DNA of 49,938 nt from an uncultured Lachnospiraceae bacterium (GTDB lineage Bacteria; Bacillota; Clostridia; Lachnospirales; Lachnospiraceae). Every line of letters starts with the position of its first letter. Positions within the stretch are counted from its first letter, which is position 1. The position numbers and the translations under genes are program-made. Shown here piece by piece: positions 1 through 49,938 of the stretch. The notes under the pieces are model-generated. The model did no database searches and was not told the origin of the DNA. It worked only from the letters and a program-made list of their open reading frames with translations. The stretch is from positions 1-49,938 of the forward strand of contig ONEJ01000064.1 of NCBI GenBank assembly GCA_900316805.1. Direction: 5' to 3'.

Positions 1-1
1 G

Positions 2-193
2 AGAAAATCCGTGATTATTTTTGAATTCAAATCCTGTAAGAAATATACACAGATGGCAGAGGGCTGCAGGGCAGCCTTAGACCAGATTGAGGAGAGGGAC
101 TACGCTGTGCCGTTTCTCGATAAGGGGTACACGAAAATCATGAATTACGGCATCTGCTTCTGTGAGAAAACCTGCATGGTGGAAATGCGGTAA
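2..193 (+). CDS. C-terminal end of a PD-(D/E)XK nuclease-superfamily protein (5' cut by window edge)
   Basis: The frame is open from the first bases of the window to TAA at 191-193, so only about the last 63 residues are seen. The visible part contains VIIFEFK, which fits the beta strand carrying the catalytic E-x-K of the PD-(D/E)XK fold, then a helix and the ending typical of the large family of AAA-ATPase-like/PD-(D/E)XK proteins (DUF1703-like) common in gut Clostridia. The family tail normally reads 'A..QI..R.Y...F......I..YGI.F..K.C.V', which matches here. The GTG at 11 is inside the domain and is not a believable start. The function of these proteins is not established. Whether the gene is whole depends on sequence to the left of the window. 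Confidence 0.6.
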   Translation, partial: RKSVIIFEFKSCKKYTQMAEGCRAALDQIEERDYAVPFLDKGYTKIMNYGICFCEKTCMVEMR

Positions 194-250
194 AAGCATT
201 TAGGATCTCTTTTCCACCCGCAGAGTCACAACTTGACTACTCAATTATTT

Positions 251-460
251 TTATAATCTGATTTGCGTAGATTTTTCAATATCTTTGAAACGGCGTCTGC
301 GTATGGGAAGTTCGGTGCCGTTTTTAAGAAGAATCCTTGAGGAACTTAAGGATTTTATTTTGCTGATATTGACAAGAATTCCCCTGGAAGGGGATACAAA
401 ACCCTGTGCCAGTAATTTTATTTGTCGGATAAAAAAATGGGCGTCAGAGCAGAAATCCAA
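251..460 (-). pseudogene. Remnant of a LytTR-type response regulator (DNA-binding domain only)
   Basis: About 69 codons resemble the second half of a LytTR DNA-binding domain: SPSRGILVNISKI fits the conserved 'HRSYLVNL..I' strand, and NGTELPIRRRRFKDI fits the 'NG..LPISRRR...V' strand near the family C-terminus. An in-frame TGA lies four codons before codon 1 (a TTG), and no receiver domain or first half of LytTR is found upstream in any frame. I therefore read it as the 3' scrap of a decayed regulator rather than a working small gene. The conserved His of the LytTR core is replaced by Ser. It sits beside another gene end (2-193), so this edge may be a worn accessory region. Confidence 0.55.
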
Positions 461-658
461 GGCTCATCGCCCGCAAAAGACAAGAGAAAAGAACTCCCCC
501 TCCATGAGTGAAGGAATCATACGAGTCAGTGAGAAATAAGACAAGCCGAACAATATTTTTAAACAGAAAAAAGTTTCAGGAATCTAAAGAAACTGGGGCT
601 AATAAAAACAAGGGTTAATAGTGACAGGAGTTAATAGAAATACGAGGAGAAGGAACGA

Positions 659-1150
659 ATGAAATTCACTTACTGTCCCCACTGCGGGACAAAGTTAATA
701 GAGAAGGAAATTGGCGATGAGGGCATGGTTCCTTATTGTGACAACTGCCGCCAGCCCATGTTTGATATGTTCTCCACCTGTATCATTGCACTGGTGGTAA
801 ATGAGTATGACGAGGCACTTCTTCTGCACCAGAATTATATTTCAGATCACTACTGGAATCTGGTTTCCGGCTATATGAAGCCGGGGGAGCGAGCGGAGGA
901 GACGGCGGCAAGGGAGATCGCAGAGGAGACAGGGGTAGTGATCGACAGTCTGGAATTCGCAGGAACCTATTGGTTTGAAAAAAAGGGACTGCTGATGATT
1001 GGTTTCATTGCACGGGCGAAAAAACAGGAGTTAGAGCTGTCCGGTGAAGTGGATGCCGCAGAATGGGTTCCTGTCAGGGAGGCTTTGGATATGGTGCATC
1101 CTGAAGGAAGTGTGTCCCATGCACTAGTACAGCGAATAATATGTTTCTAG
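659..1150 (+). CDS. NUDIX hydrolase with N-terminal zinc ribbon
   Basis: The 163-residue protein probably hydrolyses a nucleoside diphosphate linked to another group, as NUDIX enzymes do. A short zinc ribbon comes first (CPHC at residues 6-9, CDNC at 27-30), then a NUDIX domain with a complete box at about residues 71-93 (G-x5-E-x7-REIAEETGV). The layout resembles the second half of NADH pyrophosphatase NudC, but the long NudC N-terminal domain is absent, so the substrate is open. The start is set by AGGAGAAGG at about 643-651. It appears to be transcribed alone. Confidence 0.85.
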   Translation: MKFTYCPHCGTKLIEKEIGDEGMVPYCDNCRQPMFDMFSTCIIALVVNEYDEALLLHQNYISDHYWNLVSGYMKPGERAEETAAREIAEETGVVIDSLEFAGTYWFEKKGLLMIGFIARAKKQELELSGEVDAAEWVPVREALDMVHPEGSVSHALVQRIICF

Positions 1151-1411
1151 CCATATGACTTGTCTGAATTTTCATCTGTTTCATTGGATTTTCTAGCTTT
1201 AGCCACCGCTATGCCGTCGAAAATCCGCCGTGCATATGAAAATTTATTCTTCGTAATATAACGAGAAACTTAATATTTGCTGAACTGGATTCTCCAGGGA
1301 TGGATAGCGGAACGGTTCGCCAAATTGTGCAGATTTGTATGACACCTGTGATAAATATCAATTGCACATACATATAAATTTTTTTTTGGAGCATAATAGG
1401 AAAGAAATCTT
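1151..1411. other. Intergenic stretch, no confident gene
   Basis: These 261 bases hold no believable gene. The segment at about 1200-1330 reads in broken frames with stops every 15-25 codons, which could be a worn repeat or gene scrap, but I cannot name it. The A/T-rich end (about 1362-1390) is probably the promoter region of the coat-protein gene that follows. Confidence 0.3.
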
Positions 1412-1432
1412 ATGGTAAAGAGAGGTGCAATT

Positions 1433-1891
1433 ATGGTATTAACAGAAAAAGAACAGACCACTATTGAGGATCTCCGTACCCAGGAGCAGTCCTGTATGGA
1501 GAAGTACAAGCGTTACGGACAGCAGGCAAAGGACCCGCAGCTGCAGCAGCTTTTCGCGAGACTGGAGAAGGAAGAGACCAAGCATTATGAGTCTCTGGGA
1601 CAGGTACTAAGCGGTGCGGTTCCCCCCTGTGACTGCAATGACAGAGACGGCGCATCCTATGAGCCAAAGGCGGCCTACGATTCCATGACCAATTCTGAGG
1701 ACAAGAAGAATGACTGCTTCCTGGCAACGGACTGTATCGGAACGGAAAAGATGGTTTCCGGAGAGTACAACTCCAACGTGTTTGTGTTCGGAGATTCCGA
1801 TGTGCGTAAGCTTCTGGCAGATATCCAGATCGAGGAGCAGAACCACGCGGAGATGCTGTATAAGTACAAAACCGTAAACGGCATGTCTTAA
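1433..1891 (+). CDS. CotF-like ferritin-fold spore coat protein
   Basis: This 152-residue protein belongs to the ferritin-like CotF/spore coat family of Clostridia. Two helical segments are seen: residues 1-60 (TEKEQTTIEDLRTQEQ, then EKEETKHYESL) and about 120-150 (IQIEEQNHAEMLYKYK). Both carry the E...H pattern of a four-helix ferritin bundle. They are split by a polar loop of about 50 residues. AGAGGTG at 1421-1427 favours the ATG at 1433; an ATG at 1412 in the same frame (7 residues longer) also has a weak AGGAAAG before it. In B. subtilis CotF is a coat protein; whether this one is in the coat or binds metal is not shown. A strong terminator follows at once, so it is a single-gene unit. 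Confidence 0.7.
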   Translation: MVLTEKEQTTIEDLRTQEQSCMEKYKRYGQQAKDPQLQQLFARLEKEETKHYESLGQVLSGAVPPCDCNDRDGASYEPKAAYDSMTNSEDKKNDCFLATDCIGTEKMVSGEYNSNVFVFGDSDVRKLLADIQIEEQNHAEMLYKYKTVNGMS

Positions 1892-1897
1892 TATCCT

Positions 1898-1925
1898 GAA
1901 GGCGGGAATTCCCGCCTTCTTTTTT
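1898..1925 (+). terminator. Intrinsic terminator of the CotF-like gene
   Basis: A perfect 9-bp stem GAAGGCGGG/CCCGCCTTC with an AATT loop is followed by six T. Confidence 0.92.
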
Positions 1926-2141
1926 CGCACCTTATAACGTATGCATTCTTCTTCCAACTGAGAAGAGGAATGACGATGAATCTTAAACTTTTCTTAAGTT
2001 TCCTTGAAGATACACATTTTTCCAAATAAAACTGCTATAATGGCAGTAATTGATAGGACGCATAGTTTCCGTCCGGAATTTGTGGGAGCGAATCATGAAT
2101 GTACCGGACAGCTGTGACCTGTGACATGAAGGAGGATGTGT

Positions 2142-3356
2142 ATGATGGACACGAAGGAAATACAGGAAGTTGAACAGACCACCGGAGGGAAAAAGAAGGG
2201 CGGCGCCTGGAAGGCAGTTGTCGCAGCAGTTCTGGTTGCGGGTGTGGCGGGAAGTACTACCCTGTCGGCCTTTAACCTGATGACGTTGAAAACTTATATC
2301 GCGGAAAGAGAGAAAGAAGAAAATCCGGAGACCACCGAGGATTATGTGAAGATTGCGGAATCCTATGAGATTCTTCCTACCACTAATATCTCAGACGCTT
2401 ATAAGTCAGGGGATACCTCCGGGCTGAGCGATAAGGAGAAGGAAACCCTTGATATGGCAAAGACTGCCATTGAGGATATGAAGATTAAGGATGATATGTC
2501 CGACTACGAGAAGGAAAAGGCTGTATATGACTGGATGACCACAAAGCTGCAGCAGGACTTGGGAGCCCTTACTGTGATTCCAAGCACCCAGGAGGACTGT
2601 GACAATCCCTATGGTGTTTTGAAATACCACAATGCAGTCTGCGTTGGTTATGCCACCACCTTCCGTATGTTCATGCAGATGCTGGACATTGAATGTATGG
2701 TAGTACATAACAATGAGAAGTACCATTCCTGGGATGTGGTAAAGCTAGAGGATGATTGGTATATTACAGATATTTACTCCGATGCCGGCAAGGGAAATTA
2801 CGCACATTTTAATATGACAGATTCTATGTTCGGCCAGGAACAGAACTGGGATCATGATTATTTCCCCACCGCAAATTCTTTTAAGTACAATGTGGCCTAC
2901 CAGAATAAGAAAACTCTGGACAGTGTCTATGATCTGCCCAAGGTTCTGCGTTCTGCCATGGATGAAAAGCAGGGCATCATTATGATTGCTTTTAAGGATA
3001 AGGTAGATGAAGAGGATGCGCAGATTGTTGGTGCCATTGCCACGTCCATGGATAACATGCTGATGTCCGGAAGCTACAAGGATATGCCTTATTCTCTGGG
3101 AACCTATAACTGGGTTCAGGATCCGGATGGAAACTATATATACCGTGTGGTCTTCAGCGAGTACAATACGAGCAGTACGGGAGGTCAGAACCTGAGCGAG
3201 AAGCAGCAGGAGAAGGTTGACAAGGCAGTCCAGAAGGCTATGGAGGGACTGGTTTCTACTTATGGCGGAGATATGGGCGGAATGAACGGGGATACTACGA
3301 TGGAACCTGAAGCAGAATCCACGGAGACAGCGGTCGAGGAGGTTGTGGATAAGTAA
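2142..3356 (+). CDS. Membrane-anchored transglutaminase-fold protein
   Basis: This protein of about 404 residues has a short charged N-terminus, one membrane helix (about residues 25-47), and an extracellular transglutaminase-like domain. The Cys-His-Asp triad is complete: Cys in AVCVGYA (about 167), His in YHSWDVV (about 195), Asp in TDIYSDAG (about 210). Such domains act as cysteine peptidases or cross-linkers of surface proteins or cell wall; the substrate here is unknown. The last 150 residues are acidic and repeat-poor. Start: GGAGG at 2131-2135 suits the ATG at 2142 or 2145; the upstream ATG at 2136 abuts the binding site and is unlikely. The DUF4358 lipoprotein follows after 32 bases with its own ribosome site, so the two are probably one operon. 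Confidence 0.8.
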   Translation: MMDTKEIQEVEQTTGGKKKGGAWKAVVAAVLVAGVAGSTTLSAFNLMTLKTYIAEREKEENPETTEDYVKIAESYEILPTTNISDAYKSGDTSGLSDKEKETLDMAKTAIEDMKIKDDMSDYEKEKAVYDWMTTKLQQDLGALTVIPSTQEDCDNPYGVLKYHNAVCVGYATTFRMFMQMLDIECMVVHNNEKYHSWDVVKLEDDWYITDIYSDAGKGNYAHFNMTDSMFGQEQNWDHDYFPTANSFKYNVAYQNKKTLDSVYDLPKVLRSAMDEKQGIIMIAFKDKVDEEDAQIVGAIATSMDNMLMSGSYKDMPYSLGTYNWVQDPDGNYIYRVVFSEYNTSSTGGQNLSEKQQEKVDKAVQKAMEGLVSTYGGDMGGMNGDTTMEPEAESTETAVEEVVDK

Positions 3357-3388
3357 AAACCCGGGATATTTCACAAGGAGAAGCGCAT

Positions 3389-3877
3389 ATGAATAAACGT
3401 AAGGGAATCATTGTTGCTGCGATTGTGGTTTTGCTGTGTGGCTGCGGATCCGGCGGCAGGGCAGACACCACGACCGTCAGCATGTATGATCTGGATCAGA
3501 AGATGGAGGCTGCGGAGACGGATCTTCCGGAGATGCTGTACGCCAGCAGCGTTGATGACAATGCGAAGGATCAATTTACCCATATTTCTGATATGGATTA
3601 TGATAAGGTGGACAGCTATTTTGTCAGCTACTCCCAAGAGGGCAAGGCAGACGAGATCACCGTAATTGCCGTGAAGGATCCGGCGGATGTCAGTGAGGCG
3701 AAGGAAAGCTTGGTGCGGCACCGCCAGAGCAGGATCAAATTGTTGAGCCAGTATGAGCCCAAAGAGGTGAAGCGGATGGAGGACGGGGTTATTTTCACAA
3801 AAGGGCAGTACGCGGTGCTGCTGATCTGTGAGCATCCGGATGCCGTCCGGAAGGCCTTTGAGGAGGCTGTCCAATAA
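3389..3877 (+). CDS. DUF4358 lipoprotein
   Basis: The 162-residue protein has a lipoprotein signal: basic MNKRK, a hydrophobic stretch, then the lipobox LCGC, with the lipidated Cys near residue 19. The mature part matches the DUF4358 pattern (start 'LDQKMEAA', middle 'MDYDKVDSYFVSYS', then 'ADEITVIAVKD', end 'GQYAVLLICEHPDAVRKAFEEA'). DUF4358 proteins are common small lipoproteins of Lachnospiraceae with no known job. It should sit on the outer face of the membrane, beside the membrane-anchored transglutaminase-fold protein encoded just upstream. AAGGAGAAG 8-16 bases ahead sets the start. It closes the unit, with a terminator following. Confidence 0.82.
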   Translation: MNKRKGIIVAAIVVLLCGCGSGGRADTTTVSMYDLDQKMEAAETDLPEMLYASSVDDNAKDQFTHISDMDYDKVDSYFVSYSQEGKADEITVIAVKDPADVSEAKESLVRHRQSRIKLLSQYEPKEVKRMEDGVIFTKGQYAVLLICEHPDAVRKAFEEAVQ

Positions 3878-3885
3878 AAATTCGA

Positions 3886-3932
3886 GAACACTGCTGTAAT
3901 CACAAAAGTGGATACAGCAGTGTTCTTTTTTT
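3886..3932 (+). terminator. Intrinsic terminator after the DUF4358 gene
   Basis: The stem is GAACACTGCTGTA/TACAGCAGTGTTC with an 11-14 base loop, followed by a run of eight T. Confidence 0.92.
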
Positions 3933-4022
3933 GCCAGCAGCGAAAGAATTGGCGATTTAGTGTTGGTATTTATTAGTTGTTATGGTAAAATATCTGGGTA
4001 AAAAAGGATAGAGAGTAGAAAA

Positions 4023-4817
4023 TTGACAGAACTGGAATTATATTATAACAAATTTAATGAAGATAAACGGCTGGACAGCCGCCACGGCAGGGTAGAATTT
4101 GTGACCAGCATGAAGTATATCCATGACTGCCTTGCGGGACTTGAGGAGGGAAAAAGCAGGGAGGATATCCACATCCTTGACCTTGGCGCCGGTACCGGAC
4201 GGTACAGCGTTCCTCTGTCTGAGGAGGGCTACGATGTTACTGCGGTGGAACTGGTCCGGCATAATCTGGGACGCCTGAAGCAAAAGAGCAGCAGCATCAA
4301 AGCTTATCAGGGGAATGCCATGAACCTGAAGCGTTTTGCCGATGACAGCTTTGATGTGACGCTGGTGTTTGGACCATTGTATCATCTGCATGACCCGGAG
4401 GACAAGCAGAAGGTGCTGGAGGAAGCCAAAAGAGTTACCAAAAGCGGCGGAAAGATTCTGGCGGCATATATTATGAATGAGTTCAGTGTCATCACCTATG
4501 GTTTTAAAGAACGGCATATATTGGAGAGCGTGAAGACCGGAATGCTGGATGAGAGCTACCATTGTACCAGAACGGCAAATTCTCTCTACAGTATGGTCCG
4601 GCTGGAGGATATCGCAGCATTGAACGAAGCTGTCGGATTGCAGCGGGAAAAAATTATTGCCGCTGACGGATCGGCAAATTATATCCGGCCCTATCTGAAC
4701 GCCCTGACGGAGGAGGAGTTTGAGGAATTTATCCATTACCACCTGGCCACCTGCGAGCGGATGGATCTCATGGGAGCCAGCGGACATACGGTGGATATCC
4801 TCTCCGTGCAAAAATAA
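4023..4817 (+). CDS. Class I SAM-dependent methyltransferase
   Basis: This 264-residue Rossmann-fold methyltransferase has motif I ILDLGAGTGRYS at about residues 48-59, acidic end of strand 2 TAVELV, and a post-II strand DVTLVFGPLYHL. The GPLYHL signature is typical of a Firmicutes group of unknown substrate, related to UbiE/small-molecule methyltransferases. The start is a TTG at 4023, chosen because it gives the family N-terminus (LYYNKFNED) and no upstream ATG is in frame; the ribosome site (GAGAGTAG) is weak. It has about 90 bases of leader after the preceding terminator and is probably its own unit or runs into the capA-like gene 69 bases on. Confidence 0.8.
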   Translation: MTELELYYNKFNEDKRLDSRHGRVEFVTSMKYIHDCLAGLEEGKSREDIHILDLGAGTGRYSVPLSEEGYDVTAVELVRHNLGRLKQKSSSIKAYQGNAMNLKRFADDSFDVTLVFGPLYHLHDPEDKQKVLEEAKRVTKSGGKILAAYIMNEFSVITYGFKERHILESVKTGMLDESYHCTRTANSLYSMVRLEDIAALNEAVGLQREKIIAADGSANYIRPYLNALTEEEFEEFIHYHLATCERMDLMGASGHTVDILSVQK

Positions 4818-4885
4818 CCGGGGAACTCATGAGGAGCAAAATACCTTTTGACCCTCATATCATATCATAAATAAGAGGACAGAAG

Positions 4886-6079
4886 ATGAAAAAACAGTTT
4901 TTGGCAGGCTGTCTGTGCATGGCAGCGATGCTAACGGGATGCGGGGTTTTTACGGGAGCCGGGCAGCAGACAGCGGTTTTGCCGGAAGCGACGCAGAGTA
5001 CACAGGTGCAGCAGGAAGCAGAAAACACAGAAGAAAAAAGTACACAGAGTATGGAAGATTCCGGTGGCCGGAGGGATACGCCGGAGACGGAGTCAGAAGT
5101 CGCGAAGGAGCCCCAGATTCAGAGCGTAACCATCACGGCGGTGGGAGACTGTACGCTTGGTCCCACCCAGACCCATGGCTATGAAGGTTCTTTTCATGAT
5201 TATTATGACCGTAACGGGGAAGACTATTTTCTTGGAGGGGTGCGGAACCTTTTTGAAACGGATGATTTTAGTCTGGTCAATCTGGAATGTGTGCTGTCAG
5301 AATCCAATGACCGGGTGGAAAAGACCTGGAATCTCAAGGGAAAGCCCGGCTATGTGGGAATTCTCACGGGAAGCTCCGTGGAAGGCGCCAGCCTGGGAAA
5401 CAATCACACCTTTGACTACGGACAGTCCGGTCTGGATGATACGAGAAATGTACTGGATGAGGCAGGCATTATTTTTGGTTTCAACGAGCATGTGGACACC
5501 TATGAGACGGATTCCGGAATTGTGATCGGCATTGTTTCTGCCAGCCAGCTGTCTGCGGATGAGAAGCATGCCAATTACATGCGGGACGGAATCAAAAAGC
5601 TCCGGCAGGAGGGCGTGGATCTTGTCATTGCCTCCTGTCACTGGGGCATCGAGGGGGATCATTACCCCAACGATTACCAGCAGAAGTTAGCCCATCAGAT
5701 CATCGACTGGGGAGCAGATGTTCTGATCGGTACCCATCCTCATGTGCTGCAGGGAGTGGAACTGTACAAGGGAAAGCTGATCTGCTACAGTCTTGGAAAT
5801 TTCTGCTTCGGCGGCAACCGGAATCCGGCAGATAAGGATACAGCCGTGTTCCGGCAGACATTTACTTTTGAGGATGGGGTGTTGCAAAATGGCATTTGTG
5901 CCGATATGATACCATATAGCATCAGTTCCACCACACAGCGAAATGATTTTCGCCCTACACCCGCGGAGGGGGACCGGAAAAAGGCTATTATCAGCAAACT
6001 GAATGACTATTCGAAATCCTACAGTAATATCGAATTTGACAGTGATGGCAGATTGCAGATCAGGGATCAGAAGGAGTAG
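4886..6079 (+). CDS. CapA-family metallophosphatase lipoprotein
   Basis: The 397-residue lipoprotein has a signal peptide ending in lipobox LTGC (Cys about residue 19) and a Ser/Thr/Glu-rich linker to about 78. The CapA/PgsA-type calcineurin-like domain follows, with the usual motifs in order: AVGDCTLG (84-91), NLECVLS, GNNHTFDYG, CHWGIE, GTHPHVLQG, SLGNFCFGG. The founding CapA takes part in poly-gamma-glutamate capsule export. Here no capB, capC or gamma-glutamyl ligase is near, so a general extracellular phosphatase or wall-related role is as likely. AGAGGACAGAAG lies just before the ATG. The debranching enzyme gene starts 46 bases downstream, perhaps on the same message. Confidence 0.85.
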   Translation: MKKQFLAGCLCMAAMLTGCGVFTGAGQQTAVLPEATQSTQVQQEAENTEEKSTQSMEDSGGRRDTPETESEVAKEPQIQSVTITAVGDCTLGPTQTHGYEGSFHDYYDRNGEDYFLGGVRNLFETDDFSLVNLECVLSESNDRVEKTWNLKGKPGYVGILTGSSVEGASLGNNHTFDYGQSGLDDTRNVLDEAGIIFGFNEHVDTYETDSGIVIGIVSASQLSADEKHANYMRDGIKKLRQEGVDLVIASCHWGIEGDHYPNDYQQKLAHQIIDWGADVLIGTHPHVLQGVELYKGKLICYSLGNFCFGGNRNPADKDTAVFRQTFTFEDGVLQNGICADMIPYSISSTTQRNDFRPTPAEGDRKKAIISKLNDYSKSYSNIEFDSDGRLQIRDQKE

Positions 6080-6125
6080 GTCTTATATGTGGAGAATCAG
6101 CGGGAGAGATAAGAGGAAAAATAAC

Positions 6126-8297
6126 ATGGATAACCACAAGAGTTTATTTACAGAAAATGTACCGGTGCAAAGAGTAATGTGGCCGATGACCGGCGGAAAT
6201 GAGAATCTGGGAGACGGGCTGCATCCCGTAGAAAATATCAACGGCTTTGATGTGCGACCCGGTTTTTTCCGAATGAATGGAACCTATCAGACTGCCGGAG
6301 GCGTGAGCTTTACCGTCAGTTCCCATGGGGCGACAGCGTGTACATTATTACTGTTCCATCCGACGGAAAATGAGCCTTACGTAAAGATACCGATCCCGGA
6401 GGCGTACCGGATCGGAGATACCTACTCGATTCTGGTCTATGGGCTTAAAATTGAGGATTTTGAATATGCTTATCAGTTTGACGGACCAAATGATCCCTCT
6501 AGGGGAAGACTTTTTAATAAAGACAATGTGATTCTGGATCCTTATGCAAAGGCGGTTACCGGACAGCGGAAGTGGGGAGAGCGTCCGGAGGGCGGCAAGG
6601 ATTTTGAATATAAGGCCAGAGTAGTGAAAAGCAGCTTTGACTGGGGGAATGTGGCACAGTTAAACCACCCCTTCGAGGATCTTGTAATTTACGAGACCCA
6701 TGTCCGGGGCTTTACCAAGGATGCTTCCTCAGGCGTAGAGGGGGCAGGTACCTTCGAGGGGCTCAGGCAGAAAATTCCGTACTTGAAGGATCTGGGGATT
6801 AATGCCGTAGAATTGATGCCCATCTTCGAGTTTGACGAGATGGAAAGTGCCCGGGTGGTGGATGGCGAGCAGCTATACAATTACTGGGGCTATAATACCG
6901 TATCCTTTTTCGCACCAAATACCAGCTATGCCTATCGCGAAGAGCATAACAGAGAGGGCGATGAATTAAAGCATTTGATTCGGGAATTAAAAGAGAACGG
7001 CATAGAAGTTATTCTGGATGTGGTGTTTAACCATACGGCAGAGGGTAACGAGATGGGACCCAGCTTCTGCTTTAAGGGCATAGACAACAATATTTACTAC
7101 ATGCTGACACCGGACGGCAACTATTACAATTTCAGCGGCTGTGGTAATGTCATGAACTGTAATCATCCGGTTGTACGTCATTTTATTCTGGACTGTCTCC
7201 GGCATTGGACCATTGAGTACCGGGTTGATGGATTCCGTTTTGATCTTGCATCCATTCTGGGAAGGGACCAGAACGGTGCGCCCATGGAGAATCCACCGAT
7301 TCTTGAAGCCCTGGCTTTTGATCCATTCTTAAGTCAGATGAAGCTGATCGCAGAGGCCTGGGATGCGGGAGGATTGTATCAGGTGGGAAGCTTTCCTTCC
7401 TGGAACCGCTGGGCCGAGTGGAACGGGCGTTACAGAGACGATATGCGCTGTTTCTTAAAGGGAGATCCGGGGGCTGCCGGAAGAGCCATAACCAGAATTA
7501 CGGGGTCGCCGGATATGTACGATCCTGTCAGCCGCGGATACAGTGCGTCAGTCAATTTCCTGACCTGCCACGATGGCTTTACGCTGTATGATCTGTATTC
7601 CTATAACGAAAAGCACAATGAAAAGAATGGCTGGAACAATACAGATGGGGATAACAACGGACACAGCTGGAACTGTGGGGCAGAGGGAGATACAGATGAT
7701 CCCCAGGTGGAAAACCTGCGCCGCCGCCTCATCAAAAATGCTTTTGCTGCACTGCTTTGCAGCAGGGGACCGGCTATGTTCCTGGCGGGAGATGAATTCT
7801 GCAATACCCAGTTTGGCAATAATAATGCTTACTGTCAGGATAACATCATCTCCTGGCTGGATTGGAACAGATTGGAGAAATATCAGGAAATCCATGATTT
7901 TGCACGGTTTATGATTCATTTCCGCGCAGCGCACCCGATTCTTCGTAAGGATACGAAGCCGGCCGCCTGCGGACTGCCCAACATCAGTATCCATAATGGG
8001 GAGCCGTACCGGAATCATACGGAGTTTGAGACCCATCTGATCGGAATTATGTATGCGGGAAGGAATCAGACAGATACGGATGATGACATCGTATTCTATG
8101 GAATGAATGCCTACTGGGAGCCGCTTACCATGCGGATTCCGGCGCTTCCGGAGGAATTCAGATGGAAGCTTGTGGTAAATACTTTCTGTGAATATCAGGA
8201 TGGGGAGGATTTTGCGGCACAGACAAGGCATGAGGGAACAATGGTGGTAATCCCGGAGCGGTCAACCATTATTCTTGTTGCAGAGCGTGTGTCGTAG
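6126..8297 (+). CDS. glgX: Glycogen debranching enzyme / isoamylase-type GH13
   Basis: The 723-residue GH13 enzyme cleaves alpha-1,6 branches of glycogen or related glucans in the cytoplasm. An N-terminal beta-sandwich (CBM48-like, about 30-140) precedes the (beta/alpha)8 barrel. Catalytic residues are visible: nucleophile Asp373 in DGFRFDLAS, acid/base Glu410 in LIAEAWDAGG, and Asp483 in TCHDGFTL; the barrel motif DVVFNHT is also present. The length fits GlgX/TreX proteins. The start at 6126 follows AAGAGGAAA at about 6111-6119; a longer reading from 6003 overlaps the preceding gene by 77 bases and is not supported. No other glycogen genes lie in the window. A long hairpin follows. Confidence 0.9.
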   Translation: MDNHKSLFTENVPVQRVMWPMTGGNENLGDGLHPVENINGFDVRPGFFRMNGTYQTAGGVSFTVSSHGATACTLLLFHPTENEPYVKIPIPEAYRIGDTYSILVYGLKIEDFEYAYQFDGPNDPSRGRLFNKDNVILDPYAKAVTGQRKWGERPEGGKDFEYKARVVKSSFDWGNVAQLNHPFEDLVIYETHVRGFTKDASSGVEGAGTFEGLRQKIPYLKDLGINAVELMPIFEFDEMESARVVDGEQLYNYWGYNTVSFFAPNTSYAYREEHNREGDELKHLIRELKENGIEVILDVVFNHTAEGNEMGPSFCFKGIDNNIYYMLTPDGNYYNFSGCGNVMNCNHPVVRHFILDCLRHWTIEYRVDGFRFDLASILGRDQNGAPMENPPILEALAFDPFLSQMKLIAEAWDAGGLYQVGSFPSWNRWAEWNGRYRDDMRCFLKGDPGAAGRAITRITGSPDMYDPVSRGYSASVNFLTCHDGFTLYDLYSYNEKHNEKNGWNNTDGDNNGHSWNCGAEGDTDDPQVENLRRRLIKNAFAALLCSRGPAMFLAGDEFCNTQFGNNNAYCQDNIISWLDWNRLEKYQEIHDFARFMIHFRAAHPILRKDTKPAACGLPNISIHNGEPYRNHTEFETHLIGIMYAGRNQTDTDDDIVFYGMNAYWEPLTMRIPALPEEFRWKLVVNTFCEYQDGEDFAAQTRHEGTMVVIPERSTIILVAERVS

Positions 8298-8323
8298 GAG
8301 GATAAATTACACAGAGCCCATAT

Positions 8324-8380
8324 GGCACGGACAATACAAACGCGTTTCGCTTGAACGTGTATTGTCCGTGCCGGCTTTTG
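8324..8380 (+). terminator. Long hairpin terminator after the debranching enzyme
   Basis: A 15-bp perfect stem (GGCACGGACAATACA and its complement ending at 8372) has a 19-base loop. The T tract is poor (GGCTTTTG), so termination may be partial. Confidence 0.7.
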
Positions 8381-8410
8381 TGTATGGAGGCATTAACGCA
8401 CACATAGTTA

Positions 8411-8662
8411 TCAGTATTCGTCGGTCAGTCCTACCAGATAGTCGGCGGATACATTGAGAAAGCGGGATATTTCGGCCAGATCCGTCACGGTGGGAGAACG
8501 GCGTCCGGTCCGGTAGCCGCTGATGGTAGAGGCTGACAAACACAGCTGACTGGCCAGTGTGTGATTGGAGACATCCCGCAGATACATGATTTTCCCCAGA
8601 CGGTTTCCGAACTCTTTGAAATTGTAGGTTTCCTCTTGTTTTTTTTCTTCACGTGTATCCAT
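8411..8662 (-). CDS. Small XRE-family helix-turn-helix regulator
   Basis: The 83-residue protein consists almost only of an HTH_XRE domain: helix 2-turn-helix 3 at about 38-57 (TLASQLCLSASTISGYRTGRR), then the usual tail LAEISRFLNVSADYLVGL. It should bind DNA as a dimer; its targets are unknown and no operator is evident. No clear ribosome site precedes the ATG, and TACAAT about 12 bases before it could be the -10, so translation may be nearly leaderless. It lies downstream of the SDR gene on the same strand but beyond a terminator, so it is probably separately transcribed. Confidence 0.75.
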   Translation of the reverse strand: MDTREEKKQEETYNFKEFGNRLGKIMYLRDVSNHTLASQLCLSASTISGYRTGRRSPTVTDLAEISRFLNVSADYLVGLTDEY

Positions 8663-8698
8663 AGGGGATATTGTAAAATAGAGAAGAATGAAAAAAGA

Positions 8699-8724
8699 TA
8701 AAAAACGCGATACGCGTTTTTTTT
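8699..8724 (-). terminator. Terminator of the SDR gene
   Basis: An 8-bp stem AAAACGCG/CGCGTTTT with a 3-base loop has A and T tracts on either side, so it can work in both directions. On the minus strand it lies 33 bases past the SDR stop codon. Confidence 0.85.
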
Positions 8725-8756
8725 CTTAGTTTTTAAGAAAGAGGTGTTCGTTCGTG

Positions 8757-9488
8757 TCAAATCCATCCCCCATCCAGGGTAAGAACCTGACCATTTAGGT
8801 ATTCCGGACCTGTGGCGATGGAAAGTGCCAGCTGTGCGGCCTCTTTCGGTGTTCCCATGCGTCCTGCAGGAATTTCCTCTACCAGGGCAAGCCGCTCCTC
8901 TTCGGTAAAGCAGTGGTTCATGTCTGTGTCAATGACGCCGCAGGCGATGGCGTTGACAGTGATGTGGCTGGGAGCCAGTTCCTTTCCCAAGGCTTTGGTA
9001 AAGGCGTTTATGCCACCCTTGCAGGCAGAATAGGCAACCTCGCAAGAGGCACCTACATTGCCCCAGACAGAGGAAATATTGATGATCCGTCCCGATTTGG
9101 CAGAAACCATGGAGGGAACGATACAGCGGCAGGTGGAGAACACAGAGGTCAGGTTGGTGGCAACAATGTGGTTCCAGTCTTCCAGGGACATATCCGTCAG
9201 AAGACCGATATAGGAGATCCCGGCGTTGTTGATGAGGACATCAATCCGGTGGAAGGCGGCAAGGGTTTCCTCTGCCATCCGTTCGACAAAAGGATAATCT
9301 GCCACATCTCCCACAAAGGTCAGAATCTGGACAGAATGCTGCTCTCTTAGTTCCTCTGCCAGAGAAAGCAGTTCCTTTTCGGAATTGTGGCAGCAGAGGG
9401 CAAGGTTATAGCCAGCTTCGGCAAAGGTTTCGGCAATGGCTTTCCCGATTCCCCGGGATGCGCCTGTGATCAGTGCGGATGGGTTCAT
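8757..9488 (-). CDS. Short-chain dehydrogenase/reductase (FabG-like)
   Basis: The 243-residue classical SDR is probably an NADP(H)-dependent 3-oxoacyl-ACP reductase or similar keto-reductase. The cofactor motif TGASRGIG is at about 8-15, NNAG at about 85-88, the catalytic Ser in NISSVWG near 139, and Tyr/Lys in YSACK near 152-156. The typical ending 'LTGP..YLNGQVLTLDGGW' is present. The start at 9488 is set by GGAGG just upstream; an ATG ten codons earlier lacks a ribosome site. There is no fatty acid synthesis cluster around it, so this is likely a stand-alone reductase and the true substrate is open. It is divergent from the tRNA-Pro gene. Confidence 0.85.
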   Translation of the reverse strand: MNPSALITGASRGIGKAIAETFAEAGYNLALCCHNSEKELLSLAEELREQHSVQILTFVGDVADYPFVERMAEETLAAFHRIDVLINNAGISYIGLLTDMSLEDWNHIVATNLTSVFSTCRCIVPSMVSAKSGRIINISSVWGNVGASCEVAYSACKGGINAFTKALGKELAPSHITVNAIACGVIDTDMNHCFTEEERLALVEEIPAGRMGTPKEAAQLALSIATGPEYLNGQVLTLDGGWI

Positions 9489-9566
9489 GGTGGTCCTCCA
9501 TTTCATAATTTTACTCATTTATAGTGATTATACTTTTTTTTCTGTAGAAAATCTATAAAATTTTGC

Positions 9567-9595
9567 TGGACAAAGTCGAATAGATGTGATATTAT
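9567..9595 (+). promoter_or_regulatory. Probable promoter of tRNA-Pro
   Basis: TGGACA (9567-9572), a 17-base gap and TATTAT (9590-9595) place the start of transcription near 9602, about 12 bases before the tRNA. Confidence 0.6.
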
Positions 9596-9613
9596 AATTG
9601 GGCAGTTGTAAAT

Positions 9614-9687
9614 CGGCGCGTGGCTCAGCTTGGTAGAGCGCTGCGTTCGGGACGCAGAGGTCGCAGGTTCAAATCCTGTCGCGCCGA
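9614..9687 (+). tRNA. tRNA-Pro, anticodon CGG
   Basis: The cloverleaf is complete. The acceptor stem is CGGCGCG (9614-9620) with CGCGCCG (9680-9686). The anticodon stem is CTGCG/CGCAG with loop TTCGGGA, giving anticodon CGG (9648-9650) and G37, as expected for proline. The T loop is TTCAAAT. The discriminator base is A9687. The 3' CCA is not encoded (CTT follows), so it must be added by the CCA-adding enzyme. A promoter lies upstream and a strong terminator downstream, so this is a single-gene unit. Confidence 0.97.
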
Positions 9688-9737
9688 CTTTCTCAAGGAT
9701 TCCGGTACAAGAGTGGGAGAATCCTTGGCAGGGGCAG

Positions 9738-9779
9738 CCCCAGAGGTTTTCTACAGGAAAGCCTCTGGGGTTCTTTTTT
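9738..9779 (+). terminator. Intrinsic terminator after tRNA-Pro
   Basis: The stem CCCCAGAGG/CCTCTGGGG has a 15-base loop whose ends (TTTTC/GAAAG) pair further, followed by TTCTTTTTT. Confidence 0.93.
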
Positions 9780-9906
9780 GCCTTTTGGAAGCGGCATGAT
9801 GGTTGTAAAAATCAATGAATATTGTTATAATAAGCGTACACACTAAGGTGGATTGGAAATAGGGAAAAGTGTAATATAGAAGTGCAGAGATCAGATAACG
9901 ACAATC

Positions 9907-10305
9907 ATGTTTGACAGGGGAAGAACCATATACCATGTAGAGAATGTGATTCGAGAGATTGGGGATCAGGTAGATGATGGATTACATAGGATTTTTGTGA
10001 ATACAGTATGTAATGACGGATCAGAAATTGCGGATTTGATGTCTTGTTTTACCCAGAAACAGGTGAATAATCCTAAGTTCCCTGTGTTTACACGAAGAAT
10101 GAATGAGCTAAAGAATGAAGAAGGAGGTCTCAATATCATGTGTGAAGTAATGCAGAAGTACGAGCAGATAGCAGCTGAGGATGCCGCAAAGAAGGTAAGA
10201 ATTGAGGCAATCCAGAATATGATCGAGCTTGGGCTTTCGGAAGAGAAGATTTTAACAAAGTATACAAAAGAAGAATATGAAGAAGCACAAAGAGGAAATT
10301 GTTGA
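9907..10305 (+). pseudogene. C-terminal remnant of an Rpn / PD-(D/E)XK transposase-family nuclease
   Basis: The readable part (about 132 codons, frame open from 9880) resembles the C-terminal half of Rpn-like recombination-promoting nucleases (PDDEXK_2 family): the strand 'R.IYHVENVI.E.G....DGLHRIFVN', then a helical tail with AAEDAAKKVR and GLSEEKILTKYTKEEY. The N-terminal nuclease core with its catalytic D and E-x-K is missing; an in-frame TAG at 9877 closes the frame and nothing similar lies upstream. Near 10280 the sequence also continues plausibly in another frame for about 20 codons (EEIVELLDKIATAKGQK, stop 10345), which suggests a frameshift at the end as well. It lies directly downstream of a tRNA gene and ends in its own terminator. 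Confidence 0.65.
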
Positions 10306-10350
10306 ACTGTTGGACAAAATCGCAACAGCGAAAGGCCAAAAGTAACAGAA

Positions 10351-10377
10351 AAAGCCGGTTTTGCCACCGGCTTTTTT
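10351..10377 (+). terminator. Intrinsic terminator after the Rpn remnant
   Basis: The stem AAAGCCGGT/ACCGGCTTT has a short TTTGCC loop and runs into TTTTTT. Confidence 0.9.
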
Positions 10378-10494
10378 CATTAGAGTGGAAACGGCTTATG
10401 CTGTTTTTAATCGAATTTTAATGAAAACCCCATTCCTATTTAATTTTCGTCCGGTAAGATAACATCATCAAAAGACGAAAGCGAGGAAATAATT

Positions 10495-11025
10495 ATGGAT
10501 CAGTTTGAAAAGGTTGAAAAATTAAAAGAGCGTGCCAATGTCACCTATGAGGAGGCCAAACAGGCGCTGGAGGCCAGTGGCTGGGATGTTTTGGAGGCCA
10601 TGATTTATCTGGAAAAGCAGGGGAAGGCCACCGGTACGGCAAAGGCAGGGTATACCGCGGAAGGAACTGACAGCAGTCAGGCCTCCGGGGAGAAAGCAGC
10701 ACAAACGGAGGGGAAAGAGTCCTTCGGGGAAATGCTGGGGCGTTTCGGACGCTGGTGTGCAAAGTGGATCAATAAGGGGAATGCCAACAGCTTTTGCATC
10801 GAGAAGGAGCAAAAGGAAATTCTGCGGGTACCGGTTACCCTGCTGATCGTGCTTTTGATCTTTACCTTCTGGATCATCGTACCCCTTTTGATCGTGGGTC
10901 TGTTCTTTGACATGCGCTACCATTTCCATGGACCGGATGTGAAGTCGGTAGATATCAATAAGGCCATGGACACCGTAGCAGATGCGGCAGAGAACATCAA
11001 GAATGACATTGCAGATCAGAAGTAA
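10495..11025 (+). CDS. DUF4342 membrane protein with UBA-like N-terminus
   Basis: The 176-residue protein starts with a three-helix UBA/TS-N-like domain (residues 1-43: VEKLKERANVTYEEAKQALE, then GWDVLEAMIYLEKQG), the fold also found at the start of elongation factor Ts. A linker of about 40 residues follows, then the DUF4342 core (about 93-145) with one long or two short membrane helices around VPVTLLIVLLIFTFWIIV, and an amphipathic tail. The role of DUF4342 is unknown. The response regulator starts 23 bases after the stop and the sensor kinase and signal peptidase follow closely, so it leads a four-gene operon. GAGGAAA is the ribosome site. Confidence 0.78.
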   Translation: MDQFEKVEKLKERANVTYEEAKQALEASGWDVLEAMIYLEKQGKATGTAKAGYTAEGTDSSQASGEKAAQTEGKESFGEMLGRFGRWCAKWINKGNANSFCIEKEQKEILRVPVTLLIVLLIFTFWIIVPLLIVGLFFDMRYHFHGPDVKSVDINKAMDTVADAAENIKNDIADQK

Positions 11026-11048
11026 TTATTACCGGAAGAGGAGTCAGG

Positions 11049-11738
11049 ATGCAGACAGAAGCTGGAAAAACAATATTGATCGTGGAGGACGAGGAGAAAA
11101 TTGCCCGTTTTCTGGAGTTGGAATTAAAGCATGAGGGTTATCAGGTACTGAAGGCGTTCACAGGCCGGGAAGGTCTTGCCCTGGCGGAAAGCGGCCGGGC
11201 AGATCTGATGGTATTGGATGTGATGCTGCCGGAACTGAATGGATTTGAGGTGTTAAGACGGCTGCGAAAAACCTCCCAGCTTCCGGTAATCATGCTGACA
11301 GCGAGGGATGAGGTCATGGATAAGGTGGCAGGGCTGGATGGCGGTGCGGACGACTACATGACTAAGCCTTTTGCCATAGAGGAGCTTCTGGCCAGGATCC
11401 GTCTTGTGTTAAAGAAACATGTGGGAGCACAGAAAGAGGAAACAGTACTTACTTATGGTGCGCTGGAACTACATCCGGCGCGCCACGAAGTGCGTTATGG
11501 GGGCGAACCGGTGGAATTGACGCCCCGGGAATTTTCCCTGCTTCAGGTGCTTCTTGAGAATAAGAACATTGTTGTATCCAGGGATACCCTGCTGCAAAAG
11601 GTGTGCGGCTATGATTATCTGGGGGAGACCAATGTGATTGATGTGTATGTGCGTTATCTGCGCAGCAAGCTGGATGATGTATACCATGTGAAAATCATCC
11701 AGACCGTGCGGGGCATTGGGTATTGCATTAGGGATTAG
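11049..11738 (+). CDS. OmpR-family response regulator
   Basis: The 229-residue regulator has a receiver domain at 8-120, with acidic pair VEDEEK at 12-15, phospho-acceptor Asp57 in MVLDVMLPE, Thr in IMLTARD and Lys in YMTKPF. A winged-helix output domain follows at about 130-227, ending IIQTVRGIGYCI. Its partner is the histidine kinase encoded 10 bases downstream. AAGAGGAGTCAGG precedes the ATG. The targets are unknown; the operon also holds a DUF4342 membrane protein and signal peptidase I, which suggests a response to envelope or secretion state, but this is inference only. Confidence 0.93.
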   Translation: MQTEAGKTILIVEDEEKIARFLELELKHEGYQVLKAFTGREGLALAESGRADLMVLDVMLPELNGFEVLRRLRKTSQLPVIMLTARDEVMDKVAGLDGGADDYMTKPFAIEELLARIRLVLKKHVGAQKEETVLTYGALELHPARHEVRYGGEPVELTPREFSLLQVLLENKNIVVSRDTLLQKVCGYDYLGETNVIDVYVRYLRSKLDDVYHVKIIQTVRGIGYCIRD

Positions 11739-11748
11739 TCGATTTGTT

Positions 11749-13035
11749 ATGGAAGAAAACAGGAAAGAAAATAAAAAAGAACAGCGCAGGGTAACATCCA
11801 TTGCCCGCCGGATCAACTGGATCCGGGTGGGGGATATGGTGGGAAACTACCTGGCCATGGATCTGTTTCTGGTGGTAGTGCTCTATGGTATTTTCCTATA
11901 TGGCATGGATGTGCAGCAGATGGGGGCGTTCTCCCTTGCTTACCGCCGGGACATTCTGGGAAGGGGACCGCTTCGGGAATGGATGTATCAGGTGTGGAAT
12001 GGCAGTGAACTGCTGTATCAGGTAAATGTGGGACCGTGGCTGGTATGGCTGCGAAACGGGGGCGTGCTTGTACTGTTGGTGCAGTTTTTCAATGTTGTGT
12101 CCCTTGTGTTTCATGGAATTCCCCAGATGCGGCGGCAGTTAAAGCCGCTGGATGAGATTGCCCGGAAGGCGAAAGAAATGAAAGCCCTCGTGGAAGATGA
12201 GAACAAGTATCATAATTTAGAGGACGCTCTTGCCCATCTCGGGGGAGAGGTTATGGAGTCGGGGATTCACATGAATGACCGGGAACTGCGGGGCATCGAG
12301 CAGGCTTTAAACGAACTGCTGGAGAGAATCCGGGAAACCTATCGGCAGCAGGATCAGTTTGTGTCGGATGCCTCCCACGAGCTTCGGACTCCCATTGCGG
12401 TGATTCAGGGGTACGTGAATATGCTGGACCGTTGGGGAAAAGAGGATGAGACCGTTCTTGCCGAGGCCATTGAGGCTATTCAGAACGAGGCGGATCATAT
12501 GCAAAAACTGGTGGAGCAGCTGCTATTTCTGGCAAGAGGAGATGCAAACCGGCAGACCCTTGACATGAAGGAACAAAAGCTGGACAATATTCTCGAAGAA
12601 ATTTACGAGGAATCCTGCATGATCGATGAGTCCCACAGCTATGTGCTGGAGAAAAAGGAAGAGGCTGTGGTGTGGGGGGATTATGATATGCTAAAGCAAT
12701 CCCTTCGTATTCTGGTGGACAATGCGGTAAAATATACACCTGGAGGTGGAGAAATTATCCTCAGGGTAGGACGTACCGGGGAAGGAAAGACTTATTATGA
12801 GATTCAGGACAGCGGAATCGGTATGTCCCAACAGGATGCCGAGCACGCTTTTGACCGTTTTTACCGGGCAGATGCGGTGCGAAGCAGCAAGTCCGGCGGT
12901 ACAGGCCTTGGGCTCTCCATTGCCAGATGGATCATGGATAAGCATGGAGCAGACTGCCGTGTACTTAGCGTAGAAGGCCTGGGGACCCGCTTCCATGTAG
13001 AATTTCCATTATATTGTAAAGGAGCAGAACCGTGA
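11749..13035 (+). CDS. Sensor histidine kinase, partner of the preceding regulator
   Basis: The 428-residue kinase has two membrane helices (about 36-52 and 104-122) flanking a short extracellular loop of about 50 residues, and a linker of about 80 residues without a clear HAMP match. The H box is ASHELRTPIAV with His210, followed by the N box LVDNAVKYTP, G1 DSGIGM, F box FDRFYRAD and G2 GGTGLGLSIA. All catalytic parts are present. The ATG at 11749 is 10 bases past the regulator stop; a TTG further upstream inside that gene is unlikely. The stop codon overlaps the start of the signal peptidase gene (GTGA), so those two are translationally coupled. Confidence 0.9.
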   Translation: MEENRKENKKEQRRVTSIARRINWIRVGDMVGNYLAMDLFLVVVLYGIFLYGMDVQQMGAFSLAYRRDILGRGPLREWMYQVWNGSELLYQVNVGPWLVWLRNGGVLVLLVQFFNVVSLVFHGIPQMRRQLKPLDEIARKAKEMKALVEDENKYHNLEDALAHLGGEVMESGIHMNDRELRGIEQALNELLERIRETYRQQDQFVSDASHELRTPIAVIQGYVNMLDRWGKEDETVLAEAIEAIQNEADHMQKLVEQLLFLARGDANRQTLDMKEQKLDNILEEIYEESCMIDESHSYVLEKKEEAVVWGDYDMLKQSLRILVDNAVKYTPGGGEIILRVGRTGEGKTYYEIQDSGIGMSQQDAEHAFDRFYRADAVRSSKSGGTGLGLSIARWIMDKHGADCRVLSVEGLGTRFHVEFPLYCKGAEP

Positions 13036-13592
13036 GGAAACAGAACGAATCCGAAAATACACAAGAGAGAGAAGATAGTAAAGCAAAGAAGCGGGCGGTA
13101 CTGGAATGGGGGATTTATTTCGTCCTTCTGGCTGCACTTTTTATTGTCTTTCATTTTTTCCTGATGCTGGGGAGAATTCCTTCCGAGAGCATGGAGCCCA
13201 CCCTTATGGTGCACGACTGGACCATTGGCGACCGGCGGGCTTACAATGAAGCTTCGCCTCAGAGAGGTGATATAATCATATTTTATTCGGAAGAAGAGTC
13301 AGAATCCATGGTAAAGCGGGTGATTGGCCTGCCGGGGGAGACGGTGACCTTCGTGGGAGGCCATGTCTACATAGACGGAGAGTCCTTGGATGAGTCGGAG
13401 TATCTGGATGATTCGGTTGTGACGGAATGCGATGAGAAATTTGTGGTACCGGAGGATTCCTATTTTATGCTGGGAGATAACCGGGAGGTGTCGCTGGATT
13501 CCAGATACTGGGAGGATCCCTATGTGACGCCGGAGGATATCCAGTCCAAGGTGTTGTGGGTGATTCCTTTCCATAAGCTGCCGTGGTTTTAA
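13032..13592 (+). CDS. lepB: Signal peptidase I
   Basis: This 186-residue type I signal peptidase cleaves secretory signal peptides on the outer face of the membrane. A charged cytoplasmic start is followed by one membrane helix (about 27-46), box B PSESMEPTL with catalytic Ser53, and box D MVKRVIGLPGE with the general base Lys95. Box E is GDNREVSLDSRYW, where many homologues have GDNR..S.DSR. The GTG start at 13032 overlaps the kinase stop by four bases. The N-terminal tail of about 25 charged residues is typical of Clostridial copies. Genomes of this group often have several lepB genes, so it may serve a subset of substrates. Confidence 0.92.
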   Translation: MRKQNESENTQEREDSKAKKRAVLEWGIYFVLLAALFIVFHFFLMLGRIPSESMEPTLMVHDWTIGDRRAYNEASPQRGDIIIFYSEEESESMVKRVIGLPGETVTFVGGHVYIDGESLDESEYLDDSVVTECDEKFVVPEDSYFMLGDNREVSLDSRYWEDPYVTPEDIQSKVLWVIPFHKLPWF

Positions 13593-13603
13593 ATGTATAT
13601 ACA

Positions 13604-13617
13604 ACTGTCTTGACAGT
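13604..13617 (+). promoter_or_regulatory. Palindrome over the nadA -35, candidate NiaR (NAD repressor) site
   Basis: ACTGTCTTGACAGT is a perfect 6-bp inverted repeat around TT and contains the -35 hexamer. A repressor bound here would block RNA polymerase. The placement before an NAD synthesis gene suggests NiaR/YrxA, the nicotinate-responsive repressor of nad genes in Firmicutes; the match to its consensus is from memory. Confidence 0.5.
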
Positions 13618-13638
13618 GGGCGCGCCTCTCCTTATACT
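13610..13638 (+). promoter_or_regulatory. nadA promoter
   Basis: TTGACA (13610-13615), a 17-base gap and TATACT (13633-13638) make an almost ideal sigma-A promoter, 37 bases ahead of the ATG. Confidence 0.85.
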
Positions 13639-13675
13639 TAAAGAAAATGAAATTGAAAAGATAGGAGCATAACAT

Positions 13676-14596
13676 ATGTTTACAACAAGAGAACTGCAGG
13701 ATGAAATCATCCGTTTAAAGAAAGAAAAGGATGTCTGTATTCTGGCTCATGCCTACCAGAGCCACGATATCTGGGAGGTGGCAGACTATGTGGGAGATTC
13801 CTACGGCCTCAGCAAACAGGCAGCCATGGCACCCCAGAAGACCGTGCTCATGTGCGGTGTCCGTTTTATGGCAGAGACTGTGAAGATTCTTTCCCCGGAA
13901 AAGAAGGTGCTCCTGTCCAATGCCCAGGCGGGCTGTCCCATGGCGGAGCAGATGGATGTGGAGTTGATTTCCGGTGTGAAAGAGAAATATCCGGATTATA
14001 CGGTGGTTGCGTATATCAATACCACCTCTGAATTGAAGACAATCTGCGATGTCTGTGTCACATCCTCTTCGGCAGTACAGATCGTAAAGAATATTGAGAA
14101 TAAAAACATTTTGTTTATCCCAGACTGCAATCTGGGACGCTGGGTGGCAGATCAGCTGCCGGAGAAAAATATCAAGCTGCTGCAGGGAGGCTGTCCTACC
14201 CATGTGCGCATGACGGTAAGGGATGTGGAGGCTGCCAAAACTGCCCATCCTGATGCCCTTCTTCTGGTACACCCGGAGTGCCTGCCGGAGGTAACCCGGA
14301 GGGCAGATTATAAGGGAAGCACCACCGGTATTATGGATTTTGCCAGAAAGAGCGACGCGAAGGAATTTATCATCGGCACGGAGAACAGCATTGTCCAGCA
14401 TCTGCAGTATGAGTGCCCGGACAAGAAATTCTATCCCCTTTCCAAGGATTGTGTCTGCCATAATATGAAGCTTACCACTCTGGCAGATGTGTACCAGTGT
14501 GTACTGGGAACCGGAGGCGAGGAAATCAGCCTTGCGCCGGATGTGATGGAAAAGGCTCGCCGGTGCATCGATACTATGTTGACGCTGGGACAATAG
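13676..14596 (+). CDS. nadA: Quinolinate synthase
   Basis: The 306-residue enzyme condenses iminoaspartate with dihydroxyacetone phosphate to make quinolinate, the first ring of NAD. The three Cys ligands of its 4Fe-4S cluster are seen: Cys87 (AGCPMAEQM), Cys173 (GGCPTHVRM) and Cys261 (VCHNMK). Other family motifs are AHAYQSHDI, VGDSYGLS, YINTTSELK and HPECLPEV. The length is normal for the short bacterial form. It stands alone between a promoter and a terminator; nadB and nadC, usually adjacent in this group, are not in the window, so they must lie elsewhere or be missing. GATAGGAG precedes the start. Confidence 0.96.
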   Translation: MFTTRELQDEIIRLKKEKDVCILAHAYQSHDIWEVADYVGDSYGLSKQAAMAPQKTVLMCGVRFMAETVKILSPEKKVLLSNAQAGCPMAEQMDVELISGVKEKYPDYTVVAYINTTSELKTICDVCVTSSSAVQIVKNIENKNILFIPDCNLGRWVADQLPEKNIKLLQGGCPTHVRMTVRDVEAAKTAHPDALLLVHPECLPEVTRRADYKGSTTGIMDFARKSDAKEFIIGTENSIVQHLQYECPDKKFYPLSKDCVCHNMKLTTLADVYQCVLGTGGEEISLAPDVMEKARRCIDTMLTLGQ

Positions 14597-14605
14597 CAAA
14601 GAGAC

Positions 14606-14641
14606 AAAAACCGGAGGCAGTGTTACTGCCTCCGGTTTTTT
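14606..14641 (+). terminator. nadA terminator
   Basis: The stem AAAAACCGGAGGCAG/CTGCCTCCGGTTTTT has a TGTTA loop and the T tract forms part of the stem. Confidence 0.93.
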
Positions 14642-14738
14642 CACCCCGTAAGCTGCCTATCCGGCTTCGGATAAGAATATCATAGGCGGTTAACCTTAAG
14701 CAGACTTAAAAATCTTTAAAATGTTAAAAGAAAGTTAA

Positions 14739-14767
14739 TTGACGGGAATTCATATATTATATAAAAT
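14739..14767 (+). promoter_or_regulatory. Probable promoter of the zinc-ribbon membrane protein
   Basis: TTGACG (14739-14744) and TAAAAT (14762-14767) are 17 bases apart. Three TTAAAA motifs lie just upstream (14706, 14716 and 14724), possibly a regulator site of the OmpR type. Confidence 0.5.
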
Positions 14768-14842
14768 GTATGTGTTAATAACAGACATAGGAAATATGAG
14801 CGTGGATGAAAATTCAAGATGCTCATAGTTAGGAGGAAGAAA

Positions 14843-15397
14843 ATGATTTGTCCAAAATGTGGAAGTGAAGTAAGCGAAGGCAGCGCTTTTTGTACCAAAT
14901 GCGGTGCGTCACTGGCTGCCAATAACGGAATGCCCCAGGGAGCTCCCCAGCAGGATTCCCAGCAGGCAGGAAATAATGGTATGCCTTATGGCAACCCGCA
15001 GATGAATAATGGGGTTCCGCCATACGGAATGCCCCAGCAGCCTTATGTTGATCCGAAGGATCACACGGGAGAATTTGATCCGAAGGATATCTCTGACAAT
15101 AAGGTAATGGCCATGCTGCCGTATCTGATGGGCACCATTGGTATTATTATTGCATTGCTGGCATCCAGAGAATCTGCATTTACCTATTTTCATGTACGCC
15201 AGGCTTTAAAAATCTCGGTAGTGACGATTCTGGTTGGTCTGATCACCGCTGTTCTCTGCTGGACCGTCATCGTACCGATTGCAGGCGCTGTGTGCGCAGT
15301 AATCTTACTGGTGGTACGTATTATCGGCTTTTTCCAGGTATGCTCCGGAAAGGCTAAGGAAGTTGCTATCGTCAGCAGCTTCGGATTTTTAAAGTAA
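14843..15397 (+). CDS. Zinc-ribbon protein with C-terminal membrane domain (DUF4870-like)
   Basis: The 184-residue protein begins with a zinc ribbon (C3PKC6, C17TKC20). A Gly/Asn/Gln/Pro-rich linker follows (about 25-75) with a thrice-repeated NNGMP/NNGVP motif. The membrane part (about 90-175) has three hydrophobic helices and the motif FHVRQALKI typical of the DUF4870/Tic20-like family. Such proteins are widespread and uncharacterised. The start is fixed by AGGAGGAAG at 14831-14839; the longer frame from 14819 ignores that site. It is transcribed alone, with a very strong terminator after it. Confidence 0.8.
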   Translation: MICPKCGSEVSEGSAFCTKCGASLAANNGMPQGAPQQDSQQAGNNGMPYGNPQMNNGVPPYGMPQQPYVDPKDHTGEFDPKDISDNKVMAMLPYLMGTIGIIIALLASRESAFTYFHVRQALKISVVTILVGLITAVLCWTVIVPIAGAVCAVILLVVRIIGFFQVCSGKAKEVAIVSSFGFLK

Positions 15398-15405
15398 GTA
15401 TTTCA

Positions 15406-15470
15406 AACTTCCCACATGGATTTTCCAGCGGCATACGCCTGCTACCGGAAAATCCATGTGGGAAGTTTTT
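15406..15470 (+). terminator. Strong long-stem terminator
   Basis: A 21-bp uninterrupted stem (AACTTCCCACATGGATTTTCC and its complement, ending 15467) has a 20-base loop, followed by TTT. Confidence 0.88.
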
Positions 15471-15570
15471 GTTTGTAAATTTATCTTTGCTGTGGACCTT
15501 TACATTACCTGACTGGGCAGTAGGAGTAATATTTCTACTATGCGCCCACAATTTTCAATTTTTGTATTAG

Positions 15571-15978
15571 TACCAGGCTGATGAAGAGGAAAACACAGAC
15601 GAAGGAACAGATTTAAGTGGAACCGTAACACTGGCAGGAAGTACATCCATGGAGAAGCTGGCCAACGCAATTGCAGAGGCATTTATGGCTAAGTACCCGA
15701 ATGTTCAGGTGACACATGAGTTTACCGGATCCAGTGCAGGACTTGAGTCTCTGGCAGCCGGAAGCGTAGATATCGGAGATGCTTCCCGTGCTCTGACAGA
15801 TGACGAGAAGGCAACCGGAGCTGTGGAGAATATCGTAGCAATTGATGGAATTGCAATGATTACCGACACAGAAAACACTGTAACAGATCTTAAGTCCGAG
15901 GATCTTGCAAAGATTTACAAGGGAGAGATCACAGGAACTGGATTCCACAGGAACTGTTCTTGCAAAGGTTGCAGATAA
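15571..15978 (+). pseudogene. pstS: Truncated phosphate-binding protein gene, 5' and 3' lost
   Basis: The frame codes for about 120 residues of PstS, the extracellular phosphate-binding lipoprotein: LAGSTSMEKL, HEFTGSSAGLESLAAGSVDIGDASRAL in pieces, and VAIDGIAMITD. Upstream there is an in-frame TAG at 15568 and no start codon, signal peptide or lipobox. After KGEIT the sequence stops matching PstS, enters a few unrelated codons and ends at TAA 15976. The second lobe of the protein (about 150 residues) is missing. Downstream sequence is already pstC in another frame. The product could be neither exported nor bind phosphate. Confidence 0.85.
15931..15956 (+). repeat. 10-bp direct repeat at the pstS/pstC junction
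   Basis: ACAGGAACTG occurs at 15931-15940 and again at 15947-15956, split by GATTCC. PstS similarity ends in the first copy and PstC similarity begins after the second, so the repeat marks a deletion or rejoining point. Confidence 0.75.
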
Positions 15979-16579
15979 GAGACTGGCAGCCATCGTGCAG
16001 CCGGCAGTAGAACTTCTGGCGGCAATTCCGTCTGTTATCTATGGTCTTTTGGGCGTTATGATCTTAAATCCACTGATGTACCGCCTGGAAAAATTTGTTT
16101 TTGCAGGAAGCGAAACCCATCAGTTTACCGGAGGCTCCAATCTTCTTTCTGCAATTATTGTGCTGGCGATCATGATTCTTCCCACAGTGATTAATATCAG
16201 TGTGTCTGCCATCCGCGCGGTACCGGCACATTTGAAATCAGCGTCTCTGGCTGTGGGGGCTACCCACATGCAGACGATTTTCAAGGTGATTATTCCTGCC
16301 GCCCGTTCCGGTATCATGACAGGCGTGGTGCTGGGAATCGGTCGTGCACTGGGAGAGGCAATGGCTATTAATATGGTAGCCGGAGGTGCGGTGAACATTC
16401 CGCTTCCATTTAATTCTGTTCGGTTTTTGACCACACAGATCGTCAGCGAGATGGCGTATGCATCCGGCGTTCACCGCCAGGTACTGTTTACGGTGGGATT
16501 GGTTCTGTTCCTTTTTATCATGATCATTAACCTGATTCTTGCACAGCTGGAAAAGAAAGGAGCGCTGGAAAATGACTAG
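15947..16579 (+). pseudogene. pstC: Phosphate ABC permease gene lacking its 5' part
   Basis: About 210 codons of PstC permease remain: AKVADKRLAAI, PAVELLAAIPSVIYGLLG, the EAA-type loop VPAHLKSASLAVGATHMQTI...GIGRALGEAMA, and the last membrane helix. The first 100 or so residues, with at least two membrane helices and the start codon, are gone. The frame differs from the pstS remnant, so no fusion protein results. The 3' end is normal and overlaps the pstA start by eight bases (ATGACTAG), the usual coupling of these genes. Confidence 0.85.
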
Positions 16580-17438
16580 TATCAATACGAAGAAACGACA
16601 TCCGGCGGATGTGCTTTTGTATATCGCAATATACATCTGTGCTGCATTTTCCGTGGCTTTGCTGCTGGGAATCATCCTTTATGTTCTGATTAAGGGTATA
16701 CGTAGTGTAAGCTGGGATTTTTTGACCGGCGTGACCTCAGTGCTGAAGGGCACCACCGGAATTGCCGGAAATATCGTCAATACCTTGTATATTATTGTGG
16801 TTACAATGCTGATTGCAACCCCCGTGGGAGTGGGTGCGGCTGTGTACCTCAATGAGTATGCTAAACCGGGAAAGCTGGTGTCTGTTATTGAGTTTGCAAC
16901 GGAGACGCTGGCAGGCATCCCGTCTATTATTTTCGGTTTGTTCGGTATGATGTTTTTTGGAGAAACTCTTCACCTGAGCTACTCTCTGCTGACAGGATCC
17001 TTTACCATGGTACTGATGGTGCTTCCGCTGATCACCAGAAATACCCAGGAGGCATTAAAAACCGTGCCGGATTCCTACCGTCAGGGAGCCATTGGACTGG
17101 GAGCAGGAAAATGGCACATGATCCGCACCATCTTACTTCCTTCTGCCATGCCGGGAATTATTACCGGTGTCACTCTGGCAATCGGAAGAATTGTGGGTGA
17201 ATCGGCAGCATTACTTTTTACCGCCGGAAGTACGGGACTGTTGCCTCACAGCTTTACAGAGCTTTTGAAGAAGGCAACACAATCGGGAGGAACCCTCACC
17301 ATTCAGTTGTACTTAAGTGCGACAAAGGGTGAGTTTGGTGTGGCATTTGGTATTGCCCTGGTACTGCTGGTCATTGTTCTGGGAATCAATTTCCTGACCA
17401 AGGCCCTGGCGAAGCGTTTTGACGTCAACAGACGATAG
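16572..17438 (+). CDS. pstA: Phosphate ABC transporter permease PstA
   Basis: The 288-residue protein has six membrane helices and seems complete: N-terminal helix at 16-40, [28 protein letters not shown] in pieces, [13 protein letters not shown], and the ATPase-contact loop [39 protein letters not shown] at about 16555-16561 sets the start. In the cell it should pair with PstC and two PstB subunits. Here the genes for all partners are broken, so this permease is stranded unless intact copies exist elsewhere in the genome. Its reading frame has no lesion, which suggests the neighbouring losses are recent or artefactual. Confidence 0.92.
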
Positions 17439-17449
17439 AGGAGAAAACA

Positions 17450-17794
17450 ATGGAGAAAAAGACTAAAATTTCGGTTCGTAATCTGAATCTGTATTACGGA
17501 CAGAATCACGCTTTAAAGGATGTCAGCATGGATATCCGGGAAAAGTGTGTGACAGCATTTATCGGCCCCTCCGGCTGCGGAAAATCGACATTTCTTCGAA
17601 CCTTAAACCGCATGAATGATCTGGTGGAGAATGTAAGGATCACCGGTGAGGTGAAGCTGGATAATGAAGATATTTATGGGGAAAACGTGGATACCACAGT
17701 TCTTCGGAAGAAAATCGGCGACCATGCCACCAACATTGCCGAATGGGTGATTTTTGCCCTGGATGACAAGAAGGTAACCGCTGGGGAAAAGTAA
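17450..17794 (+). pseudogene. pstB: In-frame pstB'-phoU' deletion fusion
   Basis: Codons 1-89 are the start of PstB, the phosphate-importer ATPase, with Walker [10 protein letters not shown] (39-47) and [10 protein letters not shown]. At residues 89-91 (17714-17722) the text switches to the C-terminal end of Pho[15 protein letters not shown], and ends normally. The Q loop, ABC signature and Walker B of PstB, and about 190 residues of PhoU, are gone. The junction shares I-G with both parents (PstB RKKIG-MVFQ; PhoU RIGDHATN), fitting deletion at a short homology. The 114-residue product cannot hydrolyse ATP. AGAGGAG precedes the ATG. Confidence 0.87.
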
Positions 17795-17805
17795 TCTCGA
17801 ATAGT

Positions 17806-17893
17806 TTTACATAAATTTTACATAATAACTCCGATAGATTTTACATTCAGAAGGTATGATGCAAATGTAAAGAAAAGCTAAAAACTATGTAAA
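17806..17893 (+). promoter_or_regulatory. Pho-box cluster and promoter of the Na+/phosphate cotransporter gene
   Basis: TTTACA occurs at 17806, 17817 (11 bases apart, as in Firmicutes PhoP/PhoB boxes) and 17840, and its reverse complement TGTAAA at 17866 and 17888 (22 apart). A -10-like TATGAT lies at 17855-17860; with a start near 17867 the three direct boxes lie at about -20 to -61, the usual place for activation. Confidence 0.72.
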
Positions 17894-17910
17894 ATCGAAG
17901 GAGTAACAAT

Positions 17911-19701
17911 ATGGATCTATTTGGAATTCTTACAATGATTGGCGGCCTTGCCATGTTTTTGTACGGAATGAATGCAATGGGGGACGGGCTTGCAAAGCTT
18001 TCCGGGGGAAAACTCGAGCAGATACTTGAGAAACTGACCTCGAAGCGGATCATGGCCGTCCTGCTTGGCGTGGCGGTGACTGCGGTCATCCAGTCTTCCT
18101 CTGCCACCACGGTCATGGTGGTAGGCTTTGTCAATTCGGGAATTATGAAGCTTAATCAGGCGGTTGGTATCATCATGGGAGCCAACGTGGGAACCACTGT
18201 GACCTCCTGGATACTGTCCCTTGCAGGAATTCAGGGAACGAATTTGTTTTTACAGCTCTTAAAGCCCTCGTCCTTTGCACCGGTGATGGCAGCGATTGGT
18301 ATTATTCTGACCATGACCGCCAAGGGCAATCACAAGAAAAAGGATATCGGGGATATTCTGGTGGGCTTTGCCATTCTGATGTTTGGAATGGAAACCATGA
18401 GCTCAGCCGTGGAACCCCTTGCGGAAAATGAGGCGTTTACTGGAATTCTGACCATGTTTTCCAACCCTATTCTTGGCATGATTGCCGGTATGATCTTAAC
18501 GGCGGTGATCCAGAGCTCTTCGGCATCTGTGGGTATTCTGCAGGCCCTCTGTGTGACTGGGGCGGTGGGCTACAAGACGGCGATTCCCATCATCATGGGA
18601 CAGAACATCGGTACCTGCGTGACCGCACTTTTGTCTTCTGTGGGAGCCAGCCGCAATGCGAAGCGGGCCTCCATGATCCATCTGTACTTTAATATGATCG
18701 GAACTTTCCTGTTTATGGCGGTATTTTACGGAATCAATGCTCTGGTGGGAGGCTTCGCCTTTTTAAATGAGCCGGCCAATGCCGCGGGCATCGCTGTGGT
18801 TCACAGCTTATTTAATATTGGAACGCTTCTTGTGCTTTATCCCTTCGGAAACAAGCTGGTACAGCTGGCAGAGCTTACCGTCCCTGAACATGAGGAGGAG
18901 AAGGATAAGGAGCCGGACGAATTTGCAAGATTGGATGAACGATTCCTGGAGAAACCGGCCTTTGCCATGGAGCTTTGCAGAGAGGCAGCTGTCCGGATGG
19001 CAGAGGAAGCAAAAGCGTCCCTTACACTTGCATTGGAGAACTTAAAATCGTATAGTGAAGATAAGGTGGAACAAATCATTCACATGGAGCAGAATGTGGA
19101 TCACTATGAGGATGTGCTGGGAACCTATCTGGTTAAGCTCAACAACTGTGACCTTTCCCAGAATGACAGTAGGGATCTGTCCATCCTTCTGCACTGTATC
19201 AGCAATTTTGAGCGGATCAGTGACCATGCTGTCAACATTACGGATTCTGCCCGCCAGATGAGGGAAAACAATATGACTTTCTCCGGGAAGGCTACGGAGG
19301 AAATTTCCATATTTTCCGAGGCTTTGTCTGATATTGTGGCGCAGACCATGGGGGCTTTTGAGGGAAATGACTTAGATGCTGCCAGAAGGATCGAGCCCTT
19401 TGAGCAGGTGGTGGACCAGCTGAGCATCGAGCTAAAGCAGCGGCACATAAAGAGGCTTCGCAAAGGGAAATGTACCATTGAGCTGGGGCTGATCTTAGAG
19501 GATATCATTACGAATTTTGAGCGGATCTCCGACCACTGCTCCAACATTGCCGTCTGTATGATCAGGGTGAACGAGGATGGCTTCGACACCCACGAATATC
19601 TGGATATCATTAAGGAAGAGAAGGCTCCGTGGTTTGAGCAGGAATATTATGCGCTTTCCAAACGCTACGAACTGCCCGGTAAAAAGAAAAAAACGTCTTA
19701 A
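17911..19701 (+). CDS. Na+/phosphate cotransporter with PhoU-like tail (NptA/YjbB type)
   Basis: This 596-residue membrane protein should import or exchange phosphate with sodium. Two inverted Na/Pi repeats carry the family QSSS motif: QSSSATTVMVVGF (about 56-68) and QSSSASVGILQ (about 199-209). About eight membrane helices end near residue 330. A cytoplasmic PhoU-like helical domain follows (about 355-560), with two E..D-type repeats around NFERISDHAVNI and NFERISDHCSNI. It is intact, with an AAGGAG site before the ATG. A Pho-box cluster sits upstream and phoB-phoR follow, so it is probably induced when phosphate is low and may replace the broken Pst importer next door. Confidence 0.92.
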   Translation: MDLFGILTMIGGLAMFLYGMNAMGDGLAKLSGGKLEQILEKLTSKRIMAVLLGVAVTAVIQSSSATTVMVVGFVNSGIMKLNQAVGIIMGANVGTTVTSWILSLAGIQGTNLFLQLLKPSSFAPVMAAIGIILTMTAKGNHKKKDIGDILVGFAILMFGMETMSSAVEPLAENEAFTGILTMFSNPILGMIAGMILTAVIQSSSASVGILQALCVTGAVGYKTAIPIIMGQNIGTCVTALLSSVGASRNAKRASMIHLYFNMIGTFLFMAVFYGINALVGGFAFLNEPANAAGIAVVHSLFNIGTLLVLYPFGNKLVQLAELTVPEHEEEKDKEPDEFARLDERFLEKPAFAMELCREAAVRMAEEAKASLTLALENLKSYSEDKVEQIIHMEQNVDHYEDVLGTYLVKLNNCDLSQNDSRDLSILLHCISNFERISDHAVNITDSARQMRENNMTFSGKATEEISIFSEALSDIVAQTMGAFEGNDLDAARRIEPFEQVVDQLSIELKQRHIKRLRKGKCTIELGLILEDIITNFERISDHCSNIAVCMIRVNEDGFDTHEYLDIIKEEKAPWFEQEYYALSKRYELPGKKKKTS

Positions 19702-19718
19702 GTATCGAGAGGAATATT

Positions 19719-20387
19719 ATGGCACTGATTTATATCGTAGAAGATGATGAAAATATTAGAGAAATCGAGACCATTGCGCTGAAGAACAGTAATTACATGG
19801 TCTGCGCCTTCGAAAAGGCTAAGGACTTTTACAAAAAGCTGGAGGATATCATGCCAGATCTGGTGCTCCTTGATGTGATGCTTCCGGATGAGAGCGGCTA
19901 TGATATTGTGCGAAAGCTTCGGAAGAATTCTACCACAAAGAGGCTTCCGGTCATTATGGTCACCGCCAAAACCGCCGAGATGGATATGATCAAGGGGCTG
20001 GATGACGGGGCAGATGACTACATTAAAAAGCCATTCTCTATCATGGAACTGATCACAAGGGTCAAGGCGCTGCTGCGCCGGACAGAGACAGAGGATGTCA
20101 AGCATCTCCAGCTGGACAACATCGTTTTAGATCATGAACGGCACATGGTGTATGTGGACAATGACCCGGTGGAATTGACCTTCAAGGAGTATGAACTTCT
20201 CCGGCTTCTGATGACGAACCAGAATGTGGTGCTCTCCCGTGAGGTGATCATGCGCCATGTCTGGGGCACGGAATTCGAGGGGGAATCCAGAACCGTGGAT
20301 ATGCACATTAAGACATTACGCCAGAAGCTGGGAGAGGCGGGAAGCAAGATCCGAACTGTCCGAAACGTTGGGTATGTGATTGAGTGA
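19719..20387 (+). CDS. phoB: Phosphate response regulator, OmpR family
   Basis: The 222-residue regulator has a receiver domain (1-118) with Asp52 in VLLDVMLPDE, TAKT and Lys in YIKKPF, and a winged-helix domain (about 128-220) with VELTFKEYELL and the recognition end RTVDMHIKTLRQKL. The assignment to PhoB/PhoP rests on position: after the pst remnants and the Pho-box-controlled transporter, before the PhoR-like kinase. It begins 17 bases past the transporter stop behind AGAGGAAT, so it is in the same transcript. It is complete. Confidence 0.85.
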   Translation: MALIYIVEDDENIREIETIALKNSNYMVCAFEKAKDFYKKLEDIMPDLVLLDVMLPDESGYDIVRKLRKNSTTKRLPVIMVTAKTAEMDMIKGLDDGADDYIKKPFSIMELITRVKALLRRTETEDVKHLQLDNIVLDHERHMVYVDNDPVELTFKEYELLRLLMTNQNVVLSREVIMRHVWGTEFEGESRTVDMHIKTLRQKLGEAGSKIRTVRNVGYVIE

Positions 20388-20468
20388 TAGTTTCTGCCGG
20401 GCACAATCTGCGGTCTGAAACGTTTGATGAGGAATAAAGAGTGCCAAAATGCGTAAGAGGAGAAGTAT

Positions 20469-21704
20469 ATGAAGCAGAAAATTAATAAATGCCTGTTTAT
20501 GACAGCAATGCTGGGAGTCATTGCAACCTTATTCAGCATGACTTTTATTTTCTATACACTTTTTCAGCGCCAGGTAAAGAAGGATCTGCAGGTGAATGCA
20601 GAGATCCTTGCAGCTTCCGGTGTTTTCAGAAAAGATGTCTCCGGTGAAAATTTGGACAGAGGTTATAATATCAATGGGAAAGAACTGCGTGTGACCTGGA
20701 TCGATACGGATGGCAGAGTACTCTATGACAATGATGCCCGGGCAGATGAGCTGGCCAATCACGGGGACAGACCTGAGGTACAGGAGGCATTAACGAATGG
20801 AACCGGCGAATGTGTCAGAAAATCTGACACAATGAAAATGGACACTTTTTACTATGCCCTTCGTCTTTCAAATGGAACAGTGCTTCGTGTCTCCACAGAG
20901 GCCAGGAGTATTTTGAATATGTTTCTGACGGTGGTGCCGATCATTCTTCTGATTCTGGTGCTGATCATCGGGTTCTCTGTCGTGTTAGCTCATTTTCTTA
21001 CAAGGCAGCTGCTTTCGCCCATTAAAGTGATGGCAGCGAAGGTGCGGCAGGATTTTACCGCCAATGTTTCCCATGAGTTAAAGACACCCCTGACGGCCAT
21101 TTCCGGTTATGCGGAACTCATCGAAAACCATATGGTGGATCCGGGACAGGAGACCCGTTTTGCCCAGGAAATTCAGCAGAATGCCAATCGGCTTCTCTCT
21201 CTGATCAACGATATTATCCGGCTCTCTGAGCTGGACAGCAAGGAGGGGGAAGCTCTTTCCTCTGAAAACATCGATCTGGATGAGGTGGCACGTGAGTGTG
21301 TGAAGGGGCTTCAGGTGAATGCCCAGAAGCAGAAAATTGCCCTTGTTTATGACGGTAAGCCCTGCCAGATCCTGGCAAACCGGGATATGATGCAGGAGCT
21401 CATTGACAACCTGGGACAGAATGCCATCCGTTATAACAATGAGGGCGGCTATGTAAACATCCGGGTGCTGAAGGAGGATGGACGGCCGGAACTTCTGGTG
21501 GAGGACAATGGCATTGGCATTCCCAAGGATCAGCAGGAGCGGGTGTTTGAACGGTTTTATCGGGTGGACAAGAGCCGATCCAAGCAGACAGGCGGTACAG
21601 GGCTTGGTCTTGCTATCGTTAAGCACATCGTGGCACTGCATGATGCGGAGATCCAATTGGAGAGTGAACCCGGGAAGGGCACTACAATTCGGGTGCTGTT
21701 TTAG
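20469..21704 (+). CDS. phoR: PhoR-like sensor kinase with a near-absent linker
   Basis: The 411-residue kinase has two membrane helices (about 10-31 and 152-175), an extracellular sensor of about 115 residues with VTWIDTDGRVLYDN and the motif NHGDRPE, and a complete kinase core: His202 in VSHELKTPLTA, N box NLGQNAIRYN, DNGIGIP, FERFYRVDKSRS and GGTGLGLAI. Between TRQLLSPI at the membrane exit and VRQDFTANVSHEL only about six residues remain, where relatives carry about 40 more (the signal-transmitting linker and start of the dimer helix). The loss is in frame. It could lock the kinase in one state. The ATG follows AAGAGGAGAAG; the gap to phoB is 81 bases. Confidence 0.85.
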   Translation: MKQKINKCLFMTAMLGVIATLFSMTFIFYTLFQRQVKKDLQVNAEILAASGVFRKDVSGENLDRGYNINGKELRVTWIDTDGRVLYDNDARADELANHGDRPEVQEALTNGTGECVRKSDTMKMDTFYYALRLSNGTVLRVSTEARSILNMFLTVVPIILLILVLIIGFSVVLAHFLTRQLLSPIKVMAAKVRQDFTANVSHELKTPLTAISGYAELIENHMVDPGQETRFAQEIQQNANRLLSLINDIIRLSELDSKEGEALSSENIDLDEVARECVKGLQVNAQKQKIALVYDGKPCQILANRDMMQELIDNLGQNAIRYNNEGGYVNIRVLKEDGRPELLVEDNGIGIPKDQQERVFERFYRVDKSRSKQTGGTGLGLAIVKHIVALHDAEIQLESEPGKGTTIRVLF

Positions 21705-21718
21705 CGGATTCCAATTTA

Positions 21719-21746
21719 GGAGATTTGTTTACAAATCTCCTTTTTT
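21719..21746 (+). terminator. Terminator of the phosphate locus
   Basis: The stem GGAGATTTG/CAAATCTCC has a TTTA loop and six T. Confidence 0.92.
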
Positions 21747-21833
21747 GTGGCATAATCGGAAAGATAATGATAGTTGGTAACTATTCAGGAGTAGTACAAA
21801 AGTTACGATAGTTGTAAGAAAGAGGCGAAAGAA

Positions 21834-23150
21834 ATGTATCAGGAAATATCACAGTTGCTGATGTATGGAGATCTCCCAGAGGATTCCATCCTCTATCAGA
21901 TGGGAGAGATTTTTGGAAAATATGAGACCGGGGAATACAATAAGACCGGCCTGGTGCGTGACATTAATACGCAGGTGAAGCGGATTCTGAAGGTGGCGAC
22001 GGATTACGGTTTTGATGATAATCTGTGGCATAATTACCTGACATTTTTCCTTATGATGAGTGAGAATCCCTTCAGCATGACCTGCGAGAAGGTCGGAGCC
22101 AGCGATGGCAGCGTCAATGCGCTTGTACAGAATGATTTCCGTATTGTTAAGGAACTGTTTGACTACGATTTTGGACCTATCGAAAAGGAACTGGGTATCA
22201 ACTGTTTCAGCCAGATTTCCAACTATAAGGCGGTACATAAAAAGGATCTGATGTACAACAAAAACGTCAGTGAGAAGGTGCGGGCTTTGAGCAAAAAGCT
22301 GGAGACTGCAGCAGATGAGAAGGAATTTTTTGATGTGGTCACCGGATTTTATAAGGATTACGGTGTGGGCATGTTCGGATTGAACAAAGCTTTCCGCATC
22401 GATGACACGCCTCAGGGAAGCTTTACTTTCCGCGCCATCAACAATATGGATACCGTTATGCTGGACGATCTGGTGGGTTACGAGATCCAGAAGAAAAAGC
22501 TGGTGGATAACACAGAGGCCTTCGTGCAGGGCAAGAAAGCCAACAACGTTCTGCTCTTCGGTGACAGCGGTACCGGTAAATCTACCAGTATCAAGGCCAT
22601 TGTCAATCAGTATTACAAAGACGGTCTTCGCATGATAGAAATCTACAAGCACCAGTTTAAGTATCTTTCCGAGATCATTGCAGAGATCAAGAACCGGAAT
22701 TACCGTTTTATTATCTATATGGATGATCTGTCCTTTGAGGAATTTGAGATCGAGTATAAATTCTTAAAGGCAGTTATCGAGGGCGGCGTGGAGACGAAGC
22801 CGGAGAACATTTTGATCTATGCTACCTCCAACCGGCGCCACCTCATTAAGGAGAACTGGAATGACCGCAACGATCAGGACAATTCCAACGACAGACACCA
22901 TTCCGATACCGTGGAGGAGAAACTGTCCCTGGTCAACCGTTTTGGTGTTACCATCAATTACTCCAAGCCAACCCAGAAGGAGTACTTCGACATTGTGGAG
23001 CAGCTGGCAAGGCGCGCCGGCGTTACCATGGATACTGAGAAGCTGAAGCTGGAGGCCAACAAGTGGGAGCTGGCCCATGGCGGTATTTCCGGGCGTACAG
23101 CGGAGCAGTTTGTGAACTATCTGGCATCCCAGCCGGAGGCGTTCGTGTAA
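21834..23150 (+). CDS. DUF815-family AAA+ ATPase
   Basis: The 438-residue protein has a helical N-terminal part of about 205 residues peculiar to the family, then an AAA+ core: Walker A GDSGTGKST (243-251), Walker B RFIIYMDDLSFE, sensor 1 IYATSNRRHLI and an Arg-containing VNRFG. DUF815 proteins are predicted ATPases of Firmicutes and proteobacteria; the task is not established. The length is normal. It begins after the phosphate-locus terminator behind AAGAGGCGAAAG and is followed within 48 bases by the ABC-F gene, so the two may be co-transcribed. Confidence 0.88.
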   Translation: MYQEISQLLMYGDLPEDSILYQMGEIFGKYETGEYNKTGLVRDINTQVKRILKVATDYGFDDNLWHNYLTFFLMMSENPFSMTCEKVGASDGSVNALVQNDFRIVKELFDYDFGPIEKELGINCFSQISNYKAVHKKDLMYNKNVSEKVRALSKKLETAADEKEFFDVVTGFYKDYGVGMFGLNKAFRIDDTPQGSFTFRAINNMDTVMLDDLVGYEIQKKKLVDNTEAFVQGKKANNVLLFGDSGTGKSTSIKAIVNQYYKDGLRMIEIYKHQFKYLSEIIAEIKNRNYRFIIYMDDLSFEEFEIEYKFLKAVIEGGVETKPENILIYATSNRRHLIKENWNDRNDQDNSNDRHHSDTVEEKLSLVNRFGVTINYSKPTQKEYFDIVEQLARRAGVTMDTEKLKLEANKWELAHGGISGRTAEQFVNYLASQPEAFV

Positions 23151-23198
23151 CGATTGATCCGAATTACTTTAATATAAGAACCGTCATTAGGAGGATAT

Positions 23199-25253
23199 AT
23201 GTTATATCAGATTTGTCACGGAGCCGTTTCTTTTGCGGATGATGTGATCTTACATGACATTAATTTTGAAATCAGAAATACTGAGAAGATTGCCGTGGTA
23301 GGACGAAACGGCTGTGGCAAGACAACCCTTTTGAAGCTGATCCACGGGGATGTGGATCTGGATAAGAGGGACAGTGATGAGGATATTTTTATCGCCAAGG
23401 CCGGCAATCCCCAGATTGGCTATCTGAAGCAGATCGCTTTTGAGGATCCCTCCATCTCATTGGAGCAGGAAATCCGTAAGGTATTTGCTCCCATGGAAAA
23501 GCGGAAACAGGAACTGGAGGCGGCAGCAGCGGCGCTGGAGCATGATTATTCCGAGGAGGCCGTAGCCCGCTATACGGCCATGGAGGAAGCCTTCAAGGAG
23601 GATGGCGGCTATTATTTTGAGAAGGAATATGATGTTTTGATCCGCAAGTTTGGTTTCTCCGAGGAGGAGCGAAAGAAACCCCTGTCGGAGTTTTCCGGAG
23701 GACAGCAGACGAAGATCGCCTTCATCAAGCTTTTGTTAAGCAAGCCGGACATCCTGCTTCTGGACGAGCCCACCAACCACTTGGATATTACCACCATCGA
23801 GTGGCTGGAAAGCTACCTGAAAAGCTATCCCAAGGCAGTGGTTGTTGTCTCCCATGACCGTATGTTTCTGGATCATGTGGTGGATGTGGTTTATGAGATC
23901 GAGTACGGCACAGCTACCCGTTATCCGGGCAACTATACTAATTTCATGGAGCGGAAGAAAGAAAACTACGCAAAGCTCATGAAGGATTACAATGCCCAGC
24001 AGAAGGAGATTGCGCGTCTGCAGCGGATGGTGGACCGTTTCAAGAACAAGCCCACCAAGGTTTCTATGGCGCACTCCAAGGAGAAGGCCATTGAGCGTAT
24101 GGTGAAGATTGAGGCGCCGGACCGCTTTGACACGAAAACCTTCCACGCCAATTTCCAGCCGGAAAAGGAAACCGGCAACGATGTGCTTTCCGTTTCGAAT
24201 CTCTCGATCGGTTACGAATATCCTCTTTCCACCGTCAGCTTTGACCTGAAGAAAGGGGAAAAATTAGGCATCTTAGGGGGAAATGGCCTTGGAAAATCCA
24301 CGCTGCTTAAGACTCTTGTGGACATCCTGCCTCCCCTTTCCGGAGAATTCCGGTTTGGCACCAACGTGCAGATCGGATATTTTGACCAGCAGATGGCCAT
24401 GTATTCCAGCAATAAGACGGTGCTGGACGATTACTGGGATGAATTTCCGAATCTGTCGGAGACGCAGGTGCGCAACGCTCTGGGAGCCTTCCTGTTTTCC
24501 GGGGATGATGTGTTTAAGCAGATTGATATGTTGTCCGGAGGGGAGAAGGTGCGTCTTGCACTCTGTAAGATCCTAAAGCGACGGCCCAATGTCCTGATAC
24601 TTGACGAGCCCACCAACCATATGGACATCGTTGGCAAGGAAACTTTGGAGAGCATGCTCAAAGATTTTTCCGGCACGCTGATTTTCGTTTCCCATGACCG
24701 TTATTTTGTGAAAAAGGTGGCAGATCGCCTGCTGGTTTTCGAGGACGGAACCACCCACCTGTATCAGTTTGGTTATGAGGAATATCAGGAAAAGCTGGAC
24801 CGGGAGGCAGCTCAGGCGCTGGATGACTATCGTAAGGCGCCGGCGGCGCTGGGGGGCTTGATCAGCCAAAACGGAGCCGTTGGAAGTGAAAAGGGCTCCA
24901 CCGGTGCCATAAGCGCTGGTGGTGGAACAGATTCCGCAGGGAATGTTTCCATGAAAGGAGGATCCTCTGTCGCAGCAGCTTCCATAGCCGGAACAGGCGG
25001 GAAAAAATCCTACTATAACCCCGGCAAGGAGCGCTCGAAGCTGGAAAAGAAGATTAAAAAGGCAGAGGATGAACTTGCCGTAAAGGAGGAAAAGCTGGAA
25101 CGGTTAAAGGCCGAGCTTCTCCGCCCGGAGTATCAGTCCAGCTACTCCAAGCTGACGGAGATTCAGGCCGAGATTGACGCCGTGGAGGAAGAAATCATGG
25201 TGGATATGGAAGCTTGGGAGGAACTGTCCCAGCAGCTGGAGGAATTGGAATAA
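23199..25253 (+). CDS. ABC-F family ribosome-associated ATPase
   Basis: The 684-residue soluble protein has two ABC cassettes in one chain and no membrane helices. Cassette 1: GRNGCGKTT, signature EFSGGQQTKIA, LLLDEPTNHLD. Cassette 2: GGNGLGKST, MLSGGEKVRLA, LILDEPTNHMD. The linker between them (about 245-310) is the charged P-site-tRNA-interaction motif. A Gly/Ser-rich stretch (about 555-605) leads into a C-terminal coiled coil (about 610-684), as in Uup/YdiF-type members. Such proteins act on stalled or antibiotic-bound ribosomes. Nothing marks it as a resistance variant. AGGAGG lies 7 bases before the start. Confidence 0.93.
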   Translation: MLYQICHGAVSFADDVILHDINFEIRNTEKIAVVGRNGCGKTTLLKLIHGDVDLDKRDSDEDIFIAKAGNPQIGYLKQIAFEDPSISLEQEIRKVFAPMEKRKQELEAAAAALEHDYSEEAVARYTAMEEAFKEDGGYYFEKEYDVLIRKFGFSEEERKKPLSEFSGGQQTKIAFIKLLLSKPDILLLDEPTNHLDITTIEWLESYLKSYPKAVVVVSHDRMFLDHVVDVVYEIEYGTATRYPGNYTNFMERKKENYAKLMKDYNAQQKEIARLQRMVDRFKNKPTKVSMAHSKEKAIERMVKIEAPDRFDTKTFHANFQPEKETGNDVLSVSNLSIGYEYPLSTVSFDLKKGEKLGILGGNGLGKSTLLKTLVDILPPLSGEFRFGTNVQIGYFDQQMAMYSSNKTVLDDYWDEFPNLSETQVRNALGAFLFSGDDVFKQIDMLSGGEKVRLALCKILKRRPNVLILDEPTNHMDIVGKETLESMLKDFSGTLIFVSHDRYFVKKVADRLLVFEDGTTHLYQFGYEEYQEKLDREAAQALDDYRKAPAALGGLISQNGAVGSEKGSTGAISAGGGTDSAGNVSMKGGSSVAAASIAGTGGKKSYYNPGKERSKLEKKIKKAEDELAVKEEKLERLKAELLRPEYQSSYSKLTEIQAEIDAVEEEIMVDMEAWEELSQQLEELE

Positions 25254-25286
25254 ATAGAAAAAACGCATATAATTTCCTGAAAACCT

Positions 25287-25314
25287 TTGCCTTTTTTGTA
25301 ACTTATGTTATAAT
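25287..25314 (+). promoter_or_regulatory. Promoter of hpf
   Basis: TTGCCT (25287-25292), 16 bases and TATAAT (25309-25314). Confidence 0.75.
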
Positions 25315-25365
25315 ACTACCATGATACATAAAGGTATCAAATACACAGCAAAGGGGTTGGGCATC

Positions 25366-25896
25366 ATGAGAATCACAATTACCGGAAGAAATATTGAACT
25401 GACAGAGGGGTTAAAGGCGGCCGTAGAGGAGCGGCTTGGGAAGCTGGAGAAGTACTTTACGCCGGACACGGATGTATTCGTTACGCTGAGTGTGGAGAAG
25501 GAGCGTAAGAAGATCGAGGTAACGATTCCGATTAAGGGGCACATGATTCGTTCCGAGCAGGTCAGCAGCGATATGTATGTATCCATTGATCTGGTTGAGG
25601 AGGTCATTGAGCGTCAGCTGAAGAAGTATCGTACAAAGCTTGCATCCAAGAAGATGAATGTGGCGGATAATTTCAATTCTGAATTTATTGAGACAGAAGA
25701 GGGTGACGATGAGGAGGTCAAAATCGTCCGTACCAAGAGATTTGGTATGAAGCCCATGTATCCGGAGGATGCATGTGTGCAGATGGAGCTTACCGGACAT
25801 GATTTCTTTGTATTCCGCAATGCGGAGACCGATGAGGTCAATGTGGTATACAAGCGTAAGGGCAATACCTTCGGTCTGATTGAGCCGGAGTGCTAG
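25366..25896 (+). CDS. hpf: Long-form ribosome hibernation-promoting factor
   Basis: The 176-residue protein has an N-terminal RaiA/HPF domain (1-100: MRITITGRNIELTEGLKAAVEERLGKL in pieces, FVTLSVEKERKKIEVTIP) that binds in the decoding groove. A short acidic linker leads to the C-terminal dimerisation domain (about 122-176; FGMKPMYPEDA, GHDFFVFRN, VVYKRKGNTFGLIEPE) that pairs two ribosomes into 100S particles. The start at 25366 gives the family N-terminus; an ATG at 25321 in the same frame would lie only a few bases past the -10. It is flanked by its own promoter and terminator. Confidence 0.95.
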   Translation: MRITITGRNIELTEGLKAAVEERLGKLEKYFTPDTDVFVTLSVEKERKKIEVTIPIKGHMIRSEQVSSDMYVSIDLVEEVIERQLKKYRTKLASKKMNVADNFNSEFIETEEGDDEEVKIVRTKRFGMKPMYPEDACVQMELTGHDFFVFRNAETDEVNVVYKRKGNTFGLIEPEC

Positions 25897-25937
25897 CACA
25901 GCGTTTCGTAAATAACTGGACTAATAACACAGAAACA

Positions 25938-25966
25938 GGAGGCTGCGGTGATTCGCAGCCTCCTTT
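25938..25966 (+). terminator. hpf terminator
   Basis: The 10-bp stem GGAGGCTGCG/CGCAGCCTCC has a GTGATT loop and TTT. Confidence 0.85.
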
Positions 25967-26012
25967 CGCATAATGAGGGAGATAGATTCAATTACTGCAG
26001 TGCCTGCAGCGG

Positions 26013-26282
26013 TTAAGATGATGCGGCGGATCGATTCAGCTCCATTTGCCGCAGAATGTCAGCCATTTGCACAAAGAATTTCCGGCCAATATAATTCTTC
26101 TCTGAGAGATGACTTCCATATGCATATAGGGTATCCCTTAATTGTTCGGTATCGGACAAATCCACTTCAAAGAGGAATTTCCGCGCTAACAAAATGCGTT
26201 CATCCTCTAATGTAAAAAGCCAGGACCTTAAGTCCTCGATAAAATCGTCCTGATTGATCATGCACTGAACGTGCCGACCCAT
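26013..26282 (-). CDS. Small conserved-looking hypothetical protein
   Basis: I do not recognise this 89-residue protein. It is predicted helical, charged and without membrane segments: a helix DDFIEDLRSWLFTLEDERILLARKFLFEV, given here in parts (DDFIEDLRSWL, ERILLARKFLF), a loop, and a second half KFFVQMADILRQMEL. It reads like a real coding sequence because it has no stops, uses codons like its neighbours and is the only candidate in a 640-base gap. A weak GAGAA site precedes the ATG; an internal ATG at residue 8 (MINQDDF) is another possible start. It lies antiparallel between hpf and the cyclophilin gene. Confidence 0.6.
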   Translation of the reverse strand: MGRHVQCMINQDDFIEDLRSWLFTLEDERILLARKFLFEVDLSDTEQLRDTLYAYGSHLSEKNYIGRKFFVQMADILRQMELNRSAASS

Positions 26283-26441
26283 TGTGTTCTCATTATATAT
26301 TTCCTCATTCTCCTTTGCATTTTGTAATCAAATCCCCCTTTTATACTGAAGCCCGCTCCCCAATACAGACTTTGATTGTATCTTATCGGATATCAAGATG
26401 GATGTAAAGGCGCGAAAAGCGTATACATTTTGCACAGAGAC

Positions 26442-26471
26442 TTGTCTTATGGTATGTACATTGTGTATAAT
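26442..26471 (+). promoter_or_regulatory. Promoter of the cyclophilin gene
   Basis: TTGTCT (26442-26447), 18 bases and TATAAT (26466-26471), 67 bases before the start codon. Confidence 0.7.
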
Positions 26472-26537
26472 ATATGGAAAAGGACAACTATTCGAAAAAC
26501 GATTCGGATGGTAATAAAAAGAAAAGAGGATAATCAT

Positions 26538-27056
26538 ATGGCAAATCCAATTGTTACTTTTACAATGGCAGACGGCAGTGTAATGAAGGCAGAACTCTAT
26601 CCGGAGATCGCACCCAACACAGTCAATAACTTTATCAGTTTGGTAAAGAAGGGCTTTTACGACGGACTTATTTTCCATCGCGTGATCAAGGGCTTTATGA
26701 TTCAGGGTGGAGATCCTGAGGGCAGCGGCATGGGTGGCCCGGGCTACGGAATCAAGGGCGAGTTTGCACAGAATGGTGTGAAAAATGATTTGAAGCACAC
26801 CCCAGGGGTTCTTTCCATGGCTCGTTCCATGATGCCGGATTCCGCAGGAAGCCAGTTTTTCATCATGCACAAGGATGCGCCACATCTGGATGGTGCTTAT
26901 GCCGCTTTTGGTAAGATCACAGAGGGCATGGATGTGGTAGACAAGATTGCAGAGACTGCAACGGATTACAGTGACCGGCCAATCGAAGAACAGAAGATGA
27001 AGACCGTGGTTGTGGAGACCTTTGGCGAGGAATATCCGGAGCCGGAGACTCTGTAA
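26538..27056 (+). CDS. Cyclophilin-type peptidylprolyl isomerase
   Basis: This 172-residue cytoplasmic cyclophilin isomerises X-Pro bonds. Active-site motifs are clear: FHRVIKGFMIQGGDPEG (catalytic Arg in HRV), LSMARS, GSQFFIMH and LDGAYAAFGKITEGMDVV. There is no signal peptide. The start at 26538 is set by AAAGAGGA 7 bases upstream; longer frames reach back over the promoter. The GNAT gene starts two bases after its stop codon, so they form one unit. Confidence 0.94.
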   Translation: MANPIVTFTMADGSVMKAELYPEIAPNTVNNFISLVKKGFYDGLIFHRVIKGFMIQGGDPEGSGMGGPGYGIKGEFAQNGVKNDLKHTPGVLSMARSMMPDSAGSQFFIMHKDAPHLDGAYAAFGKITEGMDVVDKIAETATDYSDRPIEEQKMKTVVVETFGEEYPEPETL

Positions 27057-27057
27057 C

Positions 27058-28077
27058 ATGGATCTTCAGGCATTAATCTATGTGGAGGGGGAGTGGAACC
27101 CCTCCCTTTTTTGTCAGGATGGGGAAGTGAAACTTCCAATATATAAAATTCTTGCTGAGGCTGCGAAAAAAACGGAAAAAGATACGCTTCTCAATCGTTC
27201 GATGATAGCCGCGGATACTGTGGGTGAACAGGAGGAAGCCGCGGCACTGCAGGGGAAGAAGCAGTATGGGGAGTCCATAAGTCAGGAACTTCAGCATAAC
27301 ATTTTACATGCTCTGAGAAAAAGGTCTGTGCAGACCCGGGAGGTGCTTCTGATCGCAGCCACAGACCGGACGGTGCAGATTGCAAAGGAACTGGGAATCG
27401 CTGTGGCGGGATACGTGAATCCCCTTTTCCCGGGCCAGACCTTTGCGGGGGTGCCCATGGTCATCGAAGGATTTGAGGAGGTTGATGTGGAATTCCTGGA
27501 TCGTATTTACAGGCGCTGTCATGGACTGCCCTGGACCATTGCGGAGACAGAGCGGTGCCTGGTCAGAGAAATGACGTTGGACGACCTGGACGATCTGATT
27601 TTACTATATGAGAAGCCGGGAATTTCATGGCGTCTGGATGAAAAAGGGCAGCGGATTCCCGGTTTTATCGAGCCTTTGTATCCGAGAGAGGAAGAAAAAG
27701 CCTATCAGGAGGCATATATTTCCAATATGTATGGATACTATGGTTATGGAATGTGGGCTGTGGTTGACCATGAGAGCGGCAAACTCATCGGCAGGGCAGG
27801 GCTTGAACACCGGGAGTACGATTCTGAGGTGGAATTAGAGCTGGGGTATCTGATTGATCCACAGTTCCAGCATCAGGGGATTGCCACGGAGATCTGTCAG
27901 GCCATACTGAAGTTTGCCGGAGAAAACCTGGATTTTCCAAGGATCAATGCCCTGACGGATCCGCAGAATCTGGCATCTGCTGCACTTTTACAGCGGCTGG
28001 GCTTTGTATTTCTGGAGGAAACCCTTGTGACAGGAAGCCCCATGCAGCGGTATACCTTCGTAACAGTTCAGCCATAG
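27058..28077 (+). CDS. GNAT acetyltransferase with an N-terminal extra domain
   Basis: Of 339 residues, the C-terminal 170 or so form a GNAT domain (motif A ELGYLIDPQFQHQGIATEI with acetyl-CoA loop QHQGIA; NLASAALLQRLGF near the end), likely an N-acetyltransferase of the RimJ/RimL type. The first 160 residues are different: LIAATDRTVQIAKELGIAVAGYVNP and the following strand-helix alternation look like part of a Rossmann or HAD-like fold ('sequence position to be named') with no visible catalytic Asp. It probably has a binding role. The substrate is unknown. The start lies 2 bases after the cyclophilin stop; GGAG 13-16 bases upstream, inside that gene, would serve it. Confidence 0.75.
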   Translation: MDLQALIYVEGEWNPSLFCQDGEVKLPIYKILAEAAKKTEKDTLLNRSMIAADTVGEQEEAAALQGKKQYGESISQELQHNILHALRKRSVQTREVLLIAATDRTVQIAKELGIAVAGYVNPLFPGQTFAGVPMVIEGFEEVDVEFLDRIYRRCHGLPWTIAETERCLVREMTLDDLDDLILLYEKPGISWRLDEKGQRIPGFIEPLYPREEEKAYQEAYISNMYGYYGYGMWAVVDHESGKLIGRAGLEHREYDSEVELELGYLIDPQFQHQGIATEICQAILKFAGENLDFPRINALTDPQNLASAALLQRLGFVFLEETLVTGSPMQRYTFVTVQP

Positions 28078-28118
28078 GCTAAACTGTCACATACCTTCAA
28101 TTTTTGAGAGGGAAAGCA

Positions 28119-28147
28119 TTGCAATCGGGAAAAAAATAAAATATAAT
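28119..28147 (+). promoter_or_regulatory. Promoter of the rel gene
   Basis: TTGCAA (28119-28124), 17 bases and TATAAT (28142-28147). Confidence 0.8.
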
Positions 28148-28187
28148 TAACTACAAGACTGAAAAGAATGAATAAGTGGGTGAGTGC

Positions 28188-30527
28188 ATGGCAGATATTT
28201 CTACAGAAGAACTGGAACGGATAGAGAGAGAATATCATTCGGATTCCGGGAGTATTAAGCCAATTAAAGAATTTGTTCAGCCGGAAGATCTGTATAAGGA
28301 ACTGATTGAAAGCATTCAGAAGTATCATCCTTCTACGGATATTTCGTTGATTGAGAAGGCCTATAAGACAGCCTATGAGGCTCATAAGGGACAGGTGCGC
28401 AAGTCCGGGGAGGCTTATATCATCCATCCCCTGTGCGTGTCTATCATTCTGGCAGAACTGGAGCTGGATAAGGAGACCATCGCGGCGGGGCTTCTCCATG
28501 ACGTGTTGGAAGATACCATCATGACGGAAGAGGAGATGCGTCAGGAGTTCGGAGATGAGGTCCTGCTTCTGGTGGATGGTGTTACCAAGCTGCAGCATCT
28601 GCATTTGACAGATAACATCAAGAATGCCAAGGACAAAAATGCAGACCGTCTGGAAATGCAGGCGGAAAATCTCCGGAAAATGTTCCTTGCCATGGCGAAG
28701 GATATCCGGGTTATTATGATCAAGCTGGCGGACCGGCTCCACAACATGCGTACCTTAAAGTACCAGTCCAGGGAGGCACAGACTCGTATCGCCAGAGAAA
28801 CCCAGGAAATTTATTGTCCCATTGCCCAGCGTCTCGGTATCAGCAAGATCAAGGTGGAACTGGAGGATCTTTCCCTGAAGTATCTGGATCCGGATGCTTA
28901 CTATGACCTGGTGGAGAAAATCTCCGTCCGAAAGAACGTCCGGGAGGAATATGTTCAGGAACTGGTGGAACAGGTGCGGGAGGAAATCGATGAGGCCGGT
29001 ATCAGGGCCGAGATTTCCGGACGGGCCAAGCACTTCTTTTCTATTTACAAAAAAATGGTCAATCAGGGCAAAACCATTGACCAGATCTATGATCTGTTTG
29101 CCATCCGTATTATCGTAGATACTATCAAAGACTGCTATGCAGCTCTGGGAATCATGCATGAGAAATATAAACCGGTTCCGGGTCGGTTCAAGGATTATAT
29201 TGCCATGCCAAAGCCCAATATGTACCAGTCCCTGCACACCACACTGATCGGACCCAGCGGACAGCCTTTTGAGATTCAGATTCGCACCTTCGAGATGCAC
29301 CGCACAGCAGAATATGGTATTGCCGCCCACTGGAAATATAAGGAAGCTAACAATGGCGTTGCCACCACCACCACCGTAACCGAGGAGGAAAAGCTCAGCT
29401 GGCTGCGCCAGATTCTGGAATGGCAGCGGGAGATGTCGGATAACAAGGAATTCATGACCCTTTTGAAAAGTGATCTGGATCTCTTTTCCGATACGGTATT
29501 CTGTTTTACTCCATCCGGCGATGTGAAGAACCTGCCGACAGGTTCCACACCCATTGATTTTGCCTACAGTGTTCATTCGGCCGTAGGTAACAAGATGGTG
29601 GGAGCGAAGGTCAACGGAAAGCTGGTTCCTATCGATTATGTGATCCAGAATGGAGACCGGATCGAGATCATTACCTCCCAGAATTCCAAGGGTCCCAGCA
29701 GAGACTGGCTGAAGATCGTCCGGAGCACCCAGGCTAAGAATAAGATCAACCAGTGGTTCCGGAGCGAACTGAAGGAAGAAAATATTCTTCATGGCAAGGA
29801 AGTGATCATTGCTTACGCCAAGTCTAAGGGCATTAATTTTCCGGATATTAACAAGCCCGAGTATCAGGAGAAAATTATCCGCAAGTACGGTTTCCACGAT
29901 TGGAAATCCTGCCTGGCGACAGTAGGGCACGGTGGTTTGAAGGAAAGCCAGATCGTTAACCGGATGTATGAGGAGTACAAGAAGGATCATCCGACAACTC
30001 TGACTGATCAGGATATTTTGAATGCGGTAGGGGAAAATAAGCCGGAAGAGGCGCCCAAGCACTCCAAGAGCGGTATCGTGGTTAAGGGACTTTACGATGT
30101 TGCTGTGCATTTCAGCAAATGCTGCAGTCCGGTGCCGGGAGACGAGATCGTTGGTTTCGTCACCAGAGGCCGTGGTGTTTCCATCCACCGTACCGACTGT
30201 ATCAACATCCTGCATTTGTCCGAGATGGAGCGTGCGCGTCTCATCGAGGCAGAATGGCAGGCTGGTGCTGAGCGGGAAGAATTTGGCGAGTATCATGCAG
30301 ATATCAGAATCTTCTGTCATGACCGACCGGGTCTTCTGGTGGATATTACAAGGGCCTTTACAGAGGCGGAGATCAATATTTCCGGCATTCATTCCAACAC
30401 CAGCAAGCAGGGAGTTGCCTCCATTGAGGTGGCTTTTCAGACCAGGGGCCGGGAACAGATCACGAAGATCGTGGAGAAGATCAAACAAATCGAAAGTGTT
30501 ATTGATATAGAAAGAACAACAGGGTGA
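28188..30527 (+). CDS. rel: Bifunctional (p)ppGpp synthetase/hydrolase (Rel/SpoT type)
   Basis: The 779-residue stringent-response enzyme has, in order: an HD hydrolase domain (about 55-205) with HD pair His104-Asp105 in GLLHDVLEDT and KLADRLHNMRTL; a synthetase domain (about 240-370) with YDLFAIRIIVD and KPNMYQSLHTT; a TGS domain (about 415-475) with FCFTPSGDVKNLP; and a C-terminal ACT domain (about 705-779). Both catalytic halves keep their motifs, so it should make and destroy (p)ppGpp. The ATG at 28188 is preferred over a GTG four codons upstream; no strong ribosome site is present for either. The MBL-fold hydrolase starts 4 bases after its stop and hemZ overlaps that, giving a three-gene operon. 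Confidence 0.95.
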   Translation: MADISTEELERIEREYHSDSGSIKPIKEFVQPEDLYKELIESIQKYHPSTDISLIEKAYKTAYEAHKGQVRKSGEAYIIHPLCVSIILAELELDKETIAAGLLHDVLEDTIMTEEEMRQEFGDEVLLLVDGVTKLQHLHLTDNIKNAKDKNADRLEMQAENLRKMFLAMAKDIRVIMIKLADRLHNMRTLKYQSREAQTRIARETQEIYCPIAQRLGISKIKVELEDLSLKYLDPDAYYDLVEKISVRKNVREEYVQELVEQVREEIDEAGIRAEISGRAKHFFSIYKKMVNQGKTIDQIYDLFAIRIIVDTIKDCYAALGIMHEKYKPVPGRFKDYIAMPKPNMYQSLHTTLIGPSGQPFEIQIRTFEMHRTAEYGIAAHWKYKEANNGVATTTTVTEEEKLSWLRQILEWQREMSDNKEFMTLLKSDLDLFSDTVFCFTPSGDVKNLPTGSTPIDFAYSVHSAVGNKMVGAKVNGKLVPIDYVIQNGDRIEIITSQNSKGPSRDWLKIVRSTQAKNKINQWFRSELKEENILHGKEVIIAYAKSKGINFPDINKPEYQEKIIRKYGFHDWKSCLATVGHGGLKESQIVNRMYEEYKKDHPTTLTDQDILNAVGENKPEEAPKHSKSGIVVKGLYDVAVHFSKCCSPVPGDEIVGFVTRGRGVSIHRTDCINILHLSEMERARLIEAEWQAGAEREEFGEYHADIRIFCHDRPGLLVDITRAFTEAEINISGIHSNTSKQGVASIEVAFQTRGREQITKIVEKIKQIESVIDIERTTG

Positions 30528-30531
30528 GAAA

Positions 30532-31161
30532 ATGGGAAAACTGAAAATCAATCAGTATGTGGTAGGTCCGGTGCAGACCAACTGCTATTTTGCAATCAAT
30601 GAGGATACGAAGGAGCTTCTGGTCATCGATCCGGGAGAAAGCCCGAAGCAGCTGGCAGAGAAGATCCGGCAGGAGGGATGTACACCGGTGGCAATCCTTC
30701 TGACCCATGGACATTTTGACCATGCTACAGGGGCAGAGGAACTGGCAGCGGAATTTGGTATTCAAATTTATGCCTATGAGACGGAAAAGGAGACGCTGGA
30801 AGACTCCAACTTAAATGTTTCCTGGATGATCGGGGAGCAGAAAGTGTTCCATGCGGATGTTTTTGTGAAGGATCAGCAGGAACTGGATCTGGCAGGTTTC
30901 CATATCCGGGTGCTTTTTACACCGGGACATACCAAGGGCGGCTGCTGCTATTATTTCCCATATGAGGAAGTGCTTTTCAGCGGAGATACACTGTTCTGCT
31001 GCTCGGTAGGACGCAGCGATCTGCCGGGAGGAAGTGAATCCCAATTGGTTCGCTCCGTAAGGGAAAAGCTTCTGACATTGCCGGAACGCACCACCGTGTA
31101 CCCGGGCCACAACGATGTGACCACCATAGAGAATGAGAGGATGTACAACCCATACGCATGA
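30532..31161 (+). CDS. Metallo-beta-lactamase-fold hydrolase (glyoxalase II-like)
   Basis: This 209-residue hydrolase has the di-metal motif THGHFDH at 58-64, a second His in FTPGHTKGG (about 135) and Asp in FSGDTLF (about 153), plus the final His in PGHNDVTT. It belongs to the YcbL/glyoxalase II-like subgroup found after rel in many Clostridia. The substrate is unknown; thioester hydrolysis is the usual guess. It overlaps hemZ by four bases (ATGA), so its translation is coupled to that gene. Confidence 0.88.
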   Translation: MGKLKINQYVVGPVQTNCYFAINEDTKELLVIDPGESPKQLAEKIRQEGCTPVAILLTHGHFDHATGAEELAAEFGIQIYAYETEKETLEDSNLNVSWMIGEQKVFHADVFVKDQQELDLAGFHIRVLFTPGHTKGGCCYYFPYEEVLFSGDTLFCCSVGRSDLPGGSESQLVRSVREKLLTLPERTTVYPGHNDVTTIENERMYNPYA

Positions 31162-32702
31162 TAAACGTAACCTTAAACCGAACCGAATTTGAATATGATA
31201 TCCATTCGCTGCTGAAGGCCTTTTTCCCCAAGGAGGATGTGGAGATCTATTACACACCGGAGGCACAGGCCGAAGGGAAAAACGTGGCCTGCACCAACCA
31301 CTCCCTTGAGAGGAGGACAGCGGAAAGTGGCAGCGCCTCTGCCGATACATCAGTGGCAGACCGCTTTGAGATTCAATATGAAGATACCTCGATTACCATC
31401 GCATGGGAGGATGCACCGGAAGGACCGGCGCGTTGTACCTTTGCGGTGGATTTTTCTGACCGAACAGCTGCGAAAAATGCCCTGAAGGAGCATTTGTACC
31501 AGCTTTTAGAGAAGGAGACGGGACATGCCCTGCCCTGGGGAACCCTGACAGGCATCCGCCCCACCAAGATTCCCATGAAGCTTCTGAATGAGGGGAAAAG
31601 CCATGAGGAAATTGCTGCATACATGAAGCAGACCTATCTTGCCTCGGATGAGAAGATTCAGCTGTCGATCGAGATTGCAGAGCGGGAGCGGGCACTTTTG
31701 TCCCAGATCGATTATGAGAATGGCTACAGTCTGTATGTGGGGATTCCTTTCTGCCCCAGCACCTGTCTGTACTGTTCCTTTACCTCCTATCCGCTGGCAT
31801 CCTGGAAAAGTAAAGTAGATACCTACCTGGATGCACTGGAGAAGGAATTGGATTACGTGGCGGAGAATTTTGCCGGGAAAACCTTAAATTCTGTCTATAT
31901 CGGTGGCGGAACACCAACGACACTTGAGCCTGATCAGCTGGACCGGCTGATCAAAAAGATCAGGGGAAGCTATGACTTGTCCCACTGTCTGGAATTTACC
32001 GTGGAGGCAGGGCGGCCGGATTCCATCACGGAGGAGAAGCTGGCAGTCCTTCGGGACAACGGCATCAGCCGAATTTCCATCAATCCCCAGACAATGAAGC
32101 AGGAGACTCTGGACATCATCGGGCGGCATCACACGGTAGAGCAGACTGTCGAAAGCTTCAAGCTGGCCAGAAGGCTGGGCTTTGATGACATCAACATGGA
32201 TCTCATCATGGGGCTTCCGGAGGAAGATCTGGAAGATGTGCGCCATACCATGGAGGAGTTAAAGAAACTGGATCCGGACAATATCACGATCCACTCCCTT
32301 GCCATCAAGCGGGCTGCCCGTCTGAATATCTACAAGGACCGCTACGAGAAAATGCAGATGGTGAACACCAAGGAACACATGGATCTGTGCGGGGATTACT
32401 GTGAAGAGATGGGGCTTTCTCCTTATTACCTTTACCGCCAGAAGGGCATGGCCGGCAACATGGAAAATGTGGGGTATGCTAAGCCGGGGAAGGCCGGGGT
32501 TTATAACATTTTGATCATGGAGGAAGTCCAGACCATCGTTGCCTGCGGTGCCGGAAGCAGCACCAAGCGGGTGTGGGCACAGCCGAATCCTGACGGGACC
32601 CACCGAATTGAGAGGTGTGAGAATGTGAAGGATGCAGGGCAGTATATCGAGAGGATCGACGAGATGATTGAGAGAAAACGGCTGTTGTTTTCTAAGGAAT
32701 AG
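31158..32702 (+). CDS. hemZ: Coproporphyrinogen dehydrogenase HemZ, radical SAM
   Basis: The 514-residue protein has an N-terminal domain of about 185 residues found in HemZ (TGIRPTKIPMKLL motif at about 131-143), then a HemN-like radical SAM barrel: 4Fe-4S Cys motif at C199-x3-C203-x2-C206 (PFCPSTCLYCSF), GGGTPTTL and SINPQTM. HemZ-type proteins are named for oxygen-independent coproporphyrinogen III oxidation, but in anaerobes without haem synthesis their role is doubtful. No other haem genes are in the window. The ATG overlaps the preceding stop. Confidence 0.9.
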   Translation: MINVTLNRTEFEYDIHSLLKAFFPKEDVEIYYTPEAQAEGKNVACTNHSLERRTAESGSASADTSVADRFEIQYEDTSITIAWEDAPEGPARCTFAVDFSDRTAAKNALKEHLYQLLEKETGHALPWGTLTGIRPTKIPMKLLNEGKSHEEIAAYMKQTYLASDEKIQLSIEIAERERALLSQIDYENGYSLYVGIPFCPSTCLYCSFTSYPLASWKSKVDTYLDALEKELDYVAENFAGKTLNSVYIGGGTPTTLEPDQLDRLIKKIRGSYDLSHCLEFTVEAGRPDSITEEKLAVLRDNGISRISINPQTMKQETLDIIGRHHTVEQTVESFKLARRLGFDDINMDLIMGLPEEDLEDVRHTMEELKKLDPDNITIHSLAIKRAARLNIYKDRYEKMQMVNTKEHMDLCGDYCEEMGLSPYYLYRQKGMAGNMENVGYAKPGKAGVYNILIMEEVQTIVACGAGSSTKRVWAQPNPDGTHRIERCENVKDAGQYIERIDEMIERKRLLFSKE

Positions 32703-32768
32703 TTGAATTTTTAAATAAATCTTATTGGAACAGAGTACGATATACCTATTGTAAAATAACAGAGTAAA

Positions 32769-32808
32769 GGCAGATACGAGATCGATAGATTTTGTATCTG
32801 CCCTTTTT
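32769..32808 (+). terminator. Terminator after hemZ
   Basis: The stem GGCAGATAC/GTATCTGCC has a 16-base loop and CTTTTT. It also lies just beyond the end of the convergent ATPase gene. Confidence 0.85.
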
Positions 32809-32809
32809 A

Positions 32810-34696
32810 TTACAGCTTATGGACTCTTAACGCACGAATCGCATTGAGTACGGAAATAATCATAACACCTACATCAGCAAAGATAGCCAGCCACATATTT
32901 GCGATGCCTATCGCACTCAGGGCAAGGCAGGCAAACTTTACAACCAAAGCTAATATAATGTTCTGCTTCACAATACCGATACATTTTCTGGAAATCTTAA
33001 TTGCTTTCGCAATCTGCAGTGGATTATCGTCCATAAGTACAATATCTGCCGCTTCAATGGCTGCATCGGATCCCATTGCGCCCATTGCGATACCGATGTC
33101 TGCACGGGTCAGCACAGGGGCATCATTGATTCCATCCCCCACAAAAGCAAGTTGTTCTTTTCCCTTTTTCAGGGAGAGAAGTTTTTCGACCTCAGCGACT
33201 TTGTCGCCGGGGAGCAGTTCGCTGTGAACTTCATCAACACCAAGTTCTGCTGCCACTTGTTTCGCAACTCTGTCAGCATCACCGGTCAGCATGATTGTTT
33301 TTTCCACACCGGCTTTCTTTAAGGCAGAAACAGCTTCTTTGGAATGTGGTTTTACGACATCGGAAATAACGATATGACCGGCATATTCTCCATCAATTGC
33401 CATATGAATGATGGTTCCTACGCTGTGGCAGTCCGCATAAGAAATGCCCAGCTTTTTCATCAGCTTACTGTTTCCCGCTGCAATTGTCTTTCCATCGACC
33501 TTGGCAACGATGCCGTGACCGCTGATTTCTTCGAGGTCCGATACACGGCTTCTGTCGATTTCTTTTCCATAGGCTTTTTGCAGACTCTTACTGATGGGGT
33601 GGGAGGATGCACATTCTGCGAGAGCGGCGTATTCCAGAAGAAGAGAGTCTTCCAGCTTATTATGATGAACACCACTGACTTCGAATACACCCTGGGTTAA
33701 AGTACCGGTTTTGTCAAAGACAACATATTTAGCCTGTGACAAGGCTTCCAGATAGTTGGAACCTTTGACTAAGATACCCTCCTTGCTGGCACCGCCGATT
33801 CCTGCAAAAAAACTAAGGGGGATACTGATGACTAAGGCACAGGGACAGCTTACAACCAGGAAGGTTAGGGCACGATAGGTCCATACCCCCAATTCGGCGG
33901 GCAGTCCCAGGAATGCCACGCGGATAATAGGCGGTAAGACAGCCAGTGCCAGTGCGCTGTAACATACGGCGGGCGTGTAGATTTTCGCAAATCTGGAGAT
34001 AAAATTTTCAGATTTGGATTTGCGGGAGCTTGCATTTTCTACAAGATCAAGAATCTTTGAAACCGTAGATTCTCCAAAATCCTTTGTCGTCCGGATTTTT
34101 AAAACGCCTGTCATATTGATACAGCCACTGATAATTTCATCGCCTTCCCGGACATCACGAGGCATACTTTCACCGGTAAGTGCACTGGTATTTAAGCTGG
34201 AAATTCCATCTGCGACAATGCCGTCTAAGGGCACTTTTTCACCGGGCTGTACGACGATAATACTGCCGATTGCTACTTCGTCAGGATCCACCTGTTTCAG
34301 GGCTCCATCCACTTCAATGTTAGCATAATCGGGACGGATATCCATTAAAGCACTGATATTGGCTCTGCTTTTTCCCACCGCGTAGTTTTGGAAAAGCTCT
34401 CCAATCTGGTAGAACAGCATTACTGCAATCCCTTCCACATAGTCACCGCTTCTTGTGTAAACAGCCTGTATGAATGCTCCAACAGTAGCAATAGACATGA
34501 GGAAATTTTCGTCAAATACCTGTCTGTTTAAAATACCTCTGCCGGCTTTTTTCAAAATGTCGTAACCGATAATGAGGTAAGTAATCAAATAGAGTCCCAG
34601 TTGTACAATGCCGGTTACCGGGATGAACTGTAATCCAACCAGCATAACGGCACAGATTATGATGCGAAGCAGCCTCTTTTTTTGTTTTTTATTCAT
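32810..34696 (-). CDS. P1B-type ATPase for Zn/Cd/Pb export
   Basis: This 628-residue heavy-metal pump has the actuator TGES (174-177), the metal-binding membrane motif SCPCALV (Cys284, Cys286), phosphorylated Asp328 in DKTGTLTQG, the P1B-specific HP in SSHPIS, and GDGINDAPVL. Membrane helix 7 has a Lys (VVKFACLAL) and helix 8 has ADVGVM; this K plus D-x-G pair is the mark of the P1B-2 group (Zn2+/Cd2+/Pb2+). The usual N-terminal metal-binding domain is missing: the protein starts directly with the first membrane helices. A separate HMA protein is encoded just upstream. AAAGGAG precedes the ATG. Confidence 0.93.
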   Translation of the reverse strand: MNKKQKKRLLRIIICAVMLVGLQFIPVTGIVQLGLYLITYLIIGYDILKKAGRGILNRQVFDENFLMSIATVGAFIQAVYTRSGDYVEGIAVMLFYQIGELFQNYAVGKSRANISALMDIRPDYANIEVDGALKQVDPDEVAIGSIIVVQPGEKVPLDGIVADGISSLNTSALTGESMPRDVREGDEIISGCINMTGVLKIRTTKDFGESTVSKILDLVENASSRKSKSENFISRFAKIYTPAVCYSALALAVLPPIIRVAFLGLPAELGVWTYRALTFLVVSCPCALVISIPLSFFAGIGGASKEGILVKGSNYLEALSQAKYVVFDKTGTLTQGVFEVSGVHHNKLEDSLLLEYAALAECASSHPISKSLQKAYGKEIDRSRVSDLEEISGHGIVAKVDGKTIAAGNSKLMKKLGISYADCHSVGTIIHMAIDGEYAGHIVISDVVKPHSKEAVSALKKAGVEKTIMLTGDADRVAKQVAAELGVDEVHSELLPGDKVAEVEKLLSLKKGKEQLAFVGDGINDAPVLTRADIGIAMGAMGSDAAIEAADIVLMDDNPLQIAKAIKISRKCIGIVKQNIILALVVKFACLALSAIGIANMWLAIFADVGVMIISVLNAIRALRVHKL

Positions 34697-34785
34697 AATA
34701 TCTGTTCTCCTTTTTTCACAGGATTCAATCTCATTTGGTGAGTCCCGGATTTTCCGGCAAAGCTCAGGGAAATTCTTGTTGATGA

Positions 34786-35007
34786 TTAAAAATAGATTTC
34801 GCAGTCAGGTTCTACTTTTCTGCAGGCCTTCAGAACATTCTGCATGACAGCTTTGGAATCCTGACCCTCTTCAAATTCTACAATCATCTTCTGGGTCATA
34901 AAGTTTACGGTTGCGGATGCGACTCCGGCAGTTTTGCGGGCGGCATCTTCCATTAAATTAGCACAGTTTGCGCAGTCCACTTCGATCTTGTAAGTCTTTT
35001 TCATCAT
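34786..35007 (-). CDS. Free-standing HMA metal-binding protein
   Basis: The 73-residue ferredoxin-like protein has the heavy-metal motif CANC (Cys12, Cys15) after the first strand, a second strand ATVNFMTQKMIVEF, and a C-terminal Cys in PDCEIYF. It probably carries or senses the metal for the ATPase encoded 89 bases downstream, which lacks such a domain. The start at 35007 (or the next ATG at 35004) follows GAAAGGAAAG; the frame is open 24 codons further but would begin within the promoter. It is first gene of the metal operon on this strand. Confidence 0.88.
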   Translation of the reverse strand: MMKKTYKIEVDCANCANLMEDAARKTAGVASATVNFMTQKMIVEFEEGQDSKAVMQNVLKACRKVEPDCEIYF

Positions 35008-35037
35008 TTTCTTTCCTTTCTGAAATAAATTTCTAAG

Positions 35038-35055
35038 ATTAAATACTTGTTTAAT
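35038..35055. promoter_or_regulatory. Candidate ArsR-type operator shared by both divergent units
   Basis: ATTAAA-TACTTG-TTTAAT is a 6-6-6 inverted repeat. It covers the plus-strand -35 and lies just after the minus-strand start site, so one dimer could shut both promoters. Confidence 0.55.
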
Positions 35056-35075
35056 TGTTATAGCCGCAGTATAAT
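35047..35075 (+). promoter_or_regulatory. Promoter of the ArsR-AraC regulator
   Basis: TTGTTT (35047-35052), 17 bases and TATAAT (35070-35075). Confidence 0.7.
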
Positions 35076-35096
35076 TCACCCAAAAGATAAAATCAA
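35068..35096 (-). promoter_or_regulatory. Promoter of the HMA-ATPase operon
   Basis: On the minus strand TTGATT (35096-35091), 17 bases and TATACT (35073-35068). Its -10 overlaps the -10 of the opposed plus-strand promoter. Confidence 0.7.
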
Positions 35097-35099
35097 TAC

Positions 35100-35120
35100 T
35101 TGGGAAAGATACATTCCCAA
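35100..35120. repeat. Second inverted repeat in the metal-regulator leader
   Basis: TTGGGAA-AGATACA-TTCCCAA has 7-bp arms and a 7-base spacer. It sits in the plus-strand leader and just upstream of the minus-strand -35, the usual place of an activator site. Confidence 0.6.
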
Positions 35121-35164
35121 AATGGCGAAGAAGGTTTCTAAAAAGGCTAAAAGGAGTCGGCAGA

Positions 35165-35878
35165 ATGGAAAAATTTACATTACCCCATCAACATGGCGAA
35201 AATAAAAATATTGAAAATATGCATAAGGAACTCTCGGAGGTCCACCGTTTTGCAGCCGCAGCAGAAATTTTAAAAAAGCTTGGAGATCCAACGAGGATCC
35301 GTATTTTCTGGCTTCTATGCCATCGGGAGGAATGCGTCATCAATATTGCCGCCATGATGGATATGTCCAGTCCGGCGGTATCCCATCATCTACGCTCCCT
35401 GAATGAATGCGGCTTGATTTCCGGCAGGCGTGAAGGGAAAGAAGTTTATTACAAAGCGGCTGATACGAGGGAAAGTGAATTGCTTCACGAGGTTGTGGAA
35501 CAGGTCATGGAAATTACTTGTCCACAGGAGGAAGTTGACTATCATGCATCTCCGCAGGAAATCATTCATAGTATTCACAAATATTTAATGGAGCATTTAT
35601 CCGAACGTATTACAATTGAAGAACTAGCGAAAAAGTTTCTGATGAATACCACGACTTTAAAGAAGGCCTTTAAAGAGGTCTATGGCGTATCCATTGCTGT
35701 GCACATGAAAAAGCACCGCATGGAGCGGGCGGCGAAGCTGCTGAGGGAAACGCCGGACAATATTTCGGAGATTGCCCGGTCTGTTGGTTACGAGAGCCAG
35801 AGCAGATTTACGACGGCTTTTAAGGATACCTATGGCGTTCTGCCAACGGAATACAGAAGAAATAGTTTGCAGCGGTAA
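35165..35878 (+). CDS. ArsR/SmtB-AraC fusion metal regulator
   Basis: The 237-residue regulator has two DNA-binding domains. Residues 25-100 are an ArsR/SmtB winged helix (ILKKLGDPTRIRIFWLL, recognition helix SSPAVSHHLRSLNECGLI, wing GRREGKEVYYKA). Residues 135-235 are an AraC-type double HTH (TIEELAKKFLMNTTTLKKAFK and ISEIARSVGYESQSRFTTAFK, with PTEYRR). Possible metal ligands are His8 and His10 in the N-terminal tail and Cys57 at the start of the recognition region (EECVIN), as in CadC-type sensors. It is divergent from the HMA and ATPase genes and should control them and itself. The ATG follows AAGGAGTCGGCAG. Confidence 0.88.
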   Translation: MEKFTLPHQHGENKNIENMHKELSEVHRFAAAAEILKKLGDPTRIRIFWLLCHREECVINIAAMMDMSSPAVSHHLRSLNECGLISGRREGKEVYYKAADTRESELLHEVVEQVMEITCPQEEVDYHASPQEIIHSIHKYLMEHLSERITIEELAKKFLMNTTTLKKAFKEVYGVSIAVHMKKHRMERAAKLLRETPDNISEIARSVGYESQSRFTTAFKDTYGVLPTEYRRNSLQR

Positions 35879-35902
35879 CTTTACAAAATAAAAACGGAAC
35901 AT

Positions 35903-35939
35903 AAAAAGGCTGCCGGACGAAATGATTCGTCCGGCAGCC
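35903..35939 (-). terminator. Terminator of the DUF5058 operon
   Basis: The 14-bp stem GGCTGCCGGACGAA/TTCGTCCGGCAGCC has an ATGA loop; on the minus strand it is followed by five T. It may also stop the regulator transcript from the other side. Confidence 0.85.
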
Positions 35940-35955
35940 CGCTGTTTACATATAT

Positions 35956-36504
35956 TTATTTTTCTTCTGCTTTCTCAGCGACACTCCCGTCATTATCCAC
36001 AACCTTGATAATTCCCTTTTTCCACATAATGCGGGAAGAGATGATAGCAACCGGAAGCATGAACAGGATCAGAAATCCGATCATACCGAATAAGGAACCG
36101 CCGCTGGTGATTCTTACGAAAAGTGCTAATACAGCCACACAGGAGATGGCTTCGCCCTCAGGCGTGTTGGCTTCTTTCTTGGCCAGCTTCATGGCATTGA
36201 CCGCTACCGGAAGCTTCAGATTCATGATGTTACCGGTGATAAAGGTCAGGTAGGTGGAAGAACCGAGGATTGGTGTGTAGCTTAAGGCCTCGGAAATACC
36301 TACCGGAATATAGATCATCAGGATACTGATAGTGGACAGATTGATGACATCCCCGAAGGACGGTATGCAGTGATAATATGCCAGTACGATAAAGGGCAGA
36401 GCCACCATATAGGCTAACATGATTACGGTTCCCAGGCGGCTCCACTTGTGGCACCATGCCTGAAAGGGATCCATGACAGTTGTCTGTTTTGTCTTTTTAC
36501 TCAT
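35956..36504 (-). CDS. Membrane protein, partner of DUF5058
   Basis: I do not know this 182-residue protein by name. It has four or five membrane helices (about 24-44, 50-75, 80-95, 118-132, 137-160), a conserved-looking loop YTPILGSSTYLTFITGN and NLKLPVA, and a charged C-terminus. It follows the DUF5058 gene by 21 bases with its own AAGGAG, which fixes the ATG at 36504 (a TTG six codons earlier lies inside that site). A two-part membrane complex, perhaps a transporter, is inferred from this pairing. Confidence 0.72.
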   Translation of the reverse strand: MSKKTKQTTVMDPFQAWCHKWSRLGTVIMLAYMVALPFIVLAYYHCIPSFGDVINLSTISILMIYIPVGISEALSYTPILGSSTYLTFITGNIMNLKLPVAVNAMKLAKKEANTPEGEAISCVAVLALFVRITSGGSLFGMIGFLILFMLPVAIISSRIMWKKGIIKVVDNDGSVAEKAEEK

Positions 36505-36525
36505 CGAAAATTCTCCTTTCAAAAA

Positions 36526-37263
36526 TTATTGAAACAGCTTGGTCCAGAAGATGGAGGAAATCATGCCTCCGATCATGGAGAAGGCCATGATAAACTCATT
36601 TAACCACCGCAGCTTCGGCTTGGATGCCAAGGCACCCAGAACTACAGCAATGACCAGGCCTGTCAGCATAACGGAAGCCTGAATGGTATCGCCGATCAGA
36701 AGAACCGGGATGTAAACTGCGAAGAGACACAGCATGAAGGTGCCGCTTAATACATATTTCCAACTGCTGGAATTCTCTGTTTTCACAACGCTCATGGAGA
36801 GCTTTTTGCCAAAAGGAATCAGGATGAAGAAACCACTTAACATACCGATACTCATAAGGATCATCACAACACCGAACTGGCTTCCGGTAGCCTGCTCCAG
36901 CATTTCTGCTGTGGAGGAAAACTTGAGAGCCGATGCCACGCTGCTGGAAATCAGGGATTCATAGGACAGGGATCCGATGACGGAGAGTCTCCACCAGGAC
37001 CATACCACGCCCAGCACCGAGATCAGTGCGAAGAGTCCCACTACGATGGAAAGGCTTGGAACGATGGAAAATACCAGGCTGGATTTGATGACCTTGTGCA
37101 GATCCTCTTTGGTAATCCCCAGCTTCAGACAGCGTCCGTAGGCCTTTTTCAGGTGAATCAGTGAAAAGATCACGATGTAGATGAGGCCGCCCGCCACCAG
37201 AGCCAGCAGCAGGGGAAGCAGCCGGAATTTGCCGGATGGAAGAAAGACAGTGTGTACAGACAA
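36526..37263 (-). CDS. DUF5058 membrane protein
   Basis: The 245-residue membrane protein matches DUF5058: after the first helix come KKAYGRCLKLGITKEDL, SLVFSIVPSLSIVVGLFAL, WWRLSVIGSLSYE and a long run of helices to the C-terminus, about six in all. The role is unknown; the family looks like a transporter subunit. The start is uncertain: the TTG at 37263 has no ribosome site and no ATG precedes the first helix, so the true start may be a few codons either way. It is divergent from hisS. Confidence 0.75.
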   Translation of the reverse strand: MSVHTVFLPSGKFRLLPLLLALVAGGLIYIVIFSLIHLKKAYGRCLKLGITKEDLHKVIKSSLVFSIVPSLSIVVGLFALISVLGVVWSWWRLSVIGSLSYESLISSSVASALKFSSTAEMLEQATGSQFGVVMILMSIGMLSGFFILIPFGKKLSMSVVKTENSSSWKYVLSGTFMLCLFAVYIPVLLIGDTIQASVMLTGLVIAVVLGALASKPKLRWLNEFIMAFSMIGGMISSIFWTKLFQ

Positions 37264-37286
37264 GGTATAAATAGGAAAGTTTTTGG

Positions 37287-37315
37287 TTGATTCCAGAGGG
37301 AAAACAGACTATAAT
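37287..37315 (+). promoter_or_regulatory. Promoter of the hisS-aspS operon
   Basis: TTGATT (37287-37292), 17 bases and TATAAT (37310-37315). The leader of about 60 bases is too short for a T-box. Confidence 0.75.
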
Positions 37316-37381
37316 TATTTTTAATGTCTGCGGTTTACAATCAAGACGCAGTAAGCAAAGGGATAAAATGGAGGAAATCAG

Positions 37382-38641
37382 ATGGCACTGAGCAAGAAGC
37401 CGGTCAACGGCATGAAGGATATATTACCGGCGGAGATGGAAATCCGCGATTATGTGACCAACGTAATCAAGGAAACCTACCGCAGTTTTGGTTTTACACC
37501 GATCGAGACCCCCTGTATGGAGAATATTGCAAACCTTTCCAACAAGCAGGGTGGCGAGAATGAAAAGCTGATTTTTAAGGTGTTAAAGCGTGGAGAAAAG
37601 TTAAATCTGGAAACCGCAAAGGAAGAGGCGGATGTGGTGGATTTTGGTATGCGTTATGATCTGACGGTGCCTCTTTCCCGTTTCTATGCAAACAATGCCA
37701 ACGACCTGCCCACACCTTTTAAGGCGTTGCAGATCGGCAGTGTATGGCGCGCAGACCGACCACAGAGAGGCCGTTATCGTCAGTTTACCCAGTGTGATAT
37801 TGATATCCTGGGTGAGCCCAGCAATCTGGCAGAGATCGAGCTGATTTCCGCTACAACAACCACCATCGGTAAATTGGGCTTTAAGAACTTTGAGATTCGT
37901 ATCAATGAGCGGAGAATCTTAAAGGCAATGGCCGCTTACAGTGGATTTGCAGAAGAAGATTATGACAGTGTATTTATCACACTGGACAAGATGGATAAGA
38001 TCGGCATTGACGGCGTGGCTGCGGAACTGGAGAAGGATGGTTATGCCAAGGAGTCTGTGGACAAGTACCTGAATCTCTTTACCCTTCTGGAGGATAAGAA
38101 GGATGTGGCAGAGGGCATGGCTTTCCTGGCAGATACATTGGGCGAATATTTAGAAGCGGATGTTGTCAAAAATATGACTGAGATCGCTGTGGCGGTAAAT
38201 GCCACCAAGGCAGCAGAGTTTACGCTGGTCTTTGATCCTACGCTGGTGCGGGGCATGAGCTATTATACCGGAACTATTTTTGAGATTTCCATGCCGGAGC
38301 TGGGGGCAGCCTGCGGTGGCGGTGGACGCTATGACAAGATGATCGGCAAGTTTACCGGAAACGATGTTCCGGCCTGCGGATTTTCCATTGGTTTCGAGCG
38401 GATCATCCTGCTTCTGATGGAAAGCGGATTCAAGATTCCGGAAAGCCCCAGGAAGGTGGCTTATCTTGTGGAGAAAAATTATCCGGCAGAGAAGCTTGTC
38501 AGTGTCATGGAGCAGGCGAAGGAAGCCAGAGAGAACGGGCATCAGGTGCTGGTGGTCCGCATGAACAAGAACAAGAAGTTCCAGAAGGAAAAGCTTTCTG
38601 CAGAGGGCTATGAGGATTTTGTAGAATTTTTTAATAAATAG
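37382..38641 (+). CDS. hisS: Histidine-tRNA ligase
   Basis: The 419-residue class II synthetase charges tRNA-His. Motif 1 lies around residues 20-60, motif 2 is around RAERPQRGRYRQFTQCDID with RADR form here (RADRPQRGRYRQ), and the His A motif is GMSYYTGTIFE; motif 3 GFSIGFERI follows. The C-terminal anticodon-binding domain is at about 335-419. AGGAG precedes the ATG. aspS follows after 9 bases, the common Firmicutes hisS-aspS pair. No T-box control is seen in the short leader. Confidence 0.96.
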   Translation: MALSKKPVNGMKDILPAEMEIRDYVTNVIKETYRSFGFTPIETPCMENIANLSNKQGGENEKLIFKVLKRGEKLNLETAKEEADVVDFGMRYDLTVPLSRFYANNANDLPTPFKALQIGSVWRADRPQRGRYRQFTQCDIDILGEPSNLAEIELISATTTTIGKLGFKNFEIRINERRILKAMAAYSGFAEEDYDSVFITLDKMDKIGIDGVAAELEKDGYAKESVDKYLNLFTLLEDKKDVAEGMAFLADTLGEYLEADVVKNMTEIAVAVNATKAAEFTLVFDPTLVRGMSYYTGTIFEISMPELGAACGGGGRYDKMIGKFTGNDVPACGFSIGFERIILLLMESGFKIPESPRKVAYLVEKNYPAEKLVSVMEQAKEARENGHQVLVVRMNKNKKFQKEKLSAEGYEDFVEFFNK

Positions 38642-38650
38642 GAGGAAGTT

Positions 38651-40450
38651 ATGGCAGAGTCAATGAAGGGCTTACACAGAAGCCACAGATGTACCGAGGT
38701 GTCTAATGCCAATATCGGCGAGAAGGTCACCGTCATGGGATGGGTACAGAAGAGAAGAAATTTAGGAAGTCTGATCTTTATTGATCTTAGGGATAGAAGC
38801 GGATTATTGCAGATCGTGTTCGACGAGAACAGTGTGGGAAGTGAGGGCTTTGCGAAGGCTGGAACTCTCCGCAGTGAGTTCGTGGTTGCCATTGAGGGAA
38901 CGGTGCAGAAGCGTACCGCTGCAGTGAACGAGAACTTAAAGACCGGTGATATCGAAGTGGTCGCTACCAGCCTTCGGATTCTTTCCGAGGCCCAGACTCC
39001 TCCTTTTGCCATTGAGGAGAACAGCCAGACCAAGGAGGATATTCGTCTGAAGTATCGTTATCTGGATCTGAGAAGACCGGATATCCAGAGAAACCTGATG
39101 CTAAAGAGCCGTGTGCTGGGGCTGATGCGTCAGTTTATGGCTGATGAGGGCTTCTTAGAGATTGAGACGCCCATCCTGTGCAAGTCCACACCGGAGGGAG
39201 CCAGAGATTACTTAGTTCCCAGCCGTGTGCATCCGGGGAACTTCTATGCGCTGCCCCAGTCTCCGCAGTTGTTTAAGCAGCTTCTGATGGCTTCCGGTTA
39301 CGATCGTTATTTCCAGATTGCAAGATGCTTCCGTGATGAGGATCTGCGTGCAGACCGTCAGCCGGAATTTACCCAGGCAGATATGGAGCTGTCCTTTGTG
39401 GACATTGATGATGTTATTGATGTGAACGAGCGTCTTCTGAAATATGTCTTCAAAGAGGCTATTGGTGTGGACGTTCAGATTCCGCTGCAGCGTATGCCGT
39501 GGCAGGAGGCAATGGACCGCTTCGGTTCCGACAAGCCGGATACCCGTTTTGGCATGGAACTGGTGGATGTTTCCGATGTGGTAAAGGGCTGTGGTTTCGG
39601 CGTATTTACCGGTGCTCTGGAGAATGGTGGAAGCGTCCGCGGTATCAACGCAGAGGGACAGGGCGCGATGCCACGCAAGAAGATTGACAAGCTGGTGGAG
39701 TTTGCCAAGGGCTGTGGCGCCAAGGGGCTTGCATACCTTTCTATCAACGAGGATGGAACCTATAAATCCTCTTTTGCCAAGTTTATGACCGAGGCGGAAC
39801 TTTCTGCTCTGGTTTCCAAAATGAATGGTAAGCCGAAAGACCTGCTTCTCTTTGCGGCAGATAAGAATAAGATTGTATGGAATGTTCTGGGAGCCCTCCG
39901 TCTGCAGCTGGGCCAGGAGCTTGGACTGATCGATGAGAATCAGTACAATTTCCTGTGGGTAACGGAGTTCCCACTTTTGGAGTGGTCTGACGAGGAGAAC
40001 CGCTTTATGGCCATGCACCATCCGTTTACCATGCCTATGGAAGAGGATTGGGACAAGATCGATTCGGATCCGGGTTCCGTCCGTGCCAAGGCCTATGATA
40101 TCGTATTAAATGGTACGGAGCTGGGGGGAGGCTCTGTCCGTATCCATCAGGATGATATTCAGGAAAAGATGTTTGAGGTGCTGGGCTTTACCAAGGAGCG
40201 TGCCCATGAGCAGTTCGGATTCCTGCTGGATGCCTTCTCTTATGGGGTACCGCCACACGCAGGACTTGCCTATGGGGTGGATCGTATGATCATGCACATG
40301 GTTCATGCAGACTCTATCCGTGATGTAATCGCCTTCCCGAAGGTAAAGGATGCGTCGGATCTCATGTCGGAGGCTCCGGGAACGGTAGATGACAAGCAGC
40401 TGGAGGAATTGGGAATTGCCATCGCAGCATCTGAGGAGCAGGATGCGTGA
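38651..40450 (+). CDS. aspS: Aspartate-tRNA ligase
   Basis: The 599-residue bacterial-type enzyme has an N-terminal OB-fold anticodon domain (about 15-105, VMGWVQKRRNLGSLIFIDLRD), a class II core with motif 2 (FRDEDLRADRQPEFTQ), an inserted GAD domain (about 295-415) and motif 3 (GLAYGVDRM). The length and inserted domain fit AspRS of bacteria. AGGAGG in the hisS-aspS gap sets the start. Its stop overlaps the GTG start of the next gene. Whether it also charges tRNA-Asn cannot be told here. Confidence 0.96.
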   Translation: MAESMKGLHRSHRCTEVSNANIGEKVTVMGWVQKRRNLGSLIFIDLRDRSGLLQIVFDENSVGSEGFAKAGTLRSEFVVAIEGTVQKRTAAVNENLKTGDIEVVATSLRILSEAQTPPFAIEENSQTKEDIRLKYRYLDLRRPDIQRNLMLKSRVLGLMRQFMADEGFLEIETPILCKSTPEGARDYLVPSRVHPGNFYALPQSPQLFKQLLMASGYDRYFQIARCFRDEDLRADRQPEFTQADMELSFVDIDDVIDVNERLLKYVFKEAIGVDVQIPLQRMPWQEAMDRFGSDKPDTRFGMELVDVSDVVKGCGFGVFTGALENGGSVRGINAEGQGAMPRKKIDKLVEFAKGCGAKGLAYLSINEDGTYKSSFAKFMTEAELSALVSKMNGKPKDLLLFAADKNKIVWNVLGALRLQLGQELGLIDENQYNFLWVTEFPLLEWSDEENRFMAMHHPFTMPMEEDWDKIDSDPGSVRAKAYDIVLNGTELGGGSVRIHQDDIQEKMFEVLGFTKERAHEQFGFLLDAFSYGVPPHAGLAYGVDRMIMHMVHADSIRDVIAFPKVKDASDLMSEAPGTVDDKQLEELGIAIAASEEQDA

Positions 40451-41511
40451 AAAAAAGAAAGTTGATTCATTGGAAAACAATTATTGCAGTAATTTTTGCG
40501 GCAGCAGGGCTTGTGATCATGCTTATGATGTATACCAAACTGAAGGAATTGATCAATCAGCTGGTGTACCTGCAGGATACTACCAATATCGTACTTTCGG
40601 ATGTGAGCGGGATGCAGTCCAGTATTGAGAAAACCCTTAAGGAAGAGGCTAGCATGGTGGAGAGCTATACCATCGAGATTACGGACTTGGATTTCGCCGG
40701 GAAGGACTATGAGGTGGATGTGTCTGTGATTCCGAAGGAATACAGCGAGAATACCAGGGTAAGTGTATATTTCGGGACGCTGGAGTGTCCCCTGACCCTG
40801 GATGGGTATGCTTACACCGGAAGTATCCGGCTGCCCCTGGAGAAGTCCTTCGACGGAAATGTCACGTTTCTTCTGGCCAATGGTAAGAAAAAATCCACCG
40901 AGGTATTGGAGGATTATGACGGGCTGGGGATGAATCTGGAGGGTGCGTTATCCGGGAAACTGGAGGATGCGCCTGTCATCAGGGAGGATACCCTGAGCCT
41001 TAAGTCCAATCTGCAGTTTGCGCTGGACGGCGGAAAACAATTTCAGTTTGAGAGTCTGGAATTGGTGGCACTTTTCGATGAGGAAGAAATCTGGACACAG
41101 GATCTGTTTGCGGATATGGCGGAGACTATGCAGGATGACAGCCAGAGCTGGAAGGCAGACCGGCAGCTGGAGCGGGAAGAAACACAGCAGTTGATCGCAG
41201 AGGATTTTCTGCCGGTCAACAGCTATGAATCCGAAATGAAATGTCAGTTTTCCTATTCGCTGGTTCCGCAGGAAAATCAGCCGGATGAGGGGACCACGCA
41301 GGATACGGCTGCCCAGGAGGATCTTACACAGCAGAACCATCACCTGCGGCTGTTTCTTCGGGCGTTGTCGCCGGAGGGATACCGCTTTGAGTATGATGTT
41401 TTTCAGGGAGATTACAATGCCACAGAGCAGCAGCTGGATTCGGAGACTTTTGACTGGACCGGGCATGGCACAGCCTATGACAGAAAAGGAAATGCCTATC
41501 ATATGGAATAA
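40447..41511 (+). CDS. Membrane-anchored extracellular protein, unknown function
   Basis: I do not recognise this 354-residue protein. It has a basic start (KKRKLIHWK), one membrane helix (about 10-30), a short coiled-coil-like stretch (about 32-62, KELINQLVYLQDTTNIVLSD), and then a mainly beta-strand outer part with IEITDLDFAGKDYEVDVSVIPKEY, in pieces, resembling immunoglobulin-like domains. There are no cysteines of note outside one in LECPL. The GTG start overlaps the aspS stop (GTGA), so it is translated with the synthetase operon although nothing links it functionally. A terminator follows. Confidence 0.72.
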   Translation: MKKRKLIHWKTIIAVIFAAAGLVIMLMMYTKLKELINQLVYLQDTTNIVLSDVSGMQSSIEKTLKEEASMVESYTIEITDLDFAGKDYEVDVSVIPKEYSENTRVSVYFGTLECPLTLDGYAYTGSIRLPLEKSFDGNVTFLLANGKKKSTEVLEDYDGLGMNLEGALSGKLEDAPVIREDTLSLKSNLQFALDGGKQFQFESLELVALFDEEEIWTQDLFADMAETMQDDSQSWKADRQLEREETQQLIAEDFLPVNSYESEMKCQFSYSLVPQENQPDEGTTQDTAAQEDLTQQNHHLRLFLRALSPEGYRFEYDVFQGDYNATEQQLDSETFDWTGHGTAYDRKGNAYHME

Positions 41512-41545
41512 AAAGAAGTGCAGGTTTACTGCACTTCTTTTTTTG
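41511..41545 (+). terminator. Bidirectional terminator between convergent units
   Basis: The stem AAAAGAAGTGCAG/CTGCACTTCTTTT has a GTTTA loop and flanking T run; the loop holds the stop codon of the minus-strand kinase gene. Confidence 0.9.
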
Positions 41546-42962
41546 ACAGAGGAAGGGTAAAGATAAATTCCGTGCCCACTCCCTCGGTGCTGATGACATT
41601 GATATGTTCACTGTGGGCCTGGATGATTTCCTTCACGATGGAAAGTCCAAGGCCCGTACTTTTTTTATCCTTTCCCCGGGACAGATCTGTCTTGTAGAAG
41701 CGATCCCAGACCTTGCTGACACTGTCTGCCGGAATTCCGATGCCGTGATCCTTGACGGAGATCAGCACCTTTTCATTTTTGATGCTGGTCTCTATTTTGA
41801 TGGAAGAGTTGTTGTGGGAAAATTTCGTGGCATTGTCGATCAGGTTATAGAGAACCTGCTGGATCTTACTCATGTCCGCTGCCACAAGCAGTTCTTTTCC
41901 TGTCAGCACCAGATCGAAGGAGAGTCCCTTTTTGCTGCAGGTTCCCTCGAAGGTTAAAATGGTGGTTTTGATCATGCGGTTGATGTCAAAATCCACTACA
42001 TCCAGCATGATCCCCCGGTGACCAAAACGGTTCAGATCCAGAATCCCCTGGGTCAGTTTGGTCAGCCGCTCTGTCTCAAAGAGAATGATGTTAAAGTATT
42101 TTCCCTGAAGCTCCGGGGGAATCGTGCCGTCCTGCATGGCTTCCACATAGCCCTTGATGGAAGTCAGGGGTGAACGGAAATCATGGGAAACGTTGGAAAT
42201 AAATTTGCGCTGGTCCTCCTCCAGGGTGTTCAGCTCGTTGGCCATATAATTCATGGTGTTGGCGATCAGTCCCAGTTCATCGTTGGTGTGAAGCTCCACA
42301 GTGGGCTCGAAATGACCCTTGCCATAGCTTCGGGACACCTTCGTAATTTTTCGCACCGGGAGGTGTACCAGGAGAACAAAAACCAGAAAAAGGAGAAGGG
42401 AAGCAATGCATACCAGTCCCACGGTAAAAAACGTAATGTTCATCAAATCATCTGTATCTCCCGTAATTCGGGAAAGAGGTTTGTGGATCAGCACATAGCT
42501 GCGTACCCGGTAGTTGGCAGTTACCGGAGAAATCACCGTTAAGGTCTGCTCCGAAAAGCATCCGTAGAAGTTGCTGATGCGGTAATAGGATTTGTCGAAA
42601 TCTGCGGTATCAAAATCAGACAGAACCTGATACTGGGCGGCTGAAGCCGCCTTTCCGACCTCGGCATCCCCGGAGTTAAAGAGGATACGCCCTTTGTTAT
42701 CGATCATCCAGATCTCGGCAGAAAGGTATTTCTCCAGTGCAGCCATCTGTTTTTGAAAATCCTCCAGAGACAGAGACTCATTCAGGAAGGAGGATGCATA
42801 GTCCGAGGCAATCTGGGCAGACTCCCGGTAAAGCTGCTGGGCTTCATGATCCTCCTGATAACGGTCAATGGCACTCTGGGTAAAGGTGCACTGGATGGTA
42901 AAGGACAGGACGATAAAGCACAAAAAAACTGTCAGGTACTTGAAAAAGAGCGATGTTTTCAT
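41526..42962 (-). CDS. Sensor histidine kinase with HAMP domain
   Basis: The 478-residue kinase has two membrane helices (about 8-28 and 175-200), an extracellular sensor of about 145 residues (CACHE-like: IWMIDNKGRILFNS), a HAMP domain (about 200-250) and a complete kinase: His260 in VSHDFRSPLTSI, N box NLIDNATKFS, DHGIGIP, WDRFYKTD and STGLGLSI. It is the partner of the regulator encoded just upstream; the start overlaps that stop by four bases. The signal is unknown. Confidence 0.92.
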   Translation of the reverse strand: MKTSLFFKYLTVFLCFIVLSFTIQCTFTQSAIDRYQEDHEAQQLYRESAQIASDYASSFLNESLSLEDFQKQMAALEKYLSAEIWMIDNKGRILFNSGDAEVGKAASAAQYQVLSDFDTADFDKSYYRISNFYGCFSEQTLTVISPVTANYRVRSYVLIHKPLSRITGDTDDLMNITFFTVGLVCIASLLLFLVFVLLVHLPVRKITKVSRSYGKGHFEPTVELHTNDELGLIANTMNYMANELNTLEEDQRKFISNVSHDFRSPLTSIKGYVEAMQDGTIPPELQGKYFNIILFETERLTKLTQGILDLNRFGHRGIMLDVVDFDINRMIKTTILTFEGTCSKKGLSFDLVLTGKELLVAADMSKIQQVLYNLIDNATKFSHNNSSIKIETSIKNEKVLISVKDHGIGIPADSVSKVWDRFYKTDLSRGKDKKSTGLGLSIVKEIIQAHSEHINVISTEGVGTEFIFTLPLSKKEVQ

Positions 42963-43669
42963 TCTTTTACCTCAAATTTGTAGCCAATGCCCCAGACCGT
43001 TGCGATAGACCAGGTGGCATGATCCTTGATTTTCTCACGGAGACGTTTCACGTGAACGTCAACGGTTCTGGTATCTCCGATATACTCATAGCCCCAGATG
43101 TGATCCAGAAGCTGCTCTCTGGTAAAGACCTGGTTTGGGGAGGAGGCCAGGAAATACAATAACTCCAGTTCCTTCGGCGGCATATCCACGGGATGACCGT
43201 TGTACATCACGGAGTAGTTGGACAGATTGACGATCAGATCCGGGTATTCCACGCATTTGACCTCCACCACAGGTTCGGTTTTCCGGACAGAGGGGACCGG
43301 CTGGTAGCGCCTCAGAACGGCCTTGACCCTCGCCACCAGCTCCTTGGAATCAAAGGGTTTCATGATGTAGTCGTCTGCCCCAAGCTCCAGCCCCAGAACC
43401 TTGTCAAAGATTTCTCCCTTTGCGGATAGCATGATAATGGGGACATTGTTGTGAGAGCGGATTTCCCGGCATACCTGATAACCGTCAATGCCGGGAAGCA
43501 TCAGATCCAGAAGAATCAGGTTGGGATTGTACTGCTCAAAGGCCGTCAGGGCCTCCTCCCCGTCATTGACAATTTTGGTATCATAGCATTCCTTGGTCAG
43601 ATAAAGGGAAATCAATTCTGCAATATTGTTGTCATCATCTACTATTAAAATTTTCTGTTTAGATACCAT
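42959..43669 (-). CDS. OmpR-family response regulator
   Basis: The 236-residue regulator has a receiver domain (6-120) with Asp55 in ILLDLMLPG, MLSAKG and Lys in YIMKPF, then a winged helix (about 138-233) with VDMPPKELELLYFL and RTVDVHVKRLREKI. Its ribosome site TAGGAGG contains the TAG stop of mutS2, so mutS2, this gene and the kinase form one operon. The target genes are not evident. Confidence 0.93.
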   Translation of the reverse strand: MVSKQKILIVDDDNNIAELISLYLTKECYDTKIVNDGEEALTAFEQYNPNLILLDLMLPGIDGYQVCREIRSHNNVPIIMLSAKGEIFDKVLGLELGADDYIMKPFDSKELVARVKAVLRRYQPVPSVRKTEPVVEVKCVEYPDLIVNLSNYSVMYNGHPVDMPPKELELLYFLASSPNQVFTREQLLDHIWGYEYIGDTRTVDVHVKRLREKIKDHATWSIATVWGIGYKFEVKE

Positions 43670-43680
43670 ATGGATTCCTC

Positions 43681-46059
43681 CTATTCAAAATATGCGATGG
43701 TCACACCGGCGCCACCCTCCTGAGATTCGCCCATGCGGTAGGATTTCACGTACTTTTGGCTCTTCAGGTGGGACTGCACTGCGTTTCGCAGGGCTCCGGT
43801 GCCTTTTCCGTGGACGATGCGTACCGAAGGCAGGTGAGCCAGATAGGCATCATCCAGATATTTGTCCAGATGGGCAAGGGCCTCGTCCACCGTCATGCCG
43901 ATGAGATTGATCTCTGTGGAGACGGAAGCAGATTTGCTCATCTTCAGCTTGCCGGAGGAAGAACCGCCGAATTTCTTTGCCGCCGGGGAAGCATCTTCGT
44001 CGATCAGCACCAGATCCTTGATGTTGACCAGCGAACGGAGAATGCCCATCTGCACATACAGATCTCCCTTGGCATTGGGGAGGGTGTGAACCGTGCCCTT
44101 CAGATTCATGGAAAGCACCTTGACGCTGTCTCCAATCCGGAGCTTTTTGGGCACCTTGTGGTTGACGGGCTCTTTTTTCTTCAGGGTAAGCTGTTTCTCC
44201 CGCTCACTCATCTTCTCCCGGAGATTGCTGCGCTCCTTCTCCATCTGGCTCATGGGCGCCTTGCCCTGCCCGTACTTGTTGAAGTTGCGGATGGTTTCGT
44301 CGGCCAGGTCTTTGGCTTCTTTCAGGATGCGGACAGCCTCCTCGTTGGCCTTTCGTAAGATGTCGTCCCGGTTGGCATCCAGCTTTTCATTCTTGGCCGT
44401 CAGACGCTTCTTTAATTCCTCAATCTCTGATTTGTAGCGGTTGATCTCCAGCCGTTCTTTCTCAATCGTCACACGGCTGGCCTCCAGATTCGCCAGCATG
44501 TCTTCAAAGTCAGCATCCTTTTCGCTGAGACGGCCTCTGGCATCCTCTATGATGCTTTCCGAGAGCCCAAGCTTCGTGCTGATGGCAAAGGCGTTGCTCT
44601 TGCCGGGAATGCCGATCAGAAGCCGGTAGGTTGGGCTTAAGGTGTCCACATCAAATTCACAGCAGGCATTTTCCACCCCGGGCGTGGAAAGGGCATAGAC
44701 CTTCAGCTCACTGTAGTGGGTGGTGGCCATAGTAACTGCGCCATACTGATGCAGCTTGTGCAGGATGGCAATGGCGAGAGCGGCTCCCTCTGTGGGATCC
44801 GTCCCGGAACAGAGCTCATCAAAGAGGCAAAGGCTCCGGTCATCGGCTTTCTCCAGAATCTCCACAATGTTGGTCATATGGGAGGAGAAGGTACTTAAGC
44901 TCTGCTCGATGCTCTGCTCGTCTCCGATATCTGCAAAAATCTCATCAAAAATCGCCAGCTCACTGCGGTCTGCAGCAGGAATGTGAAGTCCGGCCTGCCC
45001 CATCAGGGTTAGAAGCCCCACGGTTTTCAGGGAAACCGTTTTACCGCCGGTGTTGGGACCGGTGACGATCAGCTGTTTGAAATCCTCCCCCAGATGTACG
45101 TCAATGGGAACCACCTTCCTGGGATCCAAAAGCGGATGGCGGCCTTTGCGGATACGGATTCGTCCCTCTTTGTTGAAAGTGGGAGCGGCGCCGTTGTAGA
45201 ATTTTGCCAGCTGTGCCTTGGCAAAAATGAAGTCCAGTTCTGCAAGAACGGCGTAATCCTCCCGGATGGCACAGGCATTTTCCAGGACACGGTTGGACAA
45301 CTGCGCAAGAATCACCGTGATTTCCTCCTGCTCCTTCAGAAATAATTCCCGCAGTTCATTGTTGAGATTCACCACAGCCATAGGTTCGATGAAAAGGGTT
45401 GATCCGCTGGCGGACTGGTCGTGCACCATGCCGGGCACCTGGGTCTTGGATTCTGCCCGCACCGGCAGACAGTAGCGGCCATCCCGCATGGTGATGACGG
45501 CATCCTGCAGGTAGCTGCGGGTGGTGGTGTTGTTCATGATGCCGGTGAGCTGGGCATGGATCCGGTCGTTCATGCCCCGGATCTGCCGGCGGATTTTGGA
45601 CAGTGCAGGGGAGGCATCATCTGCGATTTCATCCTCCCCAAGCACGCAGCGGCGGATTTCCTCTAAAAGCGGTGTCAGGGGCTCCAGCCGGGCAAACAGC
45701 GGTGATAGGGAGTCTGATTTTTCCTGCGCATGATCACTGCGGTCATAGGCCTTGGCCCGTTTGGCCGCTTCCAGAAGGGAGGCGATGGTCAAAAGCTCTG
45801 TGGTGTTTAAGGTGCCGCCGATGTCCAGCCGCTTCAGAGGGGCATTGACATTTTTTACCCCGGAAAAGCTGATGCCGCTTCCCTTGTAAAGACGGCTTAA
45901 GGCATCTGCGGTGGTCTCCTGAAGTTCTGCGATCTCTGCAGCGTCCGTCAGGGGCTGTAAGGAAAGGCAGCGCTTTTTCGTCTCCTCGCAGGCAGCAAAA
46001 CCGGAAAGCTGTGCCAGGACCTTATCAAATTCTAATGTATGGTAAACTTTTTGATTCAT
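43681..46059 (-). CDS. mutS2: Endonuclease MutS2
   Basis: The 792-residue protein has a MutS-like core with clamp helices (about 40-300), the ATPase Walker A GPNTGGKT (334-341), Walker B LCLFDELCSGTDP and ATTHYSELK, a long coiled coil (about 510-640), and a C-terminal Smr nuclease domain (about 715-792) with VRIVHGKGTGALR. MutS2 suppresses homologous recombination in some species and acts as a collided-ribosome splitter in B. subtilis. It lacks the mismatch-recognition domain of MutS, as expected. AAGGAAAA precedes the ATG; it starts the operon with the two-component genes. Confidence 0.95.
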   Translation of the reverse strand: MNQKVYHTLEFDKVLAQLSGFAACEETKKRCLSLQPLTDAAEIAELQETTADALSRLYKGSGISFSGVKNVNAPLKRLDIGGTLNTTELLTIASLLEAAKRAKAYDRSDHAQEKSDSLSPLFARLEPLTPLLEEIRRCVLGEDEIADDASPALSKIRRQIRGMNDRIHAQLTGIMNNTTTRSYLQDAVITMRDGRYCLPVRAESKTQVPGMVHDQSASGSTLFIEPMAVVNLNNELRELFLKEQEEITVILAQLSNRVLENACAIREDYAVLAELDFIFAKAQLAKFYNGAAPTFNKEGRIRIRKGRHPLLDPRKVVPIDVHLGEDFKQLIVTGPNTGGKTVSLKTVGLLTLMGQAGLHIPAADRSELAIFDEIFADIGDEQSIEQSLSTFSSHMTNIVEILEKADDRSLCLFDELCSGTDPTEGAALAIAILHKLHQYGAVTMATTHYSELKVYALSTPGVENACCEFDVDTLSPTYRLLIGIPGKSNAFAISTKLGLSESIIEDARGRLSEKDADFEDMLANLEASRVTIEKERLEINRYKSEIEELKKRLTAKNEKLDANRDDILRKANEEAVRILKEAKDLADETIRNFNKYGQGKAPMSQMEKERSNLREKMSEREKQLTLKKKEPVNHKVPKKLRIGDSVKVLSMNLKGTVHTLPNAKGDLYVQMGILRSLVNIKDLVLIDEDASPAAKKFGGSSSGKLKMSKSASVSTEINLIGMTVDEALAHLDKYLDDAYLAHLPSVRIVHGKGTGALRNAVQSHLKSQKYVKSYRMGESQEGGAGVTIAYFE

Positions 46060-46094
46060 ATGATTTTTCCTTTTATCTTATTATTGATACTCCT

Positions 46095-46123
46095 AGTATA
46101 ATCCATTTGGGCGGTTTGGAAAA
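46095..46123 (-). promoter_or_regulatory. Probable promoter of the mutS2 operon
   Basis: On the minus strand TATACT (46100-46095) lies 17 bases after a weak TTTTCC (46123-46118). Confidence 0.5.
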
Positions 46124-46134
46124 GGCAAAAATGG

Positions 46135-46163
46135 TTGCAAGGGAAGGAAATTACGAATATAAT
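46135..46163 (+). promoter_or_regulatory. Promoter of the HtrA-like gene
   Basis: TTGCAA (46135-46140), 17 bases and TATAAT (46158-46163). Confidence 0.8.
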
Positions 46164-46212
46164 AAGTTTGATATATGATGTTTTATTCCACGGATAAGTA
46201 AGAAGGGGTAAG

Positions 46213-47478
46213 ATGGAAGGAAAACAGGTACCAGAGAGGGATTTTGTAAGGGAAAAAATCAAAAATAAGCCGCTGACCCACCGTCAGATACTGAAGAAGA
46301 CAGCGGTGTCGGCGTTGTGTGGCGTGACCTTTGCCCTGACTATGGGACTGACCATGTACGTTATGATACCGGGACTGCGGCAGCAGTGGGAGGAGAGTAT
46401 GCCGGGGGAGGATACGCAGAACCCCCCGTCCCGGGAGCCACAGAAGGACAGTCAGATGGGGGCAGACCAGCAGCAGGAGTATTCCGGTCAGAACAGTCGG
46501 GAGCCGCTTTCCATCGAGGATTATCAGCGGATCCAGACGGAGCTTTACGCCATTGGCACCCGGGCAAACCGATCCATTGTAACCATTACCAGTGTGGTCA
46601 GTGATACAGACTGGTTCAACAATTCCTACGAGAGAGAAGGACAGGGATCTGGGACAATTATCGGTAACCGGGATGGAAAACTCTTCATACTGACGGAGAA
46701 AAAGGTAATCAAGGATGCGTCAGAGATTCAGGTGACTTTTATCAATGATTCGGTTGCCCCGGCACAGCTTATGAAATACGATGGCAATACCGGCCTTGCG
46801 GTACTGACGGTGGATAAGGACAAGCTGGAGACTTCTGTGCTTTCTGCTATCGAGGTTATGGAAATCGGCAGTACACCTGCGCTGCATAAGGGCAGTATGG
46901 TCATCGCACTGGGAAGCCCTCTGGGAACCAATTATTCCATTCTGACAGGAAATATCACTGCTACCAATAATGAAATTTCCACTCAGGATAAAAATTATTC
47001 CGTCTATACCACGGATATTGTGGCCAACAAGAATGGCAGCGGTATCCTCATCAGCACCGAAGGAAAGATGGTGGGTGTTGTGATGCAGGATTATAACACG
47101 GCCTCCTCCAGTACGCTGATGGCGGTGGATGTGACAGAACTGGAGCCGGTGATGGAGCTTTTGTATGGAAACCGGGATGTGCCAAACCTTGGCATTTACT
47201 CTTCCACCGTGACCAAGGGGATTTCTGACAAATACGGACTTCCGCAGGGTGTATTTATCAAGGAAATAGCCATGGATTCTCCGGCAATGAAGGCGGGCTT
47301 AAGAAGCGGGGATGTCATCGTGAAACTGGCCGGCAGGAAAGTAACGAATGCAGAGGAATTCAGCAGTACCCTGCTGGAACTGTCAGTGGGACAGAGCTAT
47401 CCGGTGGTGATCATGCGGGAGGGAACCGGAGGCTATAAGAAGATGACCTTCCAGGTAGAAGCCGGGGTACTCAAATAA
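46213..47478 (+). CDS. HtrA-like membrane protein, catalytic triad degenerate
   Basis: The 421-residue protein has a cytoplasmic start, one membrane helix (about 32-53), a low-complexity linker to 98, a trypsin-like fold (about 105-300) and a PDZ domain (about 325-415; GVFIKEIAMDSPAMKAGLRSGDVIVKL in pieces). In active HtrA the triad sits in 'TN.HV', 'TDLAVL' and 'GNSGG'. Here they read TEKKVI (Lys164 in place of His), TGLAVL (Gly194 in place of Asp) and NGSGIL (Ser276 kept). It is thus probably not a protease but a binding or regulatory relative, facing outside the cell. AGAAGGGG precedes the ATG. Confidence 0.82.
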   Translation: MEGKQVPERDFVREKIKNKPLTHRQILKKTAVSALCGVTFALTMGLTMYVMIPGLRQQWEESMPGEDTQNPPSREPQKDSQMGADQQQEYSGQNSREPLSIEDYQRIQTELYAIGTRANRSIVTITSVVSDTDWFNNSYEREGQGSGTIIGNRDGKLFILTEKKVIKDASEIQVTFINDSVAPAQLMKYDGNTGLAVLTVDKDKLETSVLSAIEVMEIGSTPALHKGSMVIALGSPLGTNYSILTGNITATNNEISTQDKNYSVYTTDIVANKNGSGILISTEGKMVGVVMQDYNTASSSTLMAVDVTELEPVMELLYGNRDVPNLGIYSSTVTKGISDKYGLPQGVFIKEIAMDSPAMKAGLRSGDVIVKLAGRKVTNAEEFSSTLLELSVGQSYPVVIMREGTGGYKKMTFQVEAGVLK

Positions 47479-47504
47479 TAGATGGTTAGATAAAGGAGAT
47501 TATC

Positions 47505-48449
47505 ATGAAATATATCGAAACGCTTCGTGAAGGAGAGAGAATTAACGAGATTTATCTTTGCAAATTCAAGCAGGCGGCACTGACAAAGGCGGGGAAGCCC
47601 TACGATAACGTAATTCTGCAGGATAAGACGGGGACACTGGATGCAAAGATCTGGGATCCGGGCTCCGTGGGTATTGATGAGTTTGATGCGTTGGATTACG
47701 TGGCAGTGACCGGTGATATCACCAGCTTCCAGGGAAATCTCCAGCTCTCCATCAAGCGGGCGAGAAAAGCCCATGAGGGAGAATACGAGCCCAAGGAATA
47801 CCTTCCTACCACTGATAAGGATGTGGAGGAAATGTATGGACAGCTTCTTAAGTATGTTGCTTCTGTCAAAAATCCATACCTGAACCGGCTGTTACAAAGC
47901 TTTTTTGATGATGCAGATTTTGCTGCAAAATTCAAATTCCACTCCGCTGCCAAAAGTGTTCATCACGGCTTCGTGGGCGGGCTTTTGGAGCACACCTTAA
48001 GCGTGACAAAAAACTGTGATTATTTCGCACAGAACTATCCGTTTTTGAACAGGGATCTTCTGCTGACGGCGGCAATGTTTCACGATATCGGAAAGCTGAA
48101 GGAACTCTCGGCTTTTCCTGCTAATGATTATACGGATGCAGGACAGCTGCTGGGGCATATTATGATCGGCGCCGAGTGGGTAGGCGAGAAGATCAGAGCC
48201 ATCGACGGCTTCCCGGAGGTGCTGGCCAATGAGCTGAAGCACTGCATTCTTGCCCATCACGGGGAACTGGAATACGGTTCTCCAAAGAAACCGGCCCTGG
48301 TGGAGGCGCTGGCTTTAAGCTTTGCGGATAATGTGGATGCCAAGATGGAGACCATGCGGGAGCTTCTTGTCAATGTTGCGGACAATAATCTGGAATGGCA
48401 GGGCTTCAACCGCCTGCTGGACAGCAATGTGCGCAAAACAAGTAAGTAA
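47505..48449 (+). CDS. YhaM-type 3'-5' exoribonuclease (OB-fold plus HD domain)
   Basis: The 314-residue protein has an N-terminal OB fold (about 14-90, VILQDKTGTLDAKIWDP) and an HD-type nuclease domain (about 145-300): His163 in GLLEHTLSV, His193-Asp194 in MFHDIGKL, paired His251-His252 in LAHHGEL, and Asp275 in SFADNVDAK. This order matches YhaM/CBF1, which trims RNA and single-stranded DNA from the 3' end. The start is set by AAAGGAG. It follows the HtrA-like gene by 26 bases and precedes rlmD by 18. Confidence 0.88.
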   Translation: MKYIETLREGERINEIYLCKFKQAALTKAGKPYDNVILQDKTGTLDAKIWDPGSVGIDEFDALDYVAVTGDITSFQGNLQLSIKRARKAHEGEYEPKEYLPTTDKDVEEMYGQLLKYVASVKNPYLNRLLQSFFDDADFAAKFKFHSAAKSVHHGFVGGLLEHTLSVTKNCDYFAQNYPFLNRDLLLTAAMFHDIGKLKELSAFPANDYTDAGQLLGHIMIGAEWVGEKIRAIDGFPEVLANELKHCILAHHGELEYGSPKKPALVEALALSFADNVDAKMETMRELLVNVADNNLEWQGFNRLLDSNVRKTSK

Positions 48450-48467
48450 TATTCGATAGGAGTTACT

Positions 48468-49938
48468 GTGAAGAAAAATGATTTATTTCCCCTCACCATT
48501 ACGGATATGGGGGTTGATGGCGAGGGAATCGGAAAATATGAGGGTATGACCTTTTTCGTCAAGGATGCGCTGATGGGGGATGAGATCCTGGCGAAGGCGG
48601 TCAAGCTGAAGAAAAATTACGGCTATGCCAGAGTGGAGAAGATTACCACGCCATCTTCTTACCGGGTGGAACCGGCCTGCCCCCTGCACAGACGCTGCGG
48701 CGGCTGCCAGATCCAGGCACTTTCCTATGGGGAGCAGCTGAAATTTAAGGAGCAGAAGGTGAAAAATAACCTGATGAGGATCGGCGGCTTTTCTGGGGAG
48801 GAACTTAAGGCGGTTATGGAAGCCATTGTGGGGATGGAGGAGCCCTTCCGCTACCGCAATAAGGCCCAGTTTCCGGTAGGATATGATAAGGACGGCGAAG
48901 TGGTAACCGGCTTTTATGCCTCCCGAACCCATTGTATCATTCCGGTGGAGGACTGTCTCTTAGGCGTACCGGAGAATAAAGAGATTTTGCAGGCAGTAAA
49001 GGATTGGATGAAGGCGTATCAGATTCCCGCCTATGATGAGTCAGACGGGTCGGGACTGGTACGCCATATTTTGACCCGCTATGGTTTTACCACAAAGGAA
49101 ATCATGGTATGTCTGGTGATTAACGGGGATCGTCTGCCTATGCAGCAGGAGCTGGAGGAAAGACTAAGGCAGATTCCCGGCATGACATCCATTTCCTACA
49201 ATGTCAACGTGGAGCGCACCAATGTGATCCTGGGTAGAAGCACCCACTGTATCTGGGGAATGCCCTATATCACAGACTACATTCATCTGCGGGATACAGC
49301 GGATTTCTCCGTTATGGATACGGCGATCGCCTATCACATTTCCCCCCAGTCCTTCTATCAGGTAAATCCGGTGCAGACGGAGAAACTCTACAGCACGGCT
49401 CTGGAATATGCAGGCCTCACCGGGAAGGAATCCGTCTGGGATCTCTACTGCGGCATTGGTACCATCTCCCTGTTTCTTTCCCAGAGGGCGAAGCAGGTTT
49501 ATGGGGTGGAAATCGTTCCCCAGGCCATTGAGGATGCAAAAAACAATGCAAAGCTCAACGGCATCACCAACGCAGAATTTTTCGTGGGCAAGGCGGAGGA
49601 AGTGCTGCCGGAGTTTTACGAGAAGAATGCAGATTCTGACGAAATGCGGCATCCGGATGTAATCGTGGTGGATCCGCCCCGGAAGGGCTGCGATGAGCGC
49701 TGCCTGTCCACCATGCTGGCCATGAAGCCCCGGCGGATCGTGTATGTGAGCTGCGATTCGGCGACGCTGGCCAGGGATCTTAGGATACTGGTGGATGGGG
49801 GGTATGAGCTGAAGCGGGTCCGGGCGTTTGATCAGTTTCCGAATAGTGGACACGTGGAGACGGTTTGCCTTTTGTCCCAACGCAAACCGGACACGACAAT
49901 TGAAGTGGATCTGGATATCTCAGAGCTTGAAGTATCCA
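48468..49938 (+). CDS. rlmD: 23S rRNA (uracil-C5)-methyltransferase, 3' end beyond the window
   Basis: The frame is open from GTG 48468 (after GATAGGAG) to the last base, at least 490 codons. An N-terminal TRAM domain (about 5-60, ITDMGVDGEGIGKYEG) leads to a 4Fe-4S Cys cluster (CPLHRRCGGC at about 68-77 and a further Cys near 162), then the methyltransferase core: SPQSFYQVNP, motif I WDLYCGIGTISLFL, catalytic region VDPPRKGCDE, YVSCDSATLARDL and the closing HVETVCLL. It should make m5U in 23S rRNA (RlmD/RumA family). The visible chain already runs on past the family core with TTIEVDLDISELEV, so a C-terminal extension lies beyond the edge. Confidence 0.93.
   Translation, partial: MKKNDLFPLTITDMGVDGEGIGKYEGMTFFVKDALMGDEILAKAVKLKKNYGYARVEKITTPSSYRVEPACPLHRRCGGCQIQALSYGEQLKFKEQKVKNNLMRIGGFSGEELKAVMEAIVGMEEPFRYRNKAQFPVGYDKDGEVVTGFYASRTHCIIPVEDCLLGVPENKEILQAVKDWMKAYQIPAYDESDGSGLVRHILTRYGFTTKEIMVCLVINGDRLPMQQELEERLRQIPGMTSISYNVNVERTNVILGRSTHCIWGMPYITDYIHLRDTADFSVMDTAIAYHISPQSFYQVNPVQTEKLYSTALEYAGLTGKESVWDLYCGIGTISLFLSQRAKQVYGVEIVPQAIEDAKNNAKLNGITNAEFFVGKAEEVLPEFYEKNADSDEMRHPDVIVVDPPRKGCDERCLSTMLAMKPRRIVYVSCDSATLARDLRILVDGGYELKRVRAFDQFPNSGHVETVCLLSQRKPDTTIEVDLDISELEVS

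Follow-up and report, generated by a model that had tools for sequence, protein, structure and literature searches.

Does the broken pstSCAB-phoU locus described here record the loss of a phosphate importer from a bacterial lineage, or is it a product of how the genome was sampled and assembled? The stretch of DNA analysed (49,938 nt, hereafter the window) is contig C95 of a Lachnospiraceae-like assembly of 2.25 Mb in 103 contigs, which is 82.3% complete. Missing stretches were defined against the nearest relative in the comparison, G018, which is ~81% identical to the window at the DNA level and is another species' genome rather than a conspecific one; its pst locus, L041, corresponds to CAMFDG010000003.1, a public record from the MAG of an uncultured Lachnospiraceae bacterium, taken as G018 contig C3. 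The answer that we favour, and consider probable, is that the lineage really and recently lost PstSCAB-PhoU when RecA-independent slippage at short direct repeats deleted several stretches.

Aligned to G018, the window is broken all through pst-phoR: five stretches are absent within about 5.5 kb, and all joins are colinear, with gene order and orientation preserved. Missing are the pstS promoter together with the first ~54 codons, 124 bp within pstS, 587 bp from pstS into pstC and, further 3', 1,073 bp from pstB into phoU as well as 96 bp of phoR in frame, while pstA, the Na/Pi symporter gene and phoP are unbroken. The initial annotation had placed the damage within 15571-16579; it extends to the 5' end of pstS, to pstB/phoU (17714-17718) and to phoR (21028-21036). 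Apart from the intergenic stretch upstream of pstS, all genes and joins of the pst-phoR region given below lie on the forward strand.

Where relatives have the pst promoter and the 5' end of pstS, the window carries an intergenic stretch with a long hairpin (15398-15575). The promoter, the start and the first ~54 codons of pstS are gone before position 15576, and the DNA upstream does not align to G018. The hairpin itself (15405-15468) is strong and REP-like, and its arms recur on other contigs, several times near contig ends. A mobile element at the 5' end of pstS was considered and rejected; the stretch holds the REP-like hairpin, and the ORF list shows no transposase gene at this place. A search of a phage collection with window positions 15400-17800 gave no near match. 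By eye, parts of a two-component system precede pstS in G018 (L041:4472-5777); the window has none at this place.

The first remnant of pstS spans residues ~54-172 (15576-15932; PF12849 and G018 alignment). It has neither start codon nor signal peptide and its similarity to PF12849 (15595-15933) covers model positions 2-121 of 267, as the initial annotation had it when describing a PstS similarity that ends after ~120 residues. The N-terminal truncation of PstC is likewise borne out: the pstC remnant (15957-16579, residues 94-303) is an open frame that matches TIGR02138 at positions 90-294 of 296, with the first ~90 residues absent, and at 207.1 bits still lies above the family cut-off of 196.45. 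What connects the two genes is not the single out-of-frame junction originally proposed, since two joins occur between 15930 and 15972. At join A (15930-15942), 124 bp of pstS are absent and the frame is broken within pstS, whereas at join B (15957-15972) 587 bp are absent and the passage from pstS to pstC is in frame, the protein text reading GTVLAKVA (pstS) and then DKRLAAI (pstC). Between them is a short island of pstS, 20-40 bp in length (ELDSTGTVLAKVA, 15933-15972), which like both joins was located by G018 alignment; positions 15930-15972 are 88% identical to G018 pstS, starting 112 bp beyond the end of the left piece.

The 10-bp repeat that was thought to flank this junction, ACAGGAACTG, is indeed present at 15931 and 15947, but its copies do not flank the pstS-pstC join. 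The first copy (15931-15940) lies at join A and the second (15947-15956) within the pstS island. Because G018 pstS has ACAGGAACTGGATTCCACAGGTGCGG at the same place, the second copy belongs to pstS itself, and the repeat therefore does not bracket the passage to pstC, which occurs at 15957-15972 over sequence similar in pstS and pstC. A deletion between direct repeats is expected to leave one copy. A single deletion at ACAGGAACTG was rejected on these grounds: the later copy is part of the native gene, and the change to pstC comes further 3'. As to the two causes suggested at the outset, deletion through short repeats is the best-supported class and an assembly fault its main rival; the deletion proposal fails in that the repeat named is not at the pstS-pstC join and in that at least five stretches, rather than one, are gone.

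Downstream, pstA is complete (16572-17438; 92% identity to L041), and pstB is reduced to residues 1-90 (17450-17718; TIGR00972 positions 2-85 of 248), in which Walker A is kept and the signature motif is gone, as read from the sequence. Join C (17714-17718; 1,073 bp absent, 5 bp overlap, G018 alignment) removes the C-terminal part of pstB and the N-terminal part of phoU, and fuses the first 90 pstB codons in frame to the last ~26 codons of phoU (17714-17794), recognised by a 19-residue stretch as in the phoU of L041. Of a working PstSCAB-PhoU system, the window therefore holds neither a complete exported PstS nor a stand-alone PhoU; PstA is whole and PstC is present only from residue 94, and PstB, limited to residues 1-90, does not combine Walker A, signature and Walker B.

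Beyond this fusion follow an intact NptA-type Na/Pi symporter gene with C-terminal PhoU domains (17911-19701; PF02690, PF01895, NF037997), an intact phoP response regulator gene (19719-20387) and phoR (20469-21704), whose 411-aa histidine kinase product is 32 residues short between the membrane part and HisKA. At join D (21028-21036), 96 bp are absent in frame, with a 9 bp overlap. We call the shortened segment a linker because Pfam names no HAMP domain in PhoR, even in that of G018. It measures 34 residues in the window as compared with 66-74 in 30 of 30 selected PhoR sequences, G018 among them (drawn from 80 loci; selection required a recognisable kinase box and, relative to the G018 protein, an identity of at least 40% and E < 1e-60).

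At 80 loci of relatives collected by PstA similarity, pstS was found at 72 (counted at 75% of its length or more), and pstC, pstB and phoU at 77, 73 and 71, respectively (each at 90% or more); pstS was cut by a contig or locus edge at 8 of the 80, pstC at 3, pstB at 5 and phoU at 7. A partial pstS, pstC, pstB or phoU away from an edge was seen in none of the 80. At two loci, L042 and L052, pstB and phoU were not within 4 kb of pstA, and L042 has a full pstB further off. In Roseburia faecis (L042) and in G016 (C1:2830829-2839647), pstB lies several kb from pstA and the operon seems to be split by other DNA; at L052, PstA similarity ends at residue 279 of 288, with no pstB or phoU in the ~2.3 kb of sequence present after it. 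Within the genus, PstC reaches the family cut-off in 20 of 23 genomes and falls below it in G009 (83% complete), G015 (94% complete) and G023. Absence of Pst from a member of the genus is not unheard of. A parallel decay in G023 was considered and dismissed, its PstA piece being merely cut by a contig end.

The initial annotation had also raised the possibility of an intact pst operon elsewhere in the genome. None was found in the 82.3%-complete assembly, nor did this assembly yield a stand-alone PhoU, a PitA or a PstB above cut-off. PhoU domains are confined to two intact Na/Pi symporters, the one described above on C95 (17911-19701) and another on C9. PitA is also absent from G018, G005 and G010. 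At this level of completeness an intact copy could be missing, which speaks against a real loss.

The completeness and the metagenome-like character of the assembly, with its 103 contigs, also favour the main rival, namely that pst is intact in the species and the joins were made by local misassembly or chimeric template molecules. We consider this artefact rather unlikely, and the evidence that bears on it is of several kinds. It would suit the finding of five lesions within 5.5 kb of otherwise pristine code, and the short pstS island enclosed by two joins would be an odd product of stepwise decay. Short repeats are also where chimeric amplification molecules join. The preservation of order and orientation at the joins, however, is not what such an artefact would favour, and the structure of the assembly argues against a misjoin in the graph. 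Exactly 87 bp are common to five pairs of contig ends (64 ends compared, two unreadable), and every N in the 1.03 Mb of sequence compiled sits in contigs that are N throughout, with no N gaps within contigs. Shared contig ends of word length are a trace of de Bruijn assembly, in which earlier words are of 21 or more. We infer a graph word of ~87, and a graph misjoin would therefore need far longer shared sequence than the 4-16 bp by which the joins overlap. Overlaps of this size should be too short for such a graph to fuse contigs, and the joins were probably in the reads and presumably also in the DNA of the cells.

How do these overlaps compare with chance? BLAST overlaps at joins A to D are 13 (gapped), 16 (with mismatches), 5 and 9 bp, of which the first is, in our judgement, ~4 exact bases once conserved codons are considered, 13 being the gapped reading. 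In 200 simulated blunt deletions, used as the chance model, the median overlap was 0 and 6% reached 5 bp. The mean of the four observed overlaps has a probability of 0.0004 with join A taken as 13, 0.002 with join A taken as 4, and 0.009 with join A as 4 and join B as 9. The overlaps thus exceed chance, as judged against the ~81%-identical G018 and with join A gapped.

Over 425,039 aligned bases, compared against 1.20 Mb of G018, tight deletions numbered 22 rows on the side of the window's genome (two rows being one place) versus 18 on the G018 side, so that the assembly is not generally gapped; neither general erosion nor general misassembly is supported by these counts. Deletions with overlapping ends, both in long reading frames, numbered 8 on this side versus 4 on the G018 side. 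Half of the 8 lie between pstS and phoR, in 5.4 kb, where the rest would predict 0.05 (P = 3e-7, a post hoc value, the locus having been picked by the earlier finding). The remaining ~420 kb hold only 4 comparable genic joins, which argues against a genome-wide load of chimeras. One of them is a whole-gene loss (C79), kept among the 8 and rendering the clustering figure conservative, and two others are in contig C95 itself, at 9908 and 36138. The first of these two belongs to a remnant of a PD-(D/E)XK transposase (9907-10305; PF12784 in G018) that lacks its 5' part and carries a 113 bp deletion, and the second to a membrane-type protein gene (35956-36522) from which an in-frame stretch of 228 bp is gone, the join overlapping by 10 bp; the G018 protein is of 304 aa and has no Pfam match at E 0.001. 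A gene for an FAD-dependent oxidoreductase (L178:2474-3721) has a 329 bp deletion with a 4 bp overlap and altered ends.

If the deletions are real, they are young. Relative to G018, dN/dS of the pstS, pstC, pstA and pstB pieces is 0.01-0.07, like that of intact neighbours, and amino-acid changes unique to the window number 1, 4, 5 and 1, respectively, as compared with 5, 5, 6 and 0 unique to G018 (11 versus 16 in total). The pst remnants contain no stop, no frameshift besides those at the joins and no excess of amino-acid change. An old pseudogene is therefore rejected, on account of the dN/dS values and the lack of acceleration; the contrary exception is the 5' part of phoR, with 8 window-unique versus 3 G018-unique changes (the 3' part has 3 versus 5). 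This very freshness sits uneasily with a stepwise loss, in which four or five large deletions must precede any visible point lesion and the later ones bring no obvious gain after the first. Pristine remnants would be accounted for by a mixture of strains, in which a part of the population carries the deletion allele, the assembler took the shorter path and other cells keep pst, but no contig with the missing parts is present in this bin, and we regard such a mixture as improbable. The probabilities that we attach to the alternatives overlap with that of the preferred reading and need not sum to one.

Under the preferred reading, real and recent loss, several slippage deletions at short direct repeats would have removed Pst-PhoU. 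Phosphate import would then be left to the two intact Na/Pi symporters, and PhoR, short of 32 linker residues in frame, may have adjusted to the absence of Pst and PhoU. How many events there were, and in what order, is inferred, and relaxed or adaptive selection may have acted on the locus, for example under phosphate-rich conditions. The locus would then capture the recent loss of a widely conserved importer while its joins can still be read, and would suggest that Na/Pi symporters suffice in the niche of this organism; if the joins are an artefact, metabolic predictions made from this assembly (no Pst, no PhoU) would be wrong.

The event is of a known kind and its interest modest. Pst-type importers are given for 767 of 926 genomes in the available part of one study (PMC13170248), and lacking Pst is therefore not extraordinary. 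A limited literature search found no account of pst decay in Lachnospiraceae. For fish-adapted Streptococcus agalactiae, the accessible portion of another report (PMC3637634) puts 136 of 193 indels >4 nt at repeats (median 8 nt), with small indels coming first and large deletions later. The window resembles those pseudogenes in its few-base repeat deletions in seemingly unneeded genes; unlike the genome-wide decay that this portion describes, with small indels first, the lesions here are clustered in phosphate genes and include no small indel.

Changes in PhoR have accompanied the loss of PhoU elsewhere. In Escherichia coli, according to the part of a study available to us (PMC4423584), phoU loss brings compensatory mutations in pstSCAB, phoR and phoB, and the window is like such suppressed phoU/pst mutants in that PhoU and Pst are lost alongside a change in PhoR. 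Those mutants are laboratory-derived, whereas the change in the window is an in-frame linker loss of putative effect. In Staphylococcus aureus, the PhoU domain of NptA helps control PhoPR, as stated in the available part of the corresponding report (PMC13170248), and a symporter with a C-terminal PhoU domain beside phoPR could similarly report phosphate to PhoR in the window's lineage once Pst-PhoU is gone. S. aureus differs from this lineage in having retained pst and in possessing PitA-PitR as well. According to the same part of the report, cells that had lost every one of the three PhoU homologs showed no overt defect in rich medium, and neither phoPR nor the importers acquired mutations, a result that weakens the idea of an adjusted PhoR.

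On C77, next to ppk, lies a third Na/Pi symporter gene from which ~147 bp and 1.1 kb are missing relative to G018, at joins with no clear repeat; it was found by searching for phosphate genes and is hence not an unbiased hit. It is conceivable, though quite improbable, that the lineage is taking apart its high-affinity uptake and its sensing of phosphate at two places together (pst-phoU-phoR and the C77 symporter), with a shortened-linker PhoR that would answer, in place of Pst-PhoU, to the PhoU domain carried by the remaining Na/Pi symporter. The same gene bears on a variant of the preferred reading, in which a replication fork or repair tract jumped forward repeatedly along the operon in one complex event and left islands between deletions, all in one orientation. 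In its favour, every join is a colinear deletion with a short overlap, all of them lie within 5.5 kb, with a 20-40 bp island, and no point decay is seen between them. Against it, the pstB-phoU and phoR joins are 3.3 kb apart with intact genes between them, and damage has also struck a phosphate gene outside this contig; we regard a single event as very unlikely. At the C77 locus (L039:7437-8132), a shortened Na/Pi symporter of 178 aa has as neighbours an intact ppk and a PstS-like piece of 47 residues; in G018, where the PstS piece has no match, the C77-type symporter is full-length.
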